NCBI RefSeq assembly: GCF_026013565.1
Contig: NZ_JAPDOB010000002.1
Span: 868,001-932,000, forward strand
From: Sphingomonas arvum
Lineage (GTDB): Bacteria > Pseudomonadota > Alphaproteobacteria > Sphingomonadales > Sphingomonadaceae
Direction of reading: 5' to 3'
DNA length: 64,000 nucleotides
The notes below the pieces were generated by a model, which saw only the letters and a program-made list of their open reading frames with translations, was not told the DNA's origin and searched no databases. The position numbers and the translations under genes are program-made. Of this stretch, positions 1 through 64,000 are shown piece by piece (positions within the stretch are counted from its first letter, which is position 1; each line of letters starts with the position of its first letter).

Positions 1-1885
1 CCGGACCCGGGCCGGCAGTATCGAAATCATTGGGGTCGCCCGCGCCAGTGAAGACTGCCGGAGTGGTCCAGACCACGTCCGTATGACCAATCACGGTCAC
101 GCTGACGAAGGTGGTCGTGCCGTCCGACGAAGTGACGGTGAATTTCTCCACCGGCGACTGGCCGTCGTTAAGAGCATTGGTCGCGGGCAGGCTGTTGTTG
201 AGCGTGTAGATCCAAGCGCCCGCCGCATTGATGGAAAAGCTCCCGTAGGTGCCGCTCACATTGCTCTGGGCGACAAAGGAGGCGGGTCCGTTCGGATCGC
301 TGACGGTCAGGGCACCAGTAGCCGTGATAACCGGCGAGTCTTCCGTGACCGATCCGGTTGCGGTGCCGCCGAACACACTGGGATCGGCCACTGCCGCGAG
401 GCTGAACCCGGCCTTGGTGTCAACGCTCGCGGTGCCGTCGCTAACCTTGTAGCTCACCACGATCGGGCCGTTGTAGTTGGCATCGGGGGTGAACGTGTAG
501 GTGCTGGTCGCCGGATTGTAGGCGAGGGTGCCATGGTCAACGGTAACGTTGGTGACCGCAAGCGTGTCCTTGTCGACGTCCGTCCAGCCGGCCAGGAGAT
601 CGGCGACGGTGAACGACTTGGCGGTGTCTTCGGTCCCGTCCGCCAGCGTGATGGCCGAACCGGTCGGCGCATCGTTCACGGCGGCGAGGTTGAAGCCGGC
701 GGTGGTGCTGACGTCGGCAGTGCCGTCGGAGACCTGGTAGGAAACGGTCACCGGGCCATTGTAGTTGGCGTCCGGATGGAAGGTGTAGGTGCCCGCGTCA
801 AACGACAGGGTGCCATGGTCGACCGTCACGTTCTTGACGCTCAGCGCGTCCTTGTCGACGTCCGTCCAGCCGGCCAGGAGATCGGCGACGGTGAAGGACT
901 TGGCGGTGTCCTCGGTCCCGTCCGCCAGCGTGATCGCCGAACCGGTCGGCGCATCGTTCACTCCGGTGATGATGATGGTCAGGTTGGCAGTGGCGACGCC
1001 GCCCTTGCCGTCCGCTACCTGGTAGGTGGTCGCGACCACGTCCTTGGTCTCGCCAGCTTTCAGAGCATCATAGCTGTCAGCGTCGAAGCTGTAGGTGCCG
1101 TTGGTGTTGAGGGTCAGCCCGACCGGTGCGTTGCCGACGATTGAGTAGGTCAGGGTGTTGCCGTCCTGATCGCTGTCGTTCCCGGCGACCGTGCCGGTGA
1201 CGGTTGCGTCTTCAAGGACGGAGTTCACATCATTGCCCGCGACCGGACCATGGTTGGTGCCCAGGATGTCCTTGTCGCCGATGTTGCCGGTGACGCGGAT
1301 GGCCACATCAGCGATCTTGTCGCCGTCGAGGTCGGCGTAGACGATCTTGTCGCCGGCGAGCGGGCCAGCGCCGACCCACACGCCCCAAGCGCTCGGGCCA
1401 TTGCCGCTCCACTGCAGCATGGAGGGCGCGTTCGCGCCGGTAAGGTGGCCGTTGAAGCCGGACAGGTCGAGCTTGTCGCCCTCGACCGAGTTGAAGTCCT
1501 TGATCCAGTCGCCGCTCAGGGCAGACCAAGCACCATTGACTGCGGCAGAGTCACCATTGGCGTCGCCGTGGTGCCAGTTGTACACGAACTTGTCGCCGCC
1601 ACGGTCACCGTAGAGTGTGTCGGCGCCCTCGTCGCCGGCGATGATGTCGGCACCATTGCCGCCGCCGCCGTTGAGGATATCGGCGCCGTTAGACGATGTG
1701 TCCGTGTTGTTCTTGCTGTCACCCCAGATGACTTCGTCGTAGCTGGAGCCGTTCACCGTGTCGGCACCGTTGCCGGCAGTGATATCGTAGCGGTCGATCT
1801 GGCTCAGGGTCAGGCCGGAGCTTGCAAACAGGGTCTGAGCATCGATCGTGTCGATGCCGTTACCGCCTTCAAGGCTGACGATAAT
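1..1885 (-). CDS. RTX / tandem-95 (cadherin-like) surface or secreted protein, partial
   Basis: The minus strand is open from about 1936 to the left edge and reads as a repeat-rich extracellular protein of more than 620 residues. The N-terminal part has glycine/aspartate-rich calcium-binding motifs (GGNGID, GDEGADTLYGD, GDRGGD) followed by a serralysin-C-terminus-like segment (GDWIKDF, DLSGF). After that come Ig/cadherin-like repeats, two of them nearly identical with a 94-residue period (NDAPTGSAITL, GTEDTAKSFTVADLLAGW, HPDANYNGPVTVSYQVSDG). Proteins of this kind are usually exported by type I secretion and act in adhesion or as surface layers; the secretion signal would lie outside the window. 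No ATG, GTG or TTG lies between the in-frame stop at 1937-1939 and the first RTX motif, so the 5' end looks missing or displaced. The 3' end is cut by the window edge. Confidence 0.85.
   Translation of the reverse strand, partial: MIVSLEGGNGIDTIDAQTLFASSGLTLSQIDRYDITAGNGADTVNGSSYDEVIWGDSKNNTDTSSNGADILNGGGGNGADIIAGDEGADTLYGDRGGDKFVYNWHHGDANGDSAAVNGAWSALSGDWIKDFNSVEGDKLDLSGFNGHLTGANAPSMLQWSGNGPSAWGVWVGAGPLAGDKIVYADLDGDKIADVAIRVTGNIGDKDILGTNHGPVAGNDVNSVLEDATVTGTVAGNDSDQDGNTLTYSIVGNAPVGLTLNTNGTYSFDADSYDALKAGETKDVVATTYQVADGKGGVATANLTIIITGVNDAPTGSAITLADGTEDTAKSFTVADLLAGWTDVDKDALSVKNVTVDHGTLSFDAGTYTFHPDANYNGPVTVSYQVSDGTADVSTTAGFNLAAVNDAPTGSAITLADGTEDTAKSFTVADLLAGWTDVDKDTLAVTNVTVDHGTLAYNPATSTYTFTPDANYNGPIVVSYKVSDGTASVDTKAGFSLAAVADPSVFGGTATGSVTEDSPVITATGALTVSDPNGPASFVAQSNVSGTYGSFSINAAGAWIYTLNNSLPATNALNDGQSPVEKFTVTSSDGTTTFVSVTVIGHTDVVWTTPAVFTGAGDPNDFDTAGPGP
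562..961 (-). repeat. Tandem-95 coding repeat, two copies with 282-nt period
   Basis: Copies at about 562-679 and 844-961 are almost identical at the DNA level, differing at only a few mostly third-codon positions, and are offset by exactly 282 nt (94 codons). Each encodes the DGTEDTAKSFTVADLLAGW segment of an Ig/cadherin-like module. The near-identity suggests recent duplication or gene conversion and makes copy number here liable to change by recombination or misassembly. Confidence 0.9.
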
Positions 1886-1908
1886 GGCTAGTAACCCCCT
1901 AATTCTGG

Positions 1909-1969
1909 TTACTTTCCACTGTGTCGCTTTGGCACATCAACTTACGTTAACTACTTGCCACTGCGTCGC
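1909..1969. repeat. Pair of imperfect 19-bp direct repeats at the broken end of the RTX gene
   Basis: The + strand carries TTACTTTCCACTGTGTCGC at 1909-1927 and CTACTTGCCACTGCGTCGC at 1951-1969. They match at 16 of 19 positions and start 42 nt apart. They lie between the pnp terminator and the start-less RTX reading frame. Arrays of short similar sites are typical of the ends of some transposons (transposase-binding iterons) or of regulator-binding promoters. No transposase gene is visible in the window, so the role is unknown. Confidence 0.6.
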
Positions 1970-2002
1970 CGACCCAAGCACCGCGTGGTTGATCCAAACG
2001 AA

Positions 2003-2033
2003 AGAGGGCTCCCCCGAGCCGGAGAAGCCCTCT
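2003..2033 (-). terminator. Rho-independent terminator of pnp
   Basis: An 8-bp stem core (AGAGGGCT at 2003-2010 with AGCCCTCT at 2026-2033) with further GC pairing toward the loop is followed on the minus strand by TTCGTTTGG. It lies 47 nt beyond the pnp stop codon, as expected for the end of the rpsO-pnp transcript. Confidence 0.75.
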
Positions 2034-2080
2034 CTGTTCTAACTGAAGATCAGGCAGCCGCTGCGACTGCCTTGATCCAT

Positions 2081-4444
<2,364 letters not shown>

Positions 4445-4517
4445 TCTAGTCCCTTCACCCCGCCGCCAGATGCGAGCGGGGGCAGCAATTTGCGAGCTAG
4501 CCGGCTCGCGGTCGGTC

Positions 4518-4588
4518 GGGGCGTTCGTTGACGGACCCCATGTGGGTACCCGTGAAAGTACTACTTTCATGGGACCCATGAACGCCCC
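4518..4588 (-). promoter_or_regulatory. Long leader hairpin upstream of pnp (candidate RNase III / PNPase autoregulation site)
   Basis: Two nested inverted repeats form one long stem-loop in the pnp leader. The outer stem is GGGGCGTTC (4518-4526) with GAACGCCCC (4580-4588). The inner stem pairs around a small loop near 4560 (GTGAAAGTA with TACTTTCAT). In E. coli the pnp leader carries an analogous hairpin that RNase III cuts, after which PNPase destabilises its own mRNA. Position between rpsO and pnp and overall shape match; the mechanism here is inferred. Confidence 0.6.
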
Positions 4589-4616
4589 GCCGAATTGCGG
4601 GACTGTCCGGATAGAC

Positions 4617-4642
4617 AAAGGGCGCCGCGATGGGCGCCCTTT
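4617..4642 (-). terminator. Terminator-like hairpin after rpsO
   Basis: A 10-bp inverted repeat (AAAGGGCGCC with GGCGCCCTTT, counted on the minus strand) begins 4 nt beyond the rpsO stop codon. It can end or attenuate the rpsO transcript before pnp, in keeping with the need for different amounts of S15 and PNPase. Confidence 0.7.
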
Positions 4643-4646
4643 GATG

Positions 4647-4916
4647 TTACTTGCGGAGGCCGAGCCGACCGATGAGGTCGGTGTAGCGCTGCGCATCCTC
4701 GCGCTTGAGGTAATCAAGCAGCGAACGCCGCTTGTTCACCATCATGAGGAGCCCGCGCCGGCTGTGATTATCCTTGGCGTGGGTCTTGAAGTGCTCGGTC
4801 AGCGTGTTGATGCGGTCCGTGAGGATCGCGATCTGGACCTCGGGCGAACCCGTGTCGTTGCTGTCCCGGCCATAATCCTTGATCAGCGTCTGCTTGCGCT
4901 CCGCAGTGATCGACAT
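4647..4916 (-). CDS. rpsO: 30S ribosomal protein S15
   Basis: An 89-residue protein, the standard S15 length, beginning [12 protein letters not shown] and containing the family signature ([32 protein letters not shown]). S15 is a primary 16S rRNA-binding protein of the small-subunit platform. It follows truB by 22 nt and precedes pnp, the canonical truB-rpsO-pnp order. S15 often represses its own translation by binding its mRNA leader; no such structure was worked out here. Confidence 0.97.
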
Positions 4917-4938
4917 CGACTTACTCCTTCGTATCTGT

Positions 4939-5835
4939 CTACAGGTTGAACCCGCGCACGACCCGGAGGACGTCGTCCGAGGCCTCGACCAGCGCCACCG
5001 GACGGCCAGCGTCGGTGGCGAGGTTCAGCCCCGAACTGGCGGGGACCCCGCTCAACTGACGCCCCTGTCGGAGCAGCGCAGCCTGGTCGGGTGAGACGGG
5101 GAGGGCCGGGATGTCGTCCAGCCCCGCGACGAGCGGGAGTACCGCCCCGTCAAGCCGCCGCGCCTTAGCGATTTCGGCCAGGAAGTCCAGCGATATCGCC
5201 TGATCGAGGGTGAATGGACCGGCCTTGGTTCGGCGCAGCATGGCGACGTGGCCGACGGTCCCGAGGGCGTAAGCGATGTCGCGCGCCAGCGAGCGGATGT
5301 AGGTGCCCTTGGACACGGTGGCGGAGAGGGTGACCTCCTCAGTGCTCGCAGCGAGGATGGTGAGGTCGAAGATAGTCACCTGTCGGCTCTTCAACGCCAC
5401 TTCCTGCCCAGCGCGGGCAAGGTCGTAGGCGCGCTTTCCGTCGACCTTGAGCGCGGAATAGGCCGGTGGGACCTGTTCGATCAGGCCGGTGAAGCGGGAC
5501 AGGACGGCTTGAACTTCCGCGAGGCCGGGACGGAGGTCGCTTGTCGCGACCACCTCGCCTTCTGCATCGAGTGTGCTGGTTTCCGCGCCGAAGCGGATCG
5601 TGAAATCGTAAGCCTTGGTGGCGTCCAGCATGCGGCCGGCAAGCTTGGTCGCTTCGCTTAGTGCGATCGGCAGGACTCCACTGGCGAGCGGATCCAGCGT
5701 GCCGCCGTGGCCAACCTTGTGCTTCGGCAGGCCTGCTTCGCGGATCGCGCGCTTGACGGCGCTGACCACCGGCGTGGAGCCAAGGCCGACCGGCTTGTCG
5801 ATTATCAGCCAGCCGTGGAGCAGGCCGCCGCTCAT
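4939..5835 (-). CDS. truB: tRNA pseudouridine(55) synthase TruB
   Basis: A 298-residue enzyme that converts U55 in the tRNA T-loop to pseudouridine and also acts as a tRNA-folding chaperone. The catalytic aspartate is D48 in [12 protein letters not shown], and the N-terminal [12 protein letters not shown] motif is present. The start MSGGLLHGW is preferred: the frame remains open far upstream, but only opposite the neighbouring flippase gene and with shadow-like composition. The gene lies 22 nt before rpsO. It is separated from rbfA by two oppositely oriented genes plus tdk and a GNAT gene, so it must have its own promoter in the 114-bp divergent gap with the flippase gene. Confidence 0.95.
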
Positions 5836-5949
5836 TCGCGGCTCAGCGGGCAGAATGGGGGCAGCGGCAAGAGCATCCGCCCGCTTTTTGCAGGGGCAGC
5901 CCGCCCATGCTAGCCGGCAACTTCCCTTTTCTGGCTGCCCGCACCCCAC

Positions 5950-7257
5950 ATGAAGCATTGGTTCAAGGACAGCAGCTTCCGCTCGGTGCTGAAGAACAGC
6001 AGCCTGCTGACAGCGTCGAAGGCGGTCGCCGGTGTGGCCGGGCTGGCCAGCCTCGCGTTCGCCGGGCGAGGTCTGGGTGTGGCTGGCCTCGGCGTGCTGA
6101 TCCTTCTGAACAGCTACGCCAAGGCGGCCAGCGGATTTACCAAGTTCCAGTCGTGGCAACTGATCATTCGTTACGGCGGGCAGATCCTGTCGGACGGGCG
6201 CGCGGACGAGTTCAAGGCATCGACTGGTTTCGCCTTCGCGCTCGATCTCTTGAGCGGGGTGGTCGGCATGATCCTGGCGATCGCCCTGCTGCCGCTGGTC
6301 GGCCACTGGTTCGGGATCGAGGGCGACAACGTCAGCCTCGCGATGCTCTACTGCACGCTGCTGCCGACCATGGGCGCAGCGACGCCGATCGGGGTGCTGC
6401 GCTCGCTGGACCGGTTCGACCTGATCAGCTGGCAGGGAACGACTTACCCGATAGCCCGGGCGATCCTGGCAGGCGTTGCCTGGGCGGCGGGCCTGCCCTT
6501 CCCGGCTTTCGTGGCGATCTGGTATGTGACCGACCTCGGCGGCGACCTGTACCTGTGGTTCCTGGCGTGGCGCGAGTTGCGGCGCCGCGAGCTGCTGCCA
6601 GGTATCCGGCCCACGTTGCGGCCGACGATCCTGCCGGGCGCATGGCGCTTCGCCATTCATGTCAACCTGACGTCCAGCCTGTCTACCGCCTGGGGGCCGA
6701 TGGCGCAGCTGGTCGTCGGCGGCTTGCTGAACCCGAGCGCGGCAGCGCTGTTCCGCATCGCCTCAAGCCTGGCCGACAGCGCGCAGAAGCCGGCCGACTT
6801 TCTGGGAAAGGCATTCTACCCGGAGATCGTGCGGCTGGACGTGGCCAGCAAGCATCCGTGGCGGCTGATGATCCGCAGCGCGGTGCTGGCGGGGCTGGCC
6901 GCGTCCGTATTGTTGCTGATCCTGGCGCTGGGCGGCCAGCCGCTCGTCACGCTCCTGTTCGGCAAGGCGTTCGCGGGCGCTTATCCGATCCTGCTGGTGC
7001 TGATGATTGTGCCGCTGATCGGCGCCATGAGCTTTCCGATGCCCTCCATGCTGTATGCGCTCGACCGGCCGGACGCGCCGCTCAAGTCGCGGATCGTCGG
7101 CACCGGCCTTTACTTCGTGCTGGTTGCGCCCTTGTGCTGGCGGTTCGGCGTGCTGGGCGCCGCGGCGGCGTTCGTTATCGCCTACGCGGCCATGACCCTT
7201 ATGCTGGTGCTACAATTGCGCTCTGAGTACCGGCGGGTGCGGAGGCGGTCGGCGTGA
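5950..7257 (+). CDS. Polysaccharide/lipopolysaccharide flippase-like membrane protein
   Basis: A 435-residue integral membrane protein with about a dozen hydrophobic segments, resembling the MATE-like/Wzx oligosaccharide flippases that move lipid-linked sugars across the inner membrane. Features seen: a short polar N-terminus, GLASLAFAGRGLGVAGLG early in the protein, and a basic, repeatedly membrane-spanning C-terminal half. No clear Shine-Dalgarno lies before ATG 5950, so the start is uncertain. It overlaps the next gene by 4 nt (GTGA), so the two are probably co-translated. The substrate cannot be read from sequence. The pair is inserted between truB and tdk and breaks the usual rbfA-truB linkage. 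Confidence 0.75.
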   Translation: MKHWFKDSSFRSVLKNSSLLTASKAVAGVAGLASLAFAGRGLGVAGLGVLILLNSYAKAASGFTKFQSWQLIIRYGGQILSDGRADEFKASTGFAFALDLLSGVVGMILAIALLPLVGHWFGIEGDNVSLAMLYCTLLPTMGAATPIGVLRSLDRFDLISWQGTTYPIARAILAGVAWAAGLPFPAFVAIWYVTDLGGDLYLWFLAWRELRRRELLPGIRPTLRPTILPGAWRFAIHVNLTSSLSTAWGPMAQLVVGGLLNPSAAALFRIASSLADSAQKPADFLGKAFYPEIVRLDVASKHPWRLMIRSAVLAGLAASVLLLILALGGQPLVTLLFGKAFAGAYPILLVLMIVPLIGAMSFPMPSMLYALDRPDAPLKSRIVGTGLYFVLVAPLCWRFGVLGAAAAFVIAYAAMTLMLVLQLRSEYRRVRRRSA

Positions 7258-8237
7258 GCCCGAAGCCGCGCGTCTGGGCCTTGCTGGGTGCGCACACGGG
7301 CGACAACAATCAGGTGCTGGCGCTGGCTCGCGCCCTTGGCGTGCCATTTGAGCGGGTGGAGTTGCGCTACAACCTGCTGCGCAAGCTCGGGCCGCGACTG
7401 CTGGGCACCAGCCTGGCGGCCGTAACGGCGGACAGCCGGCAATTGCTGCGGCCGCCGTGGCCCGACTTGGTGGTGGGCATCGGCCGCCGCAGCGTACCGG
7501 TAGCGCGGTGGCTCAAGCAACAAAGTGGCGGACACACGAAAATCGTGCGGCTCGGCGACCCGCGGCATGATCCGGCGTTGTTCGATCTGGTGCTGACGAC
7601 GCCGCAGTACCGGGTGCCTGAAGCCCCGAACGTCGTCCAGCTGCCGCTGGCGCTAAGCCCTTATCAGGAGCTCGCGGTGGCCGAACCGGACGAAGCCGCT
7701 TGGCTGCAGGCCTGCGACCCACCACACCTGCTCCTCGCAATTGGCGGTGAGACACGCAACTGGAGGCTGTCGAAAGAGGTGGTGAGCAAGGCTGCTCGCC
7801 GGCTGATCGAGCGCGCGGGGCAGGGCTGCCTGACGATCGTCACCAGCGCCCGGACCAGCCCGGACCTGAGACACGCGCTGCGGAGCCTGTGCACGGAGCA
7901 TCCGCGATGCCGGTTGGTCGCAGGCCCCCGGCCGCGCTTTGCCGTGCTGTTGGCTGATGCGGACGAATGCTTCGTCACAGCGGACAGCGTTTCGATGCTG
8001 TCGGAAGCAGTCCTTGCTGGCAAGCCGGTGGGCATGGTGCCGGTGGAACTGACCGCGGCCGGCCGCCGGCGGTTGGGCGAGCGGAGCGGGGAGGGCCATC
8101 GCGATCTCCGCCGCTTCTGGGAACGGCTGGAGCGGGACGGCCTAGTTGGCACCGTCGACGCGCCGCGAAGGGGGCGCGTAGAGAACCCGATCGAGACTGC
8201 GGTGCGCGCGGTGCGCGAACTGCTGGAGCGAAGCTAG
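7254..8237 (+). CDS. ELM1-like (mitochondrial fission ELM1 family, DUF1022) protein
   Basis: A 327-residue protein starting GTG at 7254 inside the stop region of the flippase gene. It matches the bacterial ELM1-like family: an N-terminal WALLGAHTGDNNQ motif, a central VVGIGRRSVPVARWL motif, and a C-terminal part like a GT-B fold (LLAIGGETRNW, TVDSVSMLSEAVLAGKPVG-like stretch reading TADSVSMLSEAVLAGKPV). The family is named after a plant protein needed for mitochondrial division; the bacterial function is not established, although the fold suggests a glycosyltransferase-like enzyme. Coupling to a flippase gene suggests a role in cell-surface glycan. It ends in a CTAG shared with the stop of tdk. 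Confidence 0.8.
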   Translation: MSPKPRVWALLGAHTGDNNQVLALARALGVPFERVELRYNLLRKLGPRLLGTSLAAVTADSRQLLRPPWPDLVVGIGRRSVPVARWLKQQSGGHTKIVRLGDPRHDPALFDLVLTTPQYRVPEAPNVVQLPLALSPYQELAVAEPDEAAWLQACDPPHLLLAIGGETRNWRLSKEVVSKAARRLIERAGQGCLTIVTSARTSPDLRHALRSLCTEHPRCRLVAGPRPRFAVLLADADECFVTADSVSMLSEAVLAGKPVGMVPVELTAAGRRRLGERSGEGHRDLRRFWERLERDGLVGTVDAPRRGRVENPIETAVRAVRELLERS

Positions 8238-8821
8238 GCCGAAGCCCCGCGGAGCCGTTCGAAGAAGTGGCGGCGGCACATGGCGACATACCGGTCGTTG
8301 CCGCCAATCTCAGTTTGCTCGCCGCTGACCACCGCCCGGCCTTGTTCGTCGACCCGAAGGTTCATCGTCGCCTTGCGGCCGCATTCGCATACGGCTTTTA
8401 GTTCGACGAGCGCGTCGGCGAGGGCCAGCAGGGCGGCGCTGCCGGGAAACAGCGCACCAACGAAGTCGGTACGCAGGCCATAGCAGAGGACTGGGAGGTT
8501 GCGCTCGTCCGCCAGTCGGCAGAGCTGGAGCACCTGGTTGAGCGTGAGGAACTGGGCCTCATCGACCAGCACGCAATGGAGTGGGCCTTTCGCCATCTCC
8601 TCGCCGAGGGCGGCGAACAGGTCGGTGTCGGGATGATAGGCGTGGGCCTCCGCGCCGATGTCCAAGCGCGAGGCGATGCGGCCGGTGCCGGCGCGATCAT
8701 CATGCGCAGCGGTCCACAGCATCGTGTGCATGCCCCGTTCGCGGTAGTTGAAGTCGGCCTGGAGCAGGGTCGTCGACTTGCCCGCGTTCATCGCTGCGTA
8801 ATAGAAGTATAACTTGGCCAT
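8234..8821 (-). CDS. tdk: Thymidine kinase (type II)
   Basis: A 195-residue salvage enzyme that phosphorylates thymidine with ATP. It has the P-loop AAMNAGKST (residues about 9-17), Walker B-like VLVDEAQFL (about 84-92), the lasso region, and a C-terminal structural zinc site (CECG and CRRHF). Length agrees with bacterial TK1-type enzymes. Its last four bases are shared with the convergent ELM1-like gene. It lies 9 nt downstream of the GNAT gene and is probably on the same transcript. Confidence 0.95.
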   Translation of the reverse strand: MAKLYFYYAAMNAGKSTTLLQADFNYRERGMHTMLWTAAHDDRAGTGRIASRLDIGAEAHAYHPDTDLFAALGEEMAKGPLHCVLVDEAQFLTLNQVLQLCRLADERNLPVLCYGLRTDFVGALFPGSAALLALADALVELKAVCECGRKATMNLRVDEQGRAVVSGEQTEIGGNDRYVAMCRRHFFERLRGASA

Positions 8822-8830
8822 GAGTGTCGG

Positions 8831-9373
8831 TTAGACCGGCCATTCATCCTTGAGAATGGCGAACAGCACCGTGTCGCGGACGTGGCCGGTCCAAGTGATG
8901 CGGTCGGCGCGGAGCAGGCCTTCGCGGACAGCGCCAAGCTTCTTCATAGCGGCCTGGCTTCGCCCGTTGCGGAGGTCGACGCGGAATTCGACACGTCGGA
9001 TGCCGCAGTCGAAGGCGTGGGTAAGCATCATGTCCTTGATGCGCCGGTTAAATCCGGTGCCGCGCACGTGCGGGCGGTAGTAAGTGCCGCCGATCTCCAG
9101 CACCTGACGTGCTTCGTCGATGCCAAGGAAGCTCGACATGCCGGCGAGCTCGTCCCCGTCGAACAGGACAAAGGTGCGATTGAGCGGCCCGCTGGCAAGC
9201 TTGTCGATGCTGGCGTCGAAATGCTCGGGATCGAATGGCATCGAGTAGATGGACCAGATTGCCTTATCCTCGGCACAGGCGCTGCGGAGAGCGTCCCGCC
9301 AAGCTTCGGAGAATGGCTCGGCGCTGCACCGGTCCCCGCTAATCGGCCGCCCCAACCGAGCGAGGTCGATCAT
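8831..9373 (-). CDS. GNAT-family N-acetyltransferase (RimJ/RimL-like)
   Basis: A 180-residue acetyltransferase of the RimJ/RimL type, using acetyl-CoA to acetylate an amine on a protein N-terminus or small molecule. Supporting segments are [17 protein letters not shown] (acetyl-CoA loop region) and [21 protein letters not shown], typical of this subfamily. Its start codon overlaps the rbfA stop (ATGA at 9370-9373), indicating translational coupling at the end of the infB-rbfA operon. The substrate is unknown. Confidence 0.85.
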
Positions 9374-9762
9374 TCCTCCGTGAGGTCCTGAGCGACGTGA
9401 TCGGAGCGCAGGATGCGGTCGATGTGGCTGCCTTCGTCAAAGCTCTCGTCGGCGAGGAACTTGAGCTTGGCGGCATATTTGGTGCGCACGCGATGGGCGA
9501 CCTCGCGCTGGAGAAAGGCGGTATTCTGGCGGAGAGCCTTCAGAACCGCCGCCTCGTCCTGGCCAAGCAGCGGCTTCACGAAAACCGTGGCGTGACGCAG
9601 ATCGGGGGACATGCGCACTTCGGTGACGCTGACGAGATGGCTTTGCAGCGTCTCGTCATGCACGTCGCCGCGCTGAAGAATCTCGCTCAACACATGGCGC
9701 ACCTGCTCGCCGACGCGGAGCAGGCGGACGGAGCGACCTTCCTGAGTTTCCTGTTTTCTCAT
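9370..9762 (-). CDS. rbfA: Ribosome-binding factor A
   Basis: A 130-residue KH-like protein that binds the immature 30S subunit and aids 16S 5'-end processing, notably at low temperature. The family signature is present: [14 protein letters not shown], then [17 protein letters not shown] and the C-terminal [19 protein letters not shown]. It lies 107 nt downstream of infB in the canonical position and overlaps the next gene by 4 nt. Confidence 0.96.
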
Positions 9763-9869
9763 CTCGTTCCCGGGCCGTCAGTCCTGTCGCTGCGCGCAGG
9801 CCGTCCGCCGTTCGCTGTCTCTCGCGTAAGCTGCGCTTGCAAAGCTCCGCTTCTCCTACGCTCGGCAGC

Positions 9870-12422
9870 TCACAGGGTCCGGGCGCGCTCCTCGACCTCG
9901 AAAACTTCAAGGCTGTCGCCGGCCTTGATATCGTTGGTGTCGGCCAGCAGCACGCCGCACTCGAGACCGGCCACCACCTGCGCAACGTCGTCCTTGAAGC
10001 GACGCAGCGAACTGATGGTCGTCTTGGACACGATGACGTCCTCGCGGGTGAGGCGGGCATTGAGGCCCTTGCGGATGGTGCCTTCCAGCACCAGCAGGCC
10101 GGCTGCCTTGTCCCGCTTGCCGGCGGGGAAGACTTCCTGGACTCGGGCGCGACCAACCACCGTTTCGATGATCTCCGGTCCGAGCTGACCGCCCATTGCC
10201 GCCTTCACCCAATCGGTCAGGTGATAGATGACGTCGTAGTAGCGGAACTCCACCTTGTTGCGCTCCGCCGTCTGGCGCGCGTTGGCGTTCGGACGGACGT
10301 TGAAGCCGATGATCGGCGCGCCGCTGGCCTGGGCCAGGGTCACGTCGCTTTCGGTGATCGCACCGACGCCCGACTGAAGGATCCGGACCTTGATCTCGTC
10401 CGTCGACAGGCGGTTCAGCGCGTTGACGATCGCCTCCGTCGAGCCCTGCACGTCGGCCTTCACCACCAGCGGGAACTCGATGGTGGTCGAGGCCTTGTTG
10501 GCGAACATGTGCTCCAGGCTCATCGGCGCGGCGGTGGTCCGCTTTCGGTCGAGCACGGTCTGGCGGTATTCGGCGACTTCACGAGCTCGCGCCTCATTCT
10601 CCACCACCGTCAGTTTGTCGCCCGCGGAGGGAACAGCGCCGAGGCCGAGGACTTCGACCGGCATCGCTGGCCCTGCTTCCTTCACCTGACGGCCATGGTC
10701 GTCGATCATGGCGCGCACGCGGCCGGAGGCAGCGCCCACGACGAAAATGTCGCCGACACGCAGGGTGCCACGCTCGACCAGCACGGTGGCGAGCGGGCCG
10801 CGGCCCTTGTCGAGCTTGGCCTCGATCACCGTGCCTTCGGCGGCGCGGTCGGGGTTGGCCCGGAGCTCCAGGATCTCGGCCTGAAGCGCAATCGCCTCGA
10901 GCAGGCCGTCGAGATTGGTCTTCTGCAGCGCGGAAACCTCAACATCCTGGACGTCGCCGCCCAGTTCCTCAACCACGATCTCGTGCTGGAGCAGCTCTTC
11001 GCGGACGCGCTGGGCGCGGGCTTCAGGCTTGTCGATCTTGTTGATCGCCACGATCATCGGCACGCCGGCCGCCTTAGTGTGGTTGATGGCTTCCACTGTC
11101 TGCGGACGAAGGCCGTCGTCCGCCGCAACCACCAGCACCACGATGTCCGTGACGTTGGCGCCGCGAGCGCGCATCTCCGAGAAGGCCTCGTGGCCCGGCG
11201 TATCAAGGAAGGTCACCCGGTCGCCGCTCGGCAGCTTCACCTGATATGCGCCGATATGCTGGGTAATGCCCCCAGCCTCGCCCGACACAACGTTCTCGCC
11301 GCGGATTGCGTCCAGCAGGGAGGTCTTGCCGTGGTCGACGTGGCCCATGATGGTGACCACCGGCGGACGTGCCGTCAGCGTGGCGTCCGCATCGACGTCA
11401 GCCGCGGTGTCGATGTCGATGTCGCTTTCGCTGACACGCTTGATGTTGTGGCCGAACTCGGTGACCAGCAGCTCGGCGGTGTCCTGGTCGATCGCCTGGT
11501 TGACCGTGACCATCATGCCCATTTTGAACAGCGATTTCACGAGGTCAGCCGCCTTCTCGCTCATGCGGTTCGCGAGTTCGCCAACCGTGATGCTGTCCGG
11601 CACGACCACGTCGCGGACCTGCTTCTCGCGCGGGCCCGACGACATGTGGGACCGCTTTTCCTTCTCGCGGGCGCGACGGAGCGCGGCGAGGCTACGGGCG
11701 CGGCTGTCATCGCCGCCCGTTAGAGCACGGGTGACCGTGAGCTTGCCGGCATGGCGGCGATCGTCGCCGCGGCCGCGGGCCGGACGAGCAGGCTCGGGCC
11801 GGCGTACGGGAGCGGCTGGCTCGGGACGGCGGATGGGCGTGAACTGCTGGCCGGCCGGACGAACCGGCGCCGCAGCAGCGGGGGCAGCGGCGGCTGGCGC
11901 CGGCTCGGGCTGAGCGGCAGGCGCCACTTCCTCCGCGATGCGGCGCTTGGCCTCTTCCTCGGCCTGGCGAGCGGCTTCTTCTTCGGCCCGGCGGTTCTCC
12001 TCCGCACGGCGCTTCTCGTCCTCGGTTGCGTTCTGCTTGGCCTGCTCCTCGCGGCGACGCGCTTCCTCAAGCGACGCCATGCGGGCCTCTTCCGCTTCCC
12101 GCAGCAGGCGAGCCTGCATCTCCTTGCGGGCGGCGATATCGTCGGCCGGTGAGCGGCGCGGCGCGGGCGCCGCTGCGGGCTGCACCGGGCGAGCGGGAGC
12201 GGGCGCCGCGGCGGGAGCCTCGGCGACGGGCGCGGGTGCTTCGGGCGCGGCAGCAGGCGCCTCGCCCGGCTTGCCAAGGATGCGGCGCTTCTTGACCTCA
12301 ACTACGACCGTGTTGGAGCGGCCATGGCTGAAGCTCTGCTTGACCTTGCCAGTCTCGACCGTGCGCTTGATGCCCAGCGGCGGCCGGGTGCCCAGCTTCG
12401 GCTTGTCGGTCTGGTCGCTCAT
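9870..12422 (-). CDS. infB: Translation initiation factor IF-2
   Basis: An 850-residue GTPase that brings initiator tRNA to the 30S subunit and promotes subunit joining. A long low-complexity N-terminal half (Ala/Pro- and Glu/Arg-rich, about 30-250) precedes the conserved IF2-N helical region and the G domain with [17 protein letters not shown] and NKID. C-terminal beta-barrel domains end in EVEERARTL. The charged alanine-rich stretch is typical of alphaproteobacterial IF-2. It starts 12 nt after the ylxR stop in the nusA-ylxR-infB operon. Confidence 0.97.
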
Positions 12423-12434
12423 AAGTTCCTTCGT

Positions 12435-13127
12435 CTACTCGTCAGCCGAACCGGCGCCGGCGGCAATGTCGCCGCGGCCTAGCCCAGCATGTCCTACAAT
12501 GAAAGCGCGCCACCGGGTGAGCGCATGGCTCACGCGCCTGGCGGCCGCAGGGTCGGTCAGCGCGACATGTACCACATTCTCGCGCCCAAGCGCCATGCTC
12601 AAGATGGTGCGTTCCGCCGGGATTACGAGTCCCTGCGTGAAGCCCAGTTCCTCCGAACCGCCCACCCGCCAGGCTTGGTCCAGCTTGCGGTTACCATCCT
12701 CGCCCGCGTCTGCCGCATGGAGCAGCAGGTGCACCTTGCCAGCCCGTGCGGCCTGCTCGACCCGGTCCGCCCCATTGATGAGGGTTCCAGAGCGCGCCTC
12801 CATGCCGAGCCGGTCAAGCGCGCTGCGGGCGAGCTCTTGCTCGATGCGGTCGGGCAAGTCGGGTGCGATCTCCACCAAGCCGGTCCTGAAGGCGCGCGTT
12901 AGGGCGCCCTTCAGCTTGCCCTTGGCGAGCGCACCCTCGAACTCGGGCCGGGTGACACCGATCCAGGCACCCCGGCCCGGCGCTTTGGCGCGGACGTCGG
13001 GGTGGACCTGACCGTCGGGGCCGAGGACCAGTCGGATGAGCTCGTCCCGCGCCGCCGTGCGCCGCGAGAGAATGCAGGTCCGCTCAGGCGTAGGGGCTTC
13101 TAGGCCGTCATTGCTCCGTGCCCGCAA
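12435..13127 (-). CDS. ylxR: YlxR/DUF448 nucleic-acid-binding protein, C-terminally extended
   Basis: About 230 residues: an N-terminal YlxR domain (PERTCILSRR, then RDELIRLVLGPDG and APGRGAWIGV) followed by a ribosomal L7Ae-like domain (KVHLLLHAADAGEDG). No ATG fits. A TTG at 13125-13127, preceded by GAGGAGG at 6-7 nt spacing, is the best start and overlaps the nusA 3' end by 20 nt. Proteins of this family bind RNA and sit between nusA and infB in most bacteria. The two-domain form is usual in alphaproteobacteria. Confidence 0.9.
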   Translation of the reverse strand: MRARSNDGLEAPTPERTCILSRRTAARDELIRLVLGPDGQVHPDVRAKAPGRGAWIGVTRPEFEGALAKGKLKGALTRAFRTGLVEIAPDLPDRIEQELARSALDRLGMEARSGTLINGADRVEQAARAGKVHLLLHAADAGEDGNRKLDQAWRVGGSEELGFTQGLVIPAERTILSMALGRENVVHVALTDPAAARRVSHALTRWRAFIVGHAGLGRGDIAAGAGSADE

Positions 13128-14745
13128 CCGCGTCCTCCTCGGTTGCGGCGGCCGGAGCCTCCTCGTCCTCGAACCAGTGAGCGCGGGCAGCCATGATGAT
13201 CTCGTTACCCTGCTCTTCATTCAGGCCGTATTCGGCCAGAATGCCGCCCTTGTCCTCAGTCCGTTGCGGCGCGTTCTCCGCGCGGCGGCGCGGTTCGGGC
13301 CGCTTCTTCTGGATCAGCTCGTCGGTGGCTAGGTCCGCAAGATCGTCGAGCGTGCGGATGTTCGCCTTGCCAAGCGTGACCAGCATCTGCTCGGTCAGGT
13401 GCGGCAACTCGGCCAGCGCGTCATCGACGCCGAGCGAGCGGCGCTGCTCGCGGGCAGCGGCTTCGCGGCGCTCCAGCGCCTCGGACGCACGGCTCTGCAA
13501 CTCGCCGGCGATCTCGTCGTCGAGGCCTTCGATGGACGCAATCTCGTCGGACTCGACGTAGGCGACTTCCTCCAAGGCGGTGAAACCTTCGGCGACCAGC
13601 AGCTGAGCCAGCGTCTCGTCTACGTCCAGCTCGTTCTGGAACATCTCGGACCGTTCCACAAACTCGCGCTGGCGCTTCTCGCTGGCGTCGGCCTCGGTCA
13701 GGATGTCGATCTGTGAATTGGTCAGCTGCGAGGCCAGACGGACATTCTGACCACGGCGGCCGATCGCCAGGCTGAGCTGGTCGTCGGGCACCACCACCTC
13801 GATCCGGCTCTCCTCCTCGTCGATCACGACACGGCTGACCGTCGCCGGCTGAAGCGCATTGACGACGAAGGTCGCCGTATCCTCGCTCCAAGGGATGATG
13901 TCGATCTTCTCGCCCTGCATTTCCTGGACGACGGCCTGCACGCGGCTGCCCTTCATGCCGACGCAGGCGCCGACCGGGTCGATCGAGCCGTCATAGCTGA
14001 TGACACCAATCTTGGCGCGGCTGCCCGGGTCGCGGGCGGCGGCCTTGATCTCGATGATGCCGTCGTAGATCTCCGGCACTTCCTGCGCGAACAGCTTCTT
14101 CATGAAGTCGGGATGGGCGCGGGACAGGAAGATCTGGGGGCCGCGGGTTTCGCGGGCGACGCGCAGGATCAGCGAGCGGACACGGTCGCCGACGCGGACC
14201 ATCTCGCGCGGGATCTGCGCATCGCGGCGGATGACGCCCTCGGCGCGGCCGAGGTCCACGACCACGTGGCCGAACTCGACCCGCTTGACGACACCGGTGA
14301 TGATCTCGCCGACGCGGTCCTTGAACTCGTCATACTGGCGATCGCGCTCGGCATCGCGGACCTTCTGAAAGATGACCTGCTTGGCCGCCTGCGCGGCGAT
14401 GCGCCCGAACTCGATCGGAGGCAGGGGGTCGACGATGAAGTCGCCTACGGCTGCATCCCTCTGCAGCTTCTGTGCGCCCTTGAGGTCGACCTGCTTGAAA
14501 TAGTCTTCGACCTCTTCGACGACTTCGACGACGCGCCACAGCCGCAATTCGCCGGTGACCCCGTCGAGCTTGGCGCGGATGTCGTTCTCGGCGCCGTAGC
14601 GAGCCCGTGCGGCACGCTGAATTGCGTCCTCCATCGCCTCGATGACGATGCCGCGGTCAATCAGCTTCTCGCGCGCGACGCTGTCAGCGATCGCGAGCAG
14701 CTCGGCCTTGTTGGCAGTGGGCGCGGCGGGCGCGGCAGTGGCCAT
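13108..14745 (-). CDS. nusA: Transcription termination/antitermination factor NusA
   Basis: A 545-residue RNA-polymerase-associated factor controlling pausing, termination and antitermination. The order is an N-terminal polymerase-binding domain (residues about 15-130, LIDRGIVIEAMEDAIQ), an S1 domain (about 135-200), two KH domains (including GACVGMKGSRVQAV and AIGRRGQNVRLA), and C-terminal helix-hairpin-helix-like repeats in an acidic tail. The start MATAAPAAP is chosen because it lies 4 nt from the rimP stop; the upstream extension within rimP looks like shadow sequence. Confidence 0.96.
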   Translation of the reverse strand: MATAAPAAPTANKAELLAIADSVAREKLIDRGIVIEAMEDAIQRAARARYGAENDIRAKLDGVTGELRLWRVVEVVEEVEDYFKQVDLKGAQKLQRDAAVGDFIVDPLPPIEFGRIAAQAAKQVIFQKVRDAERDRQYDEFKDRVGEIITGVVKRVEFGHVVVDLGRAEGVIRRDAQIPREMVRVGDRVRSLILRVARETRGPQIFLSRAHPDFMKKLFAQEVPEIYDGIIEIKAAARDPGSRAKIGVISYDGSIDPVGACVGMKGSRVQAVVQEMQGEKIDIIPWSEDTATFVVNALQPATVSRVVIDEEESRIEVVVPDDQLSLAIGRRGQNVRLASQLTNSQIDILTEADASEKRQREFVERSEMFQNELDVDETLAQLLVAEGFTALEEVAYVESDEIASIEGLDDEIAGELQSRASEALERREAAAREQRRSLGVDDALAELPHLTEQMLVTLGKANIRTLDDLADLATDELIQKKRPEPRRRAENAPQRTEDKGGILAEYGLNEEQGNEIIMAARAHWFEDEEAPAAATEEDAVAGTEQ

Positions 14746-14749
14746 TCTC

Positions 14750-15322
14750 TTAGTCCTCTTGCGTGAAACTTTGGTCCGCGCCCTCGGTAGGCGCTTCGAT
14801 GATCTCGTCCGCCCCATGTGCGGACAAGGGCGCGGTCGCGTTGATGAGCTTGTCGGTCAGCAGCAGCTTGGCCGAATGGATGGCGACGAAGGGCAGGACA
14901 TACTCCCGGCCGTCCTTGCCGGTCATGCGGACCTGCTCGCCATCCGTGCCGGCAAGTTCGCCGGAGAATTGCTTACGGCCGTCCTGCGGCTCGGCAAGGT
15001 TGATACGAGCTTCGTGGCCGGCCCAGTCGGCATAATCCTTGAGCCGGGTCAGCGGGCGGTCGATACCGGGCGAGCTGACTTCCAGCCGGTAGCCGCCCGG
15101 AATGGGGTCGCGGCCTTCGGCCTCAAGCTCGTCGAGCCGCTCGGACAGTCGCCGGGAGATCGTCTCGCAATCGCTGAGGTCGAGCTGGCGGGTGTCCGGC
15201 CGCTCGGCCATCACCTGCAGCGTTGGGTCAGATGTGCCGCCGATCATTGCCACGCGCACGAGTTCGTAGCCGAGGCTCTTGACCTCGGGCTCGATCAGGT
15301 CGTGCAGCAGCTTCAGGTCCAT
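14750..15322 (-). CDS. rimP: Ribosome maturation factor RimP
   Basis: A 190-residue protein needed for 30S assembly near S12. The family pattern is visible: LLHDLIEPEVKSLGYELV at the N-terminus, LDLSDCETISRRLSERLD, and YRLEVSSPGIDRPL. It is the first gene of the rimP-nusA-ylxR-infB-rbfA operon, 4 nt before nusA. The 108 bp upstream (15323-15430) probably hold the operon promoter; I could not define its boxes with confidence. Confidence 0.95.
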   Translation of the reverse strand: MDLKLLHDLIEPEVKSLGYELVRVAMIGGTSDPTLQVMAERPDTRQLDLSDCETISRRLSERLDELEAEGRDPIPGGYRLEVSSPGIDRPLTRLKDYADWAGHEARINLAEPQDGRKQFSGELAGTDGEQVRMTGKDGREYVLPFVAIHSAKLLLTDKLINATAPLSAHGADEIIEAPTEGADQSFTQED

Positions 15323-15430
15323 GCGGCTCCTCGGCGTTCAAGCCCCCTCGGACCGCTTCGGAAGTCCGAAGCAGCCTCGCCAGCATCAGCGATGTGAGGA
15401 GGAAGCAGCGATATAGGCCAGTGCGCCCGA

Positions 15431-15922
15431 TCAAGCAACCGCGGATAAGGCCCGGTTCTCCGCCCGTATGCGGATGGCGAGGACCAGTGCGTTCAAGACG
15501 GTGAACAGTGCTGCCACGTGCCAGAGCCCGAAGACCAGCGGCAGGACCGCAATCTCGCCGATCACCACCAGGTAGTTGGGGTGGGACACGAAACGGAACG
15601 GGCCATTAGTGACGAGCGGTGCGCCGGGCAGTATGATGATCCGGGTAGTCCAGCGCGGCCCAAGGGTGCGCAGCACCCAGACGCGGCCGAGCTGAAGCAG
15701 CACGAAGACCAGGAGCAAGGGCCAGTGGATGGGCCGGCCAGGCGCGAGCCACCACAGGGCGGCGAGCCAGAGCGTGTGGACCGCGACGATCAGCGGGTAA
15801 TGGCCGGGGGCATGTTCGCGCGCGCCAAGCGCCAGTAAGCGGGCGGTGTTCTGCCGGGCGAGGACCAGCTCGGCGAGGCGCTGCAGGGTCACAAAGGCTA
15901 GTATGGCGATCGACGGCCACAT
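15431..15922 (-). CDS. Isoprenylcysteine carboxyl methyltransferase-like membrane protein
   Basis: A 163-residue membrane protein with about four or five hydrophobic segments. It has the SAM-binding pattern of the ICMT/phospholipid methyltransferase family near its C-terminus (GPFRFVSHPNYLVVIGE). Its start overlaps the stop of the type III polyketide synthase gene (TGATG), a pairing known from Bacillus bpsA-bpsB and Streptomyces srsA-srsB, where the methyltransferase O-methylates the alkylpyrone or alkylresorcinol product. A similar role is inferred here. Confidence 0.8.
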   Translation of the reverse strand: MWPSIAILAFVTLQRLAELVLARQNTARLLALGAREHAPGHYPLIVAVHTLWLAALWWLAPGRPIHWPLLLVFVLLQLGRVWVLRTLGPRWTTRIIILPGAPLVTNGPFRFVSHPNYLVVIGEIAVLPLVFGLWHVAALFTVLNALVLAIRIRAENRALSAVA

Positions 15923-16974
15923 CAGGCGGCGCGGTCCAGCAACAGGCCGGCGCAGGTGAAGCCGGGGCCGAAGGCGGTCAGCAGGGTCCGGGGCGGAAGG
16001 CCCCGGGCAAGCAGCGCTTCCAGCACGAACAGGACAGTAGGTGCGCTCATGTTGCCGTGCTCGCGCAGCACCTGCCGTTCAAGGTCGAGGGTGCCCGGGG
16101 CAAGCTCCAGCGCGGTTTCGATTGCCTCGATCACCTTGGCGCCGCCGGGGTGCGAGCAGAGGCGGTCGATGTGGCCGCGCTCTACCTCGAATTTGGCAAG
16201 CATGGTCTCGATCGCTGCCGCCAGCTCCGCGGTAACGAACGGCGGAATTGCGCGGTCGAACACGACGGCCAGGCCAGGATCCTCGACCCGCCAACCCATG
16301 ATGCCGAGCGTGTCCGGCCATTGCTGTTCGGCGCTGTCGCGGATGGTGGCGATGCCAGGCTCGCCGGCGCCACCGACGACGCAGGCCGCAGCGCCGTCGC
16401 CGAACAGGGCGGTCGCGACCAGCGCGGCGGGGTCATCGGTGTCAAGGCGGATGGAGATGGAGCAGGTCTCCACCGTAACGAACAACCAGCGACTGCCCGG
16501 GTCGGCGCTGGCGAGGCCTGCGGCCGTGGCGAGGCCTGACACGCCGCCTGCGCAGCCTAGTCCAAATAGCGGCACGCGGCGGACGTTGCTGCGCAGCCCC
16601 AGGCCGGGTCCGACCCGGGCGTCTAGGCTGGGAGTGGCGATGCCCGTGGTAGAAGCGGTGACCACGCCGTCGATGTCACCAGGCTGCAGGCCGGCGGCGT
16701 CGATTGCCTTGGCCGCGGCCTCGGCGAACAGCGCTTCGGCTGAGTCGAGATACAGTGCATTGCGCGACTGCCAGCCATGGTCCTCGCCGTACCAGCTGGC
16801 GGGCGCGACGATGTTGCGCTGGTCGATGCCGGCATTGTCGAACACCCCCTGCAGGCGGTCGAACAGCGCCTTGCGTCCGGAAAACAGGTCGCGGCTGAGC
16901 GCCTTGGCCTCGTCCTGGGCAATCCGGTGCGGCGGGGCGGCAGTAGCGAGGCTTAACAGGGGAACAGGGCGCAA
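15922..16974 (-). CDS. Type III polyketide synthase (chalcone synthase-like)
   Basis: A 350-residue homodimer-type ketosynthase that extends a CoA-linked starter with malonyl-CoA. The three catalytic elements are visible: the nucleophilic Cys in FGLGCAGGVSG, the His in SHPGG, and the Asn in HGNMSAPTVLF. The C-terminal GFGPG-like loop reads AFGPGFTCAGLLLDR. By the neighbouring methyltransferase, the likely product is an alkylpyrone, alkylresorcinol or related phenolic lipid acting in the membrane; the starter is unknown. It is divergent from the sugar dehydrogenase gene across 53 bp. Confidence 0.93.
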   Translation of the reverse strand: MRPVPLLSLATAAPPHRIAQDEAKALSRDLFSGRKALFDRLQGVFDNAGIDQRNIVAPASWYGEDHGWQSRNALYLDSAEALFAEAAAKAIDAAGLQPGDIDGVVTASTTGIATPSLDARVGPGLGLRSNVRRVPLFGLGCAGGVSGLATAAGLASADPGSRWLFVTVETCSISIRLDTDDPAALVATALFGDGAAACVVGGAGEPGIATIRDSAEQQWPDTLGIMGWRVEDPGLAVVFDRAIPPFVTAELAAAIETMLAKFEVERGHIDRLCSHPGGAKVIEAIETALELAPGTLDLERQVLREHGNMSAPTVLFVLEALLARGLPPRTLLTAFGPGFTCAGLLLDRAA

Positions 16975-17027
16975 GCTGGCGGCTTTCTTACTGAACCTGC
17001 GCTTGCGCGACAGAGAGGAGTGAGCGG

Positions 17028-18284
17028 GTGAGTTTCATTCGATTGCAAGCTGCAACTCTTGCCGTGCTGATTGGTGCCTGCTCGGTTGGCTCCTCAAGCG
17101 CGAGCGGCGAGAATGCGACGGTTGCGGAGCAGGAGCAGCCCGGACCTTCGGGCAGGCCGTTCCAGGTGACCCCGCTGGCGACCTTCCAGTCGCCATGGGC
17201 GCTGGCCTTCCTGCCGGACGGAAGTGCGCTGGTGACCGAGAAGCCAGGCCGCGTGAAGCTCTGGCGGTCCGGCGGCGGCACGTCGGCGGTGGCCGGCGTT
17301 CCAACGGTGGCCTCCGGCGGGCAGGGCGGTTTGCTCGACATCAAGTTGTCGCCCACCTTCCCTGACGACCGGCTGGTCTACCTGACTTACGCCGAGCCAT
17401 CGGCGAAGGGCGGTAGCGGGCTGGCGTTGGCGCGCGCAGTGCTGGTGCAGGACCGCGCCGGAACCCGGCTCGACCGCTCCCAGGTGATCTGGCGCGATCC
17501 GGCCGGCGGCCGGGGCGGGCAGTTCGGGGCGATCATCGCCTTCGCGCCGGACGGCCGGTCGCTGTTCCTGACCTCGGGCGAGCGACAGCGGTTCACCCCG
17601 GCGCAGGATCTGAATCAGCCACTGGGCAAGATCTTACACCTGACGCTGGACGGCAAGCCCGCAGCCGGTAATCCACTGGGCAACCGTCAGGGCGAGCGGA
17701 CCGTCACGGTGACTGACCCGCCCGAGGATACGCGTGCAGCCCGGGATATGCCGGGCCGCCGCGTCAGCTTGCCTGGACCGAACCTGACGCCGGCCGCAAC
17801 ATGGAGCAGCGGTCACCGCAATCCATATGGCCTCGCGTTTGATGCGCAGGGGCGTCTGTGGGAAACAGAAATGGGGCCACGCGGCGGCGACGAGCTGAAC
17901 CTGATCAAGCCGGGCCGGAACTACGGGTGGCCGCTGGTCTCGAACGGGCGAAATTATAATGGCGTGCCGATACCGGCGCACTCGACACGGCCGGACCTTG
18001 AAGCACCGAAGTTGTTCTGGGATCCGGTGATCTCGCCGTCGAGCCTGCTGATCTATTCCGGCGACCTGTTTCCACAATGGAAGGGCAGTGGGTTCATCGG
18101 AGCGTTGTCAGGCCAGGCGCTGGTCCGGGTGACGTTTGATGGTGAACGCGCGGCCAACGCCGACCGATGGGACATGGGTGCGCGCATCCGCTGGGTCGGG
18201 CAGGGACCCGGAGGAGCCATCTACCTGCTGGAGGACGGGGAGAGCGGACGGCTGCTTCGACTGGCTCCGACCGCTCGGCGTTGA
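17028..18284 (+). CDS. PQQ-dependent sugar dehydrogenase-like lipoprotein
   Basis: A 418-residue beta-propeller protein of the soluble glucose/sorbosone dehydrogenase (Yli/Asd) family, which oxidises aldose sugars with PQQ. Visible motifs: SPWALAFLPDGSALVTEKPG, GHRNPYGLAFD and EMGPRGGDELNLI. A GTG start gives a hydrophobic leader ending in an IGAC lipobox with Cys about residue 19, so the protein is probably anchored in the outer membrane, facing the periplasm. No PQQ-synthesis gene is in the window. Confidence 0.87.
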   Translation: MSFIRLQAATLAVLIGACSVGSSSASGENATVAEQEQPGPSGRPFQVTPLATFQSPWALAFLPDGSALVTEKPGRVKLWRSGGGTSAVAGVPTVASGGQGGLLDIKLSPTFPDDRLVYLTYAEPSAKGGSGLALARAVLVQDRAGTRLDRSQVIWRDPAGGRGGQFGAIIAFAPDGRSLFLTSGERQRFTPAQDLNQPLGKILHLTLDGKPAAGNPLGNRQGERTVTVTDPPEDTRAARDMPGRRVSLPGPNLTPAATWSSGHRNPYGLAFDAQGRLWETEMGPRGGDELNLIKPGRNYGWPLVSNGRNYNGVPIPAHSTRPDLEAPKLFWDPVISPSSLLIYSGDLFPQWKGSGFIGALSGQALVRVTFDGERAANADRWDMGARIRWVGQGPGGAIYLLEDGESGRLLRLAPTARR

Positions 18285-18293
18285 ACAAGGAAA

Positions 18294-18319
18294 CGGCGGC
18301 CAGATCGCTCCGGCCGCCG
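18294..18319. terminator. Hairpin between convergent genes
   Basis: An 8-bp perfect inverted repeat (CGGCGGCC at 18294-18301, GGCCGCCG at 18312-18319) lies in the 52-bp gap between the sugar dehydrogenase gene and the convergent glycine-rich protein gene. It lacks a clear T-tract on either side, so it could be a weak bidirectional terminator or a 3'-end stabilising stem. Confidence 0.45.
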
Positions 18320-18336
18320 CGTCCTGGTGGCTGGAC

Positions 18337-18888
18337 CTAGTAGGTGGTCGAGGCCGAGCGCTGCCGGCTCGAATTGTGCCCGCCCGCCTGGTAGAGGATG
18401 TCCTGCAGCTGATCGCGTGAGACGCTGGACTGGCTAGGATCGACCGAGACGAAAATGCCACCCTGGTTGACGCGGTCGCTGTAGTAGCTCGCGTCCTCGT
18501 TGCTGACGCCATGGCCGGTGAACACGTCGCTCAGGCCGCCGGCGGCCGCGCCAATGGCGGTACCGGTCAGGGCTGCGCCCGGGATGGCCGAAGCGGCAAT
18601 CGCACCAGCGGCGGCGAGCGGACCGACCCCCGGAATGGCCAGGGCGGCGACGCCGAGCAGGGCGCCGATGCCCGAACCGGCCGCGGCCTTGGCGATGAAG
18701 CTGGTCGGCTCGTCGCTGTGCCCGTCACCGACGCGGTCGCCGCTGCCGGTCGTCTCCGTGGTCTCGCCATCGTGGCGGCCGACGACCGAAATGGCCGAGT
18801 CGCTGATTCCGGCGGAGCGCAGTTGCGCGATCGCGCGCTCCGCTTCGCTCTGGCTGTCGAAGACGGCGGATACGATGTTTCCCTGCAT
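18337..18888 (-). CDS. Stress-type protein with general-stress N-domain and Gly/Ala-rich hydrophobic core
   Basis: A 183-residue protein. Residues 1-45 resemble the general stress protein 17M fold (IVSAVFDSQSEAERAIAQLR, SAISVVGRHDG). The centre, about 60-125, is a Gly/Ala/Pro-rich hydrophobic stretch with small-residue zipper patterns, like glycine-zipper membrane proteins. A polar tail contains VSNEDASYYSDRVNQGG. The start ATG 18888 is preceded by GAGGAG. Related proteins are induced by osmotic or oxidative stress; function is not established. Confidence 0.7.
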   Translation of the reverse strand: MQGNIVSAVFDSQSEAERAIAQLRSAGISDSAISVVGRHDGETTETTGSGDRVGDGHSDEPTSFIAKAAAGSGIGALLGVAALAIPGVGPLAAAGAIAASAIPGAALTGTAIGAAAGGLSDVFTGHGVSNEDASYYSDRVNQGGIFVSVDPSQSSVSRDQLQDILYQAGGHNSSRQRSASTTY

Positions 18889-18993
18889 GGGTAAGAGCTC
18901 CTCACGCGGCATGATTGCCGGCATGGAAGCGAAGCGAGCGGCCCGCTTGTTCCACCATTTGCGCCGAATCCCTGATCAGCTGCGAGGGAGCGA

Positions 18994-19692
18994 TCAGCAG
19001 CGACGGTAGCGGAGGTAATAGGGGCGGCGGCCCTCGCGGCGGCTTTTTGCGCCGTAGCGCGTCTCGATCCAGCCGCCGACGGGCTCGAGGAAGTCGTTCG
19101 GCCGCTCGGCCAGCCAGTCGAACTGCCGCAGGTGGCGCTGCATGATCATCAGCGTCCATTCGAGATAGACCGGGTGATCGGTGGCGATGCGTAGTTCGCC
19201 ACCCGGCTTCAGCTTGGCCGCGAACAGGTGCACGGGGCCGTCGTTGACCATGCGCCGCTTGGCATGGCGCGCCTTGGGCCAGGGATCGGGGTGAAGGAGG
19301 TAGAGCATGGTCAGCGCGCCGTCGGGCACGCGGGCCAGTACCTCAAGCGCGTCGCCCATGTGCAGGCGGACATTCCGCAAGGGCCCGTCCCGAACGTGGC
19401 CGAGCGCAGTCGCCACCCCGTTGAGAAACGGCTCGGCGCCGACGAAGCCATGGTCCGGCAGCAGGTCGGCGCGATACGCGAGGTGTTCACCCGACCCGAA
19501 GCCGATCTCGAAATGGAGCGGGCGGTCGTCGCCGAACAGGGTGGCGGCGGTGATCGGGCCGTCAGCTGGCACCTCGAGCTGGGGTAGGAGGGTATCGACG
19601 AGCTCCTGCTGACCCTTGCGAAGCGTGTGGCCGCTGGATCGCCCGTACAGGCGGTTGAGGGTAAGCGGGTCGCCAGATTTGTGCGCGGTCAT
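18994..19692 (-). CDS. trmB: tRNA (guanine-N7-)-methyltransferase
   Basis: A 232-residue SAM-dependent enzyme that methylates G46 of tRNA. Motifs: FEIGFGSGEHL (SAM binding), HPDPWPKARHAKRRMV (family signature with catalytic Asp), and a C-terminal ETRYGAKSRREGR. The start MTAHKSGD is chosen; the frame remains open upstream only as antisense to the DUF2231 gene. In related genomes it directly follows metK; here a gene on the opposite strand lies between. Confidence 0.95.
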   Translation of the reverse strand: MTAHKSGDPLTLNRLYGRSSGHTLRKGQQELVDTLLPQLEVPADGPITAATLFGDDRPLHFEIGFGSGEHLAYRADLLPDHGFVGAEPFLNGVATALGHVRDGPLRNVRLHMGDALEVLARVPDGALTMLYLLHPDPWPKARHAKRRMVNDGPVHLFAAKLKPGGELRIATDHPVYLEWTLMIMQRHLRQFDWLAERPNDFLEPVGGWIETRYGAKSRREGRRPYYLRYRRC

Positions 19693-19746
19693 CAGGGGAG
19701 CGCCTTCACCACATGTGCGTTCAGCGGGCAACCGAGAGGAGTTTCC

Positions 19747-20289
19747 ATGTACGGCAACAATCCCCGCAGCACGGCGCAGATCGCCGGTCATCCGCTGCAT
19801 CCGATGCTGATCCCATTGCCAATCGCCAGCTTCATCGGCGCGCTGGCGACCGACGTGGTCGGCAAGGTCACCGGCGATCCGGCTTGGGCGCGGGCGAGCA
19901 AGTGGCTGCTCGGCACCGGGCTGGTGACGGCGCTGGGCGCGGCGGCGACCGGGTTGACCGATTACCTGGGTGACGAGCGCGTGGCGGAGATCCCGGCGGC
20001 GACCTACCACATGGTTGCCAACCTAAGCCTGGTCGGGATCGAAGCCGTGAACCTTACCTGGCGGCTGGTCAGCGACGAGGACGCGCCGGCCGGCGCGATC
20101 TGGCTGTCGGCGGCCGCGGCGGGACTGGTCGGCTATTCCGGCTGGCTCGGCGGGGAGCTCAGCTACCGGCATCGGGTCGGCGTGCAGGAGACCGTTGACG
20201 AGTTCTCCGGCTATGACGACGGTCATGCCGAAGGTGGGCTCGGCATTCCGCGCGGGCCCGCCCTTAAGGAAAAGATGGCGGGCGCTTAG
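19747..20289 (+). CDS. DUF2231 four-helix membrane protein
   Basis: A 180-residue integral membrane protein with about four hydrophobic segments. The DUF2231 signature is present at the N-terminus ([23 protein letters not shown]), and the C-terminus is polar. The start ATG 19747 is preceded by GAGAGGAG. Family function is unknown; members often sit near cytochromes or stress genes. It sits opposite to the metK-trmB direction and shares a TTAG tetranucleotide with the metK stop. Confidence 0.85.
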
Positions 20290-21497
20290 GCCGCCACCGC
20301 CGCCTTCAGCTCGTCTACCAGATCGGTCCGCTCCCACGGAAAGCGGTCGCCCTCGGCCTTGCGGCCGAAGTGGCCGTAGGCGGCGGTGGGCGAGTAGATC
20401 GGCTTGTTGAGCCCAAGGTGTGTGCGGATGCCACGCGGAGTGAGCCCGCCGAGGCGCTCGATGCGGCCGATCGCCTGCTCCAGCCGGTCGTCACCGACCG
20501 TGCCCGTGCCGTGCGTGTCGACGTAGAGCGACAATGGCGCGCTCACGCCGATCGCATAGGCGAGCTGGATGGTGCAGCGCGTGGCTAGGCCGGCCGCGAC
20601 GATGTTCTTGGCGAGGTAGCGCGCGGCGTAAGCGGCCGAGCGGTCGACCTTGGTCGGGTCCTTGCCGGAAAAAGCGCCGCCGCCGTGCGGGGCTGCGCCG
20701 CCGTAGGTGTCGACGATGATCTTGCGCCCGGTCAGCCCGGCGTCGCCATCAGGGCCGCCGATCTCGAAGCTGCCCGTCGGGTTGATGTGATAAACGGTGT
20801 CGTCGCTGAGCAGCTCGGCCGGCAGGATGTCGGCGACGACCTGTTTCACATAAGCGTGCAGCTGGGCCTCGTTGTCGCCCTGGTCGAAGCCCTTGGCGTG
20901 CTGGGTCGAGACGACGATGGCGGTGGCCGCGACCGGCTTGCCGCCTTCGAAACGCAGGGTGACCTGGCTCTTGGCGTCCGGCTCCAGGAACGGCGCGGCG
21001 CCCGAGTGGCGGTCGGCGGCCATGCGCTCCAGGATCTTGTGGCTGTAGTAGAGCGTCGCGGGCATGAGGTCCGGCGTCTCGTCGCAGGCGAAGCCAAACA
21101 TGATGCCTTGGTCGCCCGCGCCCTCGTCCTTGTTGCCGCTGGCGTCGACGCCTTGCGCGATATGCGCCGACTGGCCGTGCAGGTTGTTTTCGAAGGTCAG
21201 CTTGTCCCAGTGAAAGCCCTCCTGCTCGTAGCCAATCCGTTTCACCGTTGAGCGGACGACGTCTTCAATCTCCTGCTTGGCGCCGTTCACCCACTGGTCG
21301 TTCTCGTAAACGCCCTGGCAGCGGATTTCGCCGGCCAGGACCACGCGGTTGGTGGTGGTCAGCGTCTCGCAGGCGATGCGCGCCTCCGGGTCCTTGGACA
21401 AGAACAGGTCGACGATGGCGTCGCTGATCTGGTCAGCGACTTTGTCGGGGTGGCCTTCGGAAACGGATTCGGAGGTGAACAGGTAAGAGTTGCGCAT
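20286..21497 (-). CDS. metK: S-adenosylmethionine synthetase
   Basis: A 403-residue enzyme that makes SAM from methionine and ATP. Motifs: [16 protein letters not shown] near the N-terminus, [11 protein letters not shown] (ATP and methionine site), and the P-loop-like [16 protein letters not shown]. The start [12 protein letters not shown] is the conserved N-terminus. It lies 48 bp downstream of lnt, and that gap holds three ATATAA half-sites that may form an operator. Its product feeds TrmB, RsmD, MiaB and the two other methyltransferases encoded in this window. Confidence 0.97.
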
Positions 21498-21523
21498 GGG
21501 TCCTCTGGGCCGCTGAGACACGG

Positions 21524-21551
21524 ATATAACGATATAAGGAAAGCTTTATAT
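21524..21551 (-). promoter_or_regulatory. AT-rich half-site array upstream of metK
   Basis: Within very GC-rich DNA, ATATAA occurs at 21524-21529 and 21532-21537, and its inverse TTATAT at 21546-21551. The last two form an inverted repeat with an 8-nt spacer that runs into the lnt stop codon. Position just ahead of metK and the palindromic shape suggest a regulator site; ArsR-family methionine-cycle regulators use AT-rich palindromes, but the identity is not established. Confidence 0.45.
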
Positions 21552-23180
21552 GTGGCGCCTGTAGCGGCGGTGCGAAGCGATGCCAACCGCCATGATGAGC
21601 AGCGCGGCGGCAAGCACCATTGGGATGATGTTGCCGAGGCGGGCGAAGAGCGTGGGCGACGCGGTGGGCGGCGGGAGATCGGCATCGATCATGCCCGCAG
21701 TGCGCCACGGCAGCGAGCGGAGCAGGGCGCCGCGGGCGTCCACCAGGGCGCTGATGCCGGTTGGAGTCGAGCGAATCACCGGCAGCCCTTCCTCGGCCGC
21801 GCGCAGGCGAGCCTGGGCGAGGTGCTGCGGCGGGCCCCACCGGCCGAACCACGCGTCGTTAGACGGGTTGAAGATGAAGTCCGGGCGATTGCGGCGATCC
21901 ACCACCTCGCCCGAGAAGATGATCTCGTAGCAGACCTGGATGCCGGCCTTGCCGAAGCCGGGCAGGGCGAGGGTGCGCGGACCCGGACCGGGCCGGGCGT
22001 CGCCGATCCCGGGCGCGAGCTGCGAAAGGCCGATGGCGCTGAGCAGTGGGCGCATGGGGAGGTACTCGCCGTAAGGGACGAGGTGCGCCTTGTCGTAGCG
22101 GCCCAGGATGCGGCCGGCCGAGTCGATCGGCATGACGCTGTTGGCCTCGCCGGTCACTCGGCCCTGAGCGTCGGCAGCGAGCGCAACGGCGCCGGTGACC
22201 AGCAGGTCGCCGGGACGGAGGAACGCCGAGGCTTGGTTGACCGCTGGGAGCGTAACGGGCGGTTGCGGGCTGCCGGGTTCGAAGGCCTGAAACGGCACTG
22301 GCACCGCGACCTCGGGCCAGAACAGCAGGCGCGGGTGGGCGGCACCGCCAAGCGACAGGCTGCCGAGCTTGGCAAAGGCCTCCTGGTCGAGACCGGGCCG
22401 CCACTTTTCCTCCTGGCCGATGTTGGGCTGGACCACGCGGATTGGCTGCCCGGCGCCCCGGCGCAGTTCGGCTTGAGGGAGGAAGACGGGAGAAATCAGC
22501 AGGACCGACAGCAAGATGGTTGCTAAGCGAGCTCGGCGCCAGTTCTTGCTGAACAGCCAGAGAAGGCCGCCAAGCAGAACCACCGCCACGGACAGGCCGT
22601 AAGTTCCAATCCAGCGCGCCAGCTTTGCGTAACCGCCGTCAATCAGAATCACGCCGACCGGGTTCCAGGCGAAGCCGGTGAAGACGGTGGCGCGGAGGTA
22701 TTCGGCAATGGCCCAGGCGCCGGCGAGCGCCAGCACCAGGGCGACGGGATTACTCCGACCGATGCGCCAGGCGAGGCCCGTGGCGAGGGCGGGATAGACC
22801 GCGAGGTAAAGGCTGAGCAGCACGACCGCGACCCAGCCGAGCCAGGGCGGCATGGCGGCCTGGTAGGTGAAGGAGGTGGCGATCCAGTTTAGGCCAAGGA
22901 CGAACTGGCCGACACCGAATGTCCACCCGGTCAGCAGCGCCGGCCACTGGCTCCGCTGGCCGGCTAGCAGCGCGGCGAGAACCGCAAAGGCGAGCGGCAT
23001 CAGCGGCCACCAGCCGACGGGCTGGAAGGAAAGCGCGGAGATGAGCCCGGTGCAAAGCGCGATCAGCGGCGCGAAGCGGCTGTAAGAGGACAAAGAGGAC
23101 ACCTTATTGGAAGCGCTTTCCCCCGCGCGCCGTGGAAGCGGAGCGGCGCGGGTCGCGGTGGTGTCGGCAAGAGTGCTCAT
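21546..23180 (-). CDS. lnt: Apolipoprotein N-acyltransferase
   Basis: A 544-residue inner-membrane enzyme that adds the third acyl chain to lipoproteins. Several transmembrane segments occupy about residues 35-240, followed by a periplasmic nitrilase-like domain with the catalytic Glu in LFWPEVAVP, Lys in YDKAHLVPYGEYLP and Cys in GIQVCYEIIFSGE, and a last membrane helix near 520. It follows corC by 77 nt, the usual alphaproteobacterial corC-lnt order. The N-terminal 30 residues are not conserved-looking, so a slightly later start is possible. Confidence 0.95.
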   Translation of the reverse strand: MSTLADTTATRAAPLPRRAGESASNKVSSLSSYSRFAPLIALCTGLISALSFQPVGWWPLMPLAFAVLAALLAGQRSQWPALLTGWTFGVGQFVLGLNWIATSFTYQAAMPPWLGWVAVVLLSLYLAVYPALATGLAWRIGRSNPVALVLALAGAWAIAEYLRATVFTGFAWNPVGVILIDGGYAKLARWIGTYGLSVAVVLLGGLLWLFSKNWRRARLATILLSVLLISPVFLPQAELRRGAGQPIRVVQPNIGQEEKWRPGLDQEAFAKLGSLSLGGAAHPRLLFWPEVAVPVPFQAFEPGSPQPPVTLPAVNQASAFLRPGDLLVTGAVALAADAQGRVTGEANSVMPIDSAGRILGRYDKAHLVPYGEYLPMRPLLSAIGLSQLAPGIGDARPGPGPRTLALPGFGKAGIQVCYEIIFSGEVVDRRNRPDFIFNPSNDAWFGRWGPPQHLAQARLRAAEEGLPVIRSTPTGISALVDARGALLRSLPWRTAGMIDADLPPPTASPTLFARLGNIIPMVLAAALLIMAVGIASHRRYRRHI

Positions 23181-23257
23181 CGGGGCGGCTGCATGGCAGA
23201 AAGGGGGTACTGTAGGACAGATGTTTGTTGCGCGATGCCCGGGCGCTGGGCCGACGT

Positions 23258-24136
23258 TTAGGCGTCTTCCGTGATCGCCGGTTCCGGGGCGTAGAGGCGG
23301 AGGCGGTGCATCTTTCGCTCGTCCGCAGCGACGCTTTCAAGGCGCCAGCCTGAGGGATGGGCAATGCTTTCGCCCGGCTGGAGGATGCGGCCGGCGAGGA
23401 GGAAGGCGAGGCCGCCCAGCGTGTCGACCTCGTCGTCCTCGGCAACCAGGCGCTTGTCCACCACCTGGGCGAGCTCGTCGAGTTCGAGACGGGCGTCGGC
23501 TTCCCACAGGCCGTCGTCCAATGCGGCGAGCATCGGCTGCTCTTCCTCGTCATGCTCGTCCGCGATGTCGCCGACGATCTCCTCGACGACGTCCTCGATG
23601 GTGACGAGGCCTTCGGTACCGCCGAACTCGTCCACCACGATGGCGAGGTGGACGCGCTGGGCGCGCATCCGGGCGAGTAGGTCGAGCACGCCCATGGTTT
23701 CGGGGATGAACAGCGGCTCGCGGATGATTTCGTCGACCGTCTTGCGCTCGGTGGCGTCGAAGTAGGCGTTGAAGACGTCCTTGATGTGGACCATTCCCAC
23801 GACCTCATCGAGGCTCTCGCCGGTCAGCGGCAGGCGGCTGTGACCAGCCTCCGCGAAGATGCGTGCGAGCTCGGCCATGCTGCTGGCGCGCGGGGCGGAG
23901 ACGATCTCGCCGCGCGTCACGCAGATGTCCCCGGCGGTGCGGTCGCCGAAGTGGAGCAGGTTGCGAAGCATCTGGCGCTCGAGCGGGCTCAGGTCACCCT
24001 CGGGTGCGCGATGGTCCTCCGCTTCGTCGATCGCTTCCTCGATCTGATTGCGCAGGGTCGGCTCGCTGTCCTCGCCGAACAGGAGGTGGCGCATGCCGCG
24101 CCACAGACGCGAGCCGGGGTCGGGCGAGGTGGCCAT
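23258..24136 (-). CDS. corC: CorC/HlyC-family CBS-domain protein
   Basis: A 292-residue cytosolic protein with two CBS domains (about 65-190, including PETMGVLDLLARMR and VVDEFGGTEGLVTIEDVVEEIVG) and a C-terminal CorC_HlyC transporter-associated domain (about 205-285, DEVDTLGGLAFLLAGRI). Family members have been linked to magnesium/cobalt efflux; the haemolysin label is historical. Its ATG overlaps the ybeY stop (TGATG), consistent with coupled translation. Confidence 0.92.
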   Translation of the reverse strand: MATSPDPGSRLWRGMRHLLFGEDSEPTLRNQIEEAIDEAEDHRAPEGDLSPLERQMLRNLLHFGDRTAGDICVTRGEIVSAPRASSMAELARIFAEAGHSRLPLTGESLDEVVGMVHIKDVFNAYFDATERKTVDEIIREPLFIPETMGVLDLLARMRAQRVHLAIVVDEFGGTEGLVTIEDVVEEIVGDIADEHDEEEQPMLAALDDGLWEADARLELDELAQVVDKRLVAEDDEVDTLGGLAFLLAGRILQPGESIAHPSGWRLESVAADERKMHRLRLYAPEPAITEDA

Positions 24137-24651
24137 CAGGCGGCCTCCGTCGCGTAGGGATCGGGAATGCCGAGCCGGGCGAGCGCGCGGACTTCGCGGG
24201 CCTCCATGTCGGTCGCCTCCGCATCGTCGCCATGGTCGTAGCCGAGCAGGTGGAGCGTGCCGTGGACCAGCAGGTGGGCGGCGTGATGGGTGAGCGGAAT
24301 GGCTTTTTCCTGGGCTTCGGCAACGCAGACGCCGCGGGCGAGGACGATGTCGCCGAGCATCAGCTCGGGGCCGTCGATGCCCGGGTTCGCCAGTTCGGCG
24401 GCTTCGGCGAGCGGAAAGGAGAGGACGTTGGTCGACCTGTCCTTGCCGCGCCACTCGGCGTTGAGCGCTCGGACCTGCTCGTCGCCGGTCAGCTGGACCG
24501 ACAGTTCGACCGGACGCTCGGCGTCTGCCAGCGCGGGGTAGCGGCTTTCGGCAATGGCGGCGCGGGCGGCGGCGTCGGCGAGGGCAGCCCAGTCGGGCTG
24601 CTCGCTACTGTCCCATTCGCCGTCGGCGTCCAGGGCGACTTCCAGCATCAT
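24136..24651 (-). CDS. ybeY: Endoribonuclease / rRNA maturation factor YbeY
   Basis: A 171-residue metal-dependent RNase involved in 16S 3'-end maturation and ribosome quality control. The zinc motif HGTLHLLGYDH is intact, preceded by NAEWRGKDRSTNVLSFP, both family hallmarks. It overlaps phoH by 4 nt (24648-24651) and corC by 1 nt, so the three form a tight translational unit. Confidence 0.96.
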   Translation of the reverse strand: MMLEVALDADGEWDSSEQPDWAALADAAARAAIAESRYPALADAERPVELSVQLTGDEQVRALNAEWRGKDRSTNVLSFPLAEAAELANPGIDGPELMLGDIVLARGVCVAEAQEKAIPLTHHAAHLLVHGTLHLLGYDHGDDAEATDMEAREVRALARLGIPDPYATEAA

Positions 24652-25655
24652 CGGCCGGGCCCTTCATATGCTTCAACGATGCGGCCGACCAGCGGGTGGC
24701 GGACGACGTCGGCGGCACCGAAGCGAACCATCGAGATCTTGGGAATACCCTCCAGCTTCTCGACCGCATCGTTGAGGCCGCTCTCGACCCCGCGCGGCAG
24801 GTCGGTCTGGTTCGGGTCGCCGCAGATGACCATGCGGCTGCGCATGCCAAAACGCGTCAGGAACATCTTCATCTGCTGGGGCGTGGTGTTCTGCGCCTCG
24901 TCGAGAATGATGAATGCGTCGTTCAGCGTCCGGCCGCGCATGAAGGCGATGGGCGCGATTTCGATCTCTCCGCTGGTGATGCGCCGCTCGACCTGCTCGT
25001 TGGGGAGCATGTCGTAGAGCGCGTCGTAGAGCGGGCGGAGGTAAGGATCGACCTTCTCCTTCATGTCGCCCGGCAGGAAGCCGAGGCGCTCACCGGCCTC
25101 GACCGCCGGGCGGGAGAGGATCAGGCGATCGACCTGGCCGCCGATCAGCATAGCGACGGCCTGGGCGACGGCCAGATACGTCTTGCCGGTACCGGCGGGG
25201 CCAAGCGCGAAGATCATGTCGTCGCGGGCCAGCGCCTCCATGTACGCGGTCTGGACGGCCGAGCGCGGAACGATGGTCTTCTTGCGAGTGCGGATCATCG
25301 CTCGCGGTGGGGCGGAGACCTGATTGTCCGTGTCCTCGATGATGTCAAGCTGCCGCTGCGAGGCCATGCCGATTACGCTTTCCACCGCCGCCATGTCGAC
25401 GTCGTGACCCTGGTCGAGACGGTTGTAGAGGCCGACCAGCACGTCTCGGGCACGGGCCGCAGAGTCGGGTTCCCCCTCGATCTGCACGCGGTTGCCTCGG
25501 GCAGCGATATTGACGCCTAGGCGGTCCTCAATCGCCACCAGGTGGCGGTCATATTCGCCGAACAGGGGCCCAAGCAGGTAGGGCTGGTCGAACTCCAATT
25601 CCAGCCGCGCCCGTTCGGGGAGAGCGGGGGCGGTGGCCATGTCACGCTTGGGCAT
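24648..25655 (-). CDS. PhoH-like ATPase
   Basis: About 335 residues of the PhoH/YbeZ family, cytosolic ATPases that work with YbeY in RNA metabolism. Walker A is GPAGTGKTYLA and Walker B FIILDEAQNTTPQQM. An N-terminal KH-like portion (about 20-90) precedes the ATPase core. Candidate starts are ATG 25655 (MPKRDMATAP), ATG 25640 and ATG 25685; 25655 is a compromise, with a weak AGGAG 13 nt upstream. It overlaps ybeY by 4 nt and lies about 80 nt after miaB. Confidence 0.94.
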   Translation of the reverse strand: MPKRDMATAPALPERARLELEFDQPYLLGPLFGEYDRHLVAIEDRLGVNIAARGNRVQIEGEPDSAARARDVLVGLYNRLDQGHDVDMAAVESVIGMASQRQLDIIEDTDNQVSAPPRAMIRTRKKTIVPRSAVQTAYMEALARDDMIFALGPAGTGKTYLAVAQAVAMLIGGQVDRLILSRPAVEAGERLGFLPGDMKEKVDPYLRPLYDALYDMLPNEQVERRITSGEIEIAPIAFMRGRTLNDAFIILDEAQNTTPQQMKMFLTRFGMRSRMVICGDPNQTDLPRGVESGLNDAVEKLEGIPKISMVRFGAADVVRHPLVGRIVEAYEGPGR

Positions 25656-25737
25656 CAGGGACGAGGGACTCCTGTTTGAGCGCATGAAGATAGAGCGGCG
25701 CGGTCGCCGCGCAAGCTACTCAACGGTTCTGGCCGGC

Positions 25738-27051
25738 TCAGGCGGCGGCCGCGAGCGTGACTTCCTCGCCGCCGAGGCTGTTCGGGAGGGCGTGGGTCAG
25801 GCGGGCGTGGACGATCGTGCCGGTCGGGGCGGCGGTGTCGAGGAAAACCGATTGCAGGTACGGCGACTTGCCGATCATCTGGCCCGGCTTGCGGCCCTTC
25901 TTCTCGATCAGGACCGGGACGGTGCGGCCGACGCACGAAGCGTTGAAGGCGGTGCTGTGCTGGCTGATGCAGGCCTGCAGGCGTTGCAGCCGGTCGTCCA
26001 TGACCTCTGGCGCGACCTGGCCGGCCATGGTTGCGGCGGGGGTGCCGGGGCGGGGGCTGTACTTGAAGGAGAAGGCCGACGCGTAGCGAACCGTGTCAAC
26101 GATGGCGAGGGTGGCCTCGAAGTCGGCCTCGGTCTCGCCGGGGAAGCCGACGATGAAGTCGCCCGAGATGGCGATGTCGGGACGAGCCTCGCGGACGCGG
26201 GCGATGGTGGCGAGGTAGCTGTCTACCGCGTGGCTGCGGTTCATCGCGCGGAGGATCGGGTCGGAGCCGGACTGCACGGGCAAGTGCAGGTAGGGCGTCA
26301 GCTTGGCCACATCGGCATGGGCCTGGATCAGCGCGTCGCCCATGTTGACCGGATGGCTCGTCGTGTAGCGGATCCGCTCCAGCTCGCCGAAGGTGGCGAG
26401 GTGGCGGATGAGGCTGGCGAGGTCGTGGCCGTCAGCCTCCCAGGCGTTCACGTTCTGGCCGAGCAAGGTGAGTTCGCGGGCGCCGCCGGCGACCAGTTCC
26501 TCGGCTTCGGCGACGATCTGCGCGAAGGAGCGGCTGATTTCCGCGCCGCGGGTGTAGGGCACGACGCAATAGGTGCAGAACTTGTCGCAGCCTTCCTGAA
26601 CGGAGAGAAAGGCCGACGGGCCAGAGCGCCGGCGCGCGGGGAGGGCGTCGAACTTGGAGATGGCCGGCATGTCGGTGTCGACGCTCCGGCGCCCGGCGGC
26701 GGCCTCCGCGACCATATGCGGCAGGCGGTGATAAGCTTGCGGGCCGACCACCAGGTCGATCAGCTTCGAACGGCGCTGGGCTTCAGCGCCCTCGGCCTGG
26801 GCGACGCAGCCGGCCAGCGCGACGATCGGCTTGGTGCCGTCCTCGCGAGTAAGGCGGCCAACGTCGCTATAGGCCTTTTCGGCGGCTTTCTCGCGGATGT
26901 GGCAGGTGTTGAGGACGACCAGGTCGGCGTCGGCGCCGTCGGGCGCGGCGGTCATGCCGGTATCGCCCAGCAGCTCGGCCATGCGCTCGCCGTCGTAGAC
27001 GTTCATCTGGCAGCCGAAGGATTTGATTCGGAAGGTCTTGGGGGCAGTCAT
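25738..27051 (-). CDS. miaB: tRNA-2-methylthio-N6-dimethylallyladenosine synthase
   Basis: A 437-residue radical-SAM methylthiotransferase acting on A37 of tRNAs that read UNN codons. The N-terminal cluster cysteines are in FGCQMNVYD, LNTCHIREKA and ALAGCVAQ; the radical SAM CxxxCxxC is CDKFCTYC; and a TRAM domain closes the protein. It is 10 nt downstream of the acyltransferase gene, within the fur-plsC-miaB-phoH-ybeY-corC-lnt run. Confidence 0.97.
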   Translation of the reverse strand: MTAPKTFRIKSFGCQMNVYDGERMAELLGDTGMTAAPDGADADLVVLNTCHIREKAAEKAYSDVGRLTREDGTKPIVALAGCVAQAEGAEAQRRSKLIDLVVGPQAYHRLPHMVAEAAAGRRSVDTDMPAISKFDALPARRRSGPSAFLSVQEGCDKFCTYCVVPYTRGAEISRSFAQIVAEAEELVAGGARELTLLGQNVNAWEADGHDLASLIRHLATFGELERIRYTTSHPVNMGDALIQAHADVAKLTPYLHLPVQSGSDPILRAMNRSHAVDSYLATIARVREARPDIAISGDFIVGFPGETEADFEATLAIVDTVRYASAFSFKYSPRPGTPAATMAGQVAPEVMDDRLQRLQACISQHSTAFNASCVGRTVPVLIEKKGRKPGQMIGKSPYLQSVFLDTAAPTGTIVHARLTHALPNSLGGEEVTLAAAA

Positions 27052-27061
27052 TGCGGCGCGC

Positions 27062-27772
27062 CTATACGGCAGCGGGGGCGACCCCGCTAGGCGCGAGCGC
27101 GGCTGCGATGGCGTCGTGGGCCTGAGCAGCGAGGTGCTTGCGATTGTCGCTCGGGGTCAGCGCGGGAAGAAGGTGGAGGGTGACCTGCACCGTGCCGCGG
27201 CGGCCAAGCAGGCGGAGGAAGTTCGCGACTCCGCTTTCGCCCTGTGGCCAGCCGAACTCGGGTGCGGCCCCGTTGTAGTCGATCGCGACCGGCCGGAGCT
27301 GGGTGTCCGCCGGCGCGGGCGCGAAGGCGCTGAGCAAGGCGGGGCGGAACGGCAGGAGCTGGCCGCCGTCCCCAACCGTTCCTTCGGGGAACAGGGTCAG
27401 CGGACGGCCGGTCGCCAGCGCGGCACGCATAGCGGCGGTCTGTTCGGCGATGCCGCGGCGGTCGCCCCGGTCGACGAACACGGTGCCGTTCTCCACGCAG
27501 AGCCACCGCATGACCGGGTGAGCGCGCAGGCCGTCCTTGGCGACGAAGGCGCAGCCGGTCGCTCCGGCCAGGACCGGGATATCAAGCCAGCTGACGTGGT
27601 TGGCGATGAGGAGGGTGCGGGGAGCGATCGCGGGTCCGTCGCTGCGAACTCGGGCGCCGGCCAGCCACGCCACTCCGCGCAACAGGCGGCGGGGCCAGGG
27701 CGAGCGGGTGAAGGGGCGGGTGACGAGGTGCGCGAGGACGCAGACGAGGAGCCAGCCGAGCAGCGCCGCCAC
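27062..27772 (-). CDS. plsC: 1-acyl-sn-glycerol-3-phosphate acyltransferase (PlsC-like)
   Basis: About 236 residues. Motif I is NHVSWLD (HX4D catalytic pair) and motif III is FPEGT, as in lysophosphatidate acyltransferases of phospholipid synthesis. A hydrophobic N-terminal helix (AALLGWLLVCVLAHLV) anchors it in the membrane. The start is uncertain: GTG 27772 is the only standard start near the helix. The ATG at 27913 lies inside fur and adds a non-homologous extension. Confidence 0.85.
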   Translation of the reverse strand: MAALLGWLLVCVLAHLVTRPFTRSPWPRRLLRGVAWLAGARVRSDGPAIAPRTLLIANHVSWLDIPVLAGATGCAFVAKDGLRAHPVMRWLCVENGTVFVDRGDRRGIAEQTAAMRAALATGRPLTLFPEGTVGDGGQLLPFRPALLSAFAPAPADTQLRPVAIDYNGAAPEFGWPQGESGVANFLRLLGRRGTVQVTLHLLPALTPSDNRKHLAAQAHDAIAAALAPSGVAPAAV

Positions 27773-27803
27773 TCGGGCAGCGGCGCGCAGCCGGGATGAG
27801 CCC

Positions 27804-28229
27804 TTAATGGTCGCGGTTGAGCGGGACGCCGTAGAGCTCCATCCGGTGGTCAACCAAGCGGAAGCCCAGCTTTTCCGCGACCCGGCGCTTGTGGAACTCG
27901 AGTTCCTCGTCATGGAACTCGATCACCTTGCCAGACTCGACGTCAATCAGGTGGTCATGGTGCTCGTCGGTGACCGCCTCGTAGCGCGAGCGCCCGTCCC
28001 GCCCGAATTCGTGACGTTCAAGGATTCCGGCTTCCTCGAACAGGCGGACGGTCCGGTAGACGGTGGCAATGGAGATATTCGGGTCCACGGCCGCGGAACG
28101 GGCGTGGAGCGTTTCCACGTCCGGATGATCCTCGGCCTCCGAGATGACGCGCGCGATGGTGCGGCGCTGCTCGGTGATCCGCAGGCCCTTCTCGGCGCAC
28201 AGCGCCTCGATGTCGATCATCCGGTGCAT
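27804..28229 (-). CDS. fur: Fur-family metal-responsive repressor
   Basis: A 141-residue winged-helix regulator. It has the Fur DNA-binding helix (SIATVYRTVRLFEEAGI) and the metal-binding HHDHLIDVESGKVIEFHDEELE region. It lacks the C-terminal CxxC zinc motifs common in other Fur proteins and ends LNRDH, as alphaproteobacterial Fur/Irr-like proteins often do. In this class it may respond to iron (Fur), manganese (Mur) or haem (Irr), and the sequence alone does not decide. It heads the plsC-miaB-phoH run. Confidence 0.9.
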   Translation of the reverse strand: MHRMIDIEALCAEKGLRITEQRRTIARVISEAEDHPDVETLHARSAAVDPNISIATVYRTVRLFEEAGILERHEFGRDGRSRYEAVTDEHHDHLIDVESGKVIEFHDEELEFHKRRVAEKLGFRLVDHRMELYGVPLNRDH

Positions 28230-28289
28230 GGAAGGGCAAGTAGGAGCGCAGTGGGGCGAGGTCTAGGAGAAATGGTCTGTTGGCAGCGC

Positions 28290-28375
28290 GTCATGCTGCA
28301 CTCCTTCATCCATCCACCCTGCCGCGAAGCCCTGCGCTTGCGGGAAGATGAATGCTGAAGCGAGTTCAGCATGAC
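28290..28375. repeat. REP-like intergenic palindromic element
   Basis: An outer perfect inverted repeat (GTCATGCTG at 28290-28298, CAGCATGAC at 28367-28375) encloses a second hairpin, TGCTGAA (28353-28359) with TTCAGCA (28365-28371). It fills most of the 161-bp gap between fur and mucR. Elements containing TGCTGAA...TTCAGCATGAC are, to my recollection, frequent between genes in sphingomonads and erythrobacters; this is the only full copy seen here. Confidence 0.7.
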
Positions 28376-28390
28376 GGCTTTGACTGCCGT

Positions 28391-28816
28391 TTACTTCGCG
28401 CGGGCGGTCCGCTTGCGCTTGGTGCCGAGACCGATCGACTTGGCGAGGGTGCGGCGCTGTTCGGCATAGTTGGGCGCAACCATCGGATAGTCGGCGTTCA
28501 GGCCCCACTTCTGCCGGTACTGCTCCGGAGTCATGCTGTAGTGGGTCATCAGATGCCGCTTGAGCATCTTCAGTTTCTTTCCATCCTCGAGGCAGACGAT
28601 ATAGTCCGGCTTCACCGAAGAACGGACCGGAACCTTGGGTTCCGGCTTGCTTTCGGGAGCGAGCTGCGTGCCGCCCAGGCCGGCCAGGGCGCCGTGAACG
28701 TTCTGGATCAGCTGCGGAAGGTCGTTGACCGCCACACTATTGTTACTGACGTGCGCCGCGACGATGTCGGCAGTCAGGGTGATCAGCGTGTCCTGACCCA
28801 CATCATTGTCGTTCAT
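28391..28816 (-). CDS. mucR: MucR/Ros family zinc-finger transcription regulator
   Basis: A 141-residue nucleoid-type regulator. The Ros/MucR finger lies at about 70-125: [19 protein letters not shown] followed by [12 protein letters not shown] and [15 protein letters not shown]. An acidic N-terminus (about 1-35) is typical of the oligomerisation region. MucR proteins control exopolysaccharide, motility and cell-cycle genes in alphaproteobacteria and usually repress themselves; the 123-bp AT-richer upstream gap (28817-28939) is a likely target. Confidence 0.93.
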
Positions 28817-28939
28817 CTTGGTATTTCCTTAACCACAAGGACCGAGCAACGGACAAGCAAGTGCCCGCGACAATCCTTGACTTAGATTCATTTAGCTTCA
28901 GTAGCAAGCCGCAACGAAATATGCGGACTTAACGGACGC

Positions 28940-29419
28940 TCAGAAAGTCCTCGCCATGGTCAGGGCGTCGAAGGTCTCGCCGTCCGTGCCGCGGTAATAG
29001 TTGCTGCGGCGGCCAACGATGCGAAAGCCGGTCCGTTCGTAGAGGGCCGTGGCCGGGTTGCCGTCGCGCACCTCCAGGTGGAGGTAGTGGGCGCCGGCGC
29101 CTCGCGCGTCCGCGATGAAGCGGTTGACTAGGGCGGTCGCGACGCCGCGGCGGCGGCCGTGCGGACGGACGGCAAGCAGCAGCAGCTCCGACTCGTCCGC
29201 GACGGAGCGGACCAGGCTGAAGCCGAGCGGGACCGAGTTGTTGGTTGCGAGGGTCAGCACCACGCCGTGCATGGGCAGGATGCCGGCGCACTGGGCGCGG
29301 GTCCAGGCTTCGCCGAAGCGCTGATCGAACGCTTCGTCCATGATCGCCATGACCGGATCGAGCCCGGCGCCGCCCACCTGCTGCAGCACCACGGCCGGCG
29401 ATGGGTGCAGGCTGCTCAT
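28940..29419 (-). CDS. rimI: Ribosomal protein S18 alanine N-acetyltransferase-like GNAT
   Basis: A 159-residue GNAT acetyltransferase. The acetyl-CoA site is VRPHGRRRGVATALV, followed by LHLEVRDGNPATALYERTGF, the RimI-type core. Its ATG overlaps the tsaB stop by 4 nt. In alphaproteobacteria rimI directly follows tsaB. The substrate may be S18 or other proteins; the N-terminus is more divergent than in enteric RimI. Confidence 0.9.
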   Translation of the reverse strand: MSSLHPSPAVVLQQVGGAGLDPVMAIMDEAFDQRFGEAWTRAQCAGILPMHGVVLTLATNNSVPLGFSLVRSVADESELLLLAVRPHGRRRGVATALVNRFIADARGAGAHYLHLEVRDGNPATALYERTGFRIVGRRSNYYRGTDGETFDALTMARTF

Positions 29420-30030
29420 GCTGCCCTGGGCCGGGCGTCGGGTGCGCGGGCGTAGATCGGGCGAGGCGGCAGGTCGCGCTGGGCGGCGGGGAGGCGAAGC
29501 AGATTGGCGGCTCTGGGGAAGGCATCGAGCGGCTGGCCAGAGCCGCGTGCGCCAACCAGGGCGGCAGCGCCGGAGCCGATCACCAGCGGAGCGCCGATGA
29601 CCACCGCCGCTTGTGCGGGTGGAAGGTTGCGCAAAGGGCCGGCGGGGCTGAGGGTGGCGGCATCGAATTGCTGCACGAACAACTCGCCGTGACCGCCACT
29701 AATCGCCGCTGCAACTGTCGCGCCGTCGTCGGCCGGGGCTGACGCGGCGAGCAGTGCCAGCGAGTCGAAGCCGCGCAAGGCCGCACCCCAGCCGATCGCC
29801 AAGCCATGAGCGGCGGCAATACCGACCCGAAGGCCAGTGAAGCTGCCCGGCCCGCAGCCGACCAGGATGAGGTCGGCGCGGCGGCCGGCGAGCATCTCGT
29901 CCAGCATGGGCACCAACCGTTCGGCGTGGCCACGGCCGATCGCCTCGTCTGCACTGGCCAGCAGGGTCCCGTCCTCGCCGAACAGGGCGGCGGTGCAGGC
30001 GGCCGTTGAGGTATCGAGCGCGAGGATCAT
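29416..30030 (-). CDS. tsaB: tRNA threonylcarbamoyladenosine biosynthesis protein TsaB
   Basis: A 204-residue ASKHA-fold protein that pairs with TsaD and TsaE to make t6A37 in tRNAs reading ANN codons. Motifs: MILALDTSTAACTAAL and VGCGPGSFTGLRVGIA. ATG 30030 is preferred over GTG 30042 because it is preceded by GGGAG and matches the family N-terminus. It precedes rimI with a 4-nt overlap and follows the nfu gene by 60 nt. Confidence 0.94.
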   Translation of the reverse strand: MILALDTSTAACTAALFGEDGTLLASADEAIGRGHAERLVPMLDEMLAGRRADLILVGCGPGSFTGLRVGIAAAHGLAIGWGAALRGFDSLALLAASAPADDGATVAAAISGGHGELFVQQFDAATLSPAGPLRNLPPAQAAVVIGAPLVIGSGAAALVGARGSGQPLDAFPRAANLLRLPAAQRDLPPRPIYARAPDARPRAA

Positions 30031-30090
30031 GGCTCCCGTCACAAGGAACGAGGGCGCAGTTTGTTCATCTTCGCGGGCATGGCAAGTCGG

Positions 30091-30663
30091 TCAAACGGCC
30101 TCGACCGTTTCAACCTCCGGCACGTAGTGGCGAATCAGGTTCTCGACGCCGCGCTTCAGGGTGACGGCGGACGACGGGCAGCCGGCGCAGGCGCCCTGCA
30201 TGGCGAGATAGAGCGTGCCTGCGCGATAGCCGCGATAGACGATGTCGCCGCCGTCCTGCGCCACTGCCGGGCGAACGCGGGTCTCAAGCAGCTCGCGGAT
30301 CTGGGCGACGATGTCGCTGTCGGCGGGGTCTTCTTCGAACTGGGCGGAATCGTCGATGTGGATGCCGGCGGCGGTGCCGGGCTTGAACAGCGGGGCGCCG
30401 CTGGAGAAGTGGTCGAGCAAGACCTGGAGCACGTCGATCTCCAGCCCGCGCCAGTCGACGTCCGGAGCGGCGGTGACCGAGACAAAGTCGCGGCCGAAGA
30501 ACACGCCTTCGACCTCGCCGGTCGCGAACAGGGCCTCGGCGAGCGGCGATGCGGCGGCGCTGTCCGCGTCGGGGAAGTCGCGGCTGCCGCTCTCCATCAC
30601 GGGAACGCCGGGCAGGAACTTCTTGGTCGCCGGATTGGGCGTGGCTTCGGTTTCGATCAGCAT
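30091..30663 (-). CDS. NifU/NfuA-like iron-sulfur carrier protein
   Basis: A 190-residue Fe-S carrier. An Nfu N-terminal domain (about 1-90, MLIETEATPNPATKKFLPG) is followed by the NifU C-terminal domain (about 110-185) with the cluster-binding CxxC in GACAGCPSS. Such proteins pass [4Fe-4S] clusters to targets; MiaB, encoded nearby, is a typical client. ATG 30663 is the conserved start, and the longer upstream frame is antisense-like sequence within the cytochrome b gene. Confidence 0.93.
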   Translation of the reverse strand: MLIETEATPNPATKKFLPGVPVMESGSRDFPDADSAAASPLAEALFATGEVEGVFFGRDFVSVTAAPDVDWRGLEIDVLQVLLDHFSSGAPLFKPGTAAGIHIDDSAQFEEDPADSDIVAQIRELLETRVRPAVAQDGGDIVYRGYRAGTLYLAMQGACAGCPSSAVTLKRGVENLIRHYVPEVETVEAV

Positions 30664-30694
30664 GGGCGCGATGTGGACCCGGCGACCGCCCGCA

Positions 30695-31393
30695 TCAAGG
30701 GCGGAGGGGTGGGGCGCCGAGCACGATCCAGAGAGTGAGCCCGGCGGCGCCCAACAGTGCGAGCAGCAGGCGGAGGGTGGAGGCGCGGACCAGCGGCTCG
30801 GTCCCGGCGGGCAATGCGGCGGTGCCGCGGACCATGGCGCCGACCAGGCGCTTGCCGCGCAGGCGGTAGTAGAGGATCGCCGCGACGTGGAGGATGATGA
30901 GGCCGAGCAGAACGTTGAACAGCGCTTCGTGGATGCTGTGAGCGAGTTCGCCCGTATCGAAGTCGACAAACTTGTTGAGCGGCCCTGACCAGACGCCATC
31001 CTCGTCGACCAGGATGAGGCCGAAGCCGACCTGCGCCAAGGTGAGGCCGAGCAGGGCGACGACACTGAGCGCGCCAAGCGGCGTGTGGCCGATGCGAGTC
31101 CAGCTCTTCGCCTCCTGAAGGTAGCGGAACAGCGCACGCGGGCCGCGGACGAAGCTGGCGAAGCGCGCGGTGGAGCTGCCGACGAAACCCCACAAGACGC
31201 GGAACAGGAGCAGGAACAGGACTGCGTAGCCGGACCACAGGTGCCACTGGGTGTGGTGGTATTCGGCCGACCACCAGGAAAAGGCGATCAGCGTGGCCAG
31301 GCTCCAATGGAACAGGCGGACCGGCAGGTCCCACACCGGTACCGCGAGCGTGGCGTCCGCGGCGGCGGCATGGGCCGTCTCGGCATCAATCAT
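30695..31393 (-). CDS. Cytochrome b561-family di-haem membrane protein
   Basis: A 232-residue membrane cytochrome b with four main hydrophobic helices and paired histidines suited to two b haems (LFHWSL, HLWSGY, HSIHEALFN, LHVAAILYY). A fifth C-terminal hydrophobic segment follows a polar loop. It overlaps the upstream cytochrome c' gene by 8 nt. Such pairs carry electrons between the quinone pool and a periplasmic cytochrome c. Confidence 0.88.
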   Translation of the reverse strand: MIDAETAHAAAADATLAVPVWDLPVRLFHWSLATLIAFSWWSAEYHHTQWHLWSGYAVLFLLLFRVLWGFVGSSTARFASFVRGPRALFRYLQEAKSWTRIGHTPLGALSVVALLGLTLAQVGFGLILVDEDGVWSGPLNKFVDFDTGELAHSIHEALFNVLLGLIILHVAAILYYRLRGKRLVGAMVRGTAALPAGTEPLVRASTLRLLLALLGAAGLTLWIVLGAPPLRP

Positions 31394-31934
31394 CCTTGGT
31401 GCGGAACCGATCGTGGCAGCTGCCGCAGGTCTTGCCGAGCTCGGCCTGGGCGGACTTCATGCGGGCAATGTCGCCGCTCGCGGCGGCCTGCTGGAAGTTG
31501 CGGGCGGCGCCCTGGAAGGCCTGCATGCCGCGGTCGAACTCGGCCCGCTGCTGCCAGATCTCGGCCTTGGCGCCGGTCTTGCCCGCTTCGGGGCCGGTGC
31601 CGGCGGGGAACCAGCCGATCGCCTGGGGAGCGAGGGTGGCGATGCGGTCGGCGGCGGTCTTCACCGCGGCGGGGTCGTTGCGGTCGATGCCCTGCTTGGC
31701 CGCGCGCATCGCCTTGCCGATCTGCTCATAGCCTTCGTGCCGCTTGCGCATCAGGGCGAGTGCCTGCTGGCGCTCAAGCGGGGTGTCGGCGGTATTGACG
31801 ACGGCATTGGTGACGGCGGCGGTCGCCTCCGCGCCGCTGGCGTTCGCGTCGGCCAGGGCAGCGTTGGTACCATCGCCGCCGCCGGTGCAGGCGGACAGGG
31901 CAAAGAGGGCCGTGGCGATCAGCAGCTTGTTCAT
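31386..31934 (-). CDS. Cytochrome c' (class II c-type cytochrome), predicted lipoprotein
   Basis: A 182-residue protein with a lipobox LSAC (Cys about 16), a low-complexity Ala/Asn-rich linker, and a four-helix cytochrome c' domain ending in the C-terminal haem motif CGSCHDRF. The position of CxxCH near the C-terminus is the hallmark of class II cytochromes. Cytochromes c' bind NO and can protect against nitrosative stress. Anchoring by lipid is less common and fits partnership with the adjacent membrane cytochrome b. Confidence 0.9.
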   Translation of the reverse strand: MNKLLIATALFALSACTGGGDGTNAALADANASGAEATAAVTNAVVNTADTPLERQQALALMRKRHEGYEQIGKAMRAAKQGIDRNDPAAVKTAADRIATLAPQAIGWFPAGTGPEAGKTGAKAEIWQQRAEFDRGMQAFQGAARNFQQAAASGDIARMKSAQAELGKTCGSCHDRFRTKDD

Positions 31935-31974
31935 GGTCGCTCCGCGTTTGTGGTTCGCTCGGGCTTGTTGCGCG

Positions 31975-32871
31975 TCAGGCGGGCGGCGTCCAGCTGTCGT
32001 CGATCATCTTGATGATCGCCGAGAAGTCGAGGCCCGCGCCGCCGCGGTCGGCGAAGCGCTGGTAGAGCTCCTCCGCCTCGCCGCCCATCGGGGTGTAGGC
32101 GCCGGCTGCCCGTGCGGCCTCGGCGGCGAGCTTCAGGTCCTTGAGCATCAGGGCGGTGGCAAAGCCGCCCTGGTAGCCGCGGTCCGCGGGCGTCTCGGGG
32201 CCGACGCCGGGGACGGGGCAGTAGGAGGTCATCGACCAGCTCTGGCCCGAGGCCTTGGACGAAATGTCGAAGAAGGTCTGCAGGTCGAGGCCGAGCTTCT
32301 GCGCCAGCGCGAAGGTCTCGCAGGTGGCGACCATGGTCGCGCCCAGCAGCATGTTGTTGCAGATCTTGGCGGCCTGCCCCGCACCCGCGCCGCCGGCGTG
32401 GATCACCGCCTTGCCCATCTGCTCGAGATAGGGCCGGGCGCGCTCGAAGCCGTCATCGGTGCCGCCGACCATGAAGGTCAGCGTGCCGCCTTCGGCCGCG
32501 GCGATGCCGCCAGATACGGGCGCGTCGACCATGGTGTAGCCGGCGGCCTGCGCCTCAACCTCGACGGTGCGGGCAGTGTCGACGTCGATGGTCGAGCAGT
32601 CGATCAGGATCGCGGAGGTCGGCGCCTTGCCGAACACGGCCGAGCGGAAGACCTCGGCAACGTGCTTGCCCGCAGGGAGCATGGTGATGACCGCGTCGGC
32701 GCCCTCGACCGCCGCGGCGGCATCGGAAACGCGCGAGCAGCCGCGTTCCTCAGCCTTGGTCAGCGCGGCTTCGGACAGGTCGAAGGCGCGGACCTGGTGG
32801 CCGGCCTTGGCGAGGTTGGCGGCCATCCCGCCGCCCATGTTGCCCAACCCGATGAATGCGACGTTGGCCAT
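31975..32871 (-). CDS. mmsB: 3-hydroxyisobutyrate dehydrogenase
   Basis: A 298-residue NAD-dependent dehydrogenase that oxidises 3-hydroxyisobutyrate to methylmalonate semialdehyde in valine breakdown. It has the Rossmann motif FIGLGNMGGGMAANLAKAGH, the substrate loop DAPVSGGIAAAEGGTLTFM, and the catalytic Lys in GQAAKICNNMLL. It is the last gene of the valine operon, 12 nt after the enoyl-CoA hydratase gene. Confidence 0.95.
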   Translation of the reverse strand: MANVAFIGLGNMGGGMAANLAKAGHQVRAFDLSEAALTKAEERGCSRVSDAAAAVEGADAVITMLPAGKHVAEVFRSAVFGKAPTSAILIDCSTIDVDTARTVEVEAQAAGYTMVDAPVSGGIAAAEGGTLTFMVGGTDDGFERARPYLEQMGKAVIHAGGAGAGQAAKICNNMLLGATMVATCETFALAQKLGLDLQTFFDISSKASGQSWSMTSYCPVPGVGPETPADRGYQGGFATALMLKDLKLAAEAARAAGAYTPMGGEAEELYQRFADRGGAGLDFSAIIKMIDDSWTPPA

Positions 32872-32883
32872 GCCTTCTAACTC

Positions 32884-33660
32884 CTACTTGCCGGTCCAGT
32901 TGCCCGGGCGCTTTTCGACGAAGGCGGCCATGCCTTCCTTCTGGTCGGCGGTGCCGAACAGGCCGTGGAACAGGCGGCGCTCGAAGCGGATGCCCTGGCT
33001 CAAGCTCTGTTCGAACGTGCCGTTCACCATCTCCTTGGCAGCAATGGCGGCGAGCGGGGGCATGGCGGCGATTTCGGCCGCGGTCTTGAGCGCTTCGTCG
33101 AGCAAGGAGGCGGCGGGCACGACGCGGGCGACGAGGCCGGCGCGTTCGGCTTCCTCCGCGTTCATCATGCGGCCGGTCAGGCACATCTCCATCGCCTTGG
33201 CCTTGCCGACCGCGAGCGTCAGGCGCTGCGAGCCGCCCATGCCGGGGGTGACGCCCAGCTTGATCTCCGGCTGGCCGAACTTCGCATTGTCGCCGGCGAT
33301 GATGAAGTCAGCCATCATCGCCACCTCGCAGCCGCCGCCGAGCGCGAAACCGCTGACGGCCGCGATCCACGGCTTGCGGGTGGCGGTGACCTTTTCCCAG
33401 CCGGCGAAGAAGTCCGACGCGTACATGTCGGCAAAGCCCTGGCTCGACATTTCCTTGATGTCGGCGCCGGCCGCGAACGCCTTCTCGCTGCCAGTCAGGA
33501 CCAGGCAGCGCTGACCGTCGTCGGCGTCGTAGGCGGCGAAGGCGGCGATCAGTTCGCGCAGCACCTCGCTATTGAGGGCATTGAGCGCTTGCGGGCGGTT
33601 GAGGGTGACGAGCGTGACGGCGTCGCGTTGTTCGACGAGGATGCTGTTGTAGTCGGCCAT
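32884..33660 (-). CDS. Enoyl-CoA hydratase (crotonase family)
   Basis: A 258-residue crotonase. The oxyanion-hole segments are [12 protein letters not shown] and [18 protein letters not shown], and the catalytic loop region is [13 protein letters not shown]. In this operon the expected role is hydration of methacrylyl-CoA to 3-hydroxyisobutyryl-CoA, the step before the hydrolase. Crotonases are promiscuous, so short-chain fatty acid oxidation is also possible. Confidence 0.93.
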
Positions 33661-33667
33661 GCGTTCC

Positions 33668-34732
33668 TCAGGCTTGCGGGAAGGGCGTCCATTCCTCGCC
33701 GGGCGGCAGGGGCACGAACAACTGGTCGACCGTTTCGTCCAGCACCGCTTCTGGCACGGCCGGGTTCCACTTGGGCTCCTGGTCCTTGTCGATCAGCAGC
33801 GCGCGGACGCCTTCGACGAAATCGTGAGTTCGGACGACCCGGCAGGCGAGGGCATATTCGGCCGCCATCTCGTCGGCGAAGTCGGTCCGCTGGGCACCTT
33901 CGGCGAGCAGGCGGAGGGAGACCTTGCACGACAGTGGGCTCTTGCTCTTGATGGTCGCCAGCTCGGTCTCGGCCCAGGGAGTTGCTTCAGCTTCAAGCGC
34001 GGCCATTACGTCTTCCAGGCTGTCGGATGCGAACAGCTTGGAGATGGCCGGAACGTTGGCCTCGATCTTGGCGGTGGGCGCAACGGCGGTGTAGGCGCCG
34101 ATCGCGCCGCTCGCGCGGCCGGGCGTCTTGGCGAGCCGCTCGACCAGGTCGGGCAGGGACGCCTGTTCGACATAGTGGGTCGCGAGCCGGAGATAGTGGC
34201 ATTCGGCACCGTCGAGGCGAGCACCGGTCAGGGCCATGAACTGGCCGATCCGGCCAGGCAGGCGCGACAGGTACCAGCCGCCGCCGACGTCGGGGAACAG
34301 GCCGATCCCGGTCTCCGGCATGGCGAGGCGCGTGTTCTCGGTCGCGACGCGGAACTTGCACGGCAGCGAGATGCCGACGCCGCCGCCCATGGTGATGCCG
34401 TCCATCAGGGCGATGGTCGGCTTGGGGTAGGTGAACAGCAGGTGGTTGAGGCGATACTCGGCGTGGAAGAAGGCCGCGGCCTCCTGCCCGTCGTCGGCGC
34501 CGCTGCGGGCGAGCATGACCACATCGCCGCCGGCGCAAAAGCCGCGGCCCTCGGCATGGTCAATGAGCACCGCCTTGACCGCCAGATCCTCGCGCCAGGC
34601 GAGCAGCGCGGCCGACATCGCCTCGCACATCTCGCGGGTGAGCGCGTGCAGGGCCTTGGGCCGGTTCAGCCGGATGCGGCCGAGCGGCCCTTCGGTGAAG
34701 GTGAGGACGTCGGTGGTCATCGGGGTGGTCAC
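33668..34732 (-). CDS. 3-hydroxyisobutyryl-CoA hydrolase
   Basis: A 354-residue crotonase-superfamily hydrolase that releases free 3-hydroxyisobutyrate, removing reactive methacrylyl-CoA from the pathway. Motifs: [26 protein letters not shown] and [19 protein letters not shown], which separate HIBCH from plain hydratases. Its start overlaps the acyl-CoA dehydrogenase stop by 4 nt, so translation is coupled. Confidence 0.94.
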
Positions 34733-35871
34733 TGGCGAAGCATTTCGCGCGCGGTAATCATGCGCATGATCTGGTTGGTGCCTTCCAGGATCGAGTGGAC
34801 GCGGAGGTCGCGCCAGAAACGCTCGATCGGGTAATCCTGCAGGTAGCCGTAGCCGCCGTGCAGCTGCAGCGCGCGATCGACGACCGCCGACCCCGTATCG
34901 GTGGCGAGGCGCTTGGCCATCGCTGCGAACTTGGTCTTGTCGGGATCGCCCGCGGTGACCTTGGCCGCGGCGACGTAGAGCAGCCAGCGGGCGGCCTGCA
35001 GCTCCGTTTCCATGTCGGCCAGGGTGAACTGGGTGTTCTGGAAGTCGGTCAGCGGCTGGCCGAACTGCGTCCGCTCCTTCGTGTAACCGATCGCTTCGTC
35101 CAGGCAGCGCTGGGCGCCGCCCAAGGAGCAGGCGCCGATGTTCAAGCGGCCGCCATCGAGGCCCATCATGGCGATGCGGAAGCCCTCGCCCTCGCCGCCG
35201 ACGCGGTTCTCGACAGGCACGCGGACCTCGTCGAAGTTGACCTGCGCAGTCGGCTGACTGTGCCAGCCGAGCTTCTTTTCCTGAGCGCCGAAGCTGACTC
35301 CGGGCATGTCCTTCTCGATGACGAGGCAGGTGATGCCGCGCGGGCCGTCGTCGCTGGTGCGGACCATGGTGACGTAGATGTCGTTCTCGCCGCCACCGGA
35401 GATGAACGCCTTGGAGCCGGACACGACATAATGATCGCCGTCGAGCACCGCGCGGGTCTTGAGCGCGCCAGCGTCAGAGCCCGAGGCCGGCTCGGTCAGG
35501 CAGTAGCTGCCCATCCGTTCCATCGAAATCATGGACGGCAGGTACTTGCCCTTGACCGCGTCCGAACCGAACCGGTCGATCATCCACGACGCCATGTTGT
35601 GGATGGAGATAAAGGCGCTGGTGGACGGACAGCCGTAGCTCATCGCCTCGAAGATCAGCGCGGATTCGAGCCGGCCGAGGCCGATGCCGCCCGATTCCTC
35701 GGACACGTAGATGGCGCCGAACCCGAGCTCGGCGGCAGCGCGGATCGTTTCGCGCGGGAAGATGTGCTTTTCATCCCACTCACCGGCGTTCGGAGTGATC
35801 TCCGCCGCGGTGAACTGCCGGGCCATTTCCTGGATCTGGCGCTGGTCGTCGGTAAGCTCAAATTGTTGCAT
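34729..35871 (-). CDS. Acyl-CoA dehydrogenase (probable isobutyryl-CoA dehydrogenase)
   Basis: A 380-residue FAD enzyme. The FAD and substrate motifs are YCLTEPASGSDAGALKT and QLHGGYGYLQDYPIERFWRD, and the catalytic base region is ILEGTNQIMRMI. Context in a valine operon points to oxidation of isobutyryl-CoA to methacrylyl-CoA. It probably hands electrons to ETF, which is not encoded here. Confidence 0.93.
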   Translation of the reverse strand: MQQFELTDDQRQIQEMARQFTAAEITPNAGEWDEKHIFPRETIRAAAELGFGAIYVSEESGGIGLGRLESALIFEAMSYGCPSTSAFISIHNMASWMIDRFGSDAVKGKYLPSMISMERMGSYCLTEPASGSDAGALKTRAVLDGDHYVVSGSKAFISGGGENDIYVTMVRTSDDGPRGITCLVIEKDMPGVSFGAQEKKLGWHSQPTAQVNFDEVRVPVENRVGGEGEGFRIAMMGLDGGRLNIGACSLGGAQRCLDEAIGYTKERTQFGQPLTDFQNTQFTLADMETELQAARWLLYVAAAKVTAGDPDKTKFAAMAKRLATDTGSAVVDRALQLHGGYGYLQDYPIERFWRDLRVHSILEGTNQIMRMITAREMLRQ

Positions 35872-35911
35872 GGGTGGCCGTTAGCGCGGCCGAGCAGGGC
35901 TTTCCAGTATG

Positions 35912-36133
35912 TTAACGACTGGCCGGCGCGGCACTTCCATTTGCGAGCTGGTCGGTCGGGGTGGCGACGCTCTCGTCGGGCGGGAGGGTATCGATGTCGT
36001 TGGAGGCTGTGGCCCGGGCTGCTTCGGCAGCGGACAGACGGGCATCCTGGCGATCGGCCGCGGGGCGGCAGGCGATCAGCGAGGAAGCGGACGCGAACAG
36101 GCCGACAAGGGCAAACTTCGTGAGATTCTTCAT
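35912..36133 (-). CDS. Small predicted lipoprotein
   Basis: A 73-residue protein with a basic N-terminus, a hydrophobic stretch and a lipobox LIAC (Cys about 21), followed by a polar Ala/Asp-rich tail without recognisable domain. The ATG overlaps the RidA stop (ATGA), so it belongs to the valine operon transcript. The mature part is only about 50 residues. Function unknown. Confidence 0.7.
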   Translation of the reverse strand: MKNLTKFALVGLFASASSLIACRPAADRQDARLSAAEAARATASNDIDTLPPDESVATPTDQLANGSAAPASR

Positions 36134-36525
36134 GAGCTTATCAACGCTTCGGCTTCGACTTCGACCCGCCATTCGTCGCGCAGCAGGGCCGCAGTGACGA
36201 TCATGGTGGCGGCCGGGCGGATCGCACCGAAAATCTCGCCATGGACAGCGCCGACCGCGTCGGCGTCGGCGGGGTCCGTGAGGTACATGCGGGTGCGGAC
36301 GACGTCGGCGGGCGTCCCGCCGAGGTCGGCCATGGCGGCCAGGATGATGGCAAAGCAGCGGCGAGCCTGGGCCGCGGCGTCGCCGGGCGTCGAGGAGCCG
36401 TCCGGTTCGACCGGCGCGGTGCCTGAGACGAGGATGCGGTCGCCCACGCGGACCGCGCGGGAGAAGCCATAGCGGGCTTCGTAGGGGGAGGTGCCGGAGG
36501 TGCGACGAACGTGGGAGGCCGTCAC
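36130..36525 (-). CDS. RidA/YjgF-family protein
   Basis: About 131 residues of the RidA family, which in its archetype hydrolyses reactive imines or enamines made by PLP enzymes. Seen motifs: YGFSRAVRVGDRILVSGTAPV, QARRCFAIILAAMADLGG and VVRTRMYLTD. The archetypal arginine occurs in TRMYLTD, but other active-site positions differ, so this may be a paralogue group without deaminase activity. GTG 36525 is the best start; it lies inside a 10-bp perfect inverted repeat that could restrict ribosome access. Confidence 0.85.
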   Translation of the reverse strand: MTASHVRRTSGTSPYEARYGFSRAVRVGDRILVSGTAPVEPDGSSTPGDAAAQARRCFAIILAAMADLGGTPADVVRTRMYLTDPADADAVGAVHGEIFGAIRPAATMIVTAALLRDEWRVEVEAEALISS

Positions 36526-36634
36526 GGGATTGGATCCCGTGACGTCGGTCCTGTCAGCCGCGGGCGGCTGCAGGCCAGCCGGCGACGGGCGGCTCTTGCA
36601 CAATGACGCTCGCTCCGCTCCGCTTTCATTGTGC
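36521..36634. repeat. Three consecutive hairpins between mmsA and the RidA gene
   Basis: Perfect inverted repeats occur at 36521-36543 (GTCACGGGAT with ATCCCGTGAC), 36555-36570 (CAGCCG with CGGCTG, four-base loop) and 36598-36634 (GCACAATGA with TCATTGTGC). They fill the 123-bp gap between the RidA start and the mmsA stop. They may attenuate or process the operon mRNA, or be intergenic repeat elements; the first resembles a tRNA T-arm, but no full tRNA could be drawn. Confidence 0.6.
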
Positions 36635-36648
36635 GCGGCGCCCTCCGC

Positions 36649-38148
36649 TCACCCCATGGTCGGAATTACGAAAGCGTTGGCCGCGTCGCCGACGCCACCG
36701 TCGGGCCAGCGCTGGGTCACGACCTTGGTCTTGGTCCAGAAGCGCAGGCCCTCCTGCCCATACTGGCCGATGTCGCCGAAACCCGAGCGCTTCCAGCCGC
36801 CGAAGCTGTGGTAGCTGACCGGCACTGGGATCGGCACGTTGACGCCGACCATGCCGACGTTGACCCGGCTGACGAACTCGCGCGCGGCGTGGCCATTGCG
36901 GGTGAAGATGGCGACGCCGTTGCCATAGTCGTGCTCGGACGGGAGGCGGACCGCTTCCTCGAAGTCGCGGGCGCGGACCATCTGCAGCACGGGGCCGAAG
37001 ATTTCTTCCTGATAGGAACGCATGTCCGTGGTGACCCGGTCGAAGAAGGTCGGACCGACGAAGAAGCCGTCCTCGTTGCCCTGGAGCGAAAAGCCGCGGC
37101 CGTCGACCACCAGCTCGCCGCCCTCGTCGATGCACATCTGGATATAGCCCTCGACCCGCTCCTTGTGGGCCTTGCTGACCACCGGGCCATAGTGGGCGTC
37201 CGGGTCGGTCGACACGCCGATGCGCAGCGCTTCGATCGCCGGAATGAGCTTCTCGCGGAGGCGATCGGCCGTCTCGTCGCCGACGGGCACGACCACGGGC
37301 AGCGCCATGCAGCGCTCGCCGGCCGAGCCGAAGGCGGCGCCGGTGAGGTCGGTGACGACCTGGTCGAGGTCGGCGTCGGGCATGACGATGCCGTGGTTCT
37401 TGGCCCCGCCGAATGCCTGCACCCGCTTGCCGTTCGCGGTGCCGCGCGAGTAGATGTACTGGGCGATTTCGGACGAGCCGACAAAGCTGATGCCGGCGAT
37501 ATCCGGATGGTCGAGGATGGCGTCGACCATTTCCTTGTCGCCGTGGACGACGTTGAGGATGCCATCGGGCAGGCCCGCTTCCTTCATCAGCTCGGCCAGG
37601 CGCACGGGGACGGTCGGGTCGCGCTCGGACGGCTTGAGGATGAAGGCGTTACCGCAGGCGATTGCCATGCCAAACATCCACATCGGGATCATGGCGGGGA
37701 AGTTGAACGGCGTGATGCCCGCGCCGATGCCGATCGGCTGGCGCAGCGAGTAGACGTCGATGCCGGGGCCGGCGCCCTGCGTGTACTCGCCCTTGAGCGC
37801 CTGCGGGATGCCGCAGGTATATTCGATCACTTCCAGGCCGCGCTGGATGTCGCCCTTGGAATCCGCGAGCACCTTGCCATGCTCGCTGGAGAGCAGCTGC
37901 GCGAGCTCGTCCATGTGCTGCTCGATCAGTTCCTTGTAGCGGAACATGACTCGGGCGCGGCGCTGCGGGTTGGTCGCGGCCCAGGCCGGCTGCGCGGCCT
38001 TGGCGGCATCGACCGCCTGCTGGAGGTCGGTCGCGGTGCCGAGGCGGACGGTCGCCTGGACCTGGCCTTCGGACGGGTTGAACACCTCGGCCTGGCGGTC
38101 GCCGGACTGGAAGCTGCCGCCGCCGATGAAATGGTCGATGGTACGCAT
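36649..38148 (-). CDS. mmsA: CoA-acylating methylmalonate-semialdehyde dehydrogenase
   Basis: A 499-residue aldehyde dehydrogenase that converts methylmalonate semialdehyde to propionyl-CoA. It has the catalytic cysteine in GSAGERCMALPV and MmsA signatures PFNFPAMIPMWMF and GGAKNHGIVMPDAD. ATG 38148, preceded by GAGGAGA, is the conserved start (MRTIDHFIGG). It is the first gene of the valine operon and diverges from the M28 peptidase gene across 80 bp that must hold both promoters. Confidence 0.96.
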   Translation of the reverse strand: MRTIDHFIGGGSFQSGDRQAEVFNPSEGQVQATVRLGTATDLQQAVDAAKAAQPAWAATNPQRRARVMFRYKELIEQHMDELAQLLSSEHGKVLADSKGDIQRGLEVIEYTCGIPQALKGEYTQGAGPGIDVYSLRQPIGIGAGITPFNFPAMIPMWMFGMAIACGNAFILKPSERDPTVPVRLAELMKEAGLPDGILNVVHGDKEMVDAILDHPDIAGISFVGSSEIAQYIYSRGTANGKRVQAFGGAKNHGIVMPDADLDQVVTDLTGAAFGSAGERCMALPVVVPVGDETADRLREKLIPAIEALRIGVSTDPDAHYGPVVSKAHKERVEGYIQMCIDEGGELVVDGRGFSLQGNEDGFFVGPTFFDRVTTDMRSYQEEIFGPVLQMVRARDFEEAVRLPSEHDYGNGVAIFTRNGHAAREFVSRVNVGMVGVNVPIPVPVSYHSFGGWKRSGFGDIGQYGQEGLRFWTKTKVVTQRWPDGGVGDAANAFVIPTMG

Positions 38149-38228
38149 GGGGGTCTCCTCTTGGGCCGAGCCTCTAGCCAAGGCCGGGCGGCGATGCCAG
38201 TGAGTCGGGCCAAGAGGAGTGTCCGTCC

Positions 38229-39674
38229 ATGCGCCGTATCGCGTTCCTGCCCGTCGTCCTGCTCGCCAGCCCGGCCGCAGCCCAGACCGCCACGCCCGAG
38301 CAACGGATGCAGGCGGCGGCGGACCAGGTCAGCCAGCAGCGGTTGTATCGCGACGTGGCCAAGCTGGTGAGCTTCGGTACGCGGCACACGCTGTCGTCCC
38401 AGACCGACAAGAAGCGCGGGATCGGGGCGGCGGTGCGCTGGGCCGAGGCGGAGCTGAAGAAGAACGGCCTGCAGACGCTGCAGACCTGCGACACGGTGAT
38501 CAAGCCGCCGCGGGTGCCGACGCCGACCAAGGTCTGCAATGCGGTCGGCATCCAGCGCGGGACGGAGCGGCCGAACGACGTGGTGATCATCACCGGGCAC
38601 ATCGACAGCCGGGTGACCGACGTCATGAACGTCAATGCCGACCAGCCCGGCGCCAACGACGACGGATCGGGAACGGCGGCGGTGCTTGAGTCGGCACGGG
38701 TACTGTCGAAGCAGAAGTTCCCGGGCACCATCGTCTATGCGGCGCTGTCGGGCGAGGAGCAGGGGCTGCTGGGCGGCAAGATCCTGGCCGACTACGCCAA
38801 GGCGCAAGGCTGGAACGTGATCGCCAACCTCAACAACGACATCGTCGGTAATTCCTGCGGCTCGGACGGCGTGTGCAACGACAAGGTCGTGCGGGTCTTT
38901 TCCGAAGGGCCGCGGTGGCAGGGGCGGGAGGAGCTGGCGGCGGCACAGCGCAGCCTAGGCGGCGAAAATGATGCGCCGTCGCGCAACATCAGCCGCTTCC
39001 TGGACCGGCTGGCGGAGCGGCTGCCGGGCATTGGGCTGGACGTCATGCAGGTGTGGCGTAACGACCGCTTCGGGCGCGGCGGCGACCATACCGAGTTCCT
39101 CAACAACGGCTTCCCGGCGGTGCGCTTCTCGGTGGCGGTCGAGAATTACGACCAGCAGCACCAGGACCTCAGAACCGAAGGAGGCAAGGTCTATGGCGAC
39201 ACCATCGACAAGATGGATTTTCCGTACCTGACCAAGGTAGTGAAGCTGAACACCGCCGCGCTGATGGCGCTGGCGAGTGCGCCGCCGCCGCCGGTCAACG
39301 CTCGGGTGGAAGGAGCCGTGCAGACCTTTACGCGCGCTCTATGGGAAGAGTCGGAGGGCTCACAATCTTATGTCGTGCGGTGGCGGCGTACGGACGCCTC
39401 GAATTGGACGGAACAGGTCGCCATGCCCAGGCACCGAGCCGAGACGAGCCGTGGTCCTTCCATGTGCCAGATGCTGCGCGGCGACGGTACTCCTCCTCCG
39501 CCACAGCAGCGCGTGAACTTCGGCTGTCAGATCGAATTGAGGAGTATCCGCGTCGACGACTGGGTGTTTGGTGTCTCGTCGGTCAGCGCAGATGGGTGGG
39601 AGAGCCCGGTGGCGAGTGCGGTGCCGGGTGGGGCGTTCAAGCCGTATGTGGCGCCTCCAGCCGCCGCGAAGTGA
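38229..39674 (+). CDS. Secreted M28-family zinc peptidase with C-terminal extension
   Basis: A 481-residue predicted exported aminopeptidase. A signal peptide (about 1-19, ending SPAAAQ) is followed by the M28 catalytic domain, with zinc ligands seen in ITGHIDSR, PGANDDGSG, SGEEQGLLGG and GGDHTEFLNNG. The C-terminal 130 residues contain a fibronectin-like segment (SYVVRWRRTDASNW) interrupted by an Arg/Pro-rich stretch (about 410-440) before DDWVFGVSSVSADG. That stretch looks unlike its surroundings and could mark a local insertion or a compensated frameshift. Confidence 0.88.
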   Translation: MRRIAFLPVVLLASPAAAQTATPEQRMQAAADQVSQQRLYRDVAKLVSFGTRHTLSSQTDKKRGIGAAVRWAEAELKKNGLQTLQTCDTVIKPPRVPTPTKVCNAVGIQRGTERPNDVVIITGHIDSRVTDVMNVNADQPGANDDGSGTAAVLESARVLSKQKFPGTIVYAALSGEEQGLLGGKILADYAKAQGWNVIANLNNDIVGNSCGSDGVCNDKVVRVFSEGPRWQGREELAAAQRSLGGENDAPSRNISRFLDRLAERLPGIGLDVMQVWRNDRFGRGGDHTEFLNNGFPAVRFSVAVENYDQQHQDLRTEGGKVYGDTIDKMDFPYLTKVVKLNTAALMALASAPPPPVNARVEGAVQTFTRALWEESEGSQSYVVRWRRTDASNWTEQVAMPRHRAETSRGPSMCQMLRGDGTPPPPQQRVNFGCQIELRSIRVDDWVFGVSSVSADGWESPVASAVPGGAFKPYVAPPAAAK

Positions 39675-39714
39675 GTTGCTGCAACAAGTTCGACGTGGCG
39701 GCGTAGAGTAGGCC

Positions 39715-41985
39715 ATGCCTCGCAAACCCGCCCACGCCGGCCTGCCGACCCGCCAGCAAATCCTCGACTTCATCCAGCAATCCGGCCAGCCCGCGGGCAA
39801 GCGGGAGATCGCGCGGGCGTTTGGGCTGAACGGGCATGACAAGATCATGCTCAAGTCCCTGCTCAAGGACATGGCCGACGAGGGGCTGATCGACTCGGCG
39901 CCGGGCCGCACGTTCCACAAGGCGGGCGGGGTGCCGAAGGTCACGGTGCTGCGGATTGTCGCGGTCGAAGACCAGGCAGTTGCGGTGCCGGAAAGTTGGC
40001 ATGGGGACGGGCCGCCCCCGAAGCTGCGAGTCATCGAAAAGGGCCGGCGATCGGCTCTGGCGCTGAACGACCGCATCCTGGCGCGGACGGAGGAGCGCGG
40101 GCAGGGCCATGTCGCGCACCTGATGAAGAAATTGCAGCGCTCGGCCGACCTGATCCTGGGCGTCGTCCACGAGGACGAGGACGGCAAGCGCTGGCTTAAA
40201 GCCGTCGACAAGCGCGAGCGGCGGCAGTTGCCGATCAGCGAGTTGGGCGAGGCGCAGACCGGCGACCTGGTGCTGGCCGAGCCGTCCGGACGGCCGCCGC
40301 GGGTGTCGGCACGGGTCGATGCGGTGCTGGGCGACCCGTTCGCGCCGCGCAGCTTCTCGCTGATCGCCATCCACAAGCATGGCCTGCCAGTCGAGTTCCG
40401 GGACGAGACGATCGCCGAGGCGACCGAGGTCTCGCAATTGCCGCTGGGAGAGCGCGAGGACCTCAGGCACCTGCCGATCGTCGCGATCGACCCCGCTGAC
40501 GCGCGCGACCATGACGATGCGATCTGGGCGAGCCCACGCGAGGAGGGCGGCTGGGATGCGATCGTCGCCATCGCCGACGTCAGTTTCTACGTGCGGCCGG
40601 GATCGGCGCTGGACCGCGAGGCGCGGCGGCGGGGTAACAGCGTCTACTTCCCCGACCGGGTCGTGCCGATGCTGCCGCACGAACTGTCGAGCGACATCTG
40701 TTCGCTGAAGGAAGGGCAGGACCGGGCGGCGCTCGCCTGCCACCTGGAGGTGGCGAAGGATGGGACGCTCAGAAATTGGCGGTTCAGCCGGGCGGTGATC
40801 CGGGTGGCGGGCAACATCGCCTATGAGGATGCGCAGGCCGCGATGGACGCGGCGGGCGAGGAGCGGACGGAGGTCGCTTCGTCGCCCTGCTCGATGCCGG
40901 AGATCGAGGGTCCGGTCGCTCCCGAGTTGGTGAATGGCGCACTCAAGCCGTTGTGGGCCTGCTGGCGGGCGCTGCTGGCAGCGCGCAACCGGCGCGAGCC
41001 GCTGGAGCTGGACCTGCCCGAGCGGCAAGTGGTGCTGGACGAGAAGGGGCGGATCGCGTCGGTGGCGCCGCGTGAGCGGCTGGACGCGCACCGGCTGGTC
41101 GAGGATTACATGATCGCCGCCAACGTCGCGGCGGCCAAGGCGCTGGAGGCGAAGAAAGCGCCGGTCATGTACCGGGTGCACGAGACTCCGGGCCGCGAGA
41201 AGCTGACGGCGCTCAAGGACTATCTCAAGACCTTCGACCTGGAGTTCGCGCTGGGGCAGGTGGTGAAGCCGGCCACCTTCAACCGGATCATCGAACGCGT
41301 CGGCGACAGCGAGGCGCGGCCCGAGATCATGGAGATGCTGCTGCGCACGCAGACGCAGGCGCGCTACTCGCCGGACAACCTGGGGCACTTCGGGCTGTCA
41401 CTCGGGTCGTACGCCCACTTCACCTCGCCGATACGACGCTACGCCGACCTGCTGGTGCACCGCAGCCTGGTGCGGTCCTATGGGCTGGGCGAGGGCGGGC
41501 TGCCGGCCGAGGATGCCGAGCGGTTTACGGAGATCGGCGAGAATATCTCGATGCTGGAGCGGCGGGCGATGGAGGCGGAGCGCGAGACGCTGGACCGCTA
41601 TGTCGCGGCCTACCTGGCCGACCATGTCGGGCAGCTGCTGGACTGCCGGATTACCGGGGTGCAGCCGTTCGGCTTTTTCGCGACCGTGGACGGGCTGGGC
41701 GGCGACGGGCTGATTCCCGCGGGCGAGCTGGGTAACGAGTATTTCCGCTACGATGAGGCGGCGCGGTCGCTGGTCGGGGACGAGACACAGGAGACCTACC
41801 GGGTCGGACAGCGGCTACAGCTGCGGCTGGTGGAGGCTAATCCGGTCAGCGGCGCGCTGCGGTTCGAGCCGCCGGAGGGCAGCTACGGACGAGGGATGGG
41901 CCCGCGCAAGGACCGGGTGCGGCGACCGCCGATGGGACGCCGCGGGCGACCGGCCAACATCCGGCACCAGGGCAAGAAGCGCTGA
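39715..41985 (+). CDS. rnr: Ribonuclease R
   Basis: A 756-residue processive 3'-5' exoribonuclease that degrades structured RNA. Domains: N-terminal winged helix (about 5-75), cold-shock domains (about 80-240), an RNB catalytic domain with DPADARDHDDAIWA metal-binding aspartates, and an S1 domain (about 640-720) with a short basic tail ending GKKR. With PNPase in the same window, two of the main 3' exonucleases are represented. It follows the peptidase gene by 40 nt. Confidence 0.96.
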   Translation: MPRKPAHAGLPTRQQILDFIQQSGQPAGKREIARAFGLNGHDKIMLKSLLKDMADEGLIDSAPGRTFHKAGGVPKVTVLRIVAVEDQAVAVPESWHGDGPPPKLRVIEKGRRSALALNDRILARTEERGQGHVAHLMKKLQRSADLILGVVHEDEDGKRWLKAVDKRERRQLPISELGEAQTGDLVLAEPSGRPPRVSARVDAVLGDPFAPRSFSLIAIHKHGLPVEFRDETIAEATEVSQLPLGEREDLRHLPIVAIDPADARDHDDAIWASPREEGGWDAIVAIADVSFYVRPGSALDREARRRGNSVYFPDRVVPMLPHELSSDICSLKEGQDRAALACHLEVAKDGTLRNWRFSRAVIRVAGNIAYEDAQAAMDAAGEERTEVASSPCSMPEIEGPVAPELVNGALKPLWACWRALLAARNRREPLELDLPERQVVLDEKGRIASVAPRERLDAHRLVEDYMIAANVAAAKALEAKKAPVMYRVHETPGREKLTALKDYLKTFDLEFALGQVVKPATFNRIIERVGDSEARPEIMEMLLRTQTQARYSPDNLGHFGLSLGSYAHFTSPIRRYADLLVHRSLVRSYGLGEGGLPAEDAERFTEIGENISMLERRAMEAERETLDRYVAAYLADHVGQLLDCRITGVQPFGFFATVDGLGGDGLIPAGELGNEYFRYDEAARSLVGDETQETYRVGQRLQLRLVEANPVSGALRFEPPEGSYGRGMGPRKDRVRRPPMGRRGRPANIRHQGKKR

Positions 41986-42043
41986 CCTTGCCCGTGGCGC
42001 GTTGCTGCCGGTAGCATCGCGGCAAGCGAACAGGAGAATGAGC

Positions 42044-42406
42044 GTGGCCAAGGACAAGAAGAGCAAGAAGGCCAAGGACGCCCACCCGAACGACCGGCTT
42101 GAGGTCGTCGGGCACGAGAACGGCGGAAAGAAGGGCAAGAAAGCGAAGAAAGCCAAGGACGAAGGCCAGGGCGTTGGCGGCGGGCTGGAAGCGCTGGCGT
42201 CCAAGGTGCTCGACCATCCGCTGGTGGCCGACCTGCTGGCCGTAGGCGCCATGGCGGCCGTGGCGGCCATTGCCGAAAGCGGTAAGGCCGACCCGGCTGC
42301 CGCCAAGAGCAAGGATTCGGTGAAGAAGGCCGGCAAGGCGGCCGCGGCGGCGATCGGGACCCGCCTGCTGAAGGAAGTGACGATCGGCGGCGCGAAGAAG
42401 GGCTAG
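42044..42406 (+). CDS. Lysine/alanine-rich small protein, function unknown
   Basis: About 120 residues. The first 50 are extremely lysine-rich (KDKKSKKAKDA, KKGKKAKKAKDE). Then follows a mostly helical Ala/Val-rich segment (about 55-90, LASKVLDHPLVADLLAVGAMA) and a basic end. GTG 42044 with AGGAG at 7-nt spacing is preferred over the ATG two codons upstream, which would sit almost on the same ribosome site. It shares its CTAG stop with convergent rsmD. It could bind nucleic acid through its basic head; no domain is recognised. Confidence 0.65.
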   Translation: MAKDKKSKKAKDAHPNDRLEVVGHENGGKKGKKAKKAKDEGQGVGGGLEALASKVLDHPLVADLLAVGAMAAVAAIAESGKADPAAAKSKDSVKKAGKAAAAAIGTRLLKEVTIGGAKKG

Positions 42407-42939
42407 GCGGGGCGGCGCAACAGAGTCAGCCGCGCGCGGCCAGTGTCGCGCTCGGCGGCAAGTTCATACGGACCAGGGTCGACGGCCTGGCCGCGTTCGG
42501 TTTCCACCGCCAGCCAGCCGCCGGGTGCGAGCCAATCGGCCGCGCTGACCGCCGCCACCACCTTCCTGCCGGAATTGGCCGCGTAGGGCGGATCAGCCAG
42601 GATCAGGTCCAAGGTGCGGCCGCGGGGCAGGCGCTCTGCGGAGGTGGCGAGGACTTCGACCGCAGCGCCCAGGGTGCGGGCGTTGGCTTCGATCGTGCGG
42701 CGGGCGGCAGCATCGGTTTCGACGAACACGGCCGATGCGGCGCCGCGGGACAGCGCCTCAAGGCCGAGCGCGCCCGAGCCGGCGTAGAGGTCGGCGACGG
42801 TTAAATCATCGAAGCTGCCGAGTCGGCTGGTCAGCATGCTGAACAGGGTTTCGCGGGTGCGGTCGGCGGTCGGGCGGGTGGTCATGCCCGGCGGCGCGGC
42901 GAGCGGGCGGCCCCGCCAGCGCCCGGCGATGATCCTCAC
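42403..42939 (-). CDS. rsmD: 16S rRNA (guanine966-N2)-methyltransferase
   Basis: A 178-residue SAM-dependent methyltransferase. Motifs: MRIIAGRWRGRPL at the N-terminus, SAM site DLYAGSGALGLEALSRGA, and catalytic LILADPPYA. It overlaps the pseudouridine synthase stop by 4 nt, forming a two-gene rRNA-modification unit, as is common in alphaproteobacteria. Confidence 0.94.
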   Translation of the reverse strand: MRIIAGRWRGRPLAAPPGMTTRPTADRTRETLFSMLTSRLGSFDDLTVADLYAGSGALGLEALSRGAASAVFVETDAAARRTIEANARTLGAAVEVLATSAERLPRGRTLDLILADPPYAANSGRKVVAAVSAADWLAPGGWLAVETERGQAVDPGPYELAAERDTGRARLTLLRRPA

Positions 42940-43760
42940 TTGAGCGTCTGGCGGAAGCGGAACAGGTCTTCACGCTGGACTTCGGCGACCTGGCCGGGCT
43001 CCAGCTCGTCCGCGCCAAGCGGGCCGTAGCTGGTGCGGATCAAGCGGGAGACCTGCAGGCCGAGGTAGGCGAGGACGCGGCGCACCTCCCGGTTCTTGCC
43101 TTCGGTCAGCGCCAGCTCGATCCAGGTGTTGCGGCCGGTGCGGCGTTCCAGGTTGGCGTCGATCGAGCCGTAGCGCACGCCCTCGATCTCCACGCCTTCC
43201 GCCAGTTCCTCCAGCTGTTCCTGCGTGATGTCGCCGAACGCGCGGGCACGGTAGCGGCGGACCACGCCAGTCTTCGGCAGCTCGAGCTGGCGCTTCAGCT
43301 CGCCGTCGTTGGTGAGCAGCAGCAGGCCTTCCGTCATGAAGTCGAGTCGGCCGACCGGCATGACCCGCGGCAGGCCGGCGGGGAGCCGGTCGTAGATGGT
43401 GGGGCGGCCCTTGGGATCGTTGGCGGCCGTGAGGCAGCCGGCCGGCTTGTAGAAGCGCCACAGGCGGGCGGCGGCGGGCGGGCGCACCGGCTTGCCGTCG
43501 ACGGTGACGCCGGCAAGGTCGGTGAGGATGGTGGCGGGGGTGGTCAGCTTCTCGCCGTTCAAGGCGATGCGGCCGTCGGCGATCATGCGCTCGATCTCGC
43601 GGCGGGAAGCCACGCCGGCGCGGGCGAGCAGCTTGGCGATGCGCTGCGGCTCGCCGGCGGTGTGCTGCGGTGCCTCGGCGGAGCCCCCGCGCGCCGGAGC
43701 GCTCTTTTTCTGCGTCCGCTTTTGCGGCACAGGTGAGGCTCTCGTTCGTTCCGGGGGCAA
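42936..43760 (-). CDS. rluB: 23S rRNA pseudouridine synthase (RluB/RsuA family)
   Basis: A 274-residue enzyme with an N-terminal basic tail (about 1-35), an S4 RNA-binding domain (about 38-95, RIAKLLARAGVASRREIERM) and the catalytic domain with the active aspartate in VGRLDFMTEGLLLLTNDG. The subfamily (RluB, RluE or RsuA) is inferred from length and the GKNREVRRVL motif. It heads the rluB-rsmD unit and diverges from the receiver gene across only 29 bp. Confidence 0.88.
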   Translation of the reverse strand: MPPERTRASPVPQKRTQKKSAPARGGSAEAPQHTAGEPQRIAKLLARAGVASRREIERMIADGRIALNGEKLTTPATILTDLAGVTVDGKPVRPPAAARLWRFYKPAGCLTAANDPKGRPTIYDRLPAGLPRVMPVGRLDFMTEGLLLLTNDGELKRQLELPKTGVVRRYRARAFGDITQEQLEELAEGVEIEGVRYGSIDANLERRTGRNTWIELALTEGKNREVRRVLAYLGLQVSRLIRTSYGPLGADELEPGQVAEVQREDLFRFRQTLK

Positions 43761-43789
43761 AATATGCGTCCTTGGGTGAAAGGTGTGCT

Positions 43790-44254
43790 TTGGGGCTGTT
43801 CGGCAAGCGGAAGCGGATCGTCAAGCGTATCCTGATCGTGGAGGACGAGCCGCTGGTCGCCTTCGACAATGAGACCATGGTCGCCGACGCCGGTTATGAG
43901 GTGGTCGCCACTGTCGATGACCACGACGATGCGGTCGAGGTGCTCGAGAGTGAATGCGAGCCGCTGCCGCCGAGCGGGGACGAGGACGAGGATCCGCGCG
44001 GGGTCCACCTGATCCTGACGGATATCAGCCTGGCGGGCGACAAGGACGGCTATGCACTGGCGCGGGAAGCGAAACGGCGCGGCATCCCCGTGCTGTTCGT
44101 CACGGCCACCCCGCCGGAAGGCGCGGAGGAGCTGGTGCTGGGCTATCTGCTGAAGCCGTACCAGGAGCGGACGCTTCAGGCGGCGCTGAAGATGATTGAC
44201 CGCAAGCTGAGCGGACAGCCGGTGAAGAAGGTGGACGGACTGGTTCTCTACTAG
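43790..44254 (+). CDS. Stand-alone response-regulator receiver protein
   Basis: A 154-residue receiver domain without output domain. The acidic pocket (IVEDEP), phosphoacceptor Asp in LTDISLAGDKDG, the Thr in FVTATPP and the Lys in LLKPY are all present. A polar insertion (about 55-70, PPSGDEDEDPRG) lengthens the loop before the phosphoacceptor strand. TTG 43790 with AAAGG six nt upstream is the likely start. No histidine kinase gene lies nearby. Single-domain receivers often shuttle phosphate in phosphorelays or bind a target protein. Confidence 0.85.
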   Translation: MGLFGKRKRIVKRILIVEDEPLVAFDNETMVADAGYEVVATVDDHDDAVEVLESECEPLPPSGDEDEDPRGVHLILTDISLAGDKDGYALAREAKRRGIPVLFVTATPPEGAEELVLGYLLKPYQERTLQAALKMIDRKLSGQPVKKVDGLVLY

Positions 44255-45393
44255 GCGAGCGCTTCATCCATCAGGCGGTGGAAGTCGACGACGCCCGCCT
44301 CCAGTGTACCGAGTGTGATCTGATCGATCAGGCCGGAGGCCAGCCCCTGGTGGCAGAGGGCTGCGGCGCGGAAGTCCTCGGCGCCGAAGGTGCCCCCGTC
44401 GAGCAGGTCCCAGCTCTTGCGCCAGTGCGCCTCCGCCTCGGGCGTGCCCGGCGGCTCGGGAATGAGCATGACGTCCTCCACCAGGGTGCGGCCGACCGCC
44501 TGTGGATAGCAGAGCAGCAGGTTCACATAGTCGGGCGAGACGATGATCACGCTGTTAGGGAAGAAGTGGTAGGTGAAGGTTGCGGCGCCGCGCACCTGTC
44601 GCCAGTCGTCCGGGTCCATGCCGGCGAGATAGTCGGCGCGGGCGACCACGGCGCGCTGGTGGCGGCCGATCCGGTCGGCGACGGTGATGCCGTCGGTGAA
44701 GAACTTGGCGATGGTGGCGGCGTGCAGCCGTTGGACGTGGTAGCTTTCAAGAAAGGCGTCGATCACCAGCTTCCAGTTGGCCGCGACGTCGTGTGTGCGG
44801 CGGCGGTAGAGGTGGAGGCCGGCGAGACCGAACGCGTCCATGTCGTCGCTGAGCGCCGCCACGGGCGCGAAGTCGGCGGCGGGATCGGGCGAGGACCAGA
44901 TCAGTCCGCCGCTCTCGTGCGCGGCGAACCGGCGCAGCGGCATGGTCGCCTTGTCGAGGCCGGGGAAGCAGTCGGGGCGCGGCACGCCGGCAAGGGCGCC
45001 GTCCGGCTTGTAGGCCCAGGCATGGTACGGGCAGACGATACGGGCGGCTGGGATGACCTCGCCGGTTTCGATCAGGCGGGTGCCGCGGTGGCGGCAGACG
45101 TTGGCGAGAACGTGCACGCGGCCGTCGGCGTCGCGGCTGACGATCAGCGGCAAGCCATAGTCGTCGTGGGTGACGGCGGTGTTCGGCTTCGGCAGCAGCG
45201 CCGAAGGGCCGAGTAGCAGCGGCGTGCGCGCAAACAGCCGTTCCTGCTCGCGAACGAAGCGGTCCGGGTCGGTGTAGAGGTTGGCGCGGAGCGTGGCGGT
45301 GGCGGCGCCCGCGTCCGAATGGCCTTGCACAAGCCGGTCGATCAGCGCGCGCTGGCCCGGCGTCGGGCGCGACGAACGGAGCGGTGCGTCCAT
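44251..45393 (-). CDS. Rieske-type aromatic ring-hydroxylating oxygenase, alpha subunit
   Basis: A 380-residue oxygenase. The Rieske [2Fe-2S] site is CRHRGTRL followed by CPYHAWAY, and the mononuclear iron site includes ESYHVQRLHAATI. Such enzymes hydroxylate aromatic or N-methylated substrates using a separate reductase. No beta subunit, ferredoxin or reductase is encoded nearby, so it is an orphan alpha subunit, as seen in choline- or carnitine-type monooxygenases as well. It shares CTAG with the receiver gene. Confidence 0.88.
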   Translation of the reverse strand: MDAPLRSSRPTPGQRALIDRLVQGHSDAGAATATLRANLYTDPDRFVREQERLFARTPLLLGPSALLPKPNTAVTHDDYGLPLIVSRDADGRVHVLANVCRHRGTRLIETGEVIPAARIVCPYHAWAYKPDGALAGVPRPDCFPGLDKATMPLRRFAAHESGGLIWSSPDPAADFAPVAALSDDMDAFGLAGLHLYRRRTHDVAANWKLVIDAFLESYHVQRLHAATIAKFFTDGITVADRIGRHQRAVVARADYLAGMDPDDWRQVRGAATFTYHFFPNSVIIVSPDYVNLLLCYPQAVGRTLVEDVMLIPEPPGTPEAEAHWRKSWDLLDGGTFGAEDFRAAALCHQGLASGLIDQITLGTLEAGVVDFHRLMDEALA

Positions 45394-45467
45394 GGCAAGG
45401 GAGACTGCGCCTGTTGCGCCCCGCTTTCAAGCGGCTAGGGTCGAGGGCGAGTAGCGGGGAGATCAGC

Positions 45468-46862
45468 GTGGCGACAGTGGCGGACGAGAGGCGGGAGCTT
45501 GGCTGGCGGAGGTCGCTGCCCGCGGGTCTGCGGCCGTATACGGAGGGTGCGCCGATCGCCGCGCTGTTCCTCGGCGTCTCGTCGGGCTTTCCCTACGCCA
45601 TGATCGGCGCGACGCTGACCACCCGGCTGAAGCAGGACGGCATCGACAAGTCGACCATCACCGCGTTCAGCCTCGTCTTCCTGATGTACAATCTCAAGTT
45701 CCTGTGGGCGTGGATCATCGACGGCGTGCGCCTGCCCGGCCTTGGCCGGCTCGGGCAGCGGGTGTCGTGGATGCTGGTAACCGGCGCGGCGGTGATCGCG
45801 GCGGTGGCCAACCTCGCCTTCGCCAACCCGGCCGACATCGGCTCGGTCGTGACCGCCGCCATCCTGGTCGGGATCGCCGGCGCCAGCTTCGATATCGTGA
45901 TTGACGCGTACCGGATCGAGGCGCTGGAGCCCCGGCAGTTGGGCGTCGGGTCCGGCATGAGCCAGTATGGCTGGCGCATCGGTTCGGCTGGCGCGGGCGC
46001 GCTGGCGCTGGTCGTATCGGCCCGCTCCGGCTGGGAGATGGCGTACCTGGCCTGTGCCGGGCTGGCGCTGCCGGCAATGATCACGGCGCTGATCTATGGC
46101 GAGCCGAGCCGGCACCGTGCTCCGAAGGATCGGCCGGCGCTCGCGGCGACGGTCGAGGCCGTATGGAAGCCGTTCGTCGAGTTCTTCCAACGCCGCGGCG
46201 CCTTCCTGGTGCTGCTCTTCATCCTGCTGCACAAGATTGGCGACACGCTGGCGAACCTGACCTTCCGCCTGCTGTTCGACGACCTCGGTTTCTCCAACGA
46301 CGAGATCGCCCTGTACGACGTGGGTGTCGGTTTCTGGGCCTATCTGATCGGCATCTTTATCGGCGGTGTCATGTACACCCGGCTGGGCATGAAGCGTTCG
46401 GTGATGATCAGCCTTATCCTGATGGCGGTCAGCAATTTCAGCTTCGCGTTGCTGGCGGGAGCTGGGCACAGCAACCTTGGCATGGCCGGCGCGATCGGGT
46501 TCGAGAATATCGCCAGCGGCATCGGCGGCGTGTGTGTCGTGGCCTACTTCTCCGCGCTATGCGACCTGCGCTTCACGGCCGCGCAATATGCGTTGATCTC
46601 GGCCGGAGCGAGCATCGTCGGCCGGTTCCTGACGGGGACCACGGCCGGCGCGCTGATCGACGCCATGGGTTACCCGAACTTCTACCTGATGACGACGGCG
46701 GCCGCTCTGCCTGGCATCCTGCTGTTCTGGCTGATGATGCGGATGGGGCTGATCGACAGTTCGATGGGATCAGCGGGGGTGGTCGGTGAGGGCGACGCGC
46801 GGGCCGATGCGCCTCAGGAAGGGGACTCGTCGTTGAGCGCGAGCACCTCGCCCGCAAGGTAA
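45468..46862 (+). CDS. AmpG-like/PAT-family major facilitator transporter
   Basis: A 464-residue transporter with about 12-14 membrane helices. N-terminal ALFLGVSSGFPYAMIGATL and FLWAWIIDGVRLPGL match the AmpG/acetyl-CoA transporter group, whose members import muropeptides or other solutes. GTG 45468, with GGGGAG upstream, is chosen. The last 49 bp overlap the 3' end of convergent folC, an unusually deep overlap. Substrate unknown. Confidence 0.83.
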   Translation: MATVADERRELGWRRSLPAGLRPYTEGAPIAALFLGVSSGFPYAMIGATLTTRLKQDGIDKSTITAFSLVFLMYNLKFLWAWIIDGVRLPGLGRLGQRVSWMLVTGAAVIAAVANLAFANPADIGSVVTAAILVGIAGASFDIVIDAYRIEALEPRQLGVGSGMSQYGWRIGSAGAGALALVVSARSGWEMAYLACAGLALPAMITALIYGEPSRHRAPKDRPALAATVEAVWKPFVEFFQRRGAFLVLLFILLHKIGDTLANLTFRLLFDDLGFSNDEIALYDVGVGFWAYLIGIFIGGVMYTRLGMKRSVMISLILMAVSNFSFALLAGAGHSNLGMAGAIGFENIASGIGGVCVVAYFSALCDLRFTAAQYALISAGASIVGRFLTGTTAGALIDAMGYPNFYLMTTAAALPGILLFWLMMRMGLIDSSMGSAGVVGEGDARADAPQEGDSSLSASTSPAR

Positions 46863-48106
46863 AGCGAGCCGGCGATCAGGGCCGGCGCCTCGGCCGGAAT
46901 GGCGGTGAGGGCGTCGGCGACGGTGGCGTGGGCGGTGGCGGGGAGGCCGAGGTCTTGTGCGGTCGCGGCGAGGTCGTGGGGTTTACTCGCGAGCTCGTGG
47001 GTGAAGCCGACGGCGTGAACCTGGGTCGCGACGCCGCGAAAGGGGGCCAGCAGGCCGCGGGCGTCCTTGGTGGTCAGCACGCCCGTGACGAGGTGCAGCG
47101 GGCCGCTGACGAGGCCTGACATTGCCTCCGCCAGCGCTTCCGCTGCCTGGGGATTGTGGCCGCCGTCCAGCCAGACCTGACGATCGCCGATCAGGGGTCC
47201 GGGCCGGAGCTGCTGCAGACGAGCGGGCCAGCGGGTGTCGCGCATGGCGGCAGCGAGCGCGGTCTCGGGAAGGGCTAAGTCGGACTGGTGGCGGAGCATG
47301 CCAATTGCCAGCCCGGCATTATCGACCTGGTGCGCGCCCGGGAGCGCAGGACGGGGCAGGCGCAGGTCGCCCGCACCGTCGCGATAGTGGAGGTGGTCGA
47401 CGTGGGACCAGACGTCCCAGCCGTTTCCTTGCGCGATGAGCGTGGCACCAACGGCCGCCGTGACTTCCGCGACGCGTGCGGCGACTTCCGGCGGGTAGGC
47501 GAGGGTGACGAGCGGCACGCCGGGCTTGGCGATGGCGGCCTTCTCGGCGGCAATGCCGGTCAGCTCGGCGCCTAACCACTGCTGGTGGTCGTGCCCAAGC
47601 GCCGCAATGCCGGTGACCAGCGGGCGGGCGATGACGTTGGTGGCGTCGAGGCGGCCACCCATGCCGACCTCCAGCACCAGCGCGTCCGCGGGGGTGCGCG
47701 CGAAGGCGAGAAAAGCGGCAGCGGCCGTCACTTCGAAGAAGCTCGGTTCGATAGCGGCGCTGGCGTCCAGCACTTCGCCGAGCAGGGCGGCGAGCCGGTC
47801 GTCGTCGATCAAGGTGCCGGCCAGGCGGATGCGTTCGTTGAAGCGGACGAGGTGCGGCGAGGTGAAGGCGTGGACGCGGTGCCCGGCTGCTTCCAGCGCG
47901 GTGCGGAGGAAGGCGCAGGTGGACCCCTTGCCATTGGTGCCGGCCACGTGGAGCACGGGGGGAAGCCGGTCCTGCGGGCGGCCGAGCCGGTCGAGCAGGC
48001 TTGTGATGCGCTCCAGCCCCAGGCGGTCGCCACCCGGGCTGAGCGCAGCCAGTCGGTCGAGCTGCGCCTGGACGCCCGGATGATCCGAGCGTGCGCCGTC
48101 AGCCAT
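46814..48106 (-). CDS. folC: Bifunctional folylpolyglutamate/dihydrofolate synthase
   Basis: A 430-residue Mur-ligase-type ATP enzyme. The P-loop is VAGTNGKGSTCAFL, with supporting TSPHLVRFNERIR, EVGMGGRLDATNV and LDGGHNPQAAEAL. It adds glycine-to-glutamate linked tails to folates and can make dihydrofolate. It overlaps accD by 1 nt (TGATG), the conserved accD-folC pairing. Confidence 0.95.
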   Translation of the reverse strand: MADGARSDHPGVQAQLDRLAALSPGGDRLGLERITSLLDRLGRPQDRLPPVLHVAGTNGKGSTCAFLRTALEAAGHRVHAFTSPHLVRFNERIRLAGTLIDDDRLAALLGEVLDASAAIEPSFFEVTAAAAFLAFARTPADALVLEVGMGGRLDATNVIARPLVTGIAALGHDHQQWLGAELTGIAAEKAAIAKPGVPLVTLAYPPEVAARVAEVTAAVGATLIAQGNGWDVWSHVDHLHYRDGAGDLRLPRPALPGAHQVDNAGLAIGMLRHQSDLALPETALAAAMRDTRWPARLQQLRPGPLIGDRQVWLDGGHNPQAAEALAEAMSGLVSGPLHLVTGVLTTKDARGLLAPFRGVATQVHAVGFTHELASKPHDLAATAQDLGLPATAHATVADALTAIPAEAPALIAGSLYLAGEVLALNDESPS

Positions 48107-48966
48107 CAGGCGGCCTCGGCCTCGCTCTCCGGTGCGAGATAGGCGATGAGCTTGCCGATGGTGGCGCGCAGGTCGCCGCGGGGGACGACCAGGTCGACCA
48201 TGCCGTGGTCGCGAAGATACTCGGCGCGCTGGAAGCCGTCGGGCAGCTTCTCGCGGATAGTCTGCTCGATGACGCGCTGGCCGGCGAAGCCGATCAGGGC
48301 GCCCGGCTCGGCCAGTTGCACGTCGCCCAGCATTGCGTAGCTGGCGGTGACGCCGCCGGTGGTGGGGTCGGTCAACACGACGATGTAAGGCAAGCCGGCT
48401 TCGCGCAGTTCGGCCAGCGCCACGGTGGTGCGCGGCATCTGCATCAAGCTGAGGATGCCTTCCTGCATGCGGGCGCCGCCGGCCGCCGTGAAGATGATGT
48501 AGGGAGCACGGGCCTCGATCGCGGCGCGGACCCCGGCCAGGAAGGCGGAACCGACCGCGACGCCCATGGAGCCGCCCATGAAGGCGAAATCCTGCACGCC
48601 GACCACGGCCGTCCGACCTTCGACCTGGCCGCGGGCATTGATCAGGGCGTCGCGTTCTTCGGTGGCGGTGCGGGCGGCTTTCAGACGGTCGACATAGCGC
48701 TTGGTGTCGCGGAACTTGAGCGGGTCCTCCCGCGCCTCGGGGGCGGCGAGTTCGTCATACTTGCCCTCGTCGAACAGGATGGCGAAGCGCTGGTGCGCAC
48801 GGATACGGTCGTGGTGGTCGCAGCGCGGGCAGACAAAGAGATTGTCCTCCCATTCCTTGAGGAACACCATCGAGTCGCACTTCTTGCACTTGTGCCAGAG
48901 GTTCTCGGCGACCTGCCGCTTGGGAAGGAAGGAGATGCTGTTGCGGACCCGGTTCAGCCAGCTCAT
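48106..48966 (-). CDS. accD: Acetyl-CoA carboxylase carboxyltransferase subunit beta
   Basis: A 286-residue carboxyltransferase subunit that forms malonyl-CoA with AccA. The zinc ribbon is at the N-terminus (CKKC at about 27-30 and CPRC at about 46-49), followed by the crotonase-like core ([34 protein letters not shown]). Malonyl-CoA also supplies the type III PKS encoded at 15.9 kb. The upstream gap to pyrF is 55 bp. Confidence 0.96.
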
Positions 48967-49021
48967 CGACGTATGTTCTTTCGGGAAACAGGAAGCGGTG
49001 AGGCCCTAGCGCCGCCCGCCT

Positions 49022-49696
49022 CTACAGGGAAGCGGCGATCGCGCGCGCGGCCTCGGCCGGGCTCTCGGCGGCGGTGACCGGTCGCCCGACGACCAGCATG
49101 GAGGCTCCGGCGGCGAGTGCTTGCGCAGGGGTCATGACCCGCTTCTGGTCGCCGGTGTCGCTGCCGGCCGGGCGCACGCCGGGCACGACGAAGTAGCCGT
49201 CGGGCCAGGCAGCCCTGGCGCCCGCGACCTCCGCGCCCGAGCAGACGATCCCGTCGCAGCCGGCGCGGCGGCTGAGGTCGGCCAGGCGCCTGACCTGGAC
49301 GTCGGCCGCGTCGCAGACACCGATGTCGGCCAGGTCACCATCGTCGAGGCTGGTCAGAACGGTGACTGCCACTACCTTGGTGTCCTCGGGCGCGGCGGCC
49401 CTGGCGGCCGCGAGCATCGCCTCGCCACCCGCCGCGTGGACCGTCAGGACGGCCGGCCTGAGGGGCGCGAGCGCCGCCACCGCCTTGCCGACCGTGTTGG
49501 GGATGTCGTGGAGCTTCAGATCGAGGAAGATCGGCAATCCTTCGCACGCCAGTCCGCGGACGCCACCCGGGCCGTTAGCGACGAAGAACTCCAAACCGAG
49601 CTTGATCCCGCCGGCATGCGGGCGGACGGCGGCGGCCAGCCGCTGCGCCCGCGACAGGTCCGGCGTGTCGATCGCGATGAACACGGGGCTGGTCAT
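49022..49696 (-). CDS. pyrF: Orotidine 5'-phosphate decarboxylase
   Basis: A 224-residue TIM-barrel enzyme that makes UMP. The catalytic Lys-Asp array is LDLKLHDIPNTVGKA, and the phosphate-binding end is MLVVGRPVTAA. The start ATG 49696 overlaps the lapA stop by 4 nt. In many sphingomonads trpF, trpB and trpA lie between pyrF and accD; they are absent here. Confidence 0.95.
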   Translation of the reverse strand: MTSPVFIAIDTPDLSRAQRLAAAVRPHAGGIKLGLEFFVANGPGGVRGLACEGLPIFLDLKLHDIPNTVGKAVAALAPLRPAVLTVHAAGGEAMLAAARAAAPEDTKVVAVTVLTSLDDGDLADIGVCDAADVQVRRLADLSRRAGCDGIVCSGAEVAGARAAWPDGYFVVPGVRPAGSDTGDQKRVMTPAQALAAGASMLVVGRPVTAAESPAEAARAIAASL

Positions 49697-49986
49697 GGTA
49701 CGATGGGCGCGGTCTCGGCCGGGTTCACCGCCGGCGGGTTGGCCAGGACCTCCGCCTGGTGGGACTGCACCGCCAGCCGGCGCTTCAGCGTCCAGATCCG
49801 CCCGCGCAGGATGATGAGCGTGGGGAGCAGGCCGAGCAGGAACGCGATCGCGATCAGCAGCGGAATCTTGATGTCCAGCTGCAGGCTGCCCCACAGGTTG
49901 AGGGTCACGTCCGACCAGTTGTTCCTTGCCATGATCGCGAGGAACGCCGCCACGACCACCCAGAACAATGTGCGCAGGAACTGCAT
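49693..49986 (-). CDS. lapA: LapA-domain membrane protein
   Basis: A 97-residue protein with two membrane helices (about 5-22 and 42-62) separated by NNWSDVTLNLWG, then a cytoplasmic basic/coiled segment (RIWTLKRRLAV), matching the LapA domain (DUF1049). In E. coli LapA-LapB controls LpxC and thus lipopolysaccharide amount. It is the first visible gene of the lapA-pyrF pair. Confidence 0.85.
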   Translation of the reverse strand: MQFLRTLFWVVVAAFLAIMARNNWSDVTLNLWGSLQLDIKIPLLIAIAFLLGLLPTLIILRGRIWTLKRRLAVQSHQAEVLANPPAVNPAETAPIVP

Positions 49987-50133
49987 GGGCGTCACCGATA
50001 GGCGAGCCGTGCGATCTTTTCCAGCGGCGGTGCGTTCGTCGCTGCAACCTATCGTTTCAGCGCAGCGAAGCGACGGGCCCGTTGAGAGGAGGCCCACGGA
50101 GCGCCACACGGGCGGTCCGGGGAGGATGAAACA

Positions 50134-51471
50134 CTGAAGAGGACCACGCTGTTCGGCGCTGGCGCCGTGTTGCTGGTTGGGGCCGCGCTGGCGAGTGTCC
50201 GCGTGGTCGAGCCGGCGCAGGGCTCTGCCGCGCAAGGCGCCGGCGCACCGGTCGCCGCTAACCTGGCGCTCGCCAAGGTCACGCCGGCTGCGCGCCGCGA
50301 CGTCAACTACGCCCAGATCGACGAGCGCCTGAAGCGCCTGGTGGAGAAGCCAGGCGTCGTGGGCGTCGCTGTTGGCATCGTCGAGAACGGCCGCATCACG
50401 TTCCTGAACGGCTATGGCGAGACGGTGGCTGGGTCGGGCGACAAGGTCACGCCGGCGACGGTGTTCCGTTGGGCCTCGGTTAGCAAGGGCGTCGCCGGCA
50501 CCATGGTCGCGAAGCTGGCCGAGCAGGGCAAGGTCGACCTCAACGGCCCGCTGGTGAACTATGCGCCGGGATTGAAGCTGCCGAACGGCGGCGAGTATCG
50601 GGTGACGGTCAGCGACCTCCTCAGCCACCGGTCGGGCCTGCCGAAGCACGCCTTCGACAACAAGCTGGAGGAAGGCCAGCCAGTGCCGGTGCTCAAGGCG
50701 CAGTTGGCGACGGTCGGTCTGGGCTGCGCGCCGGGGACGTGCTGGAGCTACCAGAACGTCGCATATGACGGCGCCAGCGACATCGTCGCCAAGGCAACGG
50801 GCAAACCCTACCAGGAGGTGGTCGCCCAGCAGCTGTTCGGGCCGATCGGCATGAGTTCGGCGACGATGACCCGCGACGGATTGATGACCGCACGCAGCTG
50901 GGCACGGCCGCACAGCGTCGGTCGGCGACCGCTGGAAGTGACGCAGCCCTACTACGACGTGCCGGCGGCCGGCGGCGTCAACAGCAACATCAAGGACCTG
51001 GCGCTGTGGATGATCGCGCAGGCCGGCGGCATGCCGACCGTGCTCTCGCCCAAGGTGCTGGCCACCATTCATCAGCCGCTGGTCAAGACGCCGGGCGAGC
51101 GGGCGCGGCTGCGCAAGTTCCTCGAGCGGGTCGGCGACGCTTATTACGGCCTCGGCTGGCGTTCGTATAATTACGCCGGGCACACGATCGTCGGCCATCG
51201 CGGTGGCGTGAACGGCTACCGCTCGCTGATCCTGTTCGATCCGCAGCTGAAGAGCGGCGTGGTGGCGCTATGGAACAGCAACACGAACCAGCCGGGCGGC
51301 CTGGAGTTCGAGGTGATGGATATGCTCTACCACCTGCCGTTCCGCGACTGGCTGGAGCTGAACAAGGTGCCCGGCAAGGTGCCGACCGCGCCAGCCGAGC
51401 AGCCGGAGGAACAGCCAACAACCGAGGTAGCGCTGGCCGGGTCCGGTGGTGGGACGACGCGTGGACGCTAG
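50134..51471 (+). CDS. Serine beta-lactamase-like hydrolase (class C/PBP fold), exported
   Basis: About 445 residues. The catalytic SxxK is SVSK, the second element YxN is YQN, and a late HRGG fits the KTG-position motif of this superfamily. Proteins of this type act as esterases, D,D-peptidases or beta-lactamases; resistance is not implied. The frame is open only from TGA 50083. The best start is CTG 50134: GGGGAGG lies 8 nt upstream, and it yields a basic KRTTL head and a full signal peptide. GTG 50167 would lose the basic head. Confidence 0.85.
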   Translation: MKRTTLFGAGAVLLVGAALASVRVVEPAQGSAAQGAGAPVAANLALAKVTPAARRDVNYAQIDERLKRLVEKPGVVGVAVGIVENGRITFLNGYGETVAGSGDKVTPATVFRWASVSKGVAGTMVAKLAEQGKVDLNGPLVNYAPGLKLPNGGEYRVTVSDLLSHRSGLPKHAFDNKLEEGQPVPVLKAQLATVGLGCAPGTCWSYQNVAYDGASDIVAKATGKPYQEVVAQQLFGPIGMSSATMTRDGLMTARSWARPHSVGRRPLEVTQPYYDVPAAGGVNSNIKDLALWMIAQAGGMPTVLSPKVLATIHQPLVKTPGERARLRKFLERVGDAYYGLGWRSYNYAGHTIVGHRGGVNGYRSLILFDPQLKSGVVALWNSNTNQPGGLEFEVMDMLYHLPFRDWLELNKVPGKVPTAPAEQPEEQPTTEVALAGSGGGTTRGR

Positions 51472-51678
51472 CTAGGCACCGGTCCGCCGCTCCACTGCGT
51501 GCAGTTCGTGCAGTTGCTTGCGGCTTGCGGCCCAGCGCAGCAGCATGCCGGTGATCGACGTCGCCATGCCCGCCAGCAGCGCCGGAAGGTGCCATGAGGG
51601 ATCCTCGGGGCTGGGCCAAGCGACGGAGCCGAGCAGCATCACGCTGATGATCGAGACGAAATAACCCAAGCCGCGCAT
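51472..51678 (-). CDS. Small two-helix membrane protein
   Basis: A 68-residue protein with hydrophobic segments at about 3-17 and 31-46, a polar loop (SPEDPSW) and a basic C-terminal tail. ATG 51678 is preceded by GGAGGAGG, a strong ribosome site. Its stop codon directly abuts the stop of the convergent hydrolase gene. No family recognised. Confidence 0.6.
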   Translation of the reverse strand: MRGLGYFVSIISVMLLGSVAWPSPEDPSWHLPALLAGMATSITGMLLRWAASRKQLHELHAVERRTGA

Positions 51679-51767
51679 CGGGCCTCCTCCAGCTGTTGCG
51701 ACTGCTTCGCAGGCGGAACAACTGTTCCGGCGCGCCGGTTTCATGGGGCGTTATTCAGGAGAGCTCC

Positions 51768-52265
51768 ATGCCCGACGCCATCACCTTGTTGAAGGAAGAC
51801 CACCGCAAGCTTGAAGGCCTGTTCAAGGACTTCCAGGACGCCAAGGGCAACGGGGCCAAGAAGAAACTGGCCGAGCAGATCTGCGCCGAGATCATCGTTC
51901 ATAGCCAGATCGAGGAAGAGATCTTCTACCCGGCATGCGAGGGCAAGGTGGAGGAGGCCGACCTCAAGGAAGCCTATGTCGAGCATGACGCGGCCAAGGT
52001 GCTGGTGGCCGAGATCGCACACGGCGGGCCCGACGACGAATATTACGACGGCAAGGTCAAGGTGCTGCAGGAAGAGATGGAGCACCACATCAAGGAAGAG
52101 GAAGGTTGGCTCCACGGCATCTTCAGCCAGGCCAAGCGCCACGGCGTCGACATGGACGCGGTGGGCGAGCAGCTGAAGAAGCGGCGGTCGGAGCTGATGG
52201 CCAAGATCGACAAGGACGGGCTGCCCAAGGTCAAGCTCACCACCATGGACGACGTCAAGGTTTAG
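51768..52265 (+). CDS. Hemerythrin HHE-domain protein
   Basis: A 165-residue helical protein. Candidate di-iron ligands are in EDHRKLEGLF, HSQIEEEIFYPA, VEHDAAKV and MEHHIKEEE, the arrangement of bacterial HHE cation-binding domains. Such proteins sense or buffer oxygen, NO or iron. ATG 51768 is preceded by AGGAGA. Its stop is shared (TTAG) with the convergent DUF6356 gene. Confidence 0.9.
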   Translation: MPDAITLLKEDHRKLEGLFKDFQDAKGNGAKKKLAEQICAEIIVHSQIEEEIFYPACEGKVEEADLKEAYVEHDAAKVLVAEIAHGGPDDEYYDGKVKVLQEEMEHHIKEEEGWLHGIFSQAKRHGVDMDAVGEQLKKRRSELMAKIDKDGLPKVKLTTMDDVKV

Positions 52266-52666
52266 GCGACCGGCTCCAGGTCCGGGTTTGTGCGGAGGTA
52301 GGCAACGGGCACCGCGAGGCAGAGGAGGCCGAGCGGGATCATCAGCACGTTGCCGCCGCCGCGCAGCATCAGCAGCAACGGCGGGACCGACAAGAGCAGA
52401 AGCGTGGTCAGCACCAGTGCGCCCGAGCCACTGCGAGCGGTCGGCCGAAGGCGCTCGCGGTCCCGGAACAATTCACTGAGCAAGGCGACGATACGGCTGG
52501 CCGAAGTGCGGCAGACGCCGGGCACCAGAGCGTGAACGAGGCAGGCCAGCGCCGCCGACAGCAGCAGCGTCGCGACCAGCAGGGCAAAGCCAAGGTGCTG
52601 GAAATAGCCCTCGCGGGCCTGCGCAAGGTGCTCGCGGCTGGCGCCGATGATGGACCGGTCCGACAT
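52262..52666 (-). CDS. DUF6356 family membrane protein
   Basis: A 134-residue protein with three hydrophobic segments. The first half (REHLAQAREGYFQHLGFA, ACLVHALVPGVCRTSAS) resembles DUF6356 proteins common in sphingomonads and often annotated near capsule genes; the second half adds two more helices and is less familiar. ATG 52666 chosen. Function unknown. Confidence 0.7.
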   Translation of the reverse strand: MSDRSIIGASREHLAQAREGYFQHLGFALLVATLLLSAALACLVHALVPGVCRTSASRIVALLSELFRDRERLRPTARSGSGALVLTTLLLLSVPPLLLMLRGGGNVLMIPLGLLCLAVPVAYLRTNPDLEPVA

Positions 52667-52733
52667 GACGCGCATTGCATCGTGCTTGCGCCACGCCGTC
52701 AACCGGCCGCGCGACGGACGGCCGCAAAAGAAG

Positions 52734-52767
52734 GCCGGCGCCGCGACAGGGGGTGCGCGGCGCCGGC
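52734..52767 (-). terminator. Terminator of the L,D-transpeptidase gene
   Basis: A perfect 12-bp inverted repeat (GCCGGCGCCGCG at 52734-52745, CGCGGCGCCGGC at 52756-52767) is followed on the minus strand by CTTCTTTTG. It lies downstream of the transpeptidase stop on that strand. Confidence 0.75.
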
Positions 52768-52814
52768 AGGTGCGGCGGCGCAGGGGAGACGCCGCCGGTA
52801 GGAAGCTTAAAGCT

Positions 52815-53360
52815 TCACGCGCCGATCAGGACGGGGGTCCCCACGTCGGTGAGCTTGTACAGCTTGGCGGCAAAGGCGCTCGGCAGGCGGATGCAGCCAT
52901 GACTTGCCGGCTCACCCGGATTGTGACCGGCGTGCAGTGCAATGCCGTAATTGTCGATGCGCTGCATGAAGGGCATGGGCGCATTGTCGTACTTCTTGCT
53001 GCGGTGCATCGGCTTCTTCTCCAGCACGCTGAAGATCCCGGTGGGCGTGTCCTTGCCCTCCTTGCCGCTGGAGATGGTGGTCATACCGACCAGCCGGTCG
53101 CCGCGGTAGACATAGGCCATCTGCTCGCCGAGGCTCACCACGACCTTGGCCGGACCTTCGCCGAGGTCATCGGCCCACAGGTACTGGCCGGGCGCGAGGG
53201 CCTTGGGCCCGAAGCTTTCCAGCATGTCCCAGCGGGCCGCGTCGGCGGCGCTGGTCGCCTCGATGCGGGCTTCCGCCGATTCTTCCGAAGCCAGTGCGGC
53301 GGTGGGGACCGACAGGGCGAACAATCCCGACGCCGCCAGCGCAATCGCTAGCTTGTTCAT
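52815..53360 (-). CDS. Periplasmic L,D-transpeptidase (YkuD fold)
   Basis: A 181-residue exported enzyme with a signal peptide (about 1-24, ending AALAS) and the YkuD active site in HAGHNPGEPASHGCIRL (Cys nucleophile). Such enzymes cross-link peptidoglycan at 3-3 bonds or attach proteins. The spacing DTPTGIFSV to the catalytic motif is typical. ATG 53360 is chosen for the signal peptide; an upstream in-frame ATG would lengthen it. Confidence 0.93.
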   Translation of the reverse strand: MNKLAIALAASGLFALSVPTAALASEESAEARIEATSAADAARWDMLESFGPKALAPGQYLWADDLGEGPAKVVVSLGEQMAYVYRGDRLVGMTTISSGKEGKDTPTGIFSVLEKKPMHRSKKYDNAPMPFMQRIDNYGIALHAGHNPGEPASHGCIRLPSAFAAKLYKLTDVGTPVLIGA

Positions 53361-53506
53361 CTTGCGTCTCATTTTGTTGTTGACTTTACTTGAAGTCTTC
53401 AACGGCGGGCCTGAAAAGGCGTTCCGAATGAGTCGCGGGCGTAACTGTTGGCTTGTGTTCAGGAAGGGCGGCGCCGCGAGATCGAGCGACGCCGCATAGG
53501 TCCGGA

Positions 53507-53749
53507 TCAGGCGTGGGCGGTCATGAACTTCTCCAGGTCGCTGCAGCCGCCGATGAGCGTGCCGTCGACCCAGATCAGCGGGGTGGTCGAGACTCCGTGC
53601 TCGGCCTTGAAGGCCTCCACCTCGTCGCGGCTTGCGAGAATGTGCTCCTCCACCTCGAAATTATTGTCGTCGAGCAGCTCCTTGGCGCGGCGGCCGTAAG
53701 GGCATTCGTGCTCGGGCAGGATCATGCGGTAGATGACTGCGGATGGCAT
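53507..53749 (-). CDS. Glutaredoxin-like protein with CPYG motif
   Basis: An 80-residue thioredoxin-fold protein. The active site is CPYG near residue 16, so it is a monothiol-type variant of CPYC. The cis-proline and glutathione-binding parts are TTPLIWVDGTLIGGCSDLEKF. Length and motif fit a small cytosolic glutaredoxin acting on mixed disulfides. Confidence 0.88.
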   Translation of the reverse strand: MPSAVIYRMILPEHECPYGRRAKELLDDNNFEVEEHILASRDEVEAFKAEHGVSTTPLIWVDGTLIGGCSDLEKFMTAHA

Positions 53750-53863
53750 AGCTGGTCTCCTTGGCAGGGGTCGGCGAGTCAGCGAACCGCGCGGAAACGG
53801 GTTCCGCCCCAGCCATAGGCTTGCGGTGCAGCCGCTTACGCCCGTCCGGTCGTTGCGAGTGGC

Positions 53864-54274
53864 TCAGAGGTCTTCGGCGGTCTCGCAGTTGTTCACGGTG
53901 TCGACCAGGGCGGCATATTGGGCCGGTGTCGTCGCCCGCGTGATGAACGGGCCGAGGTAGGCCATTCGTTCGCGTTCCAGTTCGCCGTAGATGCGGGTCC
54001 GGTCGAGCCCGAGCTCGCGCCCGCTGGTCAGGGCAGCGTTCAGGTGGTGCGCCGCCTGGCTCTCCATCAGGCCCTCCCGGGCGTCAATCTGCGTACGCGT
54101 CCGGGGATCGCGCAGCACGTGCACGGCGGCCTCGTAAGCGGCGTAGCAATGCTTCGCGCGAGCAAAGGGCGCCTGTCGGACGCATTCGTCCGTGTCGCAG
54201 CCGTAGGGACGGCAGCCGGACAGCAGCACGGCCATGGAAGCAAGGGCGAGGCTGGCCTGAGCGGACATCTTCAT
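53864..54274 (-). CDS. Predicted lipoprotein, function unknown
   Basis: A 136-residue protein with a lipobox LLSGC (Cys about 21) and a Cys-rich mature N-terminus (GCDTDECVRQ, ARAKHCYAAYEAA), then a helical region ending VNNCETAEDL. The four or five mature cysteines may form disulfides in the periplasm. ATG 54274 chosen as the first with a normal signal sequence. No family recognised. Confidence 0.65.
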   Translation of the reverse strand: MKMSAQASLALASMAVLLSGCRPYGCDTDECVRQAPFARAKHCYAAYEAAVHVLRDPRTRTQIDAREGLMESQAAHHLNAALTSGRELGLDRTRIYGELERERMAYLGPFITRATTPAQYAALVDTVNNCETAEDL

Positions 54275-54546
54275 GGGCGACGGTCCCCTGCTGATTGGAC
54301 ACAAGAACCGGCGGCGCCGCTCTCGTCAACATGGCTCGGCCGCGGCCGTGATCAGCCCGGGCAACTCACCAGCATCCTGATCCGGGGCAAGCACCAGCAG
54401 CAGAGCCTTGCGCGACGACCGTTACCCGACCATCGTTAACGCGCTTTGTGTGGAAGCAGGCGAGGCGAACGGGCGGGGCATGCCTGTTCGGTCTTGCCGG
54501 TTTCCGAGCGTGTCAGTGGGGGATTGGCTCGTGTCGGGTAACGCGG

Positions 54547-56475
54547 ATGACTGACATATTCCTGTCGTACAAGGCCGAGGATCGCCCGCGCGTCCGGCCG
54601 CTGGTCGACGCGCTCAAGGCTGCGGGGCACGAGGTGTGGTGGGATGCGCGGATCGGCGGCGGCGAGAACTGGCGCGAGTCCATCGCGCAGCAGCTCGATG
54701 CCGCCAAATGCGTGGTGGTCGCCTGGTCCGAGCGTTCGGTCGGGCCCGAGGGCCGGTTCGTCCGCGACGAGGCCGGTGTGGCGCAGGAGAGCGGTCGGTA
54801 TCTCCCGATCACCATCGACCCGGTGCGTCCGCCACTCGGCTTCCGCGAGGTCCAGGCGATCGACCTGTCGGGGTGGGACGGCAATGGAGAACACGACGGC
54901 TTCGTTGCCCTTCTGTCGGCGATCGAGACCGTCAAGCAAGGCCGGCACCTGCCGTCCGCCGAGCGCGCATCGGGGCAAGCTGCGAACACTGGCCCATCGC
55001 GCCGCACGGTGATCGGTGGCGGTGCGGCCCTGGCTGCAGTCGCGGCGGTCGGAGGCTATGCGCTGCTTCGACCCACTTCCGCCAAGGCCGGCCGGATCGT
55101 CATCCTGCCCTTCTCCAACCTGTCGGGCGGCGGGCAGGATTATTTCGCCGACGGTCTCGCCGAGGAGCTGCGCGGCGCGCTGTCCCGGGCCGGGCTGGAA
55201 GTGATCGGCCGGACCAGCACGGAGGCGGTGGCGCAGAAGGACACCGCCACCATCGTCAAGTCGCTCGGCGTCAGTCATATCCTGACCGGCAGCGTTCGTC
55301 GCTCCGACGAGAAGATGCGGGTCAGCGCACAGCTGATCGCCGGCAAGGACGGCGTCCAGGCCTGGGCCGAGAATTACGACCGGGCAGTGGGCGACGCCAT
55401 CCGGGTCCAGTCCGACATCGCCGAGCGGGTCGCTACCGCGCTCAGCGTCGCCGTCGGGGTGCTGCGCAAGGCAGTCGAGATCGGCGGCACCAACGACCCG
55501 GTCGCGCAGGACTATGTGCTGCAAGGCGCCGAGTTGCTGCGCGTCCAGGGCCTCACCAAGGAAGTGCTGCCAACGGTGATCGCGCTCAACCGCAAGGCGA
55601 TCGAGCGTGACCCGAAATATGCCCGGGCAGTGCTGAGCGTGGGCCAGTTGCAGGCGAGCTATGCCGGCCAGTTCGCATCGGACGAACAGGACGGCGCCAG
55701 GTGGCTGGCGGATGCCGAGCGCACGATCCGGCATGGCGTCGCTTTGGCGCCGGGCTTCGGCCCGGGCTATGCAGCGCTGGCCGACCTGGATCGCGGCAGC
55801 CTGCGCTATCCGGCTGCATTGGCCGGCTTTCGCAAGGCGATTGAGCTGGCTCCGACTACCAGCAACGTGCTGGTCCGGTCATTGAACGCCCTGCCGTGGA
55901 TCGGCACCCTCGAGGAGGCCGAACAAGCGGCCCGTGCCGCGGTCTCGCTCGACCCGCTGTCGCCGACGGCCTTTTCGTTGCTCACGCTTGTGCTCAGGCT
56001 CGCCGGCCGCCTGGACGAGGCGATCACCGCCGGCCGGAAGGCGGTCGAATTGTCGCCGACCAATGCCAACGCCCTGACCCAGCTGGCCTATACCTACATC
56101 GACAGCCGGGATCATGCGGCGGCGCTGCGCACGAGCCAGGGACTGTCGGACGGCGATTTCAACCGTCCTTTCGTCGCCGGCGCCGTTGCTGCAAAGGAGG
56201 GCCGGCAGGATGGCGTGGACCAAGCCATTGCCGAGCTGCGCAAGATGTTCGCCGACTATGCGAGCTACCAATACGCCCAGATTTACGCGCTTGCCGGGAA
56301 GACGGAGCCTGCGTTCGCGGCGCTGACCGTGGCGGAGCGGGTCAAGGACCCGGGCCTCATGTCGACGATGCGCGACCCGTATCTCAGATCATTGCGAGCC
56401 GACGAGCGGTTCGCGGCGCTTGTTCGTCGGCTCAATTTCCCGATTGTCGATCCTGGTATCGGCGCGGCTGGGTAG
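54547..56475 (+). CDS. Membrane-anchored TIR-TolB/FlgO-TPR protein
   Basis: A 642-residue protein. Residues 1-130 form a TIR domain (MTDIFLSYKAEDRPRV, VWWDARIGGGENWRESI, VVVAWSERSV); Glu44 aligns with the catalytic Glu of NAD-consuming TIRs. A twin-Arg-preceded hydrophobic helix at about 154-174 follows. Residues about 182-300 resemble the N-terminal TolB/FlgO fold seen in adenylate-cyclase-like proteins (ILPFSNLSGGGQDYFADGLAEEL), and about 340-600 are TPR-like repeats. It is probably inner-membrane anchored with TIR in the cytosol and TPRs in the periplasm. The role could be signalling or defence; no partner gene is adjacent. Confidence 0.85.
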   Translation: MTDIFLSYKAEDRPRVRPLVDALKAAGHEVWWDARIGGGENWRESIAQQLDAAKCVVVAWSERSVGPEGRFVRDEAGVAQESGRYLPITIDPVRPPLGFREVQAIDLSGWDGNGEHDGFVALLSAIETVKQGRHLPSAERASGQAANTGPSRRTVIGGGAALAAVAAVGGYALLRPTSAKAGRIVILPFSNLSGGGQDYFADGLAEELRGALSRAGLEVIGRTSTEAVAQKDTATIVKSLGVSHILTGSVRRSDEKMRVSAQLIAGKDGVQAWAENYDRAVGDAIRVQSDIAERVATALSVAVGVLRKAVEIGGTNDPVAQDYVLQGAELLRVQGLTKEVLPTVIALNRKAIERDPKYARAVLSVGQLQASYAGQFASDEQDGARWLADAERTIRHGVALAPGFGPGYAALADLDRGSLRYPAALAGFRKAIELAPTTSNVLVRSLNALPWIGTLEEAEQAARAAVSLDPLSPTAFSLLTLVLRLAGRLDEAITAGRKAVELSPTNANALTQLAYTYIDSRDHAAALRTSQGLSDGDFNRPFVAGAVAAKEGRQDGVDQAIAELRKMFADYASYQYAQIYALAGKTEPAFAALTVAERVKDPGLMSTMRDPYLRSLRADERFAALVRRLNFPIVDPGIGAAG

Positions 56476-56489
56476 TTGGATACGCATTA

Positions 56490-56996
56490 CTAACTGCCTC
56501 GCGCCAGCTCCGCCAGCTTCGCCACCGTGTTCATGTTCCGGGCCGTCCCCGCCTTCAACGCGGGGATGACGAGACGGCTATGGCCGAGGCCGGTGGGGTA
56601 GTGGACGATGATGGCCCGCGGGCCGAGGGCGAGCTGTTCGTCGCTTCGATGGCGGGCTTGGGCGAGGGCGTCAGGCGGCGGGTCCGCATGGAGGAAGGTG
56701 ACGAACACGCGATTGCCGGGGTGGTCCGGGAAGGGGTTGGCGGCAGTGAGGGCGGCTAGTTCGGCGCCGGTCCGGAGGGTCAGCCAGATGGGCTTGCCTG
56801 TGTGGGCGGCGAGGCCGGCTTCCAGTAGCTGCCTGGCCTCGGCATCCGGTATGGGGCTGTCGAACAGCAGGTTGCCGCTGGCAATGTAGGTGCGCGGGTT
56901 GGCCAGACCGGCTTCGACGGCGATGCGGCGGAGGTCGGCCATCGGCAGTGCGACACCGGCGTTGATCGCCCGGAGCAGGGCAACGCGGGGGGTCAG
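56490..56996 (-). CDS. DUF1697 family protein
   Basis: About 168 residues. The family N-terminus (RVALLRAINAG, then ALPMADLRRIAVEAGL) begins only if translation starts at CTG 56996; the ATG at 56942 would remove the first strand and the conserved LLRAIN segment. The CTG overlaps the upstream stop as CTGA, like the common ATGA coupling. Conserved parts: RTYIASGNLLFDS and ALKAGTARNMNTVAKLAELA. Function unknown; no catalytic motif recognised. Confidence 0.82.
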   Translation of the reverse strand: MTPRVALLRAINAGVALPMADLRRIAVEAGLANPRTYIASGNLLFDSPIPDAEARQLLEAGLAAHTGKPIWLTLRTGAELAALTAANPFPDHPGNRVFVTFLHADPPPDALAQARHRSDEQLALGPRAIIVHYPTGLGHSRLVIPALKAGTARNMNTVAKLAELARGS

Positions 56997-57487
56997 CGCA
57001 GCGCCGCTTCGAGCTGGGCCTTGGTCATGCGCGAGCGGCCCTTGATGTCGTGCTTGCGGGCGCGTTCCATGAGTTCGGCCCTGGTCTCGTGCCCATCGCG
57101 GGCGCGGGCGACCTTGGCGGCGACGTCGGCGGGCTGGGCGGAGAACTGCTTGCCTTTGCGGGTGTCGGCGCGCTTGGCGGCGGTGGTGCGGGCATATTCC
57201 TCGTCGGTGAGCGCCTCACGCGCCTTTTTCGGCAGGTAGCGCTCGTGCGTCTCGCCGCTGTCCTTGCCCGACCTGGTGCCCCACTCCTCGCGGGTCCACT
57301 CGGCGAGATGATTGTGGGGGTCCTTGTTGCCGCGATAGCCACCGCCCGCCTTCTTGTACTCGGCCACCGCCAGCTGCGCCTTGCGGGCCGACCATTCGCC
57401 TTTGTCGCCGCCCTTCTCACCGGCGGTGACGCGCGCCTTGATCTTCTCCCACAGCTCGGGGTCGGTCTTTTCGGCGGTTTCGGACAT
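56993..57487 (-). CDS. DUF5872 protein with C-terminal Rho-N/SAP-like motif
   Basis: A 164-residue hydrophilic protein. The N-terminal half matches the DUF5872 pattern (KARVTAGEKGGDKGEWSARK, YKKAGGGYRGNKD, REEWGTRSGK). The C-terminal 35 residues (AELMERARKHDIKGRSRMTK) look like a Rho N-terminal/SAP-type nucleic-acid-binding helix pair. Overall strongly basic, so binding to DNA or RNA is plausible. It lies 37 nt downstream of the helicase gene. Confidence 0.75.
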   Translation of the reverse strand: MSETAEKTDPELWEKIKARVTAGEKGGDKGEWSARKAQLAVAEYKKAGGGYRGNKDPHNHLAEWTREEWGTRSGKDSGETHERYLPKKAREALTDEEYARTTAAKRADTRKGKQFSAQPADVAAKVARARDGHETRAELMERARKHDIKGRSRMTKAQLEAALR

Positions 57488-57524
57488 GTTGCGAGAACCG
57501 GGCTGGACCTCTGCGGGTTCCCGC

Positions 57525-59942
57525 TCAGCCGGCGCTGACGAAGCTGTCGAGCACGCGCTTGCGGCCGGCGTGCTCGAAATCGATCTCCAGCTTGTTGCCC
57601 TCAATGAGCGCAATGGTGCCGTAGCCGAACTTGCCGTGGAACACGCGCTGGCCGAGCGCGAGGTCGCTGCGGCCCTTGTTGCCAAGGCTGATGGCGGAGG
57701 CGCGGACTTCGGACGGACCGCTGCCGTAGGCGCCGGCCGGCCGGGCGCCGCTGGAGCGGTCATCCAGCTGGGCGCGGAAGTCGGAGGCGGCGCGCTGGTA
57801 GCCGGGGCCGCGGGTGGTGGCGCGCTGGGTGCCGCCGTAGGCGAGGTGGGCGAATGGGTCCTCGCGCTCGCTCCACTGGGCGCGCCATAGGGACTCGCCG
57901 CCGGTCATGGTGGTTTCGCTCTCGATATGCTCGGGCGGAAGCTCGGCGATGAAGCGGCTGGGAATGGAGCTGGTCCACTGGCCGTAGATGCGGCGGTTGG
58001 CGGCGTGGAGGATGGTCGCCTCGCGCCGGGCGCGGGTGATGGCGACGTAGGCGAGGCGGCGCTCCTCCTCCAGGCTGGCAAGGCCGCCTTCGTCGATCGC
58101 GCGCTGGGAAGGGAACACGCCTTCTTCCCAGCCGGCGAGGAACACGACCGGGAACTCCAGCCCTTTGGCCGCGTGAATGGTCATGATGGTGACCTTGGGC
58201 TCGCCGCGCGCCGCGTCATTGTCCATCACCAGGCTGACGTGCTCGAGGAAGGCGGAGAGCGTCTCGTACTCCTCCATGGCGCGGGCGAGCTCGGCCAGGT
58301 TCTCGAGCCGGCCCGCGGCCTCGGCCGACTTCTCAGCCTGGAGCGCGGCGGTGTAGCCCGACTCTTCGAGCAGGAGGCGGGCGAGGTCGGCGTGCGGGGC
58401 GGAGCGGCCCTTGGTGAAGGTGGCCGCGTCAAAGGTGCTGCCGGTGGGCTGCAGCGCGGCGTTCTCGGCGTCCGCCAAATTCTGGGCATGCATGGTGCGC
58501 CACCGCCCGAAGTCGCCGACGAAGCGGCCGAGGCTGCGGCGGGCCTGCGGCGTGAGCTCGTCGCTGTCGAGCATCTGGGCGGCGGCGAGCAGCAGGGGCA
58601 GGCCGGCGGCCCGCGCGTGGCGGTGGATAGCGGCGACCGCCTTGTCACCCAGGCCACGCTTGGGCGTGTTGACGATGCGCTCGAAGGCGAGGTCGTCGGC
58701 CGGGCTCTGGACGAGGCGAAGATAGGCGAGGGCGTCGCGGATCTCGGCGCGCTCGTAGAAGCGGAAGCCGCCCACGATCTGGTAGGGCAGGCCGATCGCG
58801 ATGAAGCGTTCCTCGAACTCGCGGGTCTGGAACTGGGCGCGGACAAGGATGGCGACGTCATCGAGGCTGCCGCCGCGGCGCTGCATGGATTCAACGTCGT
58901 CGCCGATGCGACGGGCTTCTTCCGGGCCGTCCCAGACGCCGATCACCCGAACCTTGTCGCCGGCATCGATCTCCGTCCACAGCGTCTTGCCGAGGCGGCC
59001 GCTGTTGTGGGCGATGAGGCCGCTGGCGGCGCCGAGGATGTGGGGGGTGGAACGGTAATTCTGCTCCAGCCGGATGGTGGTGGCGCCGGGGAAGTCGGCC
59101 TCGAAGCGGAGGATGTTGGCGACCTCCGCCCCGCGCCACGAGTAGATCGACTGGTCGTCGTCGCCGACGCAGCAGATGTTGCGGCGCGGCTCGGCCAGCA
59201 GCCGCAGCCAGTCGTACTGGACGGCGTTGGTGTCCTGGTATTCGTCGACCAGGATGTAGCGGAAGCGGTCGCGGTAATGCTCCAGCACGTCAGGGTGGGT
59301 GCGGAACACGGTCAGCATGTGCAGCAGCAGGTCGCCGAAGTCGCAGGCGTTGAGCGCCTTCAGCCGGTCCTGGTACTGCGCATAGAGCTCGCCGCCGCGG
59401 CCGTTGGCGAACGCCTCGCTCTCGCCCGCGTCGATGTCGGCCGGGATCCAGCCCTTGTTCTTCCAGCGGTCGATGCAGGCGGCGAGTTGGCGGGCGGGCC
59501 AGCGTTTCTCGTCGAGGTCGGCGGCGGCGATCAGCTGCTTCAAGAGGCGCAGCTGGTCGTCGGTGTCGAGAATGGTGAAGTTCGACTGCAGCCCGGCCAG
59601 CTCGGCATGGATGCGGAGCATCTTGGCGCCGATCGAGTGGAAGGTGCCGAGCCACGGCATGCCCTCGATCGCACCGTTGCTGATCCGGCTCACGCGCTCC
59701 TTCATCTCGCGCGCCGCCTTGTTGGTGAAGGTGACGGCGAGGATCTGGCTCGGCCAGGCGCGGCGGGTGGCGATAAGGTGGGCAAGCCGGGCGGTCAGCG
59801 CCGCGGTTTTGCCCGTGCCGGCGCCTGCGAGGACGAGGACCGGGCCCTCGGTGGTGAGCACGGCTTCGCGCTGCGGCGGGTTGAGGCCGCTGACGTAAGC
59901 TGGATCAGGCTGGGAGGCGGGCAGGGCGGCAGAGTCGGACAC
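57525..59942 (-). CDS. uvrD: UvrD/PcrA-type 3'-5' DNA helicase
   Basis: About 805 residues of superfamily 1A. Walker A is LAGAGTGKTAALTAR, Walker B ILVDEYQDTNAVQY, motif III VGDDDQSIYSWRGAE and motif V/VI MTIHAAKGLEFPVVFL with VAITRAR. The C-terminal RNAP-interacting Tudor-like end is present (RVFHGKFGYGTIALIEG). GTG 59942 is the likeliest start (MSDSAALP); the frame extends to TTG 60089, but that stretch is not helicase-like. It acts in mismatch and excision repair and in clearing replication blocks. Confidence 0.93.
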   Translation of the reverse strand: MSDSAALPASQPDPAYVSGLNPPQREAVLTTEGPVLVLAGAGTGKTAALTARLAHLIATRRAWPSQILAVTFTNKAAREMKERVSRISNGAIEGMPWLGTFHSIGAKMLRIHAELAGLQSNFTILDTDDQLRLLKQLIAAADLDEKRWPARQLAACIDRWKNKGWIPADIDAGESEAFANGRGGELYAQYQDRLKALNACDFGDLLLHMLTVFRTHPDVLEHYRDRFRYILVDEYQDTNAVQYDWLRLLAEPRRNICCVGDDDQSIYSWRGAEVANILRFEADFPGATTIRLEQNYRSTPHILGAASGLIAHNSGRLGKTLWTEIDAGDKVRVIGVWDGPEEARRIGDDVESMQRRGGSLDDVAILVRAQFQTREFEERFIAIGLPYQIVGGFRFYERAEIRDALAYLRLVQSPADDLAFERIVNTPKRGLGDKAVAAIHRHARAAGLPLLLAAAQMLDSDELTPQARRSLGRFVGDFGRWRTMHAQNLADAENAALQPTGSTFDAATFTKGRSAPHADLARLLLEESGYTAALQAEKSAEAAGRLENLAELARAMEEYETLSAFLEHVSLVMDNDAARGEPKVTIMTIHAAKGLEFPVVFLAGWEEGVFPSQRAIDEGGLASLEEERRLAYVAITRARREATILHAANRRIYGQWTSSIPSRFIAELPPEHIESETTMTGGESLWRAQWSEREDPFAHLAYGGTQRATTRGPGYQRAASDFRAQLDDRSSGARPAGAYGSGPSEVRASAISLGNKGRSDLALGQRVFHGKFGYGTIALIEGNKLEIDFEHAGRKRVLDSFVSAG

Positions 59943-60070
59943 GCCGAACGAGGTAGGCGCGGCGGAACGGAACGGCAACACGGGACGTGGCCGGGCAAGC
60001 GAGCCGTTTATGCGCCATTTCCCCGTTATCCACAGGCTTGGCGTTGGCGAATCCGGTTGGCGCGAATCGG

Positions 60071-60787
60071 AAATCACAGCATCCTGCAAGGGTGATCGGG
60101 GGCAGCGGCCCCGGCCGGAACGGAAGGGCTCCGCAAGGAACCGGACCAGACTGGAAGGGGCTCAAAGCACCGATCTCCGCCGGCGAAGGCGCCGGAGTGG
60201 AATTCGTGAGCAGGACCAGCTTCCCCAGGATGCCGGCACCACTCGCGGAGGATCTCCGGAGAGCGATGTCGGCAAGAGGCGCCGGAAGAGCTGATCTTCC
60301 TCGTCACGCACAGCAGGGCCGGTCTTCGGACCGGGTTGGCAGGGCGCAACGAGCGATCAGTCCAAGAAGGGCCGCGGAACGACGATTGGTGGTCTGGCTT
60401 CGATAAGGAACCAGGCCCGGTCCGAGGGTCCGGACTAGCGAAGGCAGCGGCCGCAAGGACCGCCGGAGCGGCCGGGCAGGAGGACAGCCGAAGCGAAGCC
60501 GGTTCGCCCGCAAGGGTGGATGGGCCACCGGAAAGCTCCCGCAAGGAGGCTGGATGGCGAGCGACGGCAGAACCGGTCGAAGCAGGGCAGTCGCCGAAAG
60601 GCGGCCGGCCGGCGGAACCGGGGAAGGCTTCCGACAAGGGAGCGGCGATCGAAACGGACGCGACGCCTGAGCTGGTGAGCAAGGATCGTGGAAGGCGGGG
60701 GTCCCCAAGATGCCCCGCGAACAAGCGAACACCGGCAGAGCCAAGACTCGGCGCAGTGGGGGCTGGCAGCGATGCCGGCCCCCATTT
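60071..60787 (+). ncRNA. Candidate large structured noncoding RNA (about 700 nt)
   Basis: The gap between uvrD and the thioesterase holds no convincing protein gene: frames are open on both strands only because the DNA is GC-rich, and third-codon bases are not biased to G/C as in neighbours. The + strand is purine-rich and packed with hairpins: 60072-60095, 60098-60111, 60126-60141 (loop GCAA), 60318-60333 (6 bp closed by TTCG), 60447-60463 (GCAA), 60499-60531 containing 60507-60516 (GCAA), 60534-60551 (GCAA), 60592-60603 (GAAA), 60627-60643, 60695-60718 and 60758-60783 (GCGA). GNRA and UUCG loops are stable only when read on this strand. The last stem looks like a terminator. RNase P, tmRNA, SRP and 6S hallmarks were looked for and not found. 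Ends are approximate. Confidence 0.62.
60758..60783 (+). terminator. Terminator-like stem at the end of the candidate RNA
   Basis: An 11-bp stem (GGGGGCTGGCA at 60758-60768 with TGCCGGCCCCC at 60773-60783, one G-T pair) closes a GCGA loop and is followed by ATTTCG. The U-tract is short, but the stem is the strongest in the region and lies about 100 nt before the thioesterase start. Confidence 0.6.
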
Positions 60788-60881
60788 CGCGTGGCTGCCG
60801 TGTTAGCGCGATCCTCGGCCTGCTTTCCGGATCTGACCGGATTGCGCTACGCAGGGCGCTTTGCACGAGGGGAGCTGGACG

Positions 60882-61295
60882 GTGGACCAAGCAGCTGGTC
60901 TCAAGATGGCACTGGACGCTGCCAATCATGCCTCGCCTTTCCACCGGGTGACCGGGTTCGAGGTGGCACAAGCGGGCGAGGGCACAGCGGAAATCCACTT
61001 CGCGAGCGCGCGCGAACTGCTGAACCATGCGGCGGCGCTGCACGCGGGAGTGCAGTGTGCGGCGTTGGACACGGTGTGCGGCTATGCGGCTGCGACGCTG
61101 GCGGGTCCTGTGGTCACCCTGCAGATGACCACCCAGTTCCTCAGCTCGGCCAAGGGCGAGCGATTCATCGCCCGCGGCTCCGTCGTGAAGGCCGGTAAGT
61201 CGCAGTTGTTCGCCGAGGCACAGCTGTTTGCCGTGACCGAAGAGGCGGAGAGACTGGTCGCTACCGCGGCGGCGGTCCTGACCAGGGTCGGCTAG
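60882..61295 (+). CDS. PaaI/YiiD-type hotdog thioesterase
   Basis: A 137-residue hotdog-fold protein. The core contains NHAAALHAGVQCAALDTVCGYAA, corresponding to the HGG/AxxD active-site helix of PaaI-type acyl-CoA thioesterases, and VTLQMTTQFLSSAKGERFIARG. GTG 60882 with GAGGGGAG at 7-nt spacing is chosen over TTG 60861. Substrate unknown. Confidence 0.85.
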   Translation: MDQAAGLKMALDAANHASPFHRVTGFEVAQAGEGTAEIHFASARELLNHAAALHAGVQCAALDTVCGYAAATLAGPVVTLQMTTQFLSSAKGERFIARGSVVKAGKSQLFAEAQLFAVTEEAERLVATAAAVLTRVG

Positions 61296-61357
61296 GCGAG
61301 GAGGGCATTGCCTTCACGACGAAGCAGAGTAGCATCGCCCCTGGGGAGGAATGGGGC

Positions 61358-61453
61358 ATGATCAAGGCTCTGCTTGGCTTGTTGATCCTCACGGGGGTGG
61401 CGGCGACGCTGACCAGCGCGCGGCCGCCGGTTGAGGCGCAGTCGCGCGGGTGA
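61358..61453 (+). CDS. 31-residue membrane microprotein
   Basis: ATG 61358 is preceded by GGGGAGG at 8 nt. It encodes a 31-residue peptide with a single hydrophobic segment (ALLGLLILTGVAATL) and a polar end (RPPVEAQSRG). Its TGA overlaps the GTG of the next gene (GTGA, 61450-61453), so it may be both a product and a translational coupler. Too short for most gene callers; the strong ribosome site is the main evidence. Confidence 0.55.
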   Translation: MIKALLGLLILTGVAATLTSARPPVEAQSRG

Positions 61454-61848
61454 ACCGGCTGTTCGAGCGCGTATCGGGCAAGGTGGCCGCGGCGGCCGGG
61501 CGCCCGTGGGCCTTCATCCTAGCGGTCGCGATCATTGTGGTGTGGGCGCTGTCGGGGCCCGTGTTCGGCTGGTCCGACACGTGGCAGCTGGTGATCAACA
61601 CGGGCACCACCATCGTCACGTTTTTGATGGTGTTCCTGATCCAGAACGCGCAGAACCGGGACGCGAGCGCAATCCAGGCCAAGCTCGATGAGCTGATCCG
61701 CGCCGTGCACACCGCGCGCAACGCCTTCATCGGGATCGAGCATCTGTCCGAGCATGAGCTGATCCAGTTGAAGGAGGCGCTGGAGCGGATGGCCGGGGAC
61801 GAGCAGGCCCACCACCATGCCATTGAGCGGTTGATCGCGCGCCGCTAG
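61450..61848 (+). CDS. Low-affinity iron permease-family small membrane protein
   Basis: A 132-residue protein with two helices (about 20-38 and 48-66) and a long helical cytosolic tail (LDELIRAVHTARNAFIGIEHLSE). It matches the bacterial family called low-affinity iron permease (related to yeast Fet4): WALSGPVFGWSDTWQLVINTGTT and MVFLIQNAQNRD. Iron transport by the bacterial members is not proven. It starts with GTG 61450 inside the stop of the microprotein ORF. Confidence 0.85.
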   Translation: MNRLFERVSGKVAAAAGRPWAFILAVAIIVVWALSGPVFGWSDTWQLVINTGTTIVTFLMVFLIQNAQNRDASAIQAKLDELIRAVHTARNAFIGIEHLSEHELIQLKEALERMAGDEQAHHHAIERLIARR

Positions 61849-61889
61849 CCTGGGCGCCGCTCGGCTTGTTCCCTTGGTGAGGTATTGCG

Positions 61890-62786
61890 TTGATTGTTTC
61901 CCTCGCGCTGATCGCTGCCGCCGTGCCGACCGTGCCACCGCCGGTCATCTCCGTGCCGCCGCCGGTTACCGTCACCCCGGCGCCGCTACCGTCGCCCATG
62001 CCGGCACCCGCGCTGTTCCAGCGGGCCGTGCCGCCCACCCCGATTGGTCCGCTGCCGGCGCTGCTCAGTCCCAATGACTATCCGGCCGAAGCGCTGCGCC
62101 TTGGACAGCAAGGAACGGTCGGCGCTGCGCTGACCATCTCCGATCAGGGCCGGGTCACCGCCTGCGCGATCGAGCGCAGCAGCGGCAGCGTGGCGCTGGA
62201 CGTCGCCACCTGCCGCCTGCTGCGCGCGCGGGCTCGCTTTGCGCCGGCGAAGGACGCGATGGGCGCAAGCGTTGATGGAGCGACGCGGACCACGATCCGC
62301 TGGGTCCTGCCGCCGCAGCCGCGCGTACCGCTGAAGTCGTGGGCAAGCACGGTTACGTTCACGCTGATCGACGGCCAGGTGCGGCGCTGCACGGAGGAGC
62401 GGACCAGGAATGCACCGACCTTCATCAACAATTGCCAGAGCCGCGGCACGTTGCAGGTGATCGATCAGGTGGCGCCCAAGGATGCACGTGGCCGCGAGGT
62501 CAGGTTCGTGTCCTTTGCCCGCCTGACCCCGTTTGGCGGAGGTCGCGAGGGAACGGCGCCGGTAGGCGAACCGGTGATCAACGTCGCCGCCAAGCTGGCG
62601 ATCGACGCGCAGGGCAAGGTAACCGGCTGCAGTCTGCAGACCGACGATGTCCGCGGCCTGCCACAGCCGCAGCGCCGTCCTACCTGTCAGCAGCTGTTCT
62701 CCGCACCTTATGCGGTCGAGGCGTCCGGCGCCGCAGGAACGCCGACATCCGCCGTCGCGGAGATGATGCTGGTGCGGCTGCCCTGA
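61890..62786 (+). CDS. TonB C-terminal-like periplasmic protein
   Basis: A 298-residue protein with a TTG start (GGTGAGG upstream). A short signal sequence precedes a Pro-rich stretch (about 15-55) and a TonB-type C-terminal domain at about 60-140 (NDYPAEALRLGQQGTVGAALTI, RVTACAIERSSGS). A second related segment follows (about 195-290, INVAAKLAIDAQGKVTGCSLQ). It lacks the N-terminal membrane anchor of classical TonB, so it is more likely a soluble or lipid-free TonB-box-less relative common in sphingomonads. Confidence 0.7.
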   Translation: MIVSLALIAAAVPTVPPPVISVPPPVTVTPAPLPSPMPAPALFQRAVPPTPIGPLPALLSPNDYPAEALRLGQQGTVGAALTISDQGRVTACAIERSSGSVALDVATCRLLRARARFAPAKDAMGASVDGATRTTIRWVLPPQPRVPLKSWASTVTFTLIDGQVRRCTEERTRNAPTFINNCQSRGTLQVIDQVAPKDARGREVRFVSFARLTPFGGGREGTAPVGEPVINVAAKLAIDAQGKVTGCSLQTDDVRGLPQPQRRPTCQQLFSAPYAVEASGAAGTPTSAVAEMMLVRLP

Positions 62787-62805
62787 GCGGCGGGGTGAAC
62801 GGAAA

Positions 62806-62833
62806 GGGGCGGCGGCATTGCTGCCACCGCCCC
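62806..62833. terminator. Bidirectional terminator between convergent genes
   Basis: A near-perfect 12-bp inverted repeat (GGGGCGGCGGCA at 62806-62817 and TGCCACCGCCCC at 62822-62833, loop TTGC) lies in the 71-bp gap between the TonB-type gene and the DUF3597 gene. No long T-tract is present. Confidence 0.6.
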
Positions 62834-62857
62834 TCCGGCACGCCGATCAGCGCAATC

Positions 62858-63292
62858 CTAATCTAGCATGTTCTGCGGCACTTTGCCGCCATTGGCAGCC
62901 AATTGTCGCATGGTGGCCTTGTGCAGCCAGATATTCATCTCGGCACTGCCGTCGAGCGCGCCCGTGTAGCCGAGCTCACGCGCCAGTTCCTTGCGGTTGT
63001 CGAGGCTGCTGTCGATGCCGAGCAGCTTCATCAGGTCGACGATGGAAGTGCGCCAATTGAGGTCCGGATTGCCTTTCTGCTGGGCGATCTGGGTCAGCGC
63101 CTGCTCCACATCGACGGTCTGCCCCTGCTGCGGCTGGGCGGTGGTTGCGCCGCCCTGCTGGAACTGCGGCTGCTGTCCCTGCTGCTGCAGCGGCGGGCCG
63201 CCGGCCATGCCGGCCGGGATCTGGGGCCGGTTGCCTGGACCCGGATCCTTGTGGCCGAAGATGGCGCCCTTGATCTTGTCGAACAGGCCCAT
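62858..63292 (-). CDS. DUF3597 domain protein
   Basis: A 144-residue protein. An N-terminal MGLFDKIKGAIFGHK and a Gln/Gly/Pro-rich linker (about 20-60) precede the DUF3597 domain (about 60-144, NWRTSIVDLMKLLGIDSSLDNRKELARELGY, compared here in parts). Related proteins are small, soluble and sometimes linked to stress; the fold is LysM-adjacent in some genomes. It lies 1 nt after the four-helix-bundle gene. Confidence 0.85.
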   Translation of the reverse strand: MGLFDKIKGAIFGHKDPGPGNRPQIPAGMAGGPPLQQQGQQPQFQQGGATTAQPQQGQTVDVEQALTQIAQQKGNPDLNWRTSIVDLMKLLGIDSSLDNRKELARELGYTGALDGSAEMNIWLHKATMRQLAANGGKVPQNMLD

Positions 63293-63293
63293 G

Positions 63294-63743
63294 TCAGGCC
63301 TGCAGGCCGTGCTTGAGGCTGCTCACGCGGTCGTGGCCCTGGCGAACCGACTGGTAGGCGCGCTCGATCACGGAGCGGCTGTCCGCCGGCAGGTCCTGGC
63401 TGTTCAGCGCCGTTTCGAACTTCTCCTTGAGATAGTCCTCGCCGCGCTCGACCTCGTTGATGATCGACTCATCATTGCGGCCGGTGATCGCGGACTTGAG
63501 GTCCAGGAAGCGCTGGTGGGTGGCGCCCAGGAAGCTGCCATCATCCGGCGGGTTGCCGCCCAGGCGGCGGATCTCGGAGCGGAGGTCCTCGGCGACCTTG
63601 CTGCGCTCGTCGGCCATGGAGCGGAACAGCTCCTGGAAGCGGCTGCCTTCGGCGTTCTGCGCCGCGTCCTTGTAGCCGTTGATGCTGTCGATGAGGGTGG
63701 TGGTGAGGGTTTCAAGCGTTCCGACGCCGGCGGTGTCAGCCAT
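63294..63743 (-). CDS. PA2169-family four-helix-bundle protein (DUF2383)
   Basis: A 149-residue helical protein of the ferritin-like DUF2383 group (LTTTLIDSINGYKDAAQNAE, FRSMADERSKVAEDLRSEI, VERGEDYLKEKFETAL). Family function unknown; members often occur beside stress proteins. It is directly upstream of the DUF3597 gene, forming a two-gene unit. The 177 bp before it and the next divergent gene probably hold both promoters. Confidence 0.88.
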   Translation of the reverse strand: MADTAGVGTLETLTTTLIDSINGYKDAAQNAEGSRFQELFRSMADERSKVAEDLRSEIRRLGGNPPDDGSFLGATHQRFLDLKSAITGRNDESIINEVERGEDYLKEKFETALNSQDLPADSRSVIERAYQSVRQGHDRVSSLKHGLQA

Positions 63744-63920
63744 GTGCGTTTACTCCTGTCTTGGGGTGGAAATCGTCGGCTCAACGCGCCGAAACCCAGT
63801 TTGGGTTCGCGCGGCCGGCGGTCGGCGGGACCGTCCGTCGCCCAAGCGAGCCGAAGTGATCGACAAGGGACTTAGGACAACGCAGAACAGGGTGGGGTAA
63901 GCGTATCAGGGGGAAAACAC

Positions 63921-64000
63921 GTGATTGCATTGTCGCTCATTGTCGCGGCGGCGGGCGCCGCGCTGCAGCCGACATCCAAGTGGCAGGTCAACTTCGACGA
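63921..64000 (+). CDS. 5' end of an exported protein, truncated by window edge
   Basis: GTG 63921 preceded by AGGGGGA begins a hydrophobic signal sequence (MIALSLIVAAAGAAL) continuing QPTSKWQVNFD to the window end. It resembles a family of short exported sphingomonad proteins whose signal peptides look like that of the TonB-type gene at 61.9 kb. Only 26 codons are visible. Confidence 0.6.
   Translation, partial: MIALSLIVAAAGAALQPTSKWQVNFD

Follow-up and report, generated by a model that had tools for sequence, protein, structure and literature searches.

The locus and its RNA element

The window analyzed here is a 64,000-nucleotide stretch of Sphingomonas arvum DNA. The gap between uvrD (minus strand, start near 59943) and a 4HBT thioesterase gene (plus strand, 60861) contains a 717-nt stretch at 60071-60787. 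A low-affinity iron permease family protein (PF04120) is encoded at 61450-61848, downstream of the thioesterase. The element is present as a single copy in its own genome. The first-pass annotation had read the stretch as a possible new large structured noncoding RNA; what it observed is confirmed and its interpretation is supported by the comparisons reported here, in which none of the three outcomes that it had listed as refuting was observed. Its limits should be widened, since conservation among relatives points to an element running from the promoter (60008) to 60788 (Table 1). The comparisons also add a putative promoter with a DnaA box and GANTC sites, and they indicate that the uvrD and thioesterase neighbors are incidental to the wider family.

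Pfam was used to search six overlapping ORFs of the gap for coding sequence and 0 families were matched, in line with the earlier statement that the gap holds no credible protein gene. Only 68 of 453 gaps between similar relatives have a length divisible by 3, and neither of two close-relative comparisons shows a clear codon rhythm, so no frame looks selected. An unrecognized or decayed protein-coding gene would fit the long open frames on both strands, but such frames are expected at 68% GC, where ORF length carries little information. Together with the missing Pfam match, the gap lengths and the unclear codon rhythm leave this explanation with a negligible probability.

Sixty own-genus loci were fetched with their flanks for comparison. 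A blastn match at E ≤ 0.01 was found in 64 of 71 genomes of the genus, a few of them weak, and the 3' end is conserved most. The element set comprised 59 relatives and the window (n = 60; L094, which lacks the 3' end, was left out), and the elements are 368-731 nt long. They share the ordered blocks GTGATCGG, CCGATCTCC, GGCGCCGGAAGAG, CCAAGAAGGGCCGC, GACGCCTGAGC and GCTCGGCGC, followed by the terminal hairpin. Much of the length difference lies between the fourth and fifth blocks, where the expansion domain measures about 285 nt in the window versus about 60 nt in short relatives. The GGCGCCGGAAG portion of the third block recurs in other genera. The comparisons show an element that has a conserved putative promoter of its own, covarying helices in a predicted folded core, an expansion domain of variable size and a hairpin at its end.

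Table 1. Positions of the promoter, RNA blocks and predicted helices in the window
Feature	Position	Strand	Remarks
Conserved promoter region	60008..60101	+	R2 match, E 1.1e-16
Perfect DnaA box TTATCCACA	60026..60034	+	Conserved in genus loci
Second GANTC (GAATC), upstream of putative -35	60049..60053	+	GANTC nearby in 18/59 genus loci
CGAATCG, with GANTC at 60064-60068	60063..60069	+	In putative -35/-10 spacer; bottom strand fits YGAKTCG
Large structured noncoding RNA	60085..60788	+	Ordered conserved blocks in 60 elements; folding z -5.5; 5' end predicted
Conserved 5' block GGTGATCGG	60091..60103	+	GTGATCGGG (required in element extraction) present in all 60 elements having a 3' end
Helix P1, 5' strand	60094..60099	+	Pairs with 60170-60175; pairable in 60/60 elements, nearly invariant
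Block CCGATCTCCGCCGG	60170..60183	+	P1 3' strand and start of P2 (60180-60184 with 60268-60272)
Block AGAGGCGCCGGAAGAG	60275..60290	+	Strict pattern matched in 48/60 elements
Helix H3, 5' strand	60290..60296	+	Pairs with 60355-60361
Helix H3, 3' strand	60355..60361	+	Pairs with 60290-60296
Block UCCAAGAAGGGCCGC	60361..60375	+	Pattern in 57/60 elements, also in other genera
Variable expansion domain	60376..60659	+	GNRA hairpins at 60502-60521 and 60590-60605
Block GCGACGCCUGAGC	60660..60672	+	3' strand of helix from CCG end of block UCCAAGAAGGGCCGC; 5' strand of P5
Helix P5	60667-60671/60747-60751	+	Nearly invariant; one pair with compensatory change
Block CGAACACCGGCA in 3' domain	60726..60737	+	Alignment of 54 sequences
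3' block, including the terminator-like hairpin 60755-60786 with GCGA loop	60747..60788	+	Covariation in hairpin

Covariation across the 60 elements was used to evaluate the predicted helices. H3, a long-range helix, has compensatory changes in all seven of its pairs, of which five reach p < 0.05 against 1000 simulations; its final pair is C-A in 7 cells. One H3 pair outscores every column pair in all of 100 tree-simulated alignments. The strict all-pairs test is passed by only two column pairs, one in H3 and one in the terminal hairpin, and support for the remaining helices comes from per-pair tests, counts of compensatory changes or differences among genera. Six of the 14 terminal hairpin pairs have compensatory changes, the same number reach p < 0.05, and 97-100% of cells are paired. 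This hairpin had been described as an 11-bp stem at 60758-60783; the stem is there but is longer, with strands at 60755-60768 and 60773-60786. Across the whole 3' domain, compensatory changes were seen in 10 of 25 predicted pairs, and the terminal hairpin accounts for six of these. P2 is 96-100% pairable with a compensatory change in one pair, and none of its pairs reaches p < 0.05 in the per-pair simulation test. P1 and most of P5 give no covariation because they are nearly invariant. The helix joining the CCG end of block four to the start of block five switches in step between genera (CUG/CAG, GUG/CAC, AUGC/GCAU). It forms 4-6 uninterrupted pairs in 7 of 8 distinct other-genus rows and mostly 3-4 pairs in the own genus, with a permutation p of 0.0002 from 28 distinct rows that are mostly own-genus and whose relatedness was not kept. 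RNAalifold on the full gappy alignment returned a partial structure only. Stems are thus kept among relatives with compensatory changes.

Hairpin loops and folding energy were compared between strands. The 60 elements contain 333 GNRA/UNCG hairpins on the plus strand and 28 on the minus strand, with 47 expected from shuffles, which bears out the strand preference claimed in the first pass. With uninterrupted stems of at least 3 bp, the window has five GNRA loops and one UUCG loop on the plus strand versus three UNCG and no GNRA loops on the minus strand. Six GNRA loops had been listed, four of them GCAA; the strict scan returned five (three GCAA, one GAAA, one GCGA) and did not recover the fourth GCAA, while the 6-bp stem with a cUUCGg loop was recovered. 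Stems of at least 4 bp leave three GNRA and one UNCG loop on the plus strand and two UNCG loops on the minus strand, a plus-strand count reached by 1.2% of 500 dinucleotide shuffles. The folding z-score is -5.5 on the plus and -2.3 on the minus strand (20 shuffles each), and the element is 60.7% purine, as its description as purine-rich had implied. Covariation, strand asymmetry of the tetraloop hairpins and folding scores together identify the locus as a predicted structured RNA read from the plus strand. GCGCCGG in block three (60279-60285) could also pair with UCGGCGC in the 3' block (60748-60754), a pairing that excludes P5; both segments are conserved, so a conformational switch is possible.

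A putative promoter with a DnaA box and a GANTC site

Promoter features were counted in 59 genus loci, the window included (L089 was left out because its upstream sequence is too short). The DnaA box is perfect in 50 loci, a near match in eight and absent in one. The genome has five perfect DnaA boxes versus three for a reversed control pattern; because this count is near chance, only the conservation of the box is informative. The box is inverted in four loci of one other genus and therefore fits a DNA-binding site rather than an RNA sequence. In these loci (L139, L141, L146 and L147) the RNA interior is strongly diverged, yet the terminal hairpin is similar. Four loci from two genera (L195-L198; genomes G164, G071, G114 and G193) have two inverted boxes upstream of the same GACTC site.

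A GANTC lies in the putative -35/-10 spacer in 51 of the 59 loci, and 50 of these sites fit YGAKTCG on one strand; among flanking GANTC sites 57 of 267 do so. Within 60 nt, 55 of 59 promoters have a GANTC versus 225 of 2400 background 60-nt windows. All 51 spacer sites have C or A at their center, which is what a requirement for YGAKTCG on the bottom strand would produce. The site is missing from the spacer in eight of 59 loci, and GcrA control would therefore not be universal. The 17 heptamers recovered from other-genus loci found by R1 (see below) are all CGACTCG or CGACTCA, a set that does not cover L140, L142 and L144. Among 92 distinct promoter sequences the layout is a DnaA box, 26-27 nt, and then CGACTCG or close variants, and the spacing is 26 or 27 nt in 90; because these promoters were chosen by a pattern requiring both sites, the counts made without it matter more. 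The exact CGACTCG promoter pattern matched 23 of 199 family genomes against 10 for its reversed control and misses many true loci, the one in the own genome included. In the class it matched eight of 289 genomes, and none of the matches listed shows the layout of the promoter.

CcrM methylates DNA at GANTC; GcrA and CcrM are present in most alphaproteobacteria and DnaA in all those studied (PMC2877005). YGAKTCG is an extended motif proposed for GcrA-activated promoters in Caulobacter, and the same study did not find the extension in Brevundimonas; it cautions that the motif by itself is a poor indicator of GcrA control, whereas conservation of the motif could serve as an indicator (PMC7987155). 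The RNA promoter resembles GcrA/CcrM-controlled promoters in having a YGAKTCG-form GANTC within the putative core promoter, as placed by the predicted -35 and -10 elements. It also has a conserved box at a fixed distance, as would be expected of a DnaA-regulated promoter. The GcrA/CcrM targets that we drew from that study are protein genes (PMC7987155), whereas the gene downstream here is a large RNA with a DnaA box upstream and putative GcrA control.

The DNA itself could be what matters, as a DnaA-titrating or replication-control site with an incidental transcript. Two further DnaA-box-like repeats do precede the box in many promoters. The covariation, which includes G-U pairs, and the strong strand asymmetry of the tetraloops argue for an RNA instead, and the usual oriC marker hemE (PMC4741004) is about 826 kb away; we consider an incidental transcript highly improbable.

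Distribution and genomic context

Two models were used to follow the family. R1 is a covariance model of the 3' domain trained on 54 of the 60 elements, all from the own genus. R2 is a sequence-only promoter model built from 49 of 59 promoters chosen from the set of 92, other-genus loci included. The models describe neighboring but separate DNA and are not fully independent, because part of the R2 training set came from other-genus loci detected with R1. R1 gave full-length matches in other genera of Sphingomonadaceae, and at E ≤ 0.1 it reached 272 of 397 genomes. A low R1 score (about 33-48 bits) was not sufficient for membership, which required a nearby promoter or a full-length match. R2 at E ≤ 0.01 matched 147 of 397 family genomes, many weakly. 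Among the 150 matches listed for each search, an R1 match follows R2 by 277-733 nt on the same strand at 83 of the promoter matches, in 21 genera with the own genus included. The wrong-side order occurs three times among the matches listed, each time in a genome with tandem copies. Tandem copies about 420-510 nt apart occur in one genus (L136; G282, G236, G319), and the two at L136 each have their own promoter and differ in sequence. Across the 285 other-family genomes of the class sample R2 had no full-length match; of all 289 class genomes, four of which are in the family, 20 matched at E ≤ 0.01, and all these matches except that of the own genome were partial at 27.2 bits or less.

The promoter pattern run over named genomes gave 45 matches on 44 stretches from Sphingomonas, Hephaestia, Sphingosinicella, Polymorphobacter, Sphingomicrobium and less precisely named metagenome bins. 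Recognized RNA blocks follow the promoter at 23 of the 45 matches. Sixteen of the block-less matches were inspected and have the same promoter followed by a purine-rich, hairpin-rich stretch with a diverged interior, and several end in a very similar terminal hairpin. The first 430 nt of 15 of the 22 diverged loci contain 62 GNRA/UNCG hairpins on the plus strand and five on the minus strand; a flank control gave 34 versus 19, a rough comparison since the windows overlap the element in some loci. Judged by these features, the loci with diverged interiors look like distant family members. The same promoter and a hairpin-rich region in which the blocks were not found are present in Hephaestia, S. 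koreensis and other sphingomonads (L149, L154, L160, L163, L174, L185). Five genomes of one genus (G254, G362, G392, G412, G431) have promoter matches at two separate places, which may represent a second, paralogous RNA gene.

The neighboring genes are shared less widely than the element. uvrD is present in 59 of the 60 fetched own-genus loci, the exception lying at a contig end, and in several it is not directly beside the element. It occurs in 28 of the other loci, 27 of them own-genus plus L183, and in no locus placed in another genus within the flanks examined, many of which span only 1.5 kb. The thioesterase is found in two of the 60 relative loci, and the most widely shared downstream gene cluster is present in 13 of 60 genus genomes. 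The uvrD/thioesterase neighborhood was rejected as a functional context on these counts. Comparison of the loci shows that the predicted RNA gene occupies different genomic places in different genera.

A long cis-regulatory 5' leader of the downstream gene, here the thioesterase, would account for the thioesterase ORF starting about 70 nt downstream on the same strand. The scarcity of the thioesterase in relatives, the small size of the largest downstream cluster and the terminator-like hairpin at the end of the RNA speak against a leader, and we assign it a very low probability.

In Sphingomonadaceae the replication origin is predicted to be close to hemE, the gene commonly used to mark oriC (PMC4741004). 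The own genome encodes hemE at C2:101564, where a perfect DnaA box is found at a distance of about 300 bp; the RNA maps to C2:928050. Identity of the locus with oriC was rejected because hemE is this far off and at least 0.67 Mb away in four of four relatives checked. GC skew in 20 samples of 20 kb changes sign many times.

Known RNA classes and the proposed function

Covariance models of all 4227 Rfam 15 families gave 0 matches above the gathering threshold in the whole window, and at E ≤ 10 the region 59500-61500 returned chance-level matches only. The first-pass annotation had looked for the hallmarks of RNase P, tmRNA, SRP and 6S RNA and not found them, and this search of the window agrees: none of the four is found at the locus, with no match to a bacterial SRP family and none to 6S RNA anywhere in the window. 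RNase P, tmRNA and 6S are housekeeping RNAs with a conserved core. Unlike the locus RNA, RNase P (RF00010; C2:1076147, 279 bits) and alpha_tmRNA (RF01849; C2:943759, 186.6 bits) are both encoded elsewhere in the genome with strong scores. A weak 6S candidate (RF00013, a 187-position model) lies at C1:1152483 with 31.4 bits, below the cut-off; such candidates appear at E ≤ 0.001 in 11 of 13 genomes, the own genome included, and four of the 13 pass the cut-off. A literature search, which misses most subscription journals, found no description of such an RNA. As far as found, the RNA family and its cell-cycle type promoter fit no class.

Large structured bacterial RNAs are already known as a general kind. 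OLE, ROOL and GOLLD are large, ornate bacterial RNAs with poorly understood functions, and the locus RNA is like them in its length of hundreds of nucleotides and its elaborate conserved fold (PMC12286853). The locus RNA differs in being chromosomal, distributed across one bacterial family, preceded by a cell-cycle type promoter and followed by a downstream gene that is not conserved; no Rfam model of OLE, ROOL or GOLLD matches the locus.

We propose, with a probability of roughly 0.6, that the locus is an independent gene whose product, a large structured noncoding RNA of about 700 nt here and roughly 300-730 nt in relatives, belongs to an undescribed Sphingomonadaceae family, is timed by replication, acts in trans and most likely serves as a ribonucleoprotein scaffold. 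Sigma-70 polymerase would start near 60085. Transcription would be coupled to chromosome replication by DnaA bound at 60026-60034 and by GcrA at the spacer GANTC methylated by CcrM, with an S-phase pulse as the result, as suggested by known cell-cycle biology. The terminal hairpin would end and protect the transcript, and the conserved purine-rich blocks could provide protein-binding or tertiary contacts. The trans-acting scaffold role has less support than the replication timing. A stronger form of this proposal has the RNA under direct DnaA and GcrA/CcrM control throughout the family, pulsed at each replication round and forming a new ribonucleoprotein or RNA-only cell-cycle particle; it is put forward tentatively, at less than even odds.

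Two live rivals to the scaffold assign the RNA a different activity. The RNA could regulate cell-cycle mRNAs in trans by base-pairing with them, as a larger functional equivalent of CcnA from Caulobacter crescentus. CcnA is likewise an alphaproteobacterial noncoding RNA with links to cell-cycle regulators, its gene carries weak DnaA boxes, and CcnA itself is proposed to act on the ribosome-binding sites of ctrA and gcrA (PMC8959179); the cell-cycle type promoter of the locus RNA fits such a role. CcnA is 182 nt long, is encoded at the origin and is presumably activated by CtrA (PMC8959179), whereas the locus RNA is far longer, has a GANTC/GcrA-type site and is encoded away from oriC and its neighbor hemE. 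Its conserved blocks also read as lying in or between helices, not as one free seed, and a base-pairing role appears unlikely. The second rival is an RNA that acts by itself, as a ribozyme or in an RNA-only assembly of the OLE, ROOL and GOLLD type; the conserved blocks would then form its core. Such an RNA would fit the strong conservation of the internal blocks, the variability of the outer domain and the abundance of GNRA/UNCG loops. To our knowledge Rfam covers the known ribozymes, and the lack of any matching family makes a self-acting RNA quite doubtful.

The RNA would add to a short list, since few large structured bacterial RNAs beyond the housekeeping ones are known. Annotation that relies on Rfam leaves this RNA gene blank because nothing in Rfam 15 matches it. 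The RNA occurs across many genera of one family, cultured species included, and a knock-out could therefore be tried at once. Its frozen core and fast-changing outer domains make it a good subject for work on RNA structure. Its promoter suggests integration of a large RNA into the DnaA-GcrA-CcrM circuit; if this is true, the cell cycle of alphaproteobacteria would have a new component. The RNA may thus connect a so far undescribed RNA machine with the bacterial cell cycle.
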